A stretch of DNA of 64,000 nucleotides from Brachionus manjavacas (Eukaryota > Rotifera > Eurotatoria > Ploima > Brachionidae). Made by a program: the position numbers and the translations under genes. Positions 1 to 64,000 of this stretch are shown here, one piece after another; positions within the stretch are counted from its first letter, which is position 1, and the number at the start of each line of letters is the position of its first letter. The stretch is from the NCBI GenBank assembly GCA_019054805.1, contig JAHQIY010000007.1, forward strand, positions 2,423,501 to 2,487,500. The letters run 5' to 3'. The notes under the pieces are model-generated. The model worked only from the letters and a program-made list of their open reading frames with translations. It had not been told where the DNA came from and did no database searches.

Positions 1-929
1 CACATTCGCTAAGTGTACCATGACATATTTTGCAATCAAATATACTTTTTAGTGTCGACATTTTTAAAAATTTTATAAGTTAATAAATTCCAAAGCTTTA
101 AATTAAAAAAAAAAAATATTCAAAAAATTAAAAAATTTTCTATTTTAAGAATTTAGGATTTTAAATTACTAGGATTGAAATCAAGAAATCTCTTTATTCC
201 TTCATTTATATTGCAGATATCGTGAAAACTAAATTTTCTATTAAATTCTAGGTTTAATTTTTTTTAAATTTAAAAAATAAAATAGTTTTCGAAAAAAGGT
301 CAAAAAAATAATTTTTCAGAAAAATAATAAACAGTTTCTTTTTATAATTAAAAAGTTTTTTTGTTTCGCTAAACATCTAGATCAGTTTTTTAAAAACTTA
401 AATAAAAATTTTTAATAAATTACATTATTTTTTGTAAAATCTTTATTGAAAATCATTTTAATTCAGTAATACTTAATTAAATACTAGCTTTTCCTTTTAG
501 CTCATAATACCCTTTATTTGTCTTTCTATGTCAAAAACGTTGATTAGACGTTAAATAAATGAAGCTTAGATTGAATCCTTAATTATTTCTGATTACGGTT
601 GACAGTCAATTGAACAATTGTTTAAGACTAAAATATCTATAGCTAGTGTTTCTCATTTTTCTCTTTTAAATTTAGACTTTTCAATAATTAAAGAAATCAA
701 TTATTTTATTATCTAAGAAATATGCAAGACCAAATTAAATTAAAATAATAGTCTCAAAGTTTATTTTATCCATTTAATCAATATAAAAAAAACATATTGA
801 TTAAAAAAAAACTTAAAAAATCTACAAAAAAATTTTATTTTTTTTTCTTAGTACAACCGTTTGGGCAGAAAAACCTTTTTTTCTTCATGACAGCATTTCA
901 AGTTTTACAAATATTTTCAATAGATAAAA
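1..929. other. AT-rich spacer, no gene seen
   Basis: Very AT-rich with many A and T runs. I see no coding stretch, RNA gene or repeat that I can support. A short open stretch near 797-1048 on the plus strand is low complexity, and its right end is antisense to the better-supported minus-strand fragment that ends at 930. Confidence 0.6.
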
Positions 930-1291
930 CTACATCATTCGGCTTTCGTTCTGAATACAGTCAGGTGTTTGATGCTGTAGACCCGATTTTGTTTCTTTTT
1001 TTGCTCCACGCTTTTTGTTCTTGTTTATCTCACCGTTTTGCACTTTAGATTCCATTTCCTTAATATTATCAAATTCAGGTATTCAGGTAGTTTAAATTCA
1101 ATATTCCTATCTCTTGTTCTCTTGTCAGATTCTTTCAAGACTTTTTGACATGGAAATGAATCCGCATCATTAAGAGTTTCGTCTTCATGATTAAGTAATA
1201 CGCTTTCACTTGATTTGGTCTGATCGACGGATTTCATGTTGAGCATGAATTTGACGATGATTGTAATCAAGTTTTTTTTTATTGTGTTTAG
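930..1291 (-). pseudogene. Coding exon fragment of unknown function, frameshifted by an 8-bp tandem duplication
   Basis: On the minus strand a likely 3' splice site (TATTTTTCAG) leads at 1291 into an open frame with a hydrophilic, coding-like composition (MKSVDQTKSSESVLLNHEDE starts at 1237). The frame is disturbed at 1073-1088, where the 8-mer ATTCAGGT (plus strand) occurs twice in tandem. With both copies the frame shifts and stops at about 1025. With one copy it runs on smoothly through a Lys-rich tail (NKNKKRGAKKETKSG) to a TAG at 930-932. The fragment therefore looks like the last exon of a minus-strand gene whose frame was broken by the duplication. I recognise no family and no upstream exon. 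It could also be an assembly artefact or an allelic variant. Confidence 0.4.
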
Positions 1292-2074
1292 CTGAAAAAT
1301 ATTCACTTTCCTTAGAAAGAATTTCAATTTATTTACTAACTGGATAAGAACTTAATTTGTTGTCAATTGAAAAAATATATCGAGTTTTTATGACTTTAGT
1401 TGCAATTTATTTGATAAAGGTGAAAAATTATTAGATGTTTTTATTAATTTAATTAGTTTGTTCGGAAAAAAATAAAGAGATACAAATACATAATTTTTGT
1501 TGATATTTTATAAAAGTTTGTGATAATTTTTACTTAAATTTATTGTATTCGATACTGACAGCCGATTTCATTTTGATTGAAATATTTTTCTAAAAGCTGG
1601 ATTTTTTTAGTCATGAATGATTTTGTTTGTGTCAAAAGACAAGTGCAGCACTAATAATTAGAAAGATATTGTTAAAATCGACTATTATTTTCTTCAATTA
1701 AAAATAAAACTTGCCTAAAAAAAAACTTTTTAAATATAATTTAATTAAACCAATCCACAAAATATTTTTTATTAAACTTTCCAATTTTTGAAATGAGCAT
1801 TAGTTTTCAAATCAATAGACTTGTTTCATAAAATTAACCGATTGACTAATCGTTTGGGTTCAAATTGCAAGAAATAACGAAATCATAATCCAAACTATTT
1901 GAGTCCTTTTCAATTTATTGATTTTTTTTTAATTAATTAATTTTAATAAGATTTGATTTAGATTTATGATTTTCACTTGTGTTTAAAGTTGTAGATTATT
2001 TTAGAGTATTTTTATTTTTCCAAGGAGTAATCTTAATTCTAATGATTCGATGATAAAATTGAGTTATATAAAAC
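1292..2074. other. AT-rich spacer upstream of the cholinesterase-like pseudogene
   Basis: I see no gene or repeat. A TATA-like stretch (GAGTTATATAAAAC) lies immediately 5' of the ATG at 2075, too close to act as a normal core promoter for that start. Upstream exons of the minus-strand fragment ending at 930 could lie here, but none could be phased. Confidence 0.5.
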
Positions 2075-4416
<2,342 letters not shown>

Positions 4417-5133
4417 CTCAACAAAAAAAATGATGCAAAGTTCTGTTTTTTGTATAGGTTAAAGAATTTATTTTTTCTATTAAAATTTCACTTTTTAAAT
4501 TGAGAAAAAAATCCATTGAAACCGATTTTTATTAGCTTTGCTTATTTAGGCTGTGGTAAGTTTGGAGTAGAGTGCAAACGAAAAAACATCTAAGTTCAAA
4601 TGATACTTGTGCATCAATGGGATTAAGCACTCGTCAATAGTGATACACAGACTGATTCCAGTTCGGTTGTTCTTTCTTTTTTAAAGGTATTCAGATTGAA
4701 AGACTAGTACTCATATTGTAAATTTGAATACTTTTTATAAGTTTTTATATTGTCCTATTTTTTGCTTTGTAAAGTTCAACAAGATCCGATTTTTTTATTT
4801 GTGAAATCATATTTTTGACTGCTTTTTGAAAATTCATTCCTTCAGTCCCAGAAAGTTCCATTTTGTAGATATTATAGTTAATATTTAGTCATTAATAAGT
4901 TTATGTGTAGTTGACCACCTACTCATTTGCATGACAGGACAAATAAACTAAAGTTTTATCTCTTTACTTAAGCCTCACCCACTAGCTAACAAATATTACG
5001 TTTAAAAAAAAATCGCAAAAAAGTACAAAAAAGATTATCAAACCAGAAATGATTTTTTTTAAATAATTTTGAAAAATAAATAAAAATTTAAAAATCTTGT
5101 TCAAAAAATTAATTTAAAATAATGTAAATCTAC
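4417..5133. other. AT-rich spacer
   Basis: No coding stretch, RNA gene or clear repeat seen. The missing C-terminal third of the cholinesterase pseudogene is not recognisable here. Confidence 0.5.
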
Positions 5134-5135
5134 TA

Positions 5136-6035
5136 CAGTCAATCCTCCGTACAACGAAACCCCATAGAACGAAAAACCCTATAGAACGAATTCGATTATC
5201 AGAACCGATTTCGATCAATGGAAAATGAATACTTTTTATCTTCTATAGAACGAATTTCGATGCAACGAAAACCCGATACAACAAGGTTCTTCTAACGAAC
5301 CAATTAATCTTTTTCTTAAGAAATAAAACTTCATACAACGAAAAATCAAAAAAAATTCGCACCTTTATATTATAAAAAAACATTTAATTTAATTAACTAA
5401 TTGGAAATAAAGCAAAAATTTAATTGTTCTTTATTTGACTTTATCTATATTCTTTCAATAAAAAATATATATTTCTGAAGACGAATTTAAAGAATTATCT
5501 ACATTCGAAAAAAAAATAGATTTCGAAAAATATGCTTATGTTTCAGTCGACTCAAATTTAGCAGCACGTGGTTCGCTTTCTGATTTGCAAATTTTAAATA
5601 CAGTTGCTACAAAAAAGAAGAATCAGACAATAGTGACAGTGAAATTGAAGAGTTAACTCAACCGAAAAAGTCAATCATTAGTTCAAAAGAAGCAATCGAA
5701 CGAATTAACGATTTAAAAGATTTTTTTTTAAATAAACAAGAATATGATTCATCAAATATCGTTAACTTTTTGTTTAATATTGAAAATTTGGTAATTGAAA
5801 AAAGTTGTAATAAACAAACAACTATTACTTCGTATGTTAAAAAGGACTAATTTTTCTTTTCATTTTATTTTTTTATAAATTTTTTCACCTTTTTAATTTA
5901 TTTTAATAAAAATTCAAAATAATAAATCTTAAAATTTATTCAATGCTTTTGTATGGGATTTTCGATAGAACGAATTTCGATACAACGAATATAAAAATTT
6001 CCGCCCAACTTTGTCGTTATATCGAGGATTGACTG
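5136..6035 (+). mobile_element. pogo/Tigger-type (Tc1/mariner superfamily) element, internally deleted, 900 bp
   Basis: The two ends are inverted repeats: the left end begins CAGTCAATCCTCCGTACAAC and the right end, read inverted, begins CAGTCAATCCTCGATATAAC. TA dinucleotides flank both ends (5134-5135 and 6036-6037), as expected for TA target duplication in this superfamily. Subterminal regions carry many copies of short motifs of the form AGAACGAA or CAACGAAA. Between about 5478 and 5850 lies the C-terminal part of a Tigger/jerky-like transposase: a Lys/Asp/Glu-rich segment, a predicted helical stretch (KEAIERINDLKDFFLN) and the typical tail KQTTITSYVKKD followed by TAA. The reading frame slips once near 5613. 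The DNA-binding and most of the DDE region are missing, so this is a non-autonomous deletion derivative. Confidence 0.85.
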
Positions 6036-6037
6036 TA

Positions 6038-6753
6038 CTGACTAATTTATATCCTATTATTTATAGTGCATGGCTATATGGCACGAATTAAAGTTATACC
6101 AGAGAATTTGACACTCTTTTTGCTTATTGAATTCTTCGAATAATGTTGATTAATGAAGAAAATTAATTCAATTGAATTGAATCATTACCAAAAAGTGAAC
6201 ATTTTTTGAAATTTTTCCGCTCTATCTTAATCATATTTTTGCTAAAATAACTTTTTGATTTCACGTTTTTGTGATCGTTAGATTTTATTTTTAGTTTTTA
6301 AAATTTTACTGAATCAGAATGATAAAGCATTCGTTACACCAACGTTTAAAAATATTTTTAATAATTTAATGAAACTTTTCCAGACTATTGGTGATGTGAA
6401 TCGAACATTTAAATTTCAGAATTTGTTTAAAGATATTGCTAAAGTCATGATATTAAGTACATTCATATATTTATGTAATTCTTATTATCACATAATCATT
6501 TGCCTTTTCCCATTATTTATGATCAGTTTTAGATAAACTATTCAATCGAATGTTTTTATTATCGAAAAATAAATTAGATAAGTGAAAGCTTTCGCTTTGA
6601 TATTTTACTAAAAAATAAAAGGCACACCTTAAGAAAATTCTTTGAGAAACTCTTCACTTGAAGAGTTAATAATAATGAATATAAAAAAGTTTTTTTTTTT
6701 TAAATTTCTTTGTAAAATCAATTTGGATTGAATAATAAAAGTTCAATTCAGCA
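6038..6753. other. Spacer upstream of the GH31 gene (presumed promoter and 5' UTR)
   Basis: About 700 bp of AT-rich sequence between the Tigger element and the GH31 start codon. It presumably holds the promoter and 5' leader of that gene, but I see no motif I can name. Confidence 0.4.
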
Positions 6754-9700
6754 ATGAATTTTCTTTTAAAAATTATTTGTATATTATCATTTCTGGTTTG
6801 TAATGTTAAACCAGACCTTGAGACACAACGTGTCGATTGCTATCCAGAAGCACCATTCTCGTTTGGTCAATCGATTGAAGAAAAATGCCGTTTGAGAAAC
6901 TGTGTCTATCAGTATTCTTCTCGTGCCGGAGCACCATGGTGCTTTTTTCCTCAATCCGGTTTTGGCTATAAAATGACAAGTTCTAGTAAAACCGAAAAAG
7001 GAGATCGTATCTACTTAACGCGATTGACCCAGCATTTGCCTCCTTTTTCCAACCCAGTCAATGATCTCGCAATGGATATTGAATATATCAACACCAAGAC
7101 ATTGAGAATCAAAATTTATGATCGCTATAACCAACGTTACGAGGTTCCTCTTGAGCTAAATGATGTCCAAGATAAAAATCCATTCACCTCTGATTTTCAA
7201 GTTACATTTGAAAATAGAGCATCAGATTCTGTTTTTGTTTTTAAAATCATCAGAAAGTCAACTGGGACAGTCCTGTTCGATACATCAATTGGCGCTATGG
7301 TATTCTCAGATCAATTTCTACAAATTGCCACTATTTTACCAACTGATTCTAATGTTTATGGTTTTGGTGAGAATAATCATCCTCAATTAAGCCATAATAT
7401 GAACTTTAAGACCTGGGGAATGTTTGCCAGAGATGAAGCTAATGTGGCTGGTGAAGAGTTAAATCAATACGGTGTTCAGCCAGTGTATAATGTTCTAGAA
7501 GCTGACGGCAATGCACATGGCGTCGTATTGATAAACAGCAATGCTATGGAATATTCTTTTACCCCCAATCCAGCATTGATTCTTCGCTCAATCGGAGGTA
7601 TCTTCGATTTCTATTTCTTCAGTGGACCTACACCTGAATCAGTTGTTCAGCAATACACCTCTTTGGTTGGACACCCAATTATGATTCCGTATTTCTCACT
7701 TGGTTTTCAACTAAGTCGCTGGGAATACCAAGATTTAAATGATATGAAGAAAATCGTTCAGAGAAATTTGGATGCTGGTATTCCTTTGGACATTCAGTAT
7801 GCTGACATCGAGCATTTTCAGGACAAAATGGATTTCACTATTGATAGAGATAAATTTAAAGAATTGCCTGAATTTTTTCAAGAGCTTCAATCAAAAGGTA
7901 TGCATGTAGTACCAATTGTTGACCCGGCTTTAGTTATCGATCGAGGACAATTTGATTACAAACCGTATTTGGATGGTGTCACAGATGATGTTTACATAAA
8001 ATGGCCCAAAAATTTATCGCCCGATTACGCTGAAACAAGTTCAGATTCAATGATTGGATACTGCTGGCCTGATGATAAAGTCGCATATCCAGATTTTTTG
8101 AACAACAGAACTCAAAAGTGGTGGATTGACACAATTATTGAATACAGAAAAGTTAATATTTCATTTGATGCATTGTGGATTGATATGAACGAACCGGTAA
8201 GGTTTTATTCTAAAATTAATCCTGAATTAAAAAAAATATGAATCAATTATATTTTATCATGCTTTATGGAGACAACAATTTCAGTTCGTACAAAAATACC
8301 TTTTTAAAATTAAAATTTAATTTCATAATAATACAAATGAGTTCTGATGAATCCTTTAGGGCTCGATAAAGCAGTTATCTCCAATTGATTTTTTTCTTTA
8401 ATTGATATCTACAATATTGATTTGACAAAATGGTCGAGGGTATTAATATCTGGAAAAGTTCATAGACCGTAGTCCTCAAGCATTCTAATTTTTACTATTT
8501 TTGAGATTTAAACTCTGATAACATAAATTTATAGACAAAATGTTTCCCAAGAATTGTAAAGAAATTTACCAGCTTTAAATTAATACAAAAATCATTAAGC
8601 TTGACAGAAGTCGACGGAGATCATTAGATTCGTAATCAATATATCTGACTTAGATTGATAATTTAAAAAAAAAAAAATAAAAATAAAAAACTTACTTAAT
8701 TATTCTTAAGTTCATATTTTTTTACAGTAAAAAGCGACAAAAAGAGGCAAAATAATTCTAATAAAATAATAATAGTAAAATAATCATAATTAAAAGAAAA
8801 ATCTTGTTGATTCTTCAAAGTAAAAAAAGTTTAAAAAATTTGATTCCAAAACCACAGAATTTTTTCACAAGCCACAAGTAATTTACTCTTTTTTTAAATT
8901 GCGGTGTAGATGATCAACTCGATGCAGTAGCCTCTGTGTCAGATCCAAGCCGTTACTCAAAAAAGGTACTAGAAAAGGAGATGAGCACCTCTCCATTATC
9001 CACTAGGATAGAAAAAGGACTATTATTAGATTGACTTTAATTTTTCCAAATTAAAAAATAAAACACATTCTAACATTTTGTCCGAATCATGACATGATTT
9101 AAAAAAACAATTATATTTAAATTTTTCTGGATAATTTTGACACATAAAAAAGCTTGATAAAAAGTTAACTTTTGAATTATCAATCTACTTAATCTGATAG
9201 TTAAATTATAATTTTTAGTCCGTATTTGGAACGAATGAAGACAAACCGTGGAATTGGCCTGATGACAGACTTCCATATTGGTCATTGAAATGTCCATATT
9301 CAAAATATGACGATCCGCCATTTAGAACCAAAGCCGTTTACAGATATGATGAGTATCAAAGACCAGCAAGACTGTCACAAAAAACTTTGTGCATGATTGG
9401 TTTGCAAGAAGATGGCAAATACCGTCACTATGACGTTCACAATTTGTATGGTCTCAAACAAGCAAAGGCAACTCAAATAGCCACAAGATTGGCCACCGGA
9501 AAACGGAGCTTTGTGCTTTCTAGATCAACATTTATAGGCAGTGGGCGCTATGCTGGCCACTGGCTCGGAGACAACGATTCAAGTTTCAAAGATCTACACC
9601 GTTCTATCATCGGAATGATAGAATTTGGAATTTTTGGAATGTAAGCTTTATAAAACCCCTAAAAACAATCTAAAATAAATAATTTTATTTAGAACTTACA

Positions 9701-12700
9701 CTGGAGCTGACATCTGTGGGTTTACCAGCACTTCAAATGAAGAATTATGCACACGCTGGCAACAAATTGGAGCTTTTTATCCTTATTCTCGTAATCATAA
9801 TGTATGGAAAGAAATCGATCAAGATCCAGCTGTATGGTCCCAAGCATCAATCGACTCAAGCATTAACGCTTTAAATATTAGATATACAATCCTACCATAT
9901 TATTACACTCTATTCTATAAATCGCATACAAACGGAAACTTGGTTATTCGCGGTTTATTCCAAGAATTCCCGCAAGACAAAAACTGCCGAACAATTGACC
10001 GCCAATTTTTGGTCGGCCCAGCATGGTTGGTAACTCCAGTTGTTGAAGCTAATAAACGAAAGGTCGATGCTTATTTCCCCCCCGCTAGTAAATGGTACTC
10101 GTACTATGATGGTTCTTTGGCTGTAAAAGGCTATGCTACAATCGACGCTCCATTCAATTTTATCAATTTGCATGTCAGAGGTGGATTCATTTTGCCAACT
10201 CAAAAACCAGCTAATAACACTTCATTTAGCAGAAAAAATCCATTTGGTCTAATTGTAGCTTTGGACGAATACGACAATGCACAAGGTGATTTGTTTTATG
10301 ACGATGGCAACTCCATCGACTCAATAGAAAATTCGAATTATTACTTCTCAAGATTTGTGTACAACAATAATCAACTAAAAATGACAATTAGCAACAACAA
10401 CTACGATGGTATGCAGAATATGAAATTGGACTCAATCAGAATTATGGGTTTCGGAAAAGTATCTGGCAGAGTTGAAGCTTTGGTCGCTTTGGTCAAAATT
10501 TTCAAGCCAAGACAAGCTCCACAAGTGCTCAATTTGACAAATTTGAATGTAAACGAATTTGGTGAGTTGTCTTTGACCGGACTTAATCTGCAAATGACCC
10601 AAGATTTTGAAATTAACTTCAAATCGGTTGTAATCCCCGAAGTTATTGATTTGAGTGATGAAAGACTTAGAGTTGATTGTTCTCCAGACCCGGGTGCCAC
10701 TGAATACAGATGCTCAGAACGCAAGTGCACTTGGCGTCAATCAAACTCTCAAAATGTGCCATGGTGCTTTATTGATAAATCAAGAGTTTCTTATAGACTA
10801 AATTCAGGCGTCAACACAGTTAATGCTGGCTCGGAGCGTTCCAAAAAAGAATACACTGCTACCAAAGTCGATTCTCTGAGCATGTATGGTGAAGATGTTA
10901 CTAATCTTCGGATAACTAGTGAATTAAAAGGTGAAAGTATGTTGAGAATTAAAATAGAAGACGCAGATAAACAGCGTTTTGAGGTACCGGTGCAAACTTC
11001 CTGGTCCAGTCAGGTCACTCAACAGGATGGACTGTTGTCATCAAATGATTTTGATCCTAGAATTGAATCTGATAGCCAAGGCAGAGTTGTCATAGAGGTA
11101 TTCCGTAAATCAACCGGCACTAGACTCTTCAGCACTCGTGAATACGCTGAAAGCTATGTCTATTCGGACAGATACATTCATTTTTATGCCCGTTTGGCTA
11201 GTGAGAATGTGTACGGATTTGGTGAAAGCACCCATGAAACTTTCAGACACCAGTTTACATCAAGCGCATTGACTTTTCCGATTTGGGCTAGAGATGAGCC
11301 TCCATTGGGCGGCAATAAAGCTCTATACGGTACACAACCATTTTATATGTGTATTGAGTCTGATGGGTCTGCCCATGGTTTATTGATTTTGAATAGCAAT
11401 GCTCAAGAATATCGCTTTTCGGCAATGAAAACTTTTATGTATCGAACTTTGGGTGGTATTTTGGATATTTATATGTTCTCAGGTCCTACTCCGGAAAGCG
11501 TTATTCAACAATATTCTCGGCTAGTTGGTAAGCCAATGATGCCACCATACTACGCTTTGGGCTTCCAATTATCTCGATATGGTTACAACACTCTTGACAA
11601 CATGAAAGGAGCAGTCAGTCGAACAGTTGATGCAGGAATTCCATTAGATATTCAACATGGTGACATCGACCACTTTGAGCGCAATAAAGATTTTACCTAC
11701 AATAAAGTGGCTTTTGCTGGTTTGCCAGACTTTGTTAATGAACTTAAATCAAAGGGTATAAGATTTATTCCAATTGTTGATCCAGCTTTGGTAACCAATG
11801 AGCCTGACTACCAACCATACAATCGTGGTATGCAAAAAGATGTTTGGCTTAAATGGCCAAATGATATTAATCCTCAAGCTGATGAGACTGTAAATCGAAA
11901 TATGTTGGGATATGTATGGCCAGAAGGAAAAGTTCTATTTCCAGACTTTTTTAATAACAGAACCATTCAATGGTGGGCTGATGAAATTAAATTGTACTAT
12001 CAGAATGTTTTTAAGTTTGATGGTCTTTGGATTGATATGAATGAACCAGCAAATTTTGGTACCAATCTGAACAAGCCTTTTAATTGGCCTGACCATTTGC
12101 CTCCATGGAGTTTAAAATGCCCTTACAATAGATACGGTATTTTTTTTCTACTCAAAATCTATAAATAATAAAATTAATCTTAAAGATGATCCTCCATATA
12201 GGACTAATGCTGCTTTTGGAGAACGATTGAGTGATAAGGTACTTTTATTAATAAAATAGTCTCCTAAAATTCTATCATGATATTTAATTTGAATAAAAAC
12301 TAAAATTGCTGCTTTCTCACTTAAGGAATTTCCTTTGACTAACACTTTTAAGATCATAACATTTTTAAGTTTTTTTTTCAGATTCAAATCTAAAAGTTAA
12401 ACGATATGATCAACACTTCATTAATTCAATTTAAAATTTGAAAGATATTTAAGTTAAAACAAAAGAAATGAAAATAAAGGAAATAAAAAGGAAAAATTAT
12501 TTCAAAGTTTGTGACATAAATTAAATAAAATAAAATTTTTAAAATTTTTTTAAAAAATTACAATAAGACTACATAATTTTTTTCAGAAACTAATTGTTAA
12601 TAAATCATAGCATGACCGTGATTCAATATCCATTTAAAAGAAACCGCATATTTTTGAATTGATAAAAACTTAAATTTGTCTTGATGCTTTTATTTTTAGA

Positions 12701-13905
12701 CTAAATTTAAATTAATTTTACATTATTAGACTCTTTGCTTATGTGGTGAACAAACCGATGGTATAAATGTTTACAAACAATACGATGTACACAATCTGTA
12801 TGGTTATACCCAAGCTATAGCCACCTATGAGGCATTATTGCAAACAAGACCAAACAAAAGACCTGTTGTCATCACTAGAAGCACATTCCCGGGCTCTGGT
12901 CAAAGAGCTGGCCACTGGTTGGGCGATAATGCATCAGGATGGAAACATTTAAAATACAATATCATTGGTTTGCTTGAATTCAACTTGTTCTTGATTCCCT
13001 ATGTAGGTGCTGATATTTGTGGATTTTTCGACGATGCCGGTGATGAGTTATGTGAAAGATGGATGCAATTAGGAGCTTTTAATCCTTTCTATCGAAACCA
13101 CAATGGTTTATATGGCACCAATCAAGACCCAGCTGTTTTCAATCCAACAGTCACTGCTTCAATGAGAAAAACAGTTTTATTAAGATACACTCTACTTCCT
13201 TATTTGTACACTTTGTTCTACAATGTGCATGTTAATGGAGGAACTGTAGTTAGATCATTGGCCCATGAATTTCCATTTGATAAGCGAACTTATGATATAG
13301 ATGAGCAATTTTTATGGGGAGATTGGCTTTTGATTTCTCCTGTTATTTACCCAGGTAGAACAAGTAAAGATGTCTACATACCACCAGAAGCTAGATGGTT
13401 CGACTACTATAATGGAAAAGAAATTGACTCAAGAACAATTGCAGTCGCTGCTCCAAGAGATTTTATTCCACTGCATGTTAGAGGAGGTGCTATTTTACCA
13501 ATACAGGAACCAGGAATTAACACGGATGCAAGTAGGAAAAATTCTTTTGGTGTAATAATAGCTCCAGATGAAGCTGACCGAGCTTTTGGCAATCTTAATT
13601 GGGATGATGGTGAATCAAATGACTCTATTAGCAGAAACAAGTTCAAAATGATTGAATATAGCTTTGCACATATCAATACAGAGAGCGTTATTGATATAAT
13701 TGTCAAAACTAATGGATATACTATCAATAACAAATTAGATAAAATCAGATTATTTGATGTTAAGTTCATACCAAGTGAATTTTGGGTTGATGATGTGAAA
13801 TTGTCAAATGTTAAATATAGCTATGATAGTTTGGATTTGTCTCTTGAAATTCAAAATTTGAATTTGACAATGGATGATAATCATAAGATCGTGATTAAGT
13901 TTTAG
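6754..13905 (+). CDS. Tandem-domain GH31 alpha-glucosidase (maltase-glucoamylase/sucrase-isomaltase type)
   Basis: Predicted to hydrolyse alpha-glucosidic bonds of maltose and starch products. Exons 6754-8196, 9219-9640, 9693-12136, 12186-12238 and 12730-13905 keep phase throughout and give about 1845 residues, close to the vertebrate double enzymes (about 1830-1860). A 20-residue hydrophobic start looks like a cleaved signal peptide, so the protein is probably secreted; there is no cytoplasmic tail plus stalk. Each half has a trefoil-like domain (residues about 27-74 and 948-990), a beta-rich N-terminal domain and a GH31 barrel. Nucleophile motif WIDMNEP places Asp477 and Asp1403. Acid/base motif HWLGDN places Asp599 and Asp1520. 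Both halves therefore look active. Each trefoil has only four of the usual six cysteines. Introns 1 (1022 bp) and 4 (491 bp) are large, the others about 50 bp. AATAAA-type signals follow the stop. Confidence 0.93.
8880..9010. repeat. GC-richer block in GH31 intron 1, possible SINE-like repeat
   Basis: This block stands out from the surrounding AT-rich intron by base composition and has no open frame. Its segment GAAAAGGAGATGAGCACCTC has a close relative at about 52880-52901 (GAAAAGGAGATAAGCTCCTC), which suggests a dispersed repeat with a small hairpin. The family is not recognised. Confidence 0.3.
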
Positions 13906-14486
13906 GTTCATCAAATAAAATAAAATGGATCAAAAAATATCAATTTATTTATTTATTACTTTTTAATTTATTTGTTCTAATAATAAAGTATTTTATATCG
14001 CATTAAATTTATATCGTTTTTAATTTTTTCAGAGCTCAAAGCCATTTGGAAAGAGATTTAAAATCAATTAAAGAATTTTAGCGTTCGCATTTTCAATTTA
14101 TGTAAGCATCATGTTTTTATCAAACGCAATAATTACCAAAAATTTTGCTTTGATAATCAAATATTTTAAGAATGAGTGAATAGTAGAATAATTTTATTTT
14201 GCTTAAAAAAATACTTTGAAAATAAAAAAAATTCAATTTTTAATTTTATACTTATTGTATGGTAACCAAGTCTAATCGGGTGCCCCATTTTTTTTTGTTT
14301 AAAATCAATTTTATATTTTATGATAAATGTTTAAAAAAACTGAAATTGCCAATTTAATCGAATCAAATTTTTGATTGATCTCATTTATTTTTTTCTTCTC
14401 TTTTTACATTTCTTTATCTTTATTTTTGAAAAATTATAAAAATAAATATTCTTTGCTTCTCCTTAAAGGAGGTTAATTTAAATAGG
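13906..14486. other. Spacer downstream of the GH31 gene
   Basis: AT-rich sequence with AATAAA motifs near 13913 and 13980 that could serve as poly(A) signals of the GH31 gene. Otherwise nothing that I can support. Confidence 0.5.
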
Positions 14487-14976
14487 AAGCACTATCAGTT
14501 CAGTGCTGGTAGTACACAGAGACACTAAGAATTTACTTGCTAAAGCAAGGAGTGCCTTCGCAAGACTCAAACCAGTATGTCAACAGAAGTCAACCAGCTA
14601 CAGTAAGGAAACAAAACTTAAACTATACCACAGTGTAGTAAAAGCAACACTGATGTACGGAAGTGAATGTTGGGGGATCTGTGAATTTGACAGGAAAAGC
14701 CTTAACACCTTCCACACTGTAAGCCTGCGGAGGATTCTTGGGATACACTGGCCTGAGACATTGTCGAATGCTGACCTACACAGAAAAACAAATTCAGAGC
14801 TATTAAGTCAATACATTAAGAACGAAAGACTGCGATGGAGGTCAACAATCACGAAAGAGCTCATCGAAATGAGAATGACATGGGGTGAACAAGGATAAAG
14901 GCTAAAGATCGACTTAAGTGGAAATCAGAATTAATGACTCTATGCTCCAAGAGGAGTGAATAAGGAAAAAAAAAAG
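14487..14976 (+). mobile_element. 5'-truncated LINE (non-LTR retrotransposon) 3' end
   Basis: An open frame of about 135 residues (14494-14898) matches the region just after the reverse-transcriptase domain in many LINE ORFs: a start like IGSTISS, then KARSAFARLKPVC, then LYHSVVKATLMYGSECW, then LRRILGIHWPETL. The frame slips near 14885-14905, and similarity continues in another frame as KDRLKWKSELMTLCSKRSE before a stop and an A-rich tail (14966-14975). The reverse-transcriptase core and endonuclease are absent. This is the usual product of incomplete reverse transcription, followed by decay. I could not identify target-site duplications. The clade (RTE-like, CR1-like or other) is not settled from this fragment. 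Confidence 0.85.
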
Positions 14977-15719
14977 TCAAGCAACCGCTGTTCATTTTCT
15001 AGCTTTTACCTTCAAATAATTACTAAAAATTAAAAGGGCAATTTTTGTGTTGAAATCGCAGCTTTAAAAAAGTTACTAGCTTTTGAAACTGACCTTAGCT
15101 CAAAATGAACCTTAATTTGTAATAAATAATACATCAAAGTACCTAAATAAAGATGTCATTTAACTAGTCAGATATTTAGAATTTATGTATAAGTAATTTG
15201 TGATTTTATTCCTTGTAAAGAATACAGTAAAAATTAATTTTACTTTGGGGTTAAAAAAAAACATCGAAAAAAGTTATCAGAAAAAAAAAGACCACCATCG
15301 ATCTTAACCATTTTTTAACTTAAGTTTCAAAATTTATCTTGTTTAATTCATGAGTAATAGCCAAAAATAAATTTGGGCTTCAAATTTTACTTTAAAGTTT
15401 TTGTTGAAAACTGCACAAATTGGAAAAACTGAAAAATTTAACATAACAAATATGCCCAGGAGATTTAAAAAAGGATTACTAAGATAATAAAAAATACCAT
15501 TTATTATTTTTATTAAAAAAGAATTAATTTAAAAAGAAAATTTGACCAGAAAAAAATCAACAATCAGAAGAGTAAAAAACTCTATGACAACGAATGACAA
15601 TTTTAAAATAGAACAAATCAATCTATAAATTTTTAAGATTACTTCATTTAGATTAATAATGAAACAAAACTTGAATTGTAATTTTCAACAATTCGAACTT
15701 GATTATCACTTAGATTTAA
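14977..15719. other. AT-rich spacer
   Basis: No gene, RNA or clear repeat seen. Confidence 0.5.
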
Positions 15720-16128
15720 TCATGGATAGACAATGAAATTAAAATTTTGAAAAACTATTTTTCTTTTTTTCTTTTTTTACTTTATCGTAATTTAAAATTA
15801 ATTAGGCCCTGTTCCTTTAGGTCCTATTTGTAATTAATAGTAATTTTAATCATTATAATAAAATTTAAATGGGTCCGAGTTTAGGGATTCGGGTATGCTA
15901 CAGATTAGAAAAATATTAGTAAAAATTTAAAATTGATTTTTAAAAATTGATTAAATAAAACCTTTTTTTATTACAACTAAGAAAAAAAAGGAACAAGCCC
16001 TAATAAATTTTAATTATGATAAAGTACAAAAAGGAACAGTGCAAAATAAAATGATATTCTGAAAGAGTACAAAAATTAAAAAAAGGATTTAATTTTTTTT
16101 ATTTTTCATTGTCTATACCTTGTTTAAC
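15720..16128. mobile_element. Foldback/MITE-like element with long imperfect inverted repeats
   Basis: The two ends are inverted copies: GGATAGACAATGAAA near 15724 corresponds to TTTCATTGTCTATACC near 16103-16120 read on the opposite strand. Further in, ACTTTATCGTAATTTAAAAT with AGGCCCTGTTCC at 15779-15820 corresponds to the inverse of AGGAACAAGCCCTAAT with ATTATGATAAAGT at about 15988-16025. There is no coding capacity. The structure is that of a palindromic non-autonomous DNA transposon of about 400 bp. Exact ends and target duplication are uncertain, although TA lies at both termini. Confidence 0.65.
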
Positions 16129-16590
16129 AATGAAGGAAAAAGTGTGAAAATTAATTCTTATTTTTTTAACCAGAAAAATAAAGCGCTGACTTTGTCAGAA
16201 TTTTTTAAAATGATTCTTAATTTTATTTGATCGTAGAATATAGAAAATTTCAGTATTTTCATTCAAAAAAAGAAAAATAAAGAAAACATAAAAATTTTCC
16301 TTGTTTGAAAAAATATTTCAAAAACAACCTTTTTCTAGTATTAATTTTTAAATATTGATATTTTTTAGAATAGAGAAATGAAAACTTATTTAATTTAAAT
16401 GATCAAATAAGCTATTTGAATTTTTTTCATAATTTTATAGCTTAACTTGAATTAGACTAAGATCAAATGAGAAAAAAATTAACTAAGACTAAAGCACTTG
16501 AAACATGCTGTGTTGCATTTGATTTGATTTTTTTCAAATGCTCTTAGTCTATTTTGTTTAGGATTCTAAACTATAAATAAGAATTTTACT
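16129..16590. other. Spacer upstream of separase
   Basis: AT-rich; presumably contains the separase promoter. No motif that I can name. Confidence 0.4.
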
Positions 16591-19500
16591 ATGTTAAAAA
16601 ATAAAACTTTACGATTGCAAGAATTATTTGAATTCGTCAAAAAATATATATTAAACCGTATACAATTTTTTTTTATGATCTTATCTGTCAAAATGAATCG
16701 GGTGGATATTATCGATAAGAATAAATTGTTTGAATCGATTCAGACTTACAATTTTAAGGAAACTGAATACACATCCCAAGTAATTATGTTAGATAGATTT
16801 CAAATATTTTTGTCTAAAAAATTAATTGAAGAAATTGATTAATTCTTCTTCGCACACAAACGACCAAATGTTCAGAATCGGAGCAAAAGCATTGACAATT
16901 CTTAATGGCCTAAAAGACAAAAATCATATAAAGCATGCGCTCAAGGTAATCTATCATTAAAATCTATCATTTGATAAATTTGTCCATTAGACTTTTAAAT
17001 TTTGGTTCGAATTTTGTTTAAAACACGAACAAAAACAAACACCTAAAAACAGTATTATATACTTTGGGATCATGTATTGCAAGAGTTTAATAAATGAGGT
17101 ATACAAAAAAACGCTTCTTAAGATTAACTAATTGATTTTCTTTTTTTAATTTAAATTTTTAAAAAGCAACTTTTTGATATGGCAGATGAATTTTTATGTG
17201 AAATGCAGCAACTTTACCCGTTTTTATGTGAAAATCCATATGATAATGAAACAGAACGCTACATAAAATACTTGGCACCCTTGTGCTACAATCAGGCAAT
17301 AAATGTAATTGAATAAATTCTGATTTTTATTTTTGCTCTTTAAATAAAATAATTTTCTTCAGAAAGAGCTAATCGGTAAAGATATTGATTCAGCAATCAA
17401 ATTATTTCAACACGGCCTTAAATTTTATGTCAAAGTGACCACTAATTTCTATATTCTTTTCAATTCAATTCGAATTTTTGAAAGCAATTTTATGCGTTCG
17501 CCGCGTTTTGAGGCTTTTTATGCAGATCTTTTTGAATTTTTAAATCAATCCATTGAGAACAAAACCTGTGTGGAAAAATTAAAAACATCCAAGAAGCATG
17601 TTGATACACAAATATTTCTTAGGAAATTTTTTCTATCGCTTTATATTCAGTATAGCATTACAATCAATTCAAATGACCTGTCATCAAAAAAAGATTCCCT
17701 AAATTCATATTATGACATTTTGAAGTCAAGTTTTGATTCGTTTGAAGCCAAAAACGACTTAATAGTTGCCAAAGAGGTCCTGAATGTACTTCCAGTCATC
17801 TCGGACTATTCTAATCAATTCTCTAAGTCCAAATCATTGCGATTACTCAAAGAAAATTCAAATTATGAACAACAATTGAGCAAAAAATTCTCATTTATCT
17901 TCGATAAGACAGTAGAAATTAAAAAATTTTACAATTTTTGGCTTTTAGGAAACATGTTCGATTGCTTTGTATCCTCGATTGTAAATTACTTGAATAATCC
18001 GGCAATACATGCCAAATTTTTACAAGAGAGCTTAATCGAATCATTCCAAAAAATTGCCTTCATCTACTCAGAAAATTCCAAGCATGTTTTTTTAAACCAG
18101 GAACAAACCGACACGGATAACTTGTCAAAATCATTTTATCACAAACCATTAATTTTTTTCAACTCAGTTAGTAAACTCATCGAGCTTCAACTAAAAATAA
18201 GTACTAACTTTTTTTCAATTAAACAAAATAAAATGAAATATGATAATTATTACAAGTCTTTTTTAACTTTTTTTTCAGAGAATAATTTTTTTCCTCTAGA
18301 TAATCAGTCAAAATGTGAACACTCCAAATTTTTGATAGAATCAAGTGAGTCAATAATCTCAAAACAGAACTCGTTTATTAAGTGGCTTATAAAATATAAG
18401 GTCATAGCAATTGATGATCTGTGCAAGCATTACAGTCTTTTTGGTAAATTCAATCTTATTTTTTCAATATGTTTTTAATTTTATTTCTCAAGAGAATCAA
18501 ACCATAAAAATAACTAATCAATTTTATTCGGACAAATCGATTTCTGATTATATTAAATTTCAGGAGCAGGCTTCGAGCATAAGCACAGACCGTCTGAAAT
18601 TTTTGCTCAATTCTGAAAAATTTTTTGAAACCGACGCTTCAATGGTAAAAAAACTTTAAATCAACAATCTTTGAGTTATTTTGTTCTTTAGAAAATTAAA
18701 AGAAAAATTTCTAAAAATTAAGTGTCATTTATCTCTTTTTGGAAATAAAGTCACTTAGAATTTATTTTAAAAAATTTTAAGTCAAAACTTATTTAGAAAA
18801 ATTTTCGAAGCATCAATGAAAATCTTGTGCTTAGCTTGCGCCTCGAAGAAAAATTCAGCGAAGCTCTAGAAGAAATAAAAAAAGTCTATGATTTTTCAAA
18901 GGAATTTTCATTAGAAAACGAAATAGATTGGATTGTCACAAATTGGTGCAAGATAAAAAGAGACAAGTGGAAATCAAAAAAAATTCCTTATACCGAATCT
19001 CAAAAAAAACAGACCATAGTGGACTACTTGGAAATATCAAACAACTCGTCTATTTCCCTAGTATACTTGTTTGAAGAGATTAGAAATTACTACAATTTTC
19101 AGTAAGTTTTCATTTTTAACTTGGTAATTTTTGCATATTTCTTGTTTAGAAGTGTAGATAGCTCAATTTCTATGTGCGAGGAGATTTTTTATGCCTTAGA
19201 GCGATTAGAGAATATGGAGACTGATGATATGATTCAACGATGCCGCATTTATCTAGAAATGGCGCAATTTAATTGGAATAATTCACAAGAAAAGCCAAAA
19301 TTTAAATTGTATTCAATTATTTTAAATTTAAAAAAAAAAAAATTTAAAAACTAAAATTTAATCAAGATCAAGTGAAGAATATTGTGACCTGGCCACACTT
19401 TGTTTAGAAGAACACTCATGTGAAGTATTAAAATTTTCGGGTTTGTCCATAAAAGACTCGGAAAATATGGAGGAAAATAAAGAAAACGATGTATCACGTC

Positions 19501-22500
19501 CCCAATCACACAAAAAGCGAATATCAAGTCCCTCAAGTGATGTTAAAATGCTAGATGAAATCGAAAACTCCAAGAGTGCTCGAAAGCTGCCCAAACGTCG
19601 AAAAATAAAGACAACCAAGTCACCTATGCCATTCAAAACTGAATCACCAGTGGTACTGGGCGAAAGACGACAGAATGCAAAAGCTGTCTGCGAGTGTTCC
19701 TTGTCAAAAATTCTACAATTTCAACTGAATCTGTACAAATCCCTCTGTGAATACGCCAAATTAAGATCAAAAACCTTAAGTTCAATTAAAAAACTTGTTG
19801 ATTGTAGAATTAAGCTTAAGGATTCTACCAATACATTGACGAATGCAGACAATTTGCATCTTCAGACTCCAAGTACCCAAACGCTTATTTCTCCTGAGTT
19901 GTGCGATGAGTTTAGTTCGAACATGGATGATGGTCAATTAATTAAAGGTCTGAATTCGTGTTTAGCAATTTTGGAAAAATTAAAAGACCAAGTACTTGTG
20001 GATGTGGATCAAACTTTGGTGAAGCAATTTTATGAGTCGATCGATTTGCTGGCTCACTTGTATGGATTTTTGGGTCTTATATTGAATAGAACCATTTGCT
20101 TGGAAATTAAACTAAGTATTATTTCTAAAAATCTGGGACCATGGATTATGGACACTATTTATTCGAATACTGTTCTAAACTTGATGAAATCGTATCTAAA
20201 TTCGAATCAATTGAACAGTTTTGAATTGCTTTTTGAAAGATTAAATTTAGACAAAAACGATTGTTCAAAAAAATCTCAAATTAAAATAAATGATATGGAA
20301 TTGGACGTTGTGTATGAAAATAATGAATTTCTATTAACAAAGTCTGAATTTCAGTTAAGTTTTTTCTTGAATGTGATGCACTATTGTATTCTAAAAGGAA
20401 AGGTAATGCTTTTTACATTGAGATACTTTGTTCTAATGATTTATTTAAGACAAAAGAGGCCATTAAGATTATGAAAGACAAGGTTCTTAAATCATCGATT
20501 TTAAATGGAAAACAAAACGCCTTCTATTTTGAGATGAAATATTATTTAAAATATTTACAATTCACTCTTAGCATGACAAATAGTAATTCAGAATTCAATT
20601 TTTAAATGTTTTTTATTTTTGTATTTACACAGCCTCAAAATATGACCAAGAGTTTGCTTCATTGATTGACCACGAAACACCGCTTAGTCTTCTTGAAGAA
20701 TGCTACACATGCATTTTTTCAGTCGCCAAATACTATACTGTTAATAGTATTGAACCTTTCAGATTTATCAGTACCAATTTGACAAATGATAAAGCTAAAA
20801 CTTCATCAACAGAGTCAGAATCAATTAATAATTTAGAAACTATTTTTTTTGGTAAGTTTTTCATTTTATCATCAATTGTTTGAATGAGATTGTGAATTTT
20901 AAAACTCACTAGCTCTTTTTCTAATATTCCAAAATTGATAACATGAATTGTTTCAGCTGAAATATTCGATGTATAACTTAAATCTAGACTGCTTGAAAAA
21001 AATGTTTTATGATAATATTTACAGGACCAATATTAGACTTGGGCATAAAAGCAATTGAGTTTTTTTTTTGCTTTGTTAATTTTCCTTCAATTCAGAGAGC
21101 TAAAATAATCACAGTCTTGCAAAAATTAGAGTGTTCTGCTCGAGTTTCTTTGATTGAGTTTCATCGATTTAGTTGTTTGAGATAAAAATAAAAATTAAAA
21201 TTTTGAAATTCCGATTTTATCTATGAATTAGCATGCATTTTTTTAAATATTTGAATTTATTATTTTTTATTGATAATATAATATTTTATCCAGTTTAATG
21301 TGTTAATTGTTGAACGATTTTTTTTTTACTAGCTTTAATAATGTAATAATAAACTAGACACTTTTAGCTTTATCATAAAAAAAATTAATAGAGAATGCAT
21401 TTTGTGACTTTATTAAAAAATCAATCTTTCTAAACGATTCAATAAGTTAATTTAGAGTATTTTAATTTTAAACTTGATATTAAACTTTTGTAATTTTGGT
21501 TTAAAAAAAATCCTTTTAAATTGAAAAATATTAATTTTTTGTAATAACTCAGTTTTCCCATTTTTTAATTGACAGTTAAATTGTATCTTGTTCTAAATAA
21601 AAAATAAAAATTTTAATCAAAATATTTATAATAAGCTATTAATGATAACAAACTTTGATTTTTTCCATTTTTAAATAAGTCAAGATGACTCGACCGACTT
21701 TTAAAGTAAAACAGTCTACAGTATTTTTTTTTCAATTTTGAAAATTAAATAAGGTAATCATCCGAATTGAGTGACATGTCTTTAAAATAGAGTACTCTAT
21801 TTCAGACTTGTTTTATTTCTTTTTAAGTCATAACTTTGACTTAAATTTTCGTAACTTAGACTTTAAACAGACTTATATACAAGTCGGCCCTTTTTTAGTG
21901 ACATAATATTCAAAATTGAGTACCGTTTAAAAAAAAAATTCAATTTTAGTATCATGTTAAAAAAAAGTGAAAATATTTTAAAACTATTAACAATTGTTTA
22001 AGTTTATATTGAATTCTTTAAAAATGAAAATTGAATTAACTATGGTTCTTAACTATGTTAAAGTCGGATGTTTTTTTTAACATGGGTCAAATTTATTAAT
22101 TTTTTGGTGTCATTAAAATTTAACATTACTTTTCTCTAAAGCTAGTGCTCATTTTTTAGTGACATGTTATTATTCGATTTAGTAACATGTCACTAAATTC
22201 GGACAATTACGTTAATTAAAAAATTTTTAACACACAAAAAAATTAAAACTCGACAAGAAAGCAAGACATTTAGCACAATAGCATTCAAAATATAATCTGA
22301 ATGGAATTAGATAGTTATTTTAATTTAAACAATCCAAATTCTATATTAAGTAATTTTATAATTTAGATATTGGAAGTTCTGACAGTTATCGGATTCTGAG
22401 TGAGTGCATGGACATCCAACACCATTTGTGCAAGCATTTTATTGACATTGGCCGATATCGAGATGCAACTGCCTACATCCGTGAAGGCTTGGATATTACA

Positions 22501-24637
22501 CAGCTTCATTTCTCTCAGAGACGTGTGGCTCGATTTTTACTTCAACAAATACATGCTGATATCATAGCTAATTGCTATGATGAGTCCAAAACGCGTCTAA
22601 AATTGACTGAAAATTTAATCCAAACTGAAAGCATTGAAGACTGTGAGATCCTCGCGCCAGAAATGCGCAACGATTTGATGCGCTTGAGCAATTTTACTTA
22701 CTACTTCTTTCTTAGCATGTTAAATGACATTAGAAAATTTTCTGACTCAGAAAGCGAATACAAAGAATCTAGAGGAACACTAATGATATGGCGGAAAAAT
22801 TTTATTAATAAAGTTTTAGTCTTTGATTCACAAATAAATGACTATATCCGAGAGACGCTGATAGACATGGAACTTTTGGTTCTCAATTATTTGAAGCGAA
22901 ATCCAAAAAATAAAACATTCGTTAATGATTGCGTTAAGAATATTAAGATTTTGCTTAAAAAAGGAAGTATCCGTGAAAACTGGAACTGGGCTGAGTATTT
23001 GTGCAGCATGTATGAATTGGACGAGAGTAACTCGGAATTGTTGCGCCAAGCTTATTCTTATATTCAAAAATATCCTCAACCTTTGCTGTACCGCAAAATT
23101 CTGATGCACTTGTACAAGTCAGAAAGTGTTCACAACAACGAAGTGAAAGAAAAATGCTTTTATTTATTAGAGACGCAGTCAATTGCGCTGAGGCACAAGG
23201 CATGTTCCATTCAGTACAAGCATAAGCGAAAAGGCACTCAAGATCCGAAGCTAATTGAGGTTATGCTGTCCAATTTGTCATTTAACTCTGGTAATCATTT
23301 GGAGGAGTTTATTGAAAAAATTCTGCCAGACAGTTGTGTGGTAATTTCATTGGTACTTGGTGAATCAAATGACTTGTATTTAGCTAGATTTGAGGCCAAG
23401 AATAACCCTGTATTGATCAAATTAAACTATGACAAACATTTAATCGATGATTTTAAAAGAATCATGATCGAAAATGATCGCTCAATGAAACAGTCAGATC
23501 GAAATAAGTTTTGGTCAATCAGAAATGCTTTGAATAGAAAGCTCAACTCTTATTTGGAAAAGTTTGAATCAAGTGTATTTTCATTTTATAAATCGTTGCT
23601 TCTAGGCTCTTTTATTGATTTTAACATTGAGAAAATAATTGATGAATTTAAGAAAAATTTTTTTCCAAATTCTAAATTAAACAACAACCAGGAAAACTTG
23701 TTGAGACTTTTGATACTCGGTCTGGAACAGTTTACATTCGAAGACATTGTGAATTGTTTAATGGTTGACTTTAGTACAGATCCAGTAAATGAATTTGCTG
23801 AATTCTTTTACGTAAATATCAGACCAAGACTTCAAAATGCCAAAAGAAAACACGTTTGTTTGTTAATTGACAAAAATTTGCACCAAATTCCTTTCGAATG
23901 TTTTCCTTCGACACGGTCTCAATCTATAACCAGAATGCCCTCAATTCATTTTCTTCAAACTCACATAATAATTAATTCTCTATCGCTAAATAAAGAAAAA
24001 GCTTTTTATATTGTTGATCCTGGATGTGATCTTACCCATACTAGAATGAAATTTCAGAACTTTTTTGAAAAAAGAAAAACTTGGGATGGCATCATTGGTG
24101 TGCCGCCAAATGAGACCATTTTTAAAAAAGCGTTAACGGAATATGAACTTTTTATGTGAGTTAATTGATAAATAATTAAAAATTTGAAAAAAAAAACAAA
24201 TTTTTTTAAATAGATATACAGGTCATGGCTCAGGTAGTCAGTACTATCCTTCAGAAGATGTTCAAAAACTGCGTGTTCAAGCATGCTCGATTCTAATGGG
24301 TTGTTCTAGCGGTAATCAGTATGTAATGGGAGATTTTGAGCCATATGGTACAGTTCTGGCATACATTTTGGCCGGATGCCCATGCATTGTCGGAAATCTT
24401 TGGGATGTTACAGACCGAGACATTGATCGGCTAACTGAAGAATTTCTAGAGTCATGGATTAAAGACCATGATGAAATGTGTGAACATATGAGCGAGGAAG
24501 ATAAAAAGCTAAATAAAAATTCCATGTTTACAAGCAGTATTTGTGTACATTTGAATAAGGCCAGAAAAGCGTGCAAAATGGCATATTTGAATGGATCAGC
24601 GCCGATTGTATACGGTTTACCAGTCAATTTCAAATAA
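16591..24637 (+). CDS. ESPL1: Separase (cohesin-cleaving cysteine protease), 13 exons
   Basis: Separase cuts the kleisin subunit of cohesin at anaphase onset. Phase-consistent exons: 16591-16811, 16876-16945, 16991-17098, 17167-17304, 17363-18443, 18493-18644, 18797-19101, 19150-19308, 19367-20402, 20468-20582, 20633-20851, 22367-24155 and 24214-24637, giving about 1938 residues, similar to vertebrate separase and far longer than the insect enzyme. The C-terminal clan CD protease domain has the catalytic His in YTGHGSGSQY (His1802) and the catalytic Cys in ACSILMGCSSG (Cys1828), followed by GCPCIVGNLWDVTDRDIDR. The N-terminal two thirds is helical and poorly conserved, as in the family. Exon 9 carries a basic, Ser/Pro-rich segment (SARKLPKRRKIKTTKSPMPF) suited to a nuclear localisation signal and regulatory phosphorylation. 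The first two exon joins (donor GTCTAA) and the 20403-20467 intron are the least certain. Intron 11 is 1.5 kb and holds an inverted-repeat element. Confidence 0.92.
21754..22210. mobile_element. MITE-like element inside separase intron 11
   Basis: The left end GTAATCATCCGAATTGAGTG with ACATGT matches, inverted, the right end ACATGTCACTAAATTCGGAC with AATTAC, giving terminal inverted repeats of about 30 bp with a few mismatches. The motif TTTAGTGACAT recurs several times inside (near 21895 and 22155). There is no coding capacity. The element is about 457 bp long and sits wholly within an intron. TTAA is found close to both ends, but I cannot assert a target duplication. Confidence 0.6.
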
Positions 24638-25754
24638 TTTTTTTGTATTTTTACCAAGTTAAATGAACTAGCACTAATTATATCCGGATGAAATTTTGAT
24701 GTTTTTTTTTATACTTTGGTATTTATAAATGCATCAAATTTATTAAGAACAAAAATATAATACTCATTCTAATTAGTCTTTTTTCTTCTTTAAAAAAATT
24801 TTGTATATCTATTTTTTAATCTTTTCATGTAATTAAACTATTAGAAATTAGAATTGATGAAAAATTATTTAGACAAAATTTATTATCAATCAGTAAATTG
24901 TATGAGTATTAAATAAACATTTAAATTTTTTTTTCACAATCATTCTCTAATTTGCCAAAATAAAAGTTTGACTTCAAGTTTTTTTCAGAATTTTTGTCTA
25001 ATTTTTATTTAGTTCAAAAAATGTGTGTCAATTTGTTTAAGAAACTCTGCTTAAAAATTTAGAATACAAAAATATTCGTTCATTTTAATTGAAGAATTTC
25101 GCTAGTGTATAGGAATTAATGATTAAAAAAAAATTAAATTTATCTTGTTCGGCAAATATTATTATTAGTTCGATATCATCGCAATAATAATTATAAAATA
25201 ATATTGATTTTTTTAAAAAATTATTTTAATTCTGACTAATTGAAAAAATAATTTTAATCAAACACATGCAAAAGCTAAATGTAAATATAAATAAATTTAG
25301 GTTTCTCTCCTAAAATTCTGAAATAATTTAAAACTATTATGAGGTTTTTTTTGATTCAATTTCTATATTTTTATTTTTTTTGCACTTTTTTAATTTTTAG
25401 ACTTTTTCTGGCCATTAGTGCTGCAAATTTAAGTTTATGATCAATTTTTCATGATCATGCTAACCCTAACCCTAAGCCCTCTACGGTTACCACTTTACAG
25501 TGTGTTTTTAAAAAAGCGTTCATAAAAATAGGTTTATGGCTATTTTAGACACTTGGAGTGTAAATTTCTGCAAAAATTTAATGCACGCAGAATAATGCAC
25601 AATACCAGGGCAGAGTTAAACATGGTTTAGAAACATTTGAAAATAAACTTGTGCATTTAAATTTTTAATTTAAAATGTCTAAAAAAATAAATTTTAAGAT
25701 AATAATTGAGCATGATAATTAGAATTCGATCATAAACTTCAATTTGTAGATTAG
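24638..25754. other. Spacer downstream of separase
   Basis: AT-rich. AATAAA at about 24912 could be a poly(A) signal for separase. At 25460-25480 two copies of TAACCC and a variant copy look like a short interstitial telomere-type repeat. Nothing else that I can support. Confidence 0.45.
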
Positions 25755-25890
25755 TATTTTTATTTTATTTTATTTTATTTATTTAAATAGTGTAGTAGAG
25801 TGCCGAACCAAAGACCATACAACAATAGTTAAGGGAATACCCCAGGCAGCTCAGAATAGATCAGAATTCTTCTTATCAGCCTAGCGATTG
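25755..25890 (-). repeat. Probable LINE/SINE 3' end with (AATAA)n tail, minus strand
   Basis: Plus-strand 25755-25786 is a (TTTTA)n/(TTTA)n simple repeat directly followed by about 100 bp of much less AT-rich sequence (for example CCCAGGCAGCTCAGAATAGA). Read on the minus strand this is a moderately GC-rich body ending in an (AATAA)n-type tail, the layout of a short retrotransposon 3' end. No open frame or named family is recognised. Confidence 0.4.
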
Positions 25891-26169
25891 AATAAAAACA
25901 AAAAAAAATGAAAAAGATAAATGTCCTAGCATAAATAACTGCAAATAAAAATTGACTAGTTTTGGGTAAATTATGAAATAATTGAATATTTGTATTATAG
26001 TGATTAATTTAAATCAATTTTTTCAAGGCATTTAAGGAATGTTATCTTAGGCTTTTCAAATTGAAATTTTCAGCCAAAAGTAAATTTTATGACATTTATC
26101 AAAATCAATCAATTTATTACTAAAAATAATTAAATATTAAAACAAAAACAGAATAAAAAAAAATAAAAT
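25891..26169. other. Spacer / 3' flank of the receptor gene
   Basis: AT-rich. On the minus strand it would contain the 3' UTR of the receptor; TTTATT at 26113 is a possible reverse-strand poly(A) signal. Confidence 0.35.
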
Positions 26170-28563
26170 TTACAACCTTCTCCAATCACCCTTTAAAATT
26201 CTACAAAATGTTTTCTTAAATTGTTGATTTGCCAATGCGTACATGAATGGATTTATCGGTGAATTGAGATAACACAAAAAATAGCATGAATAAAAAAAGT
26301 GATGGTATAAATTTGACTCAAAACAGTCAGGACAAAATGAGTTGTAAATACTGACTACATGCCACGGGGCAAAACAGAATATAAAGGCGCCTAGAATGAA
26401 ACTAATGGTTCTAAGAGCTTTTCGAGCTCTATTTTCGTGTTTTGTTTTGCGTTTTTGCAGTGGACGAATTCCGAATGAAGTAGTCAAGCCTGGAGTACCA
26501 GTGCCCACACTTCTACTTGTACCATGATCACCCATCTTGCTCGTTGTTTTGTCAACGGGATTTTTGTTTGAAATTTGTGCTGTGCTCGACTCGAATCCGC
26601 TGCTTAGCGCTGTTTGTGTAGACGAAGGGGTTATCTTGATGGAATTTTGCGTGCTAACCGTTAATGAAGCGCCCAGTTTGAGATGATCCTTGCTGCTTTT
26701 ATCACAAGTGGTAGATTCACTTTTAAGCTTTTCAGACTCGCTCAACAATTTGCTCTTTTCTTCTGAACTGCGATCGTTAGCTTTGTCTTCCGAAAACTGA
26801 CTGGTCAACAAGTCAAATTTGCTGGTTGCTTTCGACACATTTGATTCTTCCAGCTCGGACTTGTGCGAGTTTCGTCTGGACAGGCTATTTTTAATAGGCA
26901 CAGAAATTTTTTGCAGCAAACTTGTCCGTATGGGAGATTTGATCAAAATTCTTTCTTCTTTAATTGGCATTCGGTGTTCTCTGTCGCCAAATTGGCGTCT
27001 AGTTAGCACATAAGTTAACTCGTCATTATCGTCCTCAATAAATGGTATTTCGATTTTTTTTTCCGAATTAACTGAGATTGATTTGACAATTTTTTTCTTG
27101 TTCAAAATGGAAGACTGTTTAGTAGTGCACTGTTCTTCGAATTGGTCCTGGCTCATGACAGCTAGCGATTCTGGCCGCGGCGAAAGCAACACTTTTTGCT
27201 GCGGAATCTCGGTTTCTTTTTCGCATTTTTTTTTACAGCTACTCTTTTTGCCAGAGTCAAAATCCGAGTGGGAATCGTAGCTGCTTGAGAATTCATCATC
27301 TTTGCTCATTGTAGAAGCATAGCTATGGTTATTGGCGCCAAATGCTGTTTTTAGCGACTTTAAATTTTTCGCACCGGTTAAATTGTTAGGCAAGTTACTG
27401 CTTTTGTTCTGATCATATTTGGACGAGTCCAGTTTTTTCTTGTTCAAAATGTTATCTTTGTGTGAGTTTTTGATGAACTGGAGCTGCTTTTTTCTCGACA
27501 TGTGTTCATTCAATTTCGGGTGAGTGTCGCCCAGGTCCTCGTCGAACTCGTTGGCCGAGAGGAGTCCATTTTTGGTGTTGGCATTGCATGTTGGAATAAC
27601 AACGCCTACAAGTGCTCCAGTATTCGAAGCGCTACATCCCACCAGCGAACTCAGTTTTCGTTGTTTCTCGCGGCTCTTTTTTTCCAAGTCTTTAGCCACT
27701 TGGTAAATGAAAGAATAAAGAACTATGATAACGCACAATGTGCTCCAAAAATAGGAAAAAACGAGAGCTACCGAAAAAACTTTGTTAGAGCTCCAGGCGA
27801 CATCACAGTTTTTTGGATCGAATTCGGCTTGGGTGGCATAGGACCAGCCAAAAATAGAGGTAAAAAATAGACCAAACGGAACCAGCCAAGTGAGCATAAC
27901 CATCACAATAATTTTATTGGGAGACCGCCATTTTCGGTATTTAGCCGGAATTTTTACCGAACAAAATCGATCTATAGTAATAAAGAAAACAGTGTAAATT
28001 GAAGTTAAACAAACCGTGTAGTCTAGTGCCAGCCATAAATTGCAAATAATTTTGCCAAAAGGCCATTCTCCGATCATTAGATAAAGGGTCAAAAACGGCA
28101 TCGAAAACATGCCAATTATAAAATCGCTTACAGAGAGCGACAATATAAAGTAATTTGTGGGATTGCGGATTTGGTGGTCGAGAAAAAAAGACAACATGAC
28201 CAGCAAATTTCCGCTCACTGTTATCAAACTGGCAGAAGAGGCAAGAATACTTAGGATTATTTTCGCAGGAAAAGAGTATATTTGGTTAGGTGGACCGAAA
28301 TTGTTTGAGAATAAGTCCGAATCGTTTAAGTGTTGGGACCCATCGTCATCACTAAATATCACTTGAAAATTTGATCCTTGCTCAGAAAAGCTAAAATTAT
28401 AGTCACGCAATGCAAATTGGTCATTTAGGCTTGAGAGTTGGTTCATTTTGGCATTGACAGAGGTGAAGCAAACGAGTAAAACAACAAGAGTGGAAATTGC
28501 GCGAAAATATCCGCAGCTCGTTTTCAAGTTATTTTTTTTTCTTTTTAAAATTGAATTTTTCAT
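26170..28563 (-). CDS. mAChR-B: Rhodopsin-class GPCR, B-type muscarinic acetylcholine receptor-like
   Basis: A 797-residue, single-exon seven-helix receptor of the plasma membrane. A hydrophobic stretch at residues 20-38 looks like a signal peptide. TM1 is about 98-127, TM3 has Asp181 in LALDYTVC (the amine-binding Asp3.32), Cys174 and Cys253 fit the conserved disulphide, and TM7 carries CYLNSPINPFMYALANQQFK. TM3 to TM4 (TIDRFCSVKIPAKYRKWRS) is strongly like the invertebrate B-type muscarinic/GAR-2 group, which couples to Gi/o. The third intracellular loop is very long (about 400 residues, Ser/Lys-rich). Odd points: DRY is DRF; TM6 reads FCFAPWHVV, so Trp6.48 is Phe, Tyr6.51 is Trp and Asn6.52 is His. 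These change the classical muscarinic pocket, so ligand identity is uncertain. The start could also be the next Met at residue 40. Confidence 0.88.
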   Translation of the reverse strand: MKNSILKRKKNNLKTSCGYFRAISTLVVLLVCFTSVNAKMNQLSSLNDQFALRDYNFSFSEQGSNFQVIFSDDDGSQHLNDSDLFSNNFGPPNQIYSFPAKIILSILASSASLITVSGNLLVMLSFFLDHQIRNPTNYFILSLSVSDFIIGMFSMPFLTLYLMIGEWPFGKIICNLWLALDYTVCLTSIYTVFFITIDRFCSVKIPAKYRKWRSPNKIIVMVMLTWLVPFGLFFTSIFGWSYATQAEFDPKNCDVAWSSNKVFSVALVFSYFWSTLCVIIVLYSFIYQVAKDLEKKSREKQRKLSSLVGCSASNTGALVGVVIPTCNANTKNGLLSANEFDEDLGDTHPKLNEHMSRKKQLQFIKNSHKDNILNKKKLDSSKYDQNKSSNLPNNLTGAKNLKSLKTAFGANNHSYASTMSKDDEFSSSYDSHSDFDSGKKSSCKKKCEKETEIPQQKVLLSPRPESLAVMSQDQFEEQCTTKQSSILNKKKIVKSISVNSEKKIEIPFIEDDNDELTYVLTRRQFGDREHRMPIKEERILIKSPIRTSLLQKISVPIKNSLSRRNSHKSELEESNVSKATSKFDLLTSQFSEDKANDRSSEEKSKLLSESEKLKSESTTCDKSSKDHLKLGASLTVSTQNSIKITPSSTQTALSSGFESSTAQISNKNPVDKTTSKMGDHGTSRSVGTGTPGLTTSFGIRPLQKRKTKHENRARKALRTISFILGAFIFCFAPWHVVSIYNSFCPDCFESNLYHHFFYSCYFLCYLNSPINPFMYALANQQFKKTFCRILKGDWRRL

Positions 28564-31500
28564 TTTGTTGATGCTCAGTCACCCAATTTCCTTAATATTT
28601 GGATCAACAGTTTCGTTTAAATTTGTTTGACATTGATTTTTTCATTAAAAAATCACTTAGTTGTGAAATTGGTTGTAATCATTTTTGCATTAAATTTTGA
28701 ATCCGGTACCACTCATAAACCATTGCATCTACTAATATCTGTCTGAGTTTGTTTACTTGAATTCGCTTTTAAAGGTATTGAAATACTTAAAATTAAAAAA
28801 TTGAAAAAAAAAACAAATGCCTATGGCAAAAAATCGATTTCAAATAACAAATTTTAATTTCTATAATTTTTAGTTCTTAAGATCAAAATTAAAACAAAAC
28901 ACAATTTCGATTGATTATTAGTTTTCCCGCAGCCGATTTATGTCTAAAAAAATAATAAAATTATATCACCACTATGGTCACACGAAATTTAAACTTTAAA
29001 AGAGTTTTTTTATTTTAAAGTGACTTTGTTTCCTTACGAAAACAAATAGTAAATTAAAAACAAAATATATTTATTAAGCTGTAATTATTTAAATTTTTTA
29101 ATTAAAACACGTTTTCTAAGATGTTTTACTAAATATTGTAACCGAACATGTTTGAGATTATTTTTTTTGAAATTTATTTTTAAACTAATAATAATAAAAA
29201 GTCTCAATTCGGCTATTGTTGAATTAATGTTAAAACACTGTAACGCTAATCGGATATTTTAAAAATTTGATTTTTTAAGCTTCAATCAACTCAAATTTAC
29301 TCAAATATTGTGCGCAATTACATGTTCCAAGCATTGACGAAATTGACAAATTTTTCAGAAGATTTTTCTAATTTATGAAAGAATATTTAAAATCCTCAAT
29401 CGCCATCAGCACTTTAATTTAATTATTTCACTATGTTATAACTTTCCCTTATTAATATTAAATAATTAAATTTTGTTTTATTCTTCTTTAGGTTTCCTGA
29501 TAACCTTTTTGAAACCTATTTCTAAAATACTGCAAATGTTTCAGATAAAATTTCAATTTTTTGAAACCTTTTTTTAATTTTTTTTTCCTAAATCAGTTCA
29601 TTTTATTTTTATACCCATCTTTTGATTCTGATAAATAAAGATCTAATCAAAAAAAAACAGAACCGATTTATAGATTTAAATTTTAAAATTCAAGCATTTT
29701 TTCTTCCCAACTTAATTTAGCAACAAAATATAGAATAATCAAAAGCAAGCTTTGATTTGTTATATTTTATATGCCAAATTGGCAAATCGAGCTATAAATC
29801 TTTTTTAAATAAAAAAAAAACTTAGGCTAGTGGTGTTTAATGATTAATGTAAGCTATCAATAAACTGTTAATAAAAATGATTCGAGAGATTGCTAAACCT
29901 GCGCTTATGTAGTCGTGTTACCAAAAAAATTTTATATTGAAAATTCGAATTATCTAGGCTCAATCCAGAAGATATTAATTATATTGTAAAATCAAAGTAA
30001 TAATTTGCGCTTGCAAGGCGTTTACCTTCAACCAAGTCTTTTGGAGCAGATTAAAAGCGACAATCTACATCAATAAACAAGCAATTTTTCATCTTAAACG
30101 AATTAATAGTATTTAAGAAGAATTATCTTGACGTAACTCATTACTAATAGACATGATTTACAAATACCTAAATTTTATTAAAATTTTCAATATTTTTTTT
30201 TCGTATTTATTTTAATTTAGAGAACAAAATAAAAAAATCTATAAAATTAGGTATGGTTTTTTCCTTTAATGTCCCCTTTAAAAGGGTCAAAATTTTGAAT
30301 TGTTTAACCTAAATATGTTAAAGAATTCTTTGAATGCATTTTGTTACATAATTAATTCCAAGTTGGCTGTTGATTAAAATCAACTTTCTTTTAAAAAAAT
30401 GTCATTCTTTAAAATTTCTTATAAACAAAATTTTGCTTCTGAAAACGACGTTGAAATCTACATATGATATGTGCCCAAATGTCAAACAACAATAAGTTTA
30501 ATTATATGAGTTCTTAAATTTGAAAACAAGACTGCTAACTTAACCAGCTTAAGTAAATATTTTTAAAATTTTGATTGACTTTTCCGGATGTCGATTAGAA
30601 TTTCAAATTTTTACTTAAAATAAAGCTGGGAAAAAATTTGAAAAATTTATGATCAAATTAATTTGTTTTTTTTTTAAATAAAAAAATTGATTTTCACTGA
30701 CATTAAGACTTTTCACTCATTTTTCTAAATTTCAAAAGTTCTAATTAATTAAAGCAAATTAGGTATAATTATGTAACAGGGTACTGTATATCCCTAAATT
30801 CGACTCGATTTGACTCGAGGTGTTAGAGACAATTTTCGCGACTAACTTTTAGAAATATATAAATTTTGATTTCAAATAATCAAACCATTAATTTATATTT
30901 TTCCTTCCATTCTTCATTTTCTCTGTTTTTTGAATGTCAAACAATTTATATAAATGCTCAGAGAAATAAAGCTAGTTACTTGAAATTAATTAGTATTAAT
31001 AGCTTTTAGTTGCTATTTCAACTCTTTTCTCCTCAAAGAAATTAGATACAGAATAGAATAAAAAACGCAATTTTTTAATAACATTTTACCAAAATTTCTT
31101 AAATACAATCAGATTGATTTTAGTAATAGTTTAATTTAAACGTGTAATAATTTTTTTTTTACTTTTAACCAAAAAAGTTTTTCCAGAAACCTAAAAGTAG
31201 CCAAATTTATATAAAGCATAAAATTCAATAAAATAAAATTAAAACAAGAAACAAATTCTTTAAATATCATTTGTTCTTCTTAATTTATTTGAAACAAACG
31301 ACGTCAGCCCAAAAATGAATCAATTTTAAAACAAAATTATCTTAATTTTAAGATAGTAAACTTTAATAATTTCTCTCATTTAGCTTAATGCTACACTTAA
31401 TAATAACCTTTTTTGCTGTTTTATATTCTACCAGAGAACCATTTTATTAAAATAAGTTCAAACACTTATACAACATTAAATCACTTTTAATTGATAATCT

Positions 31501-34500
31501 ATTTAGCTTGAGCAATTAATAAGAGAACATGCTTGTTGGGAATAGCAAAATGTCAGACAGTGTTGTCAAATTTAAAGCTATTCTATTAACCATTAAATAT
31601 TCGTCCTGTGATCAAGTTTCTTTTAATTTAAGCATTTTTTATTTTTAGAATTACTAACTTTTTGGTAGATTAATTGTACTTTTTAATTTTCTCTGTTAAA
31701 TTTTTAATAAAATAATTTTCAAATATAAAATACTTGGACTACCCCTTGAAGATCAATAATTTAAAATAACTCCGACCAGGTGTCTAAATTTTAGGGACCA
31801 GGACCTTCACTTCGCAAAGTTCGTTTCTTCTAATAATTTGTCATAAAAGTTTATCTTTTTTGTTTATATTCTTTTAAAATTTGACAAAATTTTTTATAAG
31901 TTTTTTTTAGGGATGTTAAGTTTCGTGACCATTTATTTAATTTTTTTCATATTAAGATTTGTAGTTTATTTTATGAAAAAAAATTTTTACTTATGCAATA
32001 AATAATCGGAACATGAGAAGCAAAAAAGTAAAAAATGAAAAATAAGTCTGTTGTTGAATATTTTAATTTAGATAAAATTGTGCAAAATCGAAACTTGGTA
32101 AATTAAACTACCCAATAAATAAAATGTTTAATTAATAATATTGGTAAGTGAAACACAAGTATAAATTTTTTTCTTAGCTTATTTTGAAAATCAGATATGA
32201 ATAATTTTTTTTGTTCAGTAAAAATTGTCTTTCATAAGATTTCTTTATTCAAAAATAATTAATTTCAAAAAAATTTATGTCAATCTTTAGAAACATAATA
32301 AAAAAAATGATAAAAATACGCAATAAAAAGCTTTAGATTAAAAGTTTCATTTGGTAGAATTTATCATCCCACAGAAATTGAACTTCTAATCCTCTGCTTT
32401 CAAATACCTCTCAACCAAAAGATCTGATGTAAAATTTTGGCTCATCCAAAAATTTTAATAAATTTTTTCATAAACGAAATTCTAAATTTTCAAATTGGAA
32501 AATGCCTTGAAGAAAACAAATAAAACTGATAATCACTAAAATCCTTGCAGCCAGTTCGTCATCAATGATCCATCTGAAACTAAATTTTTTCTTCAGTTCT
32601 TCATTTAAAACTAATCAAAATTGTTTTGGATTAGTTTATGAAAATTTAAAAAATAGATCAATTTTGAATGTATTAATTAAAACGGTATCCTCCCAACAGA
32701 GTAGCGAAATAAATTTAAAATCTTCCAAATTTTTAATTAAAAACCCAAAGTATATAATTTCCTAATCACTAAAAAAATAAAAAATATTTTTTTTGATATT
32801 GGTTCCTTTAAATAAAAAACACGATTTTTTAATATCTTATTCCTGTTCGTAACCAAAATTAATTTTTTTCTGTTACTAAGGAGTTTTTTATTAAAAAAGT
32901 AGCATTAAACCGTAAAATTTAATTTTTTTAATTATTATTTAGCAACTTAAGCTTCATGAATTGATTAGAGTCGGTTTTTTTTCACACTGAGAATAAAGAT
33001 GAGCTTTTAAACATCATGGAATTCACAAGTTGTTTAGTTAATGCTTATAAAAACGCTTATTTATCAAATTGCATTGATTAAAATCGTAATTTTATGGAAA
33101 AAAAATACTTATATTTCATTTACAAAATAAATCGACATAGAACATTTTTCAAGGCAAATAAATAAAAAAACTACATTCCCTTGTTACTTAGGCAATTTTT
33201 TTTTAAAGTTCACTGGCAAATAGTTCAATTTTTGGTCATTTGTTAAAATTTTTCACTCGGAAATAGTTAGACATAGAGTGGTTAAGAATAAATTTTTCAA
33301 ATTTGTTCAAAATAGCTGCCAGGTTTAGGCATTTTAACAATTATGTCACAATTCCGAGCGAAAATATTTCTAATTAATCGGAAGTCTCATCAGAAAAGCT
33401 CTATTCCAATTAGCTGATTCGAAAAATTTTCCAAACTTATCCTTCTAAACACTTAGTGCTAAATTAAAAATTTAAATATCATGATAATTTATATGACTTT
33501 GTTCAGAGAGTTGAAAATTTTATCAAGCCATAAATTTTAGAAAACATTTATATTACTAATTGCCATAATCACCAGACAATTCAGCAGCTCATTTGGCTCT
33601 ATTTGAGCATTCTATAATAATCTTGTTTTATTCGAAAGTAAATACAAGTAATCATATATGACATCATTATGCCACACTCATGCACTTAGGCATACTCTAT
33701 TTAGCTCGTGATTCCAATACTATCAAATTTGATTTGTAATTAAAAGATATTCAAAAATTTTGATTAAGAATAAATGCAAACAATTCAGACAAGTAAAAAA
33801 TCCTTCCTTTCACATGAGTCAATCAAAATTTTAATGGGCGTATTGTTCTGCGCTCACTTTAGACGGAAATCTAAAAAACCAATACTCAGAATCTTTTCTT
33901 TATTGATTACAGCTTTAAATAAAAAATTCTTAGTAACTCTTTAATTAAGATCTCATTTGGAGCTCTAAGTAATTCTTAAAATTCTTTTTGGCTTTTGTTT
34001 GCCCATTCTAAAGAGTCCCGATGGAGCAAATTGCTTCCAACTTGAATATCTCATTAAGCCATGTAAAAATCTCTATGCTTTTTTTTTAAAGTGAATTCAA
34101 GTTTTGAAAATATTGCATGAAATAAATTTAATTTCAAAGAATTTTGATTACAAGAAAGTTAACAAAAATCTAAATTTGGCTATCATTAACGATTCCTTAC
34201 AAACAAACAAAGGAATTTTCTAGTTAAATCCTTCAGTCAGATACCAGAATAAAGTTATTTAAAGAACTGAGCTCTAATTAAAGCAAACTTTAAAAAATAA
34301 TTATTTTTTAATTTGAGGTAAAATAATTAATATATAACAAAAAAAGTTAAAACTATTGCTTTTTATAAACAAAAAAAAAGATTAATTTTCTTAAGTCAAA
34401 ATAACTTTTCCACCAATAAATCCGAAATCTTATTTTTCAGCGTAGAAAATAATTAATATAAAAGACGTTCATCACATTTCGAGAAATAATATGGTTTGAT

Positions 34501-37500
34501 ATATATATTATGAAATGATTGTGATTAAATGTTTTTAATTGTTTAGTATTCAGGGAAATCAAGGCTTAGTGACTAGTTGATCAAACTTTTAAACGCAAAT
34601 TTAGCAAAATTTAATTAAAAAGACCCTATAAACGTGTGTCACGTCACCTTAATTTCAAATCTCACATACTACCTTAGGGACGTCAATTATTGTTTTCAAG
34701 CGTTACATTTTTTTTAAAGCAACTTAATAAAATTTTAAAACAGTGGTTTTATCTAATTTTGATTTAGTTATTTCTTTTAAATCATTATGTGAATAAAAAA
34801 CAAAAAATTGAATTAAAAAGTTAAAGCTTAAATTTTATTCAAATAAAAAATAAGAAAACCAACGAATAATTTATTTAAACTTCAATCTAAATAAATACAA
34901 TGTCAAATTTGATTTATCCATAAAATTTAATGAAATTATAGAATCGATAAAAAAAAACTATTTTTTTTCCATCTCACTAGAATTATCATCGAAAAATAAT
35001 CTAATTAAAGATTTTAAAAAAAGGCTAAACAAATATGACAATTCCAAAAATCATAGCTGGATATTTTTCCATAAGGAGGAAATTTTTTTGAATTTTTTGT
35101 CAAAACATTGATTTAATGCGTGCTTAAGACTAATTTTGATTAATTTTGACTTCACCCTAGACTAAATTGCCAAGTATTTTACAGTTTATGCTTATTGATC
35201 CATAATTTAAATTATTACGCCTTATTTTTAGAAATGTAATTTAAATTTAAAATGGTACAAGAGCAAGATTCAAATTGAAATTTTAATTTTAATCAAAAAA
35301 AAATAAACGTTCTAGTAGATCTAATTAAAATTTACTTGGTTGGTACAAATCCGGCCAGCATGAATTTTCTTAAGCTGAAAATTGCTCGTTTTTCTAGTCG
35401 CTACCGAAATAATCAAATTGATTACCGAGTCTTTCTAGCATGTAATTAAAATGAAATAGAAAGCATAAAAAACAATTTGTTTCCCTCTTTAGACAAACGG
35501 GGAACAATTTAGAATGATTTTTCGATATTTCGACATTTTTTTTTACTAATTTACTAATGATTGAAAAAAAATAAATTAATTTGTTCAATTATTTTACATA
35601 TTAAATAAAAGTTATGAAAAAAATTCTCAGCATCGCTTTTGTTTTTTGTTCATTTTTTGGTTGTATTTTCGGGAAGGAAATAATTTGTTCAAAACTAAAG
35701 CTACATCAAATTGAAAAAAGCATAATTCTATTTTCAAATATATTAATTACAAAAATTTCTATCTCTTTTTAAAGATCATGATTTTGATGACGAAATCAAT
35801 TTGTTAAATAAATTTTAGGCTTAAATGGCGTAAATAACCATTAATTCAGAAAAAAATTATCAATTTTACTCTAACCACTATAAAATCATCCTAAGCTACA
35901 ACTTTGATAATAAATAAAATGATAAATTTAAAATTCTTTTTATTAGACTAAATATTAATTCATTTTTAATTCTTTATTTAGACTAGTCAAACCAAAAAAT
36001 TATAAACAAATCAATATCTTGTCTATAAACCAAACTTGTTATCCTGAATTTGCCAAGTTAAATTTTCAACAGTTAAATTAAAATTTCAAGCTAAATTTAG
36101 ATGATTTCTGTTCTCTATTGTCTGCTGAGAACGTCAAGCAAAAAAACTAAAATTAATGCGGAAATTTTGTAACTATAGGCGCTAAAATCATTTCCCAATC
36201 TTAAGGGAAAAGCTTTCAAGTAATTAAAAGATTCTAATTAAAGCGTTGATGCCTTTTTTTCGCTTTTTTTCCAAATTTATTCTCAATTTAAATATATAAG
36301 TGATCATTTTATTTAAAATATGATTTCTTTAGTTTGATCGTGAATCGATAAGATAACTTCTTTTATGTTATGTTTTAAGAGCCACCAAAAAACTTTGATA
36401 AACAAATTTTCTGCATTTTTTCTTGAACAAAAATCACTAGAAAATTTTTTTTATCATTTTCATTTACAAACAAAACTTTTAAAAAATATCAACTCGCATA
36501 AACTATTAAATCTCACGTATTAAAAAATTTCACATAAACATTACGTTATATATTTATTCTTTACAAATTTAAGATTTTTAAAAGACGCAAAAACCTTAAA
36601 TTTCAAATATATCCTGATGCCATAAATTATAATCATAAAAGAAATTAATTCTCATTCAGATTATTCTATTAAAAAATCTTCTCATTCAGTTCGAATAAAC
36701 ATTTTTTTTCCAAAAAAAATTATGAATTTCATGTAAATTCAAGTCTAAAATTTTATATAAAATGTCAGTTAAAATGAATTGAAAAAAAGTATCTTGATGT
36801 AATTAATATAAGCTTTGGATTGCGGTTTAATTGATTGAAGATATTTCTAAGTAATAATTTTAATTTTTGTCAATAAATCTGTCATCTAATAAATAAGATT
36901 AATTCAGTTGAGCTCTAGCCATATCCATTAGTCAAAGTCCCTGGAAAGTAGAGAAATAATAATTTAAAAATACCTTAAAAAAATTTAATTCAAAATAAAC
37001 TAAAAAACACGTAAAACTATTACGCTCCTAAACTCAGTTTAAAAGCCTTGCATCTTCTTAGATCAAGGTTAAAAAGTATAATTGTTTTTCCTAGATAATT
37101 AGGCCTTTCAGTTAGATGAACATGGTCTTTTCTAATTTAAAACTGTAATGAAAATTTAAAAAATTTCTGAGTCTGTAAATTCATTTCTTGAATTACTTAA
37201 CTTTACCAGGATCATTAGTCTGAGTTTGATTATTTATTGTTTAGGTTAAAACAAACATATACAAATTTTAGATATTATCTTACTGAAAAAAGCGTCTCGA
37301 ATATTAGCTTTGGTAAAATAGATTAAGTGATTATTTGACTTTTTTTTAAAATTAACTCATAACTCATCAGAAATTTAAGCAAACAAAATTTTTCTTTACT
37401 AATTTAAATCGTTAGTTTGTCATAAGTGATACAATAAATTCATTACATTTGAACACCCTGAATAATTTGAGATAAATTTCTTGATGAAATTAGATTTAAT

Positions 37501-40500
37501 TATCAACAGAAGCCAAAACGGCATTTAAGCTTTTATATTTGCCTTAGAATAAATATGTTTTTTTTGGCCAAAATTGGCTGCCAATTTTATTAAAGAAACT
37601 ATGTTTTCCTTGAATTTAAATTAAAAATTGTATTGAAAATTTAAATTTTTTTTCCTGAATTGGCATTAAATAAACCAAATATATAAATAGATGATTAAAT
37701 AAAATAAAAATATTCTAAGGAGTTAATAATTAAAAAGTTAGCTAAGAATAAGTTGTTTCTTATTCAAAAATATCAAATAAATATTTAAATTAAGACATAG
37801 AGTCTATTGTTTGCTCTGACCAAGATTTAATCAACAAGAAATCTTTTCGAACAATTTAAGATTTTTGAATGAAACCCTAATTAGACTAATAAACATTGGC
37901 TATAAACAAAAACCGTAAATGTTACGAATATTTTTTCTATCTTTCTCAAAAATTTATAAATAAGTTATACTGGTAATTTAATTAACTTTAGCAATAAATC
38001 ATTCATTTTGCTTGGAATATTTTGATAAACAAATTGATTTTGTTTTAAATAAAAATTTTCAATAACTTGGCCATCTAAGTCAATTTATTTAAAACTTGCC
38101 TGGTTAATAAAAAATACTGTTCAGCATTTTTAATCATCAGATATTAATAATTCCTATCAATTTTTAGATCAACAGAGTTAGGCAACGAGGTAAATTTGTT
38201 AGATAATACGATTTCATATCCGTTTAAGTTTTTTTTGATATATATATTAAAAATTGATAACAATCTATCTCTTGCATTTATTTTAAACCTTCTGGATCAT
38301 TTAAATTAATTAATTTTATGTTTGTTAAAGAGAAAATTTTAGTATTATACTTTCGGAACAGACCATAGAAACACAATTTAATGAAGCACCTTATTCACTT
38401 AAATCTATGTGGAATTCTTTCCTGATTTCAAGTTACCATGAGATTGTAAAAATATTTATTAAAAACAACTTTCAAAAGCTTGATAAAAACTTCGATTTAA
38501 TTAATTTTGATTTCAAGCAGACATTTTGATCAAAAATCATTGTAGATCAAGTGGTGAATAGTGCTCAATTCTAGTATTCTGTTATGCTGCGATTTTTTCT
38601 AAAAGATGTCTAAGTCTCTAAAAGTATAACTTTTTGGAAAAATACTTATTTTAGAATACAGCAAATGACAGCTGCTTCGAATCTTATTTAGAATTTGTTT
38701 TTCAAAAAAAATGATCATTCTTTTTGAACATTCCATGTATTTATTCACTTTTTAGATTCGATCAAATATTTTTCAAACACTCATTTTACGAAATATATTG
38801 ATCTTATTAAAAAAAAGTAAAATATTTGAGAAATTTTTCAATTTTATTGTTCTTTTGAAAGCAAAAAAACCTTAACTCAAAGATTATCTAATTTAAATAT
38901 TTTATCTTTTAAAATAATCTTTAATGTCAGAGATCTCACTTGCGTCAGTTATTATATAAATTGCTTTAGAATTTCAAATGAAAATAAATTTGATTTTGGG
39001 CTCTGAAAGAATTCGATCTATACTTGATTATTAAAAAAAATAAATTTAATAAAAATCTCAGACTAATATATCATTGAAGCATCTTAAATTTGGCTAAGTC
39101 TAAGTTTGTTGAATTTTTTTTCTTGGAAAAAACGGAAATATATAGTTATGAATAGATACATAAAAACACTTGTTGTCATGCACTTATTAAATAGACAGTA
39201 TTAATGACTAGAACAAATTTTGATTATAACTGTCTAATTGACTCTTGTACTAAGTTTTAAATTTGGAAATTCAAATTAGTGATAAGTTGAATATGCTTAG
39301 GCGAACTTGAATTAGTTGTCAAGAGCCAATTTGTCATAGAAAATTTTCTAAATTATCACTTAGTACAATAAGAATCATGGACTGAAAATTTTATTAGCAA
39401 AATTTTCAATTGTGCTTTTTTGTAATTAGTAGCTCTTTTTAAAATATTTGTTCTATCAAGTCTAATTATTAAAGTCTATGTATAAATTTAGCCATTTTTG
39501 TTTAAATAATTTAATAAAATTATGTAATAATACTTTTTTCATATCCATCGATTTATGATATAACTTTTCCGGTGTAATCCGCATTTTGAAAAATTGATTT
39601 GTCGTGTATTTTCCTGATATTTCTACTGGAAAATTTCCTCTTATTAGCGATGGTATACAATAATGAATGAAATGATGCATTGCTTTATCATGAAATAGGC
39701 TATAATAAAATAAACAATTTGAAAAATATTATTTTACCTAGAAAACTAATTTAAACATTTATCTAAAAGCCTTAGCTCAACAACGTTTATTTTTAAAATA
39801 TTAATATTAATCAAATAGTCTATTAATTAAAATCGATTTCGGAAATTGTTTTTTTAATTGCTGATAAACAATTTTAAATTTTAAAACTTTATGTTTCAAT
39901 TATTAATAAGACAAAAAATTATTTTAGTTTTATTTGATAAAAAAAGCTAGAATGTTTTTTAAAAATTTAAAAATTAGCTTTTTATTAAAAGTGGATTTAT
40001 TAAAAAGTATTTCTTCAACTATTTTAATAAATGTAGCTTAAATTTAAATTCTATTTTTTTATCAAATTAAGACTTTTAAAATTACAACAAAAATTCGTTA
40101 CCATTAAGCCAGATTCAATTTGATTTTTTTTGGATTTTAAATAATTAGAGTTTCTAAGGAAACACAATTAAGAAAAATTTAAATTTCCAATTTATTTTTG
40201 ACAATAAAAAAAGCATTACCTAATTTTAATTTTAAAATGGAAAAATAATAAATTTCCTTAATAATAATTAGATATATTGGATTCAAAAATTAACTTAAAA
40301 TATTTAATTAACCATTTAACAATACAAAATAAATCAGGAATTGGGAAACTAAAAAAAAACATAAAAATTAATCAATTTATTTTTGTAATAAAATTAAATT
40401 AAACACACGGTAATAAATTTCAATTTTTCTATTTCACTTATTGCAGCATTGTTTTAGTATCTTTTAACATTTAATAATTTTACGCTCGAATTCAAATGAC

Positions 40501-43500
40501 TGATTAAAATATTTTAAAACTCGTTAACAAAAAAACTAAGTAGCTTTATTTTTTTAATCATTTGATTATTATTTCGAATTTTTAAATTATTAAAAACTTA
40601 CTTGAAAAATCGTCATATTTTTGATTTCTCATTTATTTAAGTGAGCTTTTTTTTTTACAGTTTTTTATTATGATGAACTGAAGCTTGATTGTTAAAATTA
40701 ATTTTTGAAAGAGCTTAAAAATGATGCTAGATTATATAAGTATTTTTGAAGTCAGTTTTTGAACTTTTATCTCTAAAATATAATTTTAAAATACTTGTCT
40801 CTAGGATAGAAATTATTTAGTCCTTCTGATTGAACCAAAAAAAAAACTTTTTTCCATTCAAACATGTCACCCTTTCTTTCGGGAATGTTCAGTTTTGTGA
40901 AGCTAATTTAATGATCTAACCAAAAAAAATTTTACGCAAATAATAATTTGGACGACCCTTCAGAAAAAAAATTCAACTTTATTCAAGATTATCTAAGATT
41001 ATCTTATTTCAATTTTTTAACTTTAAACAATTTAAAAAATCAAAATAGTTTCAATCTATTATTTAATTAATTAATTTAATAATACAATATAAACATGTGT
41101 TTTTTTTAACTGATTAAATAATTCTTAATTTTACCATCATTTTATAATATTTGTGAATTACTAATTAGAATCTTATCGACTAAAATAGTGCTTTTTACTG
41201 AAAGGTGTTAAGCTAAATTTTATGGCCAAAAATATTGATTGCAAATCGAGATATTAGTTGTATTTGGTCATAAAATTTCAATTCAAAAGCAAGTCAAGTA
41301 AATAATTTGACCAGTGGGTCACAAAATTGACAAACTCCGTACTTTCTTATTCTTTTTAGCAAAATAAATAAATAAAAACTAATTAAATAATATTTTAGTT
41401 TTTATTTAAAAATTTCGTCCAAATTGTTTGTATTTTCAAAATTTACCCTTAAAATATTTAGTTTAAATTTTTTGATTTTAGTTAATCTTGTTGCTATTAT
41501 TTAAAGATTTCAAATACGCATCTATTTTCATATAAAAATTACTGTTGCGATTGTTTTTGTCGTTTTTAAAAATAAAGTGATTTGACTTTGATGTATAAAG
41601 CTTAAATTCTTAAATAAATATTTGTCAATCTCAAAAATAAAATTCAAATCGATCCAAGGTCTTTTTTTGATTTGATGAATTACGGATTAAAATAAGCGGA
41701 AATATCTTTCCTTGAAAAAATATTAAGTATTTCAATTGAGCTGTTTTTATTAAAATATTCAAATTAAATTTTATTATTATTTCGAATTAAAACAATTATA
41801 AAATCCAAAGTTAAGTTTAAAAACAAACACAAATAAATTATTAATTACATGGCTTTTTTAAAAGTTTGTTAAAGAATAAGAAAATTTTGAAATGAATCAA
41901 TTAAAGCCACTCAAAATCAAAAGAAGGTATTAGTTTTAATTTCAATATCCGATTTGAAACTAGAGTTTAATACAGAAATGGAATTAATTTACTATTATTG
42001 TTTTATTCAATTGAATGCAGCTTATCCTTTAATTGATTAAATCTAAAATTATAATTCTATTAAAATGAAAGTCTGCTATTTGGTTAAGTTTTAATCCTAA
42101 TCATTGAGAATTTTTTTCTTTTTAATTCATTTTATTTTCGGAAATTTTTTGAATTAATTTCAAATTCCTAAAAGTTTGAATCTCGATTCTTAATTTTTAC
42201 ACTGGTACCTTTTAAATGAATCAAGCAAAATAAATCTTAATTGAATTTTAATAGAACAAAATTTTATTTTTGAATTTTTAAATCAAACTCTTTATTCGAA
42301 TTTGATATCGAATATTAAATAATAAGAGAAAATTATCACTTATAAAGACAGAAAAATAATTAATTTTTTTAATAGGATATGGTGCTGTTACTCAAACATA
42401 TTGTAATCTTTCTAATAGTCAACAATTTTCAGTGTATCTTAACTATTCTCATAAGAAAACTTTAATAAAATTTAATTAAAACTAATGTTTTGGGAGCATC
42501 TTGGTCAAATTTGAAAACATGTTTTATTTTGAGCTATTTTTAATTATAATTTAACCCGTCATCGAAAATTCTATATTATTGAATGTTGGTTTAATTAAAT
42601 ATGATGATCTAAATGTAATAAATTCATTTATAAAGTAGTCAAATAAAGGCCAAATTTCTTATTAAAAAAGATATTTGTCGATTAAGTGCGGGACCACTAT
42701 GTTATTGAGGGTTTTTGTTAATAAATAAAGTCAAAGAATCTTTCAATAAAAAGATGAATAATAGTTCTAAGGCAGCAATTGATGAAAATTCCGAAAAGAA
42801 AACATGAAAATTCTTAATTTAAAAATAAAATTTGATCAATATTCTTTATCAATTAAATGTGAAGTATAAAAAATACAAAAAAATTGAGAATTAATTATTT
42901 AATGATTCTTGAGTTTTTAAAATCGTCGTTTGCTTGTAAAATTTTACAATTGAAAATTTGCTATTCTTAACTCAGAAAAAAATTTATATTTCAATCTTTC
43001 AATTAAATCGAATATCAAAAAAAATATAATTCAAAAATTAAATTCAAGCATTTTCAAAATAACAGTTAAAAATGTTAATTTGAAACTAAAAAAATTTTTT
43101 ACTTTAAATGATCTTTTTATTTATTTTTTTACCTTAGACTTAAATTCCTAGTGGTTTAAGCTATTTAAGATAAAATTAAAAGCATTCTAAGAGATTAATC
43201 AATATAAATCGAATTTTAATTGAAAAGAATTGTCTTTAAAATTGAGTTCTAACTGGGCAAGTTTGAAAGGATTCGAGATCTTTAATTTTTTTTTTATCTT
43301 TTATCTCCAATTTAACATTATTTGGTCTTAAATCATTATTTTAGCATTTGGTATGATTCGAATCAGGTATCTTTATTAAGACGCTTTTGGCAAAATAAAG
43401 GTAGTTTTATTTTAGTAATCAAAAAAAAAATTGAAAAAGCAAAATTCTTATCATTTTTTGCAAAACAAGGCATTTTTAAAAAAAATTTTTCCTCGAAAAA

Positions 43501-44246
43501 ATCAAGTTAATCAATTTTTTTATTATATTTGGATAAAAAAAAACCGATTAAAGTCAAATTTTATAAGGTTTAGCCATTTATGTTGCTGAAATGCATTCAA
43601 CTAAATTTTAGATCAATTATTTTTATTTTACCACGCTTTGAGAAATCATCATATTATAATATGTAGAATTTTATGCAAAAAAGCTCTTATAATGAGCTTG
43701 CACATTCTGTCGGTAAAATATTCGGATATAGCTTTTTGTAAATTCTTAAACTATCTGAAGAAATAAAGCATCATTTTTTTATTTTTGGTTAATTTTTTTA
43801 AGAAAATCGTTACAACTCTATGTCCCTCCAATTTTTCAGTAATTTTCTGCATTAAAACGTCGTTGTAAAAGTTTGGATAGATTTATTCTTTTTACAGGAC
43901 GCATTCGCTGACAAAGTAAAAAGCCCAATTTACCTAAAAACACAGCAAAAAGATTTTTTTAACTCTTATTTTTGAACACGCACTCAATAAATGCAAACGC
44001 ATTGTTGTTAAATTAATTTCTTATAAAATTTATAATACTTTTTTCTTTTTGCTTATAGTTTACAATTTCAGCCTTTTACATATACTTATTTCCAAAAAAA
44101 AACAAAACTTAAATAATAAAGCTTCGTTAAATCTAATAATAATCTTGAAATGGATTTTATTTTGTAAAAAACATTCGTAAAAAAATTTGATCTTGAATTC
44201 CGTGTTAATTTTAGACTCCATTTTATCAAGAAAATTAAACTAAGAA
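28564..44246. other. 15.7-kb AT-rich gene desert
   Basis: I find no open frame with recognisable protein similarity, no phased exon chain, no tRNA and no clear transposon here. The longest open frames are about 60-72 residues and low in complexity. The part next to 28563 should hold the 5' leader and promoter of the receptor, and the right end the promoter of the carrier gene. Distal regulatory elements or a long non-coding transcript are possible but not visible by eye. Confidence 0.55.
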
Positions 44247-46895
44247 ATGTCGAGCGAAAGTATAAAGACAACTAAGAAAATCCATTTGGAGCCGATATCT
44301 ATCAGCAATCCAAAAGTATTTTTTGCTCAATAAATTCAAAATTTTACTGATCAAAGTGAATTTTAAAGATTCAGGACTTGCTTGTTGAAAGAGCTGATGA
44401 AAACTCACTGAGAGCCATATTCGATAAGGTAACATATTACGACTTAAATTTTATTTTAATTTTTTATACAAAAAAAGTACGCTTCACATAAAATCCTGAA
44501 CCAAAACGCCATAAAATCCGAAGATTTTATTCAAAAGTATCTTGGCCTATTGTCGGAAAAAGATGCCAACGAAAAAACCTTAAAAATATTAGCAAATTTA
44601 GTAGATGTTAATAAGGACGGGTATTTAAATTAAAACTTTAGAAAAAAATCCCTAATTTTTTGCAAATAAGTTACATTACTTATGATGAATTTAAAATTTT
44701 TGAAGAATCGCTTTGCTCACCGGACGTTTTGTTCAAAACAGCATTTCAGTTGTTTGACACACGAGGCATAGGCTTAATTTCGTTCAGTAAGCACCTATTG
44801 AAAGCTTAATAAAATTTAAATAGATGATTTATTTTACTAAAACTTAAGACGACTTTAAGGAAATACTCAGTCACACTATATTGAACCAGTTAATACCATT
44901 CGACTTTGAAAGTGACTTTGTGAATAATCTTTTTGGCAAGGATAAACAACGACAAATAAATTACCAAGAGTTTTCTCAAATAATTCATGTTTGTATCGGA
45001 TTATTTTAATTGGAATTTTTTTAAACATAGCTTTTTGACAGGATTTTCATGAGGAACATGCTATGCAAGCGTTTAAAAAATTCGACATCCAAAAAAAAGG
45101 TTACATTTTGCCGTCCAATTTCAAGACTATTCTTTTGCAAATGAAATCAAATTTATTGTCGCCTTATGTCCGCGAGAATATTGATGCGGTATTTGCCACT
45201 CGAATTTTTTTTTAATTATTTTGTTTGATTTTTTATTTAGCTCATAACAAAAAGTACAGACCAAAGCGTCATTACATATCCTCACTTCGCTGCCTTTATT
45301 TACTTGCTAAACAATATGGAGCTTATCAAAAAAATTTACATGGCTGTTTCAGAAGAAAACCCTAACAAAGAGGTGTCCAAAGGTAATAATTGAAGCATCA
45401 ATCTCTTAAATTTTTTTTTAATTCTCCGACTTTTAGGCCAACTTCTCAGAGAGGCCCAACAGTTCTCTCAAGTTACTCCTTACGAAATAAATATTTTATT
45501 TTCAATGATTAGAAATTTTAAAGATGACGAGTAAATTGTTAAAATTAATTAAAAAATTAAAAAAAAATTAAAAAAATTAAAATAGAAAAATTACTCTAAA
45601 AGATATTGAAAAAATTGCTCCTCTAGAAGAAAAAAGAATGCCATATCGCATTTCGGCTAAACTAGCTGAAGAAGCTCAAATTTTCCAAAACAGAAATGTA
45701 GGAGTACAAATTTTAGAAAGTGGATACAGATTTTTGCTAGGTTCAATCGCAGGTGCAATTGGTGCTTTTGCTGTCTATCCAATCGATTTGGTTAAAACCA
45801 GAATGCAAAATCAGAGATCCAAATCTTATGTAGGCGAAGTAATGTACAGAAACAGTTGGGATTGCTTTAAAAAAGTAATAAGACAAGAGGGCGTTTTGGG
45901 ACTTTACAAAGGTCTTACTGTCCAATTGATTGGTGTTGCTCCTGAAAAGGCCATTAAACTTACCGTAAATGATTTTGTTAGAGATAAATTTGTTCAATAT
46001 ACTGGTGATTTACCACTTTATGGAGAAGTGATTGCTGGAGGAATGGTAATTTTTGGCAGATTTTAAGTTTTTTTAACTCAAATTTTAAAAGGCTGGTGGC
46101 TGTCAAGTAGTTTTCACTAATCCGATGGAGATCGTCAAAATTCGAATGCAAGTTGCTGGTGAAATTCAAGCATTGGCAAGAAGTGAAAGAACAGTTAAGA
46201 TTGTACGAGAGCTGGGCTTTATGGGTCTTTACAAAGTAACTTTTTTGTCAAAAATTTTTAGGCTTTATTTTTTAATTTTCAAAAAGGGTGTGAGAGCATG
46301 TTTGCTTAGAGATATCCCATTTTCGATGATTTATTTTCCGACTTACAGTCATGTGAAAAAATCTTTTGCTGACGAAAATGGACACAATAGTGTCATGTCT
46401 TTGTTTTATGCTGGTTTAATAGCTGGTGTACCAGCAGCCGGTTTGTGTACGCCTGCTGATGTAATTAAGACCAGAATTCAAGTAAGAGAAAGGCAGGGCC
46501 AGACCCAATACAATGGTGTCATTGACGCCATGGTCAAAATTTATAAGGAAGAAGGTGGCAAGGCATTTTGGAAAGGAAGTGGAGGTAAAAATTGACTTTT
46601 GATTCTTTTAGACAAAAATGAAAAACAATTTTAAAAAGCTCGAGTTTTCCGATCATCACCACAATTTGGTGTGACTCTGGTATCTTATGAGTTGCTTCAG
46701 AGAATGTTCTGGGTTGACTTTGGAGGTAGAAAACCAGAGGGATCTCAAATCGATATTTCTAAAGATATCAAGAATAAAGAAATCACTTCACTCAATCCAG
46801 AGCATATTGGAGGATTTAAATTGGCAGCAGTTACATTTGCTGGCATTGAGAACAAATTTGGTCTATGCTTCCCAAAATACAACAAAGTTCAATAA
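44247..46895 (+). CDS. SLC25A12/SLC25A13: Mitochondrial calcium-regulated aspartate/glutamate carrier (aralar/citrin)
   Basis: Exchanges aspartate for glutamate across the inner mitochondrial membrane in the malate-aspartate shuttle. Twelve phase-consistent exons: 44247-44315, 44375-44428, 44478-44620, 44671-44786, 44849-44988, 45042-45188, 45241-45382, 45437-45530, 45586-46045, 46092-46235, 46287-46584 and 46639-46895, giving 687 residues (human proteins are about 675). The N-terminal half has EF-hand repeats; one loop is canonical (DVNKDGYITYDE, residues 84-95) and binds Ca2+ on the intermembrane side in this family. The C-terminal half has three carrier repeats with [10 protein letters not shown] (367), [11 protein letters not shown] (465) and [11 protein letters not shown] (558), and ends with [19 protein letters not shown], typical of citrin. 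The first exon is chosen because ATGTCG at 44247 leads in phase into GTATTT at 44316. AATAAA at 46998 is a likely poly(A) signal. Confidence 0.95.
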
Positions 46896-47171
46896 AACTT
46901 TGACAATACATTTTAGTATAAGATGTTCGATTTTATAATTTACGACAAAAATAATGGATGCAAATATCTTTTAAACTTAACCTTTTTTGTTTTGATTAAT
47001 AAAATTTATACTAGGAGAATCAATACTTTTTTTTTAATTTAGCTTTATTTTCTTAACATTTACGAAATTTTATTAGAGTCGAAATTTTTTCCATGGAAAC
47101 TTCATTTTTAAGTAACCTATCGCAAAATATGAGCTCAGTAAAACTATTTTATTTTCAGAATAAATAATAAA

Positions 47172-48350
47172 ATGCCTTTTTTCAATTTGACCATGCTTGG
47201 TTATAGTAACCAAATAAAAGAATATTATACCAAAGATGACTCGTTTCTGCCTCCGATTAGAAAATTGGATTCGAACCTGAAGTTTCACCAATTAAGAACA
47301 AAGCATGCTAGAATAAAAAATGGTAAGGATTAATTATAATTTTTAGCTCAATGAAAAATTTCATTAAGAATAAAAATTTATTTATTTAAAAAATGACATT
47401 TATTTAATCTTTTTAATTTAAATCATTCAGACTACGAGATTTTTTTTTATTTATTCATTTTGAACTTAAAGCATTTTTATGGTATCAAATAAAATTCAGG
47501 CATGAAAATTTCAAATTTTATGAAATGTCAAAAAAATTAAATCAATCAACACAGGATTTTTGCATTAATAATGAGAAAATTGTTTATCAAGAAATGATCA
47601 TTTTTTACCTGCTTTATCTATTATTATGTAAAAAATTGTTCGTTTTAAATGGATTTAAAATTATCTAATAAGCTGCTATTTTTGGAATTTTTTTTCATAA
47701 AAAAGCTTGACTCATTATGTTCCGACAATTAAACCCAACTGATGATGCCAAAAAATCGTGTAAAAATTTTAAAATTTTAGTTTAGACGTCACTTAATCTT
47801 CTAGCCTTCAGTTTTTTTTGGTTTAAGCTTGTTAAAATCTTTTTCATTAGTAATAAATCTAATTTATCTGATATTTAAATTCATGAGATGTCTTTGTTTA
47901 AAAAAAAATTGGAAAATTAAATTAAACTGTCTTGTATAGATTGCGTAAGATTTTTCATGGTACATAGATGAATGTTTATTCTATTTGATAATTTATTTGA
48001 TTTCTTAATAGTCTCTTTTTTGTGTAAAGATGTTTAAAAATTTAAAAAAAATTTTTTTTTATTTTATCTATAAAACAAATAAAAATTGCTTGAAATTTTT
48101 TAATCTTAAGAACCTCATCAAACATTTAAAAGGCCTTTAACATGCGCAAACGAAGTGGGATGGTGGACCAAAGATGAGCCGATTAGAGAAAATTTGAAAT
48201 GGTCTTATGTCAAAAGAAACGCTTTCCCAAAAAGCGAAATGACTGCGTATGTTTATTTTGTAAAATAAATTCATATCTTTGTTATAAATATCTAATTTTA
48301 GATTTGCCGACAAAATGATGCTATCCGATAAGTCATTTAGATTATACTAA
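47172..48350 (+). CDS. Small protein, possibly ciliary/sperm axonemal; incomplete exon model
   Basis: Exon 47172-47322 begins MPFFNLTMLGYSNQIKEYYT and ends with donor GTAAGG in phase 1. Exons 48133-48246 (coding PLTCANEVGWWTKDEPIREN and on) and 48302-48350 (FADKMMLSDKSFRLY, stop TAA 48348-48350) join cleanly through a 55-bp intron. The first exon cannot be joined directly to the second in phase, so a middle exon between 47323 and 48132 is missing from my model, or the gene is damaged. The start (FFxLTxLGY) and the end (GWWTKDEP, SEM, then an aromatic-rich tail) remind me of the small TEX49-type axonemal proteins. That link is from memory and weak. AATAAA at about 48397 may be the poly(A) signal. 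Confidence 0.5.
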
Positions 48351-49500
48351 ATTTAAATCGATAGCTTGCTTTTTAAATTAAAAAATGTTTTAATGGTTCA
48401 ATAAATTATTTTATAAAATCAATAATTGTTTGTTTCAATTGATATTTCAGGCAAACAAATACTTAAATTTTAGCAAAAAAAAATCTAAAAATTTGCTTAT
48501 AATTGTTATGGACAAGGCAATGAGCGGTAAACTTAAATCTACAAAATTCAAACTAAATATTCGATCCTAAAACATTAATTTAATATTTGTTTCAGGAAGC
48601 TTCTCTTCCAAGATAGGGTTATGGAAAAAAAAAGAAAAACTATTCTTAAAGTTAAACTAAATGAACGAGTAAAATTTCAATTTATTTAACTTATAAATTT
48701 TTTTCTTTTAACTTTCACTGTCCGTAGAGCATAAAAGGCGCTCACGCTTTCTCTTTGCTGATGTGCAAAAAATTCTCCATAATTAAATATATTAAATTGT
48801 AAATAACATTTTAAAAAAATTAATTTATTCATTAAAATTCCTGTATTATTCTATTAAAAATTTGTGCTTCCGAAATAAAATATTTTAAAAATTTGACCAA
48901 AAAATTAAATAAATAATTTAAAAATTAAAATCAAAATCGAATCATAAAACAAATCTAAATCTAATTTGAATTTTACTTTATTTTTTGATTTTTGCTCAAA
49001 TAAAAATTAAATTCAAATATTTAAGTATCATTCAGAAATCAATCGATTTCACAACTAATTTTTTATTTTTTTTTTTATTTGGTAACAAACAGTGGAAGAG
49101 ACTTCGTCCGGTGATTTTTGGAATAATTGGCCACACACAACTCAATTTTAATTTAAACCAAGTCGAGCAAAGTTTAACCTTTGTTATGCTCAAATAATCA
49201 AGTGGATAAGATTTGGAAATCTTTTGAATAAATAATATTTCAAAAATCACTTTAAAAAGATGGGATCACATCAAAAATGATTAACCTCTTTCACCGACAG
49301 CTTAAGAATTGTTATTATTAATTATTAATTTGTCATTGAATTAAAATTTAATTTAGATTCAAAATTAATACCAAGAAATTTAATTTATTTTTCTATTATG
49401 ATTTCATTTCAAAAGATTCTTAGGTTTCGGTCAATATTTTCCTGATTAAATTTTGAAAAGACTTTTCAACTGATATTTTCATTTTCAACTAGGGATATTT
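48351..49500. other. AT-rich spacer with possible stray short exons
   Basis: Mostly AT-rich. Three short coding-like pieces with plausible splice signals lie at about 48452-48529 (ends MDKAMSG), 48598-48668 (KKRKTILKVKLNER in one frame) and 48727-48800 (SIKGAHAFSLLMCKKF). They can only be joined if the A9 run near 48621-48632 is allowed to slip, so this could be a decayed small gene. I do not recognise it. Confidence 0.25.
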
Positions 49501-49545
49501 GTTTATTTATTTGTTTTCTTTATTTATTTATTTATTTATTTGGTC
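49501..49545. repeat. (TTTA)n simple repeat
   Basis: A run of TTTA/TTTG tetranucleotides immediately next to the retroelement fragment. In minus orientation it resembles the (AAAT)n tail of a retroposon. Confidence 0.7.
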
Positions 49546-50175
49546 TGTGCATAGCCCCCTACGTCCAACAAAGTCTACTTAATTGTTTGCTAAAATTTAT
49601 CAAAAAGTATACGCAATTCACGTATGAACATTTGGACGACCTTACCACAGCGCACCCGGAACAAAATAAGCTCCAGATCTTGCTGAGTGTGCTGAGAGCA
49701 AAATTAAGGAAAGCTGGATGGGTCTTAAATATGCACAAATCAACTCTAAACCCGGTTAAAAACATTAATTTCCTGGGTGCAGAATGAAATGGCTTAGGGA
49801 TCATTCGCACTAAAGAGGCTTTATCCTTCGTTCTCAGCATGGCTGAGTCCTTCTCGGCCCCAAAGGAAGGCCCTTTATGAGAGTGAGGGATATCTTAACT
49901 ACTATCTGGCTTTTGTGTGAAAGGTAGGCTCCATCATTAACACCTTTCTTAAGATGACCATTACCAGAAGAGGATATTGGTGGTATTTGAGTCTGAACTA
50001 ACATTTTGACAGGCTAAAATTTAGGAAATACCCCAGATTGGACAGGGTCTGGTTCACTCACGCTTCGGATTACCAGCTTGGGGCAGTCGATGATGACTCG
50101 GGAAGGGATTTCTCAGTCATCGCCCGGGCGGACTCCATTCTTTTTAATGAAGCGACTTTAAGAAAATACCATGGA
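49546..50175 (+). mobile_element. Decayed retroelement: reverse transcriptase and RNase H fragments
   Basis: Plus-strand translation gives the second half of a reverse-transcriptase palm and thumb: FTYEHLDDLTTAHPEQNK (DD of the active site), then LRKAGWVLNMHKSTLNPVKN and INFLGAE, after which an in-frame TGA (49785-49787) stands where Trp would fit. Further on, pieces in several frames resemble the connection region (EGYLNYYLAFV) and an RNase H start (WFTHASDYQLGAV), where the usual acidic residue of TDAS is His. The region is noticeably richer in G+C than its surroundings. The order RT then RNase H fits an LTR- or DIRS-type element, not the nearby LINEs. No termini were found. Confidence 0.7.
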
Positions 50176-50811
50176 CAAGATCTCCTTAGGGTTTCTATTT
50201 ATTAATTTATATTCTAACTATTTTTTCTAACTGATATTTTTTTCCACCTCTAAATCATTTATGTATCATCTATAAAGTTTCTTAAGTGCTAATCTAATTT
50301 TACCACTTTCATTAAATCTATTTGCATTAAAATGCTATTTTATATGGTTCTTATATGGTTTTGTTTTTATTTTTTCTTGAGAAATCTTCTAATTTTAAAA
50401 CTATTAAATTCTGGTTAAAAATGAAAATTTTTTGATAGAAAAAATAAAATTTGACGATTTTAAATTGTTCATTTTATTCAAAATGCTTTTTGAATTTCTT
50501 TTTGATATTTTTGAAACGAATATTGTCTGATTTTGCTTCAAATTTTGGATTTCTTTGTTTTTAAAATAAAAAAATATTTTTTTGGTGAATAAAATAACTT
50601 TGCTGTAAAAAAAATGGAACAAGAAATCAAAGTCATGTTTTTGAAAAACAGTTGGTGAGAAATGGCTTTACAAGATTGAATTGATATTATTTTATTATTA
50701 TATCACTATATTATTAGAAATATGATAAAATGTTGCATATCATATTTAGAAAAAAAATTTAAAAATGAAACAAAAATATTTTTATTCAAATCTTAATTTT
50801 GAGAAAAATAA
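50176..50811. other. AT-rich spacer
   Basis: No gene or repeat that I can support. Confidence 0.5.
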
Positions 50812-51624
50812 TTATTTAAATTCTACTTTTAGAATTTCATGTAATAATTGATCGAATTTATCATGATTCAAAATTTCTGCATTTAAAGATTCATTTTTTT
50901 CAATTTCTGCAATACTTTTATTTTCTAGTAAATCCTCTATCCATTCATCAATGCATTCAATTCTCGAGCCTAAATTGGCTTCATTTGAATTTCTCTTTAA
51001 ATAAATTATTTCGTGTATTTTTTCATTTACATTTTCTTTTAAATAGGGCTTTAATTGATTCAATACTTTATCAAAGTTGACATAAAATACATCACTATCG
51101 TTTTTTGGACGATTTAGCAACCATTGAAACATTCCAATCGGCCTAATGACATATAAATATTTTTTTATATTAACTTCATTCTTTTCTTTTATATGAGACT
51201 TGTAATTTGACTTTGCCATTGATCTATAGTGATTTAAAAGAGGACTTAAACGATTCTGCTCAATTAATAAATTTTTCATATAATTAATATATTTCTCGAA
51301 TTGACCGTCTTTTGAATAAACAATTGGTGAATACAACCACTCAGTAATTGTAGGATTAACTTTTTGTATCAATTTAAGACATTTTGTTATGTCCCAACCT
51401 TGCCAATCATAAACTCTGTCATCACTAAATCCATCAATAGTTTCTTTGAATGCTGTTAAACTTAGATACTTTTTTCGATTTTCATGGATGTATATGAATC
51501 TTATGTCATAATCTGAATCATTTGACTCAAAACCCCATGCTCGACTTCCAGCTTCAATTGCATAAATGATTTTGATATCGTTTTTTTTTTCTAAATCTCT
51601 AAGAATGCTATCAATTTTTTCCAT
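50812..51624 (-). CDS. RlaP/YcgL-type predicted nucleotidyltransferase (DNA polymerase beta superfamily)
   Basis: A 270-residue, intronless protein. Residues 25-43 contain the nucleotidyltransferase signature AGSRAWGFESNDSDYDIRF: Gly26-Ser27, then Asp38 and Asp40 as metal-binding carboxylates. The downstream pattern (FSDDRVYDWQGWDITKCLKL, then PTITEWLYSPIVY, then IRPIGMFQWLLNRP) is the layout of the family in which bacterial and phage members are linked with RNA repair (RlaP; COG3541-like). The exact reaction is not established for the family, so I give no substrate. It sits between retroelement remains and AT-rich spacer, with introns absent, unlike its neighbours. Its codon use is as AT-rich as the surroundings, so any transfer is old or came from an AT-rich donor. 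The start at 51624 is the first ATG after several stop codons. Confidence 0.85.
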   Translation of the reverse strand: MEKIDSILRDLEKKNDIKIIYAIEAGSRAWGFESNDSDYDIRFIYIHENRKKYLSLTAFKETIDGFSDDRVYDWQGWDITKCLKLIQKVNPTITEWLYSPIVYSKDGQFEKYINYMKNLLIEQNRLSPLLNHYRSMAKSNYKSHIKEKNEVNIKKYLYVIRPIGMFQWLLNRPKNDSDVFYVNFDKVLNQLKPYLKENVNEKIHEIIYLKRNSNEANLGSRIECIDEWIEDLLENKSIAEIEKNESLNAEILNHDKFDQLLHEILKVEFK

Positions 51625-53084
51625 TTTTTAAAAAAAAATTTTTAAATGAAGATTTAAATAGGTATGCTTTTCACTCATAAATTAATATAATTTTTCTGTA
51701 AAAATAAAGAAACAATTTCGTAACTATTAGCAATTACATTTAAAGTATTGGAAAAATTTAAAATATTAATTAAAAAGATTTCAAAAGTTGACTCAGATCT
51801 AAGTCAGTTATACTAAATGATGATGAAGGAGATCATATTCCTAAGTGTTTACCTGTTTACAATAAATGGAAGAAATAAGCATAATTTTTATTTAAAACTT
51901 TGTAAAATTCAAATTTATCTAGTTTTAAATAATCAAGGCATTTAATCGCTTTTTTAAATATTTATTTGTTTATTGAGTCTACCATTAGCAAAAAAATTGG
52001 TTTATCTCTTAACGAATATCAAGTTGTAAAATAAAATAATAATCTAAAAATCTAAATTAATTTTTAATTCACTGTGAAAAATGATATAGGAATGGTAATG
52101 GATATATTATAAATATATTTTTAGTGATATTCTTTTGAACTAGAGGAATAAAATCATTCTTAAAATCATCAGAGAAGCTGGATAAACAGTCTTTCTTCCA
52201 ACTAAATGTATGAAATAATAATTCCTAAAATGAAGAATATTCAAAAGACAATGGTAAAAAAAAACAGATCTGAGATTGATACCACCAAGAGATTCTATTA
52301 AGGAAGGGTCAAGAATTTACAATATTAAAGTTTGTTAGAATTATTAAATCAAAATGTTAGAATTATCTTTCCAAGTTGACTAAATATGTCTCTGGTTATA
52401 ATATACACCAATTTGGTAGAAGAACTTCTTGGGCTTATTCTTTTTATCCATTAAATTAGATTATAGAAATATAGAAATAAAATCAGTTAAAAAAATTCTG
52501 ATTTTTTTTAATTAAAATTCTAATTTCTTTATAAAATAAATTTTTTTGGTCCCAATTGGTATTTCGGTATAGGTTTATAAAATAAAATTTGAATTAAACA
52601 AAATTTTCTAAATTAATTATTTTTTTATTCAATATTTAAAAAAAATTTAAGAAAATAATTTTATTCTTAGATATTTTTGAAAATTAAATCTTCGATTTAA
52701 AGCTTTTGAGGGGCAGTTAACAAAAAACTTATAATTCTAAGCTAGATGCATAATATTTTTCAAGAAATTAAAAATAATAATAATCCAAATTAAGTATAAT
52801 TAATTTTAATTTTATTTTTAAATAAAAATTTAATAAAATTTTAAATAGATAAAATGACACTGGTCCTATAATTGTTAAGAAAAGGAGATAAGCTCCTCTC
52901 TAATTATTATTATTAATAGTTATTATGAATAGCATGGGACAAATTATTATTTTTTATTAAACTTGGACAAGATTATCAACTGAATGCTACATACCAAAAT
53001 TTCAATCAATAACTTTTTTTTTTCCTAGTATATCATCAATCAGGAGAATTTTTAAAAATAAAATAATTTAGTTGATTTGACATG
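51625..53084. other. AT-rich spacer with possible transposon debris
   Basis: No gene supported. The stretch 52130-52440 is less AT-rich and might be transposon debris, but no protein motif is recognisable. At about 52880-52901 lies the sequence related to the block in GH31 intron 1. Confidence 0.4.
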
Positions 53085-53270
53085 ATATATTTGGTAATTT
53101 TTACAAAAAATATCGAAAACTTTCGTTAAAAAGTATAAATTAAGGTAATTTTACGTAAATTTACAAAAGAAAATATACGAAATCTATTTGAAAAATTCGA
53201 AAATTTACGTAAAATTACCTTAATGTATACTTTTTTACGCATATCGTAAAAGGGACAAAAATTATCATTT
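53085..53270. repeat. Long imperfect palindrome (hairpin, MITE-like)
   Basis: TAAAAAGTATAAATTAAGGT with AATTTTACGTAAATTT at 53127-53162 is matched inverted by AAATTTACGTAAAATTACCT with TAATGTATACTTTTTTA at 53201-53237, giving near-perfect arms of about 36 bp around a 38-bp loop. Weaker complementarity extends outward on both sides (GGTAATTTTTAC against the inverse of ACAAAAATTATCA). No coding capacity. Ends are approximate. Confidence 0.6.
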
Positions 53271-53721
53271 TTTTTAAATTTTCTAAGAATTTTGGAATTT
53301 TTTCAAAATTGTTCGATTAAAAGAGGTTATTTATCTGGTAAAAAATTATACTTAAAATTCTTTAATTTTTCTTAAATTCACATTTTTTCTTCAGTAAAAA
53401 CTGGTTAAAAAAAGGTCAAAATAAGAAAAAAAAATTAAAACATAAACCTAATTAAAATTTGATTATTTAAAAAAAAATTGCTTTATTAATTTAATTTATT
53501 AATTTTTAGATTCATATTTTTTTTCTTATTTGTCTTTTTTTTGTTGCGAGGAAGCTCTATCAGTTTTAAGCTATTTTTAACGTTTGACCAAGCTAGATTA
53601 AAACCAATGTTATGTGGAACAAATTTCTTCAAATGCTTTGAAATGGGTAAATTAAACTTTAAAATAAAAAGAATTTTAAAAGTATCAAATAGAGTAAAAT
53701 TTAATTTAAAAGGTTTAATCT
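53271..53721. other. Spacer upstream of the Tc1/mariner remnant
   Basis: The minus strand at 53545-53625 reads as HNIGFNLAWSNVKNSLKLIE, which looks coding-like but is not recognised and has no phased partner. Otherwise nothing. Confidence 0.3.
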
Positions 53722-53844
53722 CCTCCAAAATCTCCAGATATAAATCCAACTGAGATTGTATGGAATGAGTTAAAAGTTTTTGTAAGAAAAAAAGCAATCA
53801 ATAATGAAGAAGATGCTTACAAAGCAATATTTGAATTGAGCTGA
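53722..53844 (+). mobile_element. Tc1/mariner transposase C-terminal remnant
   Basis: The frame from 53722 to the TGA at 53842-53844 reads PPKSPDINPTEIVWNELKVF followed by VRKKAINNEEDAYKAIFEL. This is the well-known block around the last catalytic acid of Tc1-type DDE transposases (PPxSPDLNPIExxW). The upstream two thirds of the transposase is not recognisable, and no terminal inverted repeats were found, so the copy is dead. Confidence 0.75.
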
Positions 53845-54837
53845 ATCTTAACTCGATCATACTTTAAGCATTAAAATTATGACAAGATTTTTTGAACATC
53901 TGTTAATTAATCAAAAAATTTAATGTAGTATTAGATTCTTTTAATCTCGAGACTTTATTTCTATCTTTAATAGCTCTCTAATTTAAGAATTGAATTTAAA
54001 GCGAACATGTTTTTAATCGTTTTACCACGTGTCTTAAAGGTATTAATTAAAAAATTTTTCTTTTAAATTTCTTTCGGTCTATTGTTTATTAAAAATTTGT
54101 AAAAAAAATATAAAATATAATTTAAAATTTAAATTCTAATAAAATGAAGAGCTTTGTGTGATATACCGAAAGATATTTTGAATAGTTCTTTTTTTTTAAT
54201 AACAAAAAAGATTCTTTATGAATAATTTAATAAAAAGTCAATTACAATATAATAATTTAAAAAATTAGCTTCATTTTTTTAAATCAGCATTCTATTTAAA
54301 AAAGATAAAAATTTAGATGATTTAAGTAAATAGGCTAACTCAGAGCTATTTTGGGCAGCGTCTCTGACAAAACGTTCATTTTAAAAATGAATAATTTAGC
54401 ATCCATACGAACCAATTTGGACGTTATTTCACAATACTGACCAAATTTGAATCCATTTACAACATAAATAAAGACAAGATGCTAAGAAGTTTAAGTTTTA
54501 TTCAAAAAAAAACTCAATTCTACATGATATAATTATCGACCATATGCAAACTTGGTTTTATTGTGGCTCTTTTTCAATCGTCTAAAACCCACCTATTCGA
54601 ATTGGATATTATTTTTGAATAAAGCTTTGAACTTCTGTTATTGAACAAAATCAGATTTTATTCAATGCTCAAAAATTTGGAAAAATTTTAAAATGCGCTT
54701 TGGTAAAACAAAAAAAAACAAAATTTTATGTATTTATAATATATAGCTGAAATATCATTCCAATATTCTAAAGAAAAGTCGACACCGTGTAATTAAAGAA
54801 CTTGTTTAATGAATTGGGTAACCATTCATTTTCGGAA
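53845..54837. other. AT-rich spacer / 3' flank of the TSC22-domain gene
   Basis: No gene seen. The right part should be the 3' UTR of the minus-strand TSC22-domain gene. Confidence 0.45.
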
Positions 54838-57480
54838 TTATTTGGACGATGTTTGTAGGTTGTTTAAAAAATCGTTTTTATTTATAACTTTTTCAGTAAA
54901 TGAGCTGAGCATGTTATCTTGGGTCCGGTTGTCATTTTCGCCATTCATGTTTGCATTGTAGCTAAAGATGCCCATGCTTTCCAATTGACGCAAAATGTCG
55001 CTTGGCATTTTTGTTTTGAGAAGTCGATTCTCCTGCTCTAGTCGATTGCAATGCTCTCTCAAATTTTTTATTTGATTCTTTAGCGTAACTATTTCATCCC
55101 TTACCGCTTGGGTTAAGTGAGACTTTACCATGTCCATCGCTTCTGCAATTTTATCGTGAATGCCACTATCGGCTTTTTTTGCATCTAGCGTTTGGTCACC
55201 TATGGCAGCATCAGAGTCTTTCGAGCTGTATTGTAGATTTTCGCTAGAATTAATACCGTTCGGAAGCTTTACTAAATTTTGGTCTTTGGGTGAAGCTTGT
55301 TGGGGAGGAATTTGAGAATTTGCTTGGGTTCCGACCGAAATGTTTTCCTTTGTGTTCGTCGATGGTACATTCACTGATTGGTTTTGTGCTTGACTAGGAA
55401 AATTTTGTTGAATGTGTGATTGAGTATTATCAGTATGTTGATTATTAATAGCAACATTGGGGTGACTGTTCTGAGTCGAATTTTGGTTGGCGCCGATCTG
55501 GGAACTAGTGGCAACTAAATTGTTTGCATTCGGTTGGGAAAAATTTGAGCTAGATGCTTGGTTTAATATCTGATAGTTTTGAGCGGGTGTTTGTGTCGAT
55601 TGGTGGTATACTTGGTTACTAATGTAGTAGTTTGAACTGGTTTCTGGATTACTGGTCGATTGAGATTGGTAAGGTGCAGACGCATTAGAAAGTGGATTGC
55701 CCAAAACTTTGCCTTGGTCATTAGCTAAATTAAATAAATCAGCGAATTTTGACCAAAATGAGAAAAATTATATATTTTTAAATTATTTTTTTAAGAAGTT
55801 TAGAGCGTTTTTTAAGTTAAGGAAAATGTCTCTATTTCAGTTTATTTGAAAAATAATTTCATTTAAAATTTATTAGATTATTTTATTTGTTTCTACCAAA
55901 CACAAATACTGGACTTATAGACAATCATGTTTATTTTTATTAAATAAGATATAAAAATTTTCTTTTTTTTCTTTTTTTACAAATGAAATTAATTAACAAG
56001 CTTTTGTATTTTTATTAGCCACATCAGGAGTCAAATTATTTGAAATTCTTTAGAATAGCTGCTAAAATGAAAAACTCAGATTAAAAAGTAACATTTTGAA
56101 AAATTAGCTTTTATTTCAAAAATTGACATAAAATGTTCTCACTTGTGGTAAAATATTGCTTTTATACTTGATGAAATTTTTTATTATTTTTTTTACGATG
56201 GCCTTTATTGATGTTGAACCAGATTTTACGTTCTTGATTTGAATTTTTAAGTTATTTAAATTTTAGTCAATTTACACCGATCAAAAGTTTTAAGTAACAA
56301 AAAAGCAAGCTTTAAGAAAATTTTTTCAATATTTCCTATGACTGAATTTTTTAAACAATTTTTCTTTTAAATTATCCAAAAATAAATATTCAGTGTGTAT
56401 TTTGATTATGCCTTGAAAAACAAATGTTTAAATTTTATAGCTATATTCTTTAATTTTACATTTATATATATTTTAAAGAAGCAAGATTTTATCTTAAATA
56501 AAGCAAACATCATTAAAAAAAATCTAAAAAATACAAGTCATATTGAAATAAAATATGGCTCAGTTTTTTTCTAATTTAAGTGTAATTTTAAATCACTTTT
56601 TTTTGAATAAATAGATTTTTTAAAGATGTTAAACAAAAAAACTCTATAATTAATTCAATTAAAAAAAAACTAGAATAATTTTGAATTTTTGATTCTTTTA
56701 CAAACAACTAAAATAAACAGCTCGTAAAATGTGTTTACCAAAGCTGACATTCAGCAAAGCTAGTTAATATTTCATTAATTTTCAAAATACAAAAATTCAA
56801 ATCTCATTCATTCAAACAAATAGTTTAGTAAATAAACCTTTAAAGTTTTCTAAATGCCAGTATTTGCATTTTGGAAAATTATTTAGCAAAAAGTTTGATC
56901 ATGAGTGATAACATTTATTTAACCTTTAATGAATAATCATTAACTTACAATTGATTGGATTTGGTTGATTAGGTGTGACATTCGAAAGAACAGTTGATTC
57001 CTCATTTTTAGCCTGGTTCTGGATGCTGGTCTGGGTGATGTGGTTGGATCCATTCAAAGCCGACTGATTCGATGACTTTGCTGATGATAAATTTTCGGTC
57101 GAGAACTCGGCTACATACCATCTACCTCGTTGGTAATTATTGAACTGATTTTTCGCTTGTATCGTATTCACATCGGTAAGTTTGTTTTGTTGGTTTGCAC
57201 CTTGGTCATTTGTTTGTGTCAAATTTTGGTTATTTTCATCAGTCGGCTCATTTTTCCTATCGGCATCGGTCTTTACAATCCGAAATCGGTTAGATTCCTT
57301 CTGGGAAGTAACTGGATGACTTGACCGTGACACGCCAGTTATCTCCAATTGGCTCTGAGGATGGTGAGCCGGCTGAGGATGGTTAGAAGTGCTGGTTGAC
57401 TTTGATTCATTTGAAAAATTCGACTCCTGATTGCTCTTGATCACTGGTCCATTGTTCGTTGATGTTGTTTGAACATTCAT
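54838..57480 (-). CDS. TSC22D: TSC22-domain (bunched-like) leucine-zipper regulator, long isoform
   Basis: Two exons on the minus strand, 57480-56949 and 55724-54838, join in phase 1 through a 1224-bp intron (donor GTAAGT, acceptor TTTAATTTAG) and give about 472 residues. The C-terminal TSC box begins SGIHDKIAEAMDMVKSHLTQ (about residues 364-383) and runs into a leucine zipper with Leu at about 392, 399, 406 and 413. The N-terminal part holds the two motifs of long TSC22/bunched isoforms, NRFRIVKTDAD (64-74) and RGRWYVAEFST (118-128). The stretch between is very rich in Gln, Asn and Ser. In animals the family dimerises and controls growth, stress and cell-volume responses. The ATG at 57480 is used because the only open upstream codons lack an ATG. 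A short isoform from a promoter in the intron is possible but not shown. Confidence 0.92.
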
Positions 57481-60243
57481 TTGAGGGTTCAAGTAAAAAT
57501 TAGCCTATTTCTCTTTACTTAAGAAATTATCTTTCTAGATAAGAAAAGCAATTACATTAAATATTGAAAGTCGCATTTAACAAATAACGCTTAGATATCT
57601 CAAAAGCATAAAACAATTTACGTTTTAGTTTTAAGTTAGTTGCATTACCTTTTATTTAATTTGAAAAAAAAGAAAAAACTTAATTTTTTTGCCATCATTT
57701 CAGTTATTTTCTGATTTTATTTCGTTCTTTTGTTGCTTACTGCTGATTTCAAACTAATTATTGTTTTAATAAACATTTTGAAAAAAATAATAATAAAATA
57801 TTTGAATGGGAAACATAATTTTGTAGTTGAGGGGAGAAAGCCTAGCTGTAGCTAAATAGGTTTAGCAGACTGGATAAATGAAGAAAAGAGTGCCAAATGA
57901 ATAAATTATTGAAATCACTAAGTGCGTATCAGCGTTTTAAATTATCTAAGAAAATTTTGTTTCGATAAAGCTTAATAATTTAACTTGTGCCTAGGTGAAA
58001 TTAATCACCATTTGAATACTTTTAAAAAATTATTCAAATAAAACACTTTCATACTTTTGAAACATTTAAATTTCAAATATTTAAACGCATTCTATCAATT
58101 ATCTTTCAGAATATAAATTACATGTAGCATCCAAAAAATCTCAACAAATAAATTTAAAATTTTTTTTTATGTTTATTTTAAAACTTGATGAATAATTCTA
58201 AAATAATAATTTGAAAATAATTAAAAAATTAAAAAAAAAACTTTCGTTCGCTTTGATTAAGCATATTTGATATATAGCTTAAAATAATTGCTATGCTTTC
58301 ACTATTCTAAATATTTGCATTTTAGTTTTTGATGCTTGTTAGCTTTTAAATTTAGTCTATTTGATGAATCGTTTCTTTATTAACAAAAAAATCAAGTATT
58401 CTTCCGCAAAACGCCTCAGTGCTTATTATAGCATTACCAAAAAAAATTGTCTTTTATTTTTCTCAAATACAAATTCATCAACGAATACAATTGATTATTA
58501 TTTAGAAAATTTTTTTTATTTCTTTTATTTTTTTTAAATTAACCAAAAGTCCATTGAATTTAATATCTTAAATTTTTAAGCAAAACTATAAATGATTAAG
58601 CCTAATACAAAAAAAGAATTCATAAGAAAAACAGAAAAAATTAACTTCATATAATAATTTTTTAAAATATTTGAGAAAAAATTTTTTTAGTAATACTTTG
58701 ATTATTTAAAATATTTGAACGAGCAATCAGCTGTTTTTGAATATTTAAATTATTTTTTGAATGAGATACCTTTTAGGCATGAAATTTTCTAGGCTTGTTT
58801 AAACCGCGTTTTATATTATTGCCATAATTAAATAATCTTTCTAAATAATATTGTGAATAAAGGCTCGTATTTAATTCTGAAGTTTTGCTTCAAAAATAAT
58901 TCAAATATTTTATGATTTAATGTAATTTTTTAATACTGTTTTTAGTTTTGAGGGCTTGATTATATTCAAAAAATGTGTTAAGGCGTAAATATTTCTATAG
59001 TTACCTAAGGAGTTAAATAAAATAATTATTATGATCAGATTTGTAAGGATTTTTTCAAATAAATTTATTTTTGGAAACTAAAAGATTACTTTTTGTCCAA
59101 AGGATGATAATTATTTTTAATAAAAATTTGAGCTCAAATACAATATCGGATTAAAATATTAAGAAGGTCGCCAATGGATTTATTTTTTGACAATTATTTA
59201 AATTTTGTCAAAATTGATTATAATAAATTAATAAAATTTTAATAAATTTAAAAAATAAACTTAAATTATGATTTTTTTTTGGTTTCGATTGATTACTGAT
59301 TTTTTCGACTAATCGATATCAAACATTTTTAATAATTCAAGATTTTCAATTATTCCAATCTACTAGATACAAATGTCTTTTTCCCTTGCAAATAAATTCC
59401 CGTGCTTTTTGAAGATTTCAACTTCTTAGCACACCGAACATTATCTTCAAATTAAAAATTTGATGTAAACCTTAGCATGGTGTATTAGGAATCTATGGAG
59501 ATGAAGCATATCTAATGTTATTTTGCTTTAGAAAAGGAACTGACACTAATTTGCACGGGAATACGGTAATTAAAGTGTTAAACACTTTTTTAATTTCAAG
59601 TATTGAAATTATGTTCTTCTTGGCTAATTTAAAAATTGGACATGAGAGAGAATGAAGAGTGGTTGTATTAAAAGCAAATTTATGGATCAAAAGACCATTA
59701 AAAATTCTCGAGATTAATGCATACTTGGCCACTGACAAATTTATATTGACCAAGCAAAATTTAAAAAACAAATTAACTAAATGATTTTAATTTATTGAAA
59801 TGCTCCAGTGATTTCGACAATCTTGAATTGTCCCAAGCCCCTCAATCCCTTCTCTTTCTTCTAATTTTGCTTTCATCATATCTCTTATTATTTAATTAGA
59901 AAAGGAACCCATACTATAAAATGCTTGAACTAGATTTAGTTGAACTATCTTTTTAGTTTTAGCAAACTTTCAATTGATGCTTTTATTTTGCCAAAATTTT
60001 TTTCATCTGCATACTAATACCCCCATAATGATAACTAATCAAAATAAGAAAGTTTTATTTAAGGGAAAATAGGACCTTAAGAATTTTTTTCTTTCAATAC
60101 CTTATTTTAATGTTGAACAAACTTAGAGAATTTAAAAGATAAAAATTTAAAATATTTTCCTAAAAATAAAATTTGGAATAATAAAAAAGTGTGCTGTATT
60201 TCAATCTAAAACAAAATTTTTAAATCTTAAAACTATTTTAAAA
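57481..60243. other. 2.8-kb AT-rich spacer
   Basis: Divergent promoters of the TSC22-domain gene (minus) and the RING-UBL gene (plus) should lie at its ends. The minus strand at 59493-59771 has a 90-residue open frame (for example NLSVAKYALISRIFNGLLIH), and a second coding-like piece lies at about 59796-59880. They may be transposon debris; I recognise neither. Confidence 0.4.
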
Positions 60244-61904
60244 ATGGGCACTAAACACTCAGCGATTTATCAAGATCAGAATCAAAATAATGGCTCCGAA
60301 AGGTTGCGATCTAATATTCCAATCGACGATGCGTTTAATACTCAATTTATGAGTCAATTTGATCCTTTTAATACCATTCGCAGTGGACCAAATATGGTCT
60401 ATAATTTCAATTGTCTTCCTCCAAAGCCTCCAAGAGCCAATGCTGAGAATATTGTTTCAAATCGCGCATTTCATCCATCTTTGGAAAATTTTTCTAACAA
60501 GCCTCAAAACCAATTATCTCCAAAGATAACTGAGAAACGTAAACCAGATCGAAATTCAATAAAACCATCTCTGGCTTCTAAACTTTCTCTTATACAAGAA
60601 ATCCTTGAGTGTCCAATTTGCTATAATTTGTACGAAAATCCTCATGTACTTCCGTGTCAGCATACATTTTGCAAAAAATGCATTATTTCATTACAAAGCA
60701 ACAGTCTCAGCAAGACAATTGACTGTCCCATTTGTCGTGAAAGACACGTTTTACAAAATGGATTAGAAAATTTGACTGCCAATTATACCATGAAAAAATT
60801 GATCGAGTTGGAATCGTTGGCTACCACAGAATGGGAAAAAGAAAAAAATACTAATTCAAAAGCCAAATGTTTTGGATGCCAAAAATACGCCCATTTAACT
60901 GTCTGCTCTGATTGTTCTTATATGCTTTGTCCAGAATGTGTATCCAATCCTGATCATGACTATATCATAGGTAAAAAAATAAAATTTTAACATCTGACTT
61001 GAATTAATTATTTTCAATTTTAGAATCAAAATTAAAGTCTAAAAAGTATTTGAACAGATGCCACAGAAACTCGATGCGTCAAATACAACCTGAATATGCT
61101 AAAAGGTTCTAAAATTTAATAAAAATAATGTTTAACTATTTATTGTAATTAAATGATTTTTTTTAAAGACCAGATTTGTATTATCGCAATGATGATGAAA
61201 CATCTCGACTTAAGCTGACGCTTTTGTGTCACTCGTCAGCAGTTGAGGAAGCTCAGGAAAAAAATTCGGACAAAAAGGATCAAGTATTGGAAGATGAATT
61301 TGGAAATTGTAAAACATTCCAGAAAATAAGCATTTCAGCGACTGATAGAGTAATTACTTTGAAGAGAATTGTGGAAAAAAAGTTTGGCATTTTTACCAAA
61401 GATCAAATTTTAGTCTACAAAGATCAAATTCTAAGAAATGATCTTAGATCTCTAAGCTATTATGGTCTGAGACCATTTTCTCGAATACATATTTTTGATG
61501 AAAGGGATATCAAGGATAGCAATGACGAAGAAGATATATATGGAATTTATCAAGATACAAATTTAATAGAAGAGGCAGTAAATAAGTCCAGCATCGGAGA
61601 GACAAAAAAAAATGAGGTAATGAGTGCTCCTGTTTCAAAATCTAGCAAATCGTCTACTCTCTCAAGTCGAACAGATCTCAGTTTTGAAAAAAGTTCTAGC
61701 CGGTCGGTCTATTCGAATGAGATATCTTACTCGACTCCATTTAAGAGAATGGCACCAAAGCGTTCATCGATTAATTACACAGCTCAGCGTTTACCTTCAA
61801 AAAATTGTTACTCTCGATATCCTTTGAAAAGTAAATATGCCACACTTAATTATAGAAAACTTGATGAGCTATTCGACAGAAAAGTTAACTTGAGAGATTA
61901 TTAA
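60244..61904 (+). CDS. RING finger / B-box-like / ubiquitin-like domain protein (probable E3 ligase)
   Basis: Exons 60244-60970, 61024-61105 and 61169-61904 join in phase and give about 514 residues. A C3HC4 RING finger spans residues 123-164 (Cys123, Cys126, Cys138, His140, Cys143, Cys146, Cys161, Cys164; core CPICYNLYENPHVLPCQHTF). A second Cys-rich module at 209-238 (CFGCQKYAHLTVCSDCSYML) resembles half a B-box. Residues about 318-380 form a ubiquitin-like fold by pattern (ISISATDRVITLKRIVEKKF, then SLSYYGLRPFSRIHIFDERD). The tail is Ser-rich and basic. The first residues MGTKHSA fit an N-myristoylation signal (Gly2, Ser6), suggesting membrane anchoring. RING proteins pass ubiquitin from E2 to substrate; the target here is unknown. 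The second donor (GTTCTA) is weak but required by phase. Confidence 0.85.
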
Positions 61905-62089
61905 TATTTAAAATAAAAAAATTTGTTGAACATTCCAAAACATATTATTTGGTCCGAAAAAATTATTCGGTTTTCTCATTTGTTTTTTTTTTCATTTTCC
62001 TAAATTACAAATGAGACCAGTTTATTTTAATTTACATTATTATAAATTTAATTTAAATAAAAACTAAAAAAAACTTAATTTAATTAAAT

Positions 62090-62588
62090 TTAATTTATCC
62101 GCTTTTTTTTAGATTCTTCTTGAATTGTTTTTAGTGCATCTTTAATTTTTTTGAAGCCGTCAGATGAACGTTCATATTCAATCATTTTCTTCTGAGCTTA
62201 ACACAAAAAAATCTGATTTAACAATAATTAATCAAAATAGTACCTGTATCCGAAGCCTTGACCATGTAGTAAGCAGTTACTTGAGCTGCTCTCTTTATTG
62301 CCTTAGATTCAGCTAACTGAGATAAAATTTCAATTTCAATTAATTTCGATATTTTCATTAAAAAATACTTTATCAATAACTTGTTCATTGTGGGCAATAT
62401 TTCCGAATATTCTATGAAAAATATTATTAAATAAAATTAAGATTTATTTTTAAAAATTCAAATTTATTTATGACTAAATTTTTATCATGAAATATTTTCT
62501 TGGAATGCTTTCGAATTATGATTTTTAAAAAAAATTAATGGGTTAATTTTGGATTAGAATTTTACCTGTGTAGAAATCGTCCGAACAT
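62090..62588 (-). CDS. NCBP2AS2: NCBP2-AS2-like small protein, copy 1
   Basis: Four tiny exons on the minus strand: 62588-62566, 62411-62369, 62316-62244 and 62196-62090. Phases 2, 0 and 1 match at every join and give an 81-residue protein beginning MFGRFLHRIFGNIAHNEQVI and containing DKLAESKAIKRAAQVTAYYM. The core (L-S/A-E-S-x-x-I-R/K-R-A-A-Q-x-T-A) is like the vertebrate small protein NCBP2-AS2, which has been reported in mitochondria and whose molecular role is not well known. The first residues (MFGRFLHRIF) are basic and hydrophobic, compatible with mitochondrial targeting. The C-terminus is Lys-rich. It is arranged head-to-head with a paralogue that has the same exon structure. Confidence 0.8.
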
Positions 62589-62831
62589 TTGTAGCGAAAA
62601 TATTAGCAAAAAACAAAAATTGTTTCAATTAATTAATTTAACTTTTTTTAGCATACAAATATAATTATTTATAAAAATTTAAAAGTGAAATATTTCAAAA
62701 TATCTTAAAATTGCATAACTAGGTTGAAAGAATATCTTGCTTTCTAAAATTATTCAAAAATTTAAATACATCAAAATTAAATAAAAAATTATTTTATTTT
62801 TCTTAATACGCTAATCATTCTAATCGGCCTT
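62589..62831. promoter_or_regulatory. Shared divergent promoter region of the two NCBP2-AS2-like genes
   Basis: Only 243 bp separate the two start codons, which point away from each other, so this stretch must hold both 5' leaders and promoters. I see no recognisable motif; the assignment is purely positional. Confidence 0.5.
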
Positions 62832-63312
62832 ATGACTTGGAATCGAATCCGAAGGTATTTTGAAAATTATCAATTAAAACAATATCTAATATCTAATAAA
62901 ATTGTTAAGTTATTTGATCGGTTTTAGCAAAAGTGACCGTATTGTAAATAAGGTAATACAATTACTTTTGGATAAATTGAGCTATTTTAAATGATTTGTG
63001 GTCTAGATTGCCGACTCCAAGCCGATAAGAGAAGCTGCACGAATAGCAGCTTATTCTTTAATTCGGATTTCAGATACAAGTAATTAAAATTTTCAAATTC
63101 AAACATTTTTTTCAATGATTATTTTTAAAGTAAAACAGAAAAAATTGGAATATGAAAGTCAAGGTGGCCACGAAAAAATGAAACAAGTTACCAAAGATGA
63201 TTTAAAAAAGGGTTTTGAAATAGCAAAAGAAATGGTTACTTATGATATTCCAGAAACTATAAAGAAAATAATCAGAGATTTAAATCCGAAAAATCGACCA
63301 CGACGTGATTAA
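62832..63312 (+). CDS. NCBP2AS2: NCBP2-AS2-like small protein, copy 2
   Basis: Four exons, 62832-62854, 62928-62952, 63007-63079 and 63131-63312, give a 100-residue protein. It starts MTWNRIRSKSDRIVNKIADS and continues KPIREAARIAAYSLIRISDT, aligning with LAESKAIKRAAQVTAYYMVK of copy 1. Intron phases 2, 0 and 1 fall at equivalent codons in both copies, which supports both models and shows they came from one gene by duplication and inversion. The C-terminal half is charged and longer than in copy 1 (ends NPKNRPRRD). The two proteins have diverged strongly outside the core helix, so their roles may differ. Function unknown. Confidence 0.8.
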
Positions 63313-63720
63313 AAATATTCAAGTATTTTATTTGAAAATTAATTTTTGTTAAAATAAAAATATAAAAGAAAAATCAGAAAATTAGATTTAAAATGCATAT
63401 GCGTTACTTTTCTAATATTCTTAAAAAACAATTTAATTTGTGGATAAAATTTTTAAAATAAATTTTATCTTTGAAAAATTTCAAATCTAAATATTAATAG
63501 TAATATAGAAGAAGATGAATTAAATTTAACTCATCTATGATTAAAAAACTTTAAAATTCAACAATGTGATATAATCAAATTATTTTATAGAATGTTTGAG
63601 AAATTTGGCTTAAAGTTTATTTTAATTCTCATATTATTTTTCTTATTATTTTTCTAAATATTCAAAGTCATATTGACAATTAAAAAAATAAAATAAATTT
63701 TAGATCACATATTATAATAG
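63313..63720. other. AT-rich spacer
   Basis: Contains the 3' flank of copy 2 (AAAATAAAAA near 63351). Nothing else seen. Confidence 0.45.
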
Positions 63721-64000
63721 AGGGTAAAATACCGGAATAATTCAGTGAGGCAGACAAATCCCCACTTTTTAAGAAAGGCAGTAAAATATAGGCGTCAAGC
63801 TACAGGCTAGTCTCACTGAGTTGGACAGAACGAGACAATATAACAGCTTTCTTAAATAACAATAACCTGATACCAAGATGCTCCATGAGTTCGAACAATA
63901 TAAAGCATGCATGAAAAATTTAGTGGAATGTCAGCACAAAGTTTCAGAAGGAAAAGGAACCAACAAGTCAATTGACGTTCTTTAAAAAGACTTTGATTTT
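63721..64000 (+). mobile_element. LINE reverse-transcriptase fragment, running off the window
   Basis: Pieces of plus-strand translation match the start of a LINE reverse-transcriptase domain: SPLFKKGSK, then SYRLVSLSW, then ITAFLNNNNLIPRCS, in a fixed order but interrupted by stops (for example TAA after KIPE and TAG after GSKI). It is a decayed copy. The block is clearly less AT-rich than its flanks. It may belong to the same broad class as the LINE 3' end at 14.5 kb, but the regions do not overlap, so they cannot be compared. Confidence 0.7.

Follow-up and report, generated by a model that had tools for sequence, protein, structure and literature searches.

Rotifers are known for foreign genes, and a 64,000-nucleotide stretch of the Brachionus manjavacas genome (hereafter the window) raises the question of whether this animal has acquired and kept a working nucleotidyltransferase of the RlaP type, and what such an enzyme would do in it. 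The gene lies on the minus strand at 50812..51624; the first-pass annotation had placed it exactly there, leaving the strand unstated. It forms one uninterrupted frame of 270 amino acids, with the ATG beginning at 51624 and the TAA stop codon ending at 50812. The start codon is flanked by A at -3 and G at +4, and a stop codon in the same frame begins 6 nt before it. When the surrounding 7.5 kb was simulated 300 times with a first-order Markov model, stop-free frames grew to 142 codons at most; hence, the 270-codon frame is not a product of chance. An AATAAA at 50781..50786 (minus strand), 25 nt past the stop codon, is a possible polyadenylation signal, which could easily occur by chance at the local base composition. 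Searches of the genome (114,169,980 bases in 61 contigs) with both the protein and the family, in which the best candidates were scored, found RlaP once. That the genome is from B. manjavacas or a very close relative is borne out by mlh3 sequences published for this species in PMC10395877: the CRISPR target has one exact match, and the two genotyping primers match exactly within the same 3-kb locus. Of the arms of the published repair template, the right one matched as well, and the left one matched over its first 20 of 29 bases, up to the edge of the right one.

We then inspected the family assignment and the active site. The Pfam RlaP family (PF10127) matches the protein (E=1.3e-54; 185.9 bits, cut-off 23), and the match covers residues 3-243 and profile positions 4-232 of 249. 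The phage family phrog_14344, labelled 'nucleotidyltransferase', matches at 4.6e-57, and PADLOC gave no match. The Pol-beta signature GSRAWGFESNDSDYD (51505..51549, minus strand; residues 26-40) fits exactly the pattern GSxxxGxxSxxSDxD, which had been described as intact. It contains two aspartates, D38 and D40, presumed to bind metal as is usual in the family. D73, encoded at 51406..51408 (minus strand), is presumed to be the third catalytic carboxylate; together with G26, S27, D38, and D40, it is identical in 30/30 aligned relatives. The rotifer protein retains 26 of the 27 columns that are invariant among these 30 relatives, including all the putative catalytic ones. The remaining one, P181, is replaced by Tyr; it falls at a small insertion whose alignment is uncertain. 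Judged from its sequence, the gene is a real and intact member of the RlaP family. It shares with this family, which is named 'YcgL' in several phages, the full-length domain, the Pol-beta signature, and a similar length, but differs in residing in an animal genome, in lacking a ligase neighbour, and in sharing no more than 44% identity with the members compared.

The AlphaFold2 model of the protein has a pLDDT of 91.2 and a pTM of 0.88. Strands and helices are mixed up to about residue 105 and the chain is mostly helical beyond, corresponding to a predicted nucleotidyltransferase palm and a helical domain C-terminal to it. The solved folds nearest to the model are mostly nucleotidyltransferases, all distant (Foldseek TM-scores mostly below 0.5), and include antibiotic adenylyltransferases, an AMPylating domain, and a defence-signal synthase. 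As these matches are distant and functionally mixed, the fold does not reveal an RNA substrate. A sequence search of the PDB gave 0 chains at E<=1.

Relatives of the rotifer protein are spread over prokaryotes and their viruses. Of 50,697 phage records, 78 contain a match, as do 27 of 72,556 plasmid records. Alignment-based scans gave at least 589 relatives among at least 596 candidate stretches in prokaryote genomes, from which 80 loci were kept, and 87 among 117 candidate stretches in IMG/VR; single-sequence scans with the rotifer protein matched 0 of 65 candidate stretches on prokaryote contigs and 0 of 10 on viral contigs. PF10127 is present in three of 14 control prokaryotes, Bacillus subtilis among them. 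Local identity to the rotifer protein ranges from 28 to 40% among the 80 prokaryote loci kept from the matches listed, and rescoring placed four prokaryote genomes at 40-44%. The jumbo-phage copies of BcepSauron and PA1C and the copy on the viral contig L106 are about 33-38% identical to it. Among viral proteins, the top match by structure is A0A3G4ZQ79 of Terrestrivirus, with 40% identity over 260 columns; this protein has 515 amino acids and thus carries extra sequence beyond the 270 of the rotifer copy. The same structural search retrieved a Yasminevirus protein with 30% identity. We take Terrestrivirus and Yasminevirus to be giant viruses of protists. The best relatives among the matches listed are about 38-44% identical and come from bacteria, phages, and, on structural grounds, a giant virus. 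As identity goes no higher than this, the substrate of the rotifer enzyme may differ from that of the family.

For phylogenetic placement, 168 relatives were reduced to 124 by removing rows shorter than 225 aa and rows at least 80% identical to a kept one. Viral rows were left out of three of the four quick trees described below, and in all trees the rotifer copy was the sole eukaryote. In the 125-row FastTree the rotifer copy sits on a long branch and in no starred group. In the 52-row IQ-TREE, built with 51 hand-picked relatives, it joins four phage/viral rows (96/98), a grouping that carries the warning that long branches meet there. The rotifer copy fell in no starred group in four quick trees with 41 to 36 rows, whose 40, 39, 36, and 35 relatives were also picked by hand, and in one of them three viral rows stand beside it (93). 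The placement thus leans towards phage/viral copies, and the donor may have been a bacterium, a phage, a giant virus, or an older eukaryotic lineage; naming one was rejected because the placement shifts from tree to tree. Horizontal acquisition, which the first-pass annotation had suggested, is likely but not proven: all relatives found come from bacteria, archaea, or viruses, this genome is the only eukaryote sampled, and the tree placement is unstable. The same annotation had counted the lack of introns as a sign of transfer. The single frame stands, but the argument from it is weak, since other genes of this rotifer are also single-frame. LIG4 (DNA ligase IV) is one 935-codon frame, a GPCR gene in the window is one 797-codon frame, and vasa is described as a single exon in B. 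manjavacas in a passage of PMC10395877.

The alternative that survives best is that RlaP is an old eukaryotic gene with patchy retention, passed on by vertical descent or traded between eukaryotes and their giant viruses, and did not reach this rotifer directly from a bacterium or phage. The giant virus Terrestrivirus as top viral structural match, and the long rotifer branch that stably joins no bacterial group, both suit this history, as does a review quoted in part of PMC11258130, according to which RNA-repair systems have spread between prokaryotes and microbial eukaryotes. However, the identity to the giant-virus protein equals, and does not exceed, that to the four bacterial genomes at 40-44%. 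We regard such an ancestry as a tenable minority view. No account of RlaP in any animal was found in the literature searched, whose scope ended short of supplements and most subscription papers.

The neighbourhoods of RlaP genes in microbes bear on what the enzyme may do. The neighbour counts come from single-sequence queries and are lower bounds without a background rate, several loci being cut by contig ends. On this basis RtcB lies near RlaP in 24 of 80 prokaryote loci (flank at most 3 kb) and in 4 of 80 viral loci (flank at most 5 kb), and an SPFH/slipin gene in six and one, respectively. The RnlA query from BcepSauron found a neighbour at 0 of 80 prokaryote loci and 1 of 80 viral loci. 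Such queries miss divergent ligases, for example that of L106, and 55 of the 80 prokaryote loci, themselves part of at least 589 relatives listed, had none of the queried partner families. In individual genomes, three small genes separate RlaP from an annotated upstream RNA ligase in phage BcepSauron, a 'tRNA splicing ligase' lies downstream of RlaP in phage HHBS36_1, and RtcB directly precedes it in Treponema saccharophilum. On the AT-rich viral contig L106 (L106:4956-7289), RlaP, a calcineurin-like phosphoesterase, and a PF09414 RNA ligase follow one another in a run that, by its gene content, resembles a compact phage-type repair cassette. Three of the phage/viral copies examined have ligase genes nearby, whereas the rotifer copy has none. 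On a separate 186-kb viral contig, a frame at L112:605-982 has a repeated ARGK-like peptide; on visual inspection it resembles a translated CRISPR array. According to a passage of PMC7824862, the distribution of RlaP in jumbo phages mirrors that of RNA ligases, and RlaP is predicted there to restore lost nucleotides prior to ligation; part of PMC6514570 lists RlaP in several counter-RNase repair systems. The earlier reading of the gene as a full-length RlaP-type enzyme from a family linked to RNA ligation agrees with the PF10127 match, with these neighbour data, and with the passage of PMC7824862.

No RNA ligase adjoins RlaP in the rotifer; its recognised neighbours are a mitochondrial carrier, a reverse-transcriptase (RVT) remnant, and TSC22. 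All matches of the whole-genome ligase searches are on contigs other than that of RlaP, and the locus is therefore not classed as an RlaP-ligase cassette. A partner ligase elsewhere in the genome, which the first-pass annotation had proposed to look for, has a candidate on the 12.1-Mb contig C1: a T4-Rnl2-like RNA ligase gene at C1:2595919-2596878 (L174:1408-2367), an uninterrupted frame of 319 aa from ATG that occurs once in the genome. It matches PF09414 at 7.6e-15 and phrog_548 at 1.6e-26, and its KxDG and later motifs align colinearly with those of T4-type Rnl2; the T4_Rnl2_C domain scores 22.2 bits, below the Pfam cut-off of 27. It is about 21-32% identical to its phage and viral relatives (30% for the best viral one by E-value), and its best PDB chain is a trypanosome editing ligase (E=0.0056). 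Twelve relatives occur in phage records and 59 among 234 candidate stretches in an alignment scan; plasmids, a single-sequence viral scan, and PADLOC yielded none. As a query it found no neighbour at any RlaP locus (0/80 prokaryote, 0/80 viral), so the rotifer-type ligase is not the usual neighbour of the RlaP family. The genome also has RtcB, on contig C5 and in two pieces that are presumably exons. A second PF09414 match was rejected as a partner, being an ordinary DNA ligase IV. T4-Rnl1-type ligase (PF09511) and RLIG1 (PF17720) gave no match in the rotifer genome, nor in any control genome, so these two negatives carry no weight.

Two further frames were noted during these searches. At about C5:5344670 (L176:1-3387), an open frame of at least 1128 codons combines MJ1316, endonuclease/exonuclease/phosphatase, 2H (PF13563), and poly(A)-polymerase domains, and is by its domain content a further candidate RNA-end-processing protein. 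An uninterrupted 691-aa frame at C1:2591587-2593662 (L177:588-2663), 2.1 kb upstream of the Rnl2-like ligase frame, has a P-loop-like SSGFGKTR and no Pfam or PADLOC match; by eye we take it to resemble Crinkler-type ATPases.

If the rotifer enzyme acts as its family is predicted to, RlaP would use D38, D40, and probably D73, with NTPs, to add nucleotides to the 3' ends of cut and trimmed RNA. Possible substrates include rRNA or anticodon loops of tRNA cut by ribotoxins, as well as oxidatively broken RNA. The Rnl2-like ligase of contig C1, or RtcB of C5, would then reseal the strand. RlaP and ligase would act in trans in the rotifer, while their genes are neighbours in many prokaryotes. We tentatively extend this to monogononts, which may have assembled from microbial or viral genes an RNA-restoration pathway, in which RlaP refills cleaved tRNA or rRNA and the strand is then closed by the Rnl2-like ligase, alone or together with RtcB, protecting against ribotoxins or stress breakage; we see this pathway as conceivable rather than probable. 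The nucleotidyltransferase could instead have been recruited to another substrate, be it a small molecule, a protein to be AMPylated, or an oligonucleotide signal. This is unlikely, in that the sequence matches RlaP over nearly the whole profile and retains 26 of the 27 family-invariant residues.

Whether the gene is at home in the rotifer was judged from its surroundings and composition. It lies inside a 6,365,377-bp contig (C7), and no N occurs within the 64-kb window, whose genes include GH31, separase, GPCR, mitochondrial carrier, TSC22, and RING. This gene content, like the GC of 27%, agrees with a rotifer origin. A mitochondrial-carrier (SLC25-type) host gene in two ORFs is located at 45638..46595 on the plus strand (Mito_carr 1.6e-27 and 1.1e-26), 4.2 kb from RlaP. 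A TSC22-family host gene is located at 54841..55704 on the minus strand (E=9.5e-19), 3.2 kb from the RlaP start codon. Animal-type genes on both sides had been reported before, and these two bear it out. The retroelement debris also reported next to the gene was found on one side, as a reverse-transcriptase remnant about 1 kb away (49587..49784, plus strand) whose RVT_1 match is weak (E=5.8e-6; 26.6 bits, under the Pfam cut-off of 29.6). The GC content of the gene is 26.6%, compared with 27.0% for the window. Its GC3 is 20%, the level of nearby spacer, and the seven host ORFs compared are all higher (23-42%); this low value is compatible with weak expression. Its codon fractions correlate at 0.83 with those of eleven pooled host ORFs, at 0.90 with those of the viral L106 copy (23% GC), and at 0.83 with the bacterial copy L072. 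Because the correlations with L106 and L072 are as high as that with the host, composition leaves the residence time undecided.

These data bear on a further alternative, namely that the gene is a recent, unexpressed insertion, dead on arrival and not yet decayed. The spacer-like GC3 and the nearby retroelement remnant fit this reading, and the host-like codon usage is not decisive in view of the higher value for the viral copy in L106. In contrast, the frame is unbroken and retains every putative catalytic residue, and the matches listed in the phage, plasmid, prokaryote, and viral collections include no near-identical donor. We consider a dead insertion quite unlikely.

The assembly also contains at least one bacterial contig, perhaps from a symbiont or a culture bacterium: C21 has a cyoABC ubiquinol-oxidase operon of bacterial type at C21:120555-121901 (34% GC), in which the NCBIfam score of CyoA is over the cut-off, that of CyoB is 1020.2 bits against 1020.35, and that of CyoC is below. 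The earlier statement that contamination is unlikely thus holds for the 6.4-Mb contig C7, but the assembly is not otherwise free of bacterial DNA. An assembly error, or a false join between rotifer DNA and contaminating bacterial DNA, would gain some plausibility from the cyoABC contig but is highly improbable at the RlaP locus, which lies in the gap-free interior of a 6.4-Mb contig, equals its surroundings in GC (26.6% vs 27.0%), and has animal genes within 4.3 kb on both sides. As assembled, RlaP is physically integrated in an animal chromosome.

On balance, we hold it probable, if only by a little, that B. manjavacas has a working RlaP nucleotidyltransferase, which the rotifer lineage acquired from a bacterium, phage, or giant virus and then kept. 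An intact frame, the full active-site pattern, a confidently predicted fold, integration at the locus, and an Rnl2-like ligase and RtcB elsewhere in the genome are all seen in the sequence.

The closest comparison within rotifers is with the foreign RNA ligases of bdelloids, described in parts of PMC11258130 and PMC10809525. In both cases a rotifer would have retained a foreign RNA-repair gene; the bdelloid genes are ligases, whereas that of B. manjavacas, a monogonont, would be a nucleotide-restoring enzyme. A passage of PMC10665377 reports that Brachionus plicatilis lacks a foreign DNA ligase known from bdelloids, so the foreign genes of bdelloids and Brachionus differ. As described in a passage of PMC11258130, fungal attack strongly induces RNA ligases that bdelloids acquired horizontally; radiation induces two ligases of this kind, according to part of PMC10809525. 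These inductions make a role of RlaP in defence or stress plausible. The same passage of PMC11258130 indicates that RNA-ligase functions are not enriched in the bdelloid desiccation response, which disfavours a role in drying. Heritable CRISPR knockouts exist for B. manjavacas, as a passage of PMC10395877 reports; with an intact RlaP and a candidate ligase in such a tractable rotifer, the question of RNA repair is genetically testable. To the foreign genes of rotifers, the B. manjavacas gene adds a possible nucleotide-restoring step, which would act before ligation, in an animal whose genes can be edited.
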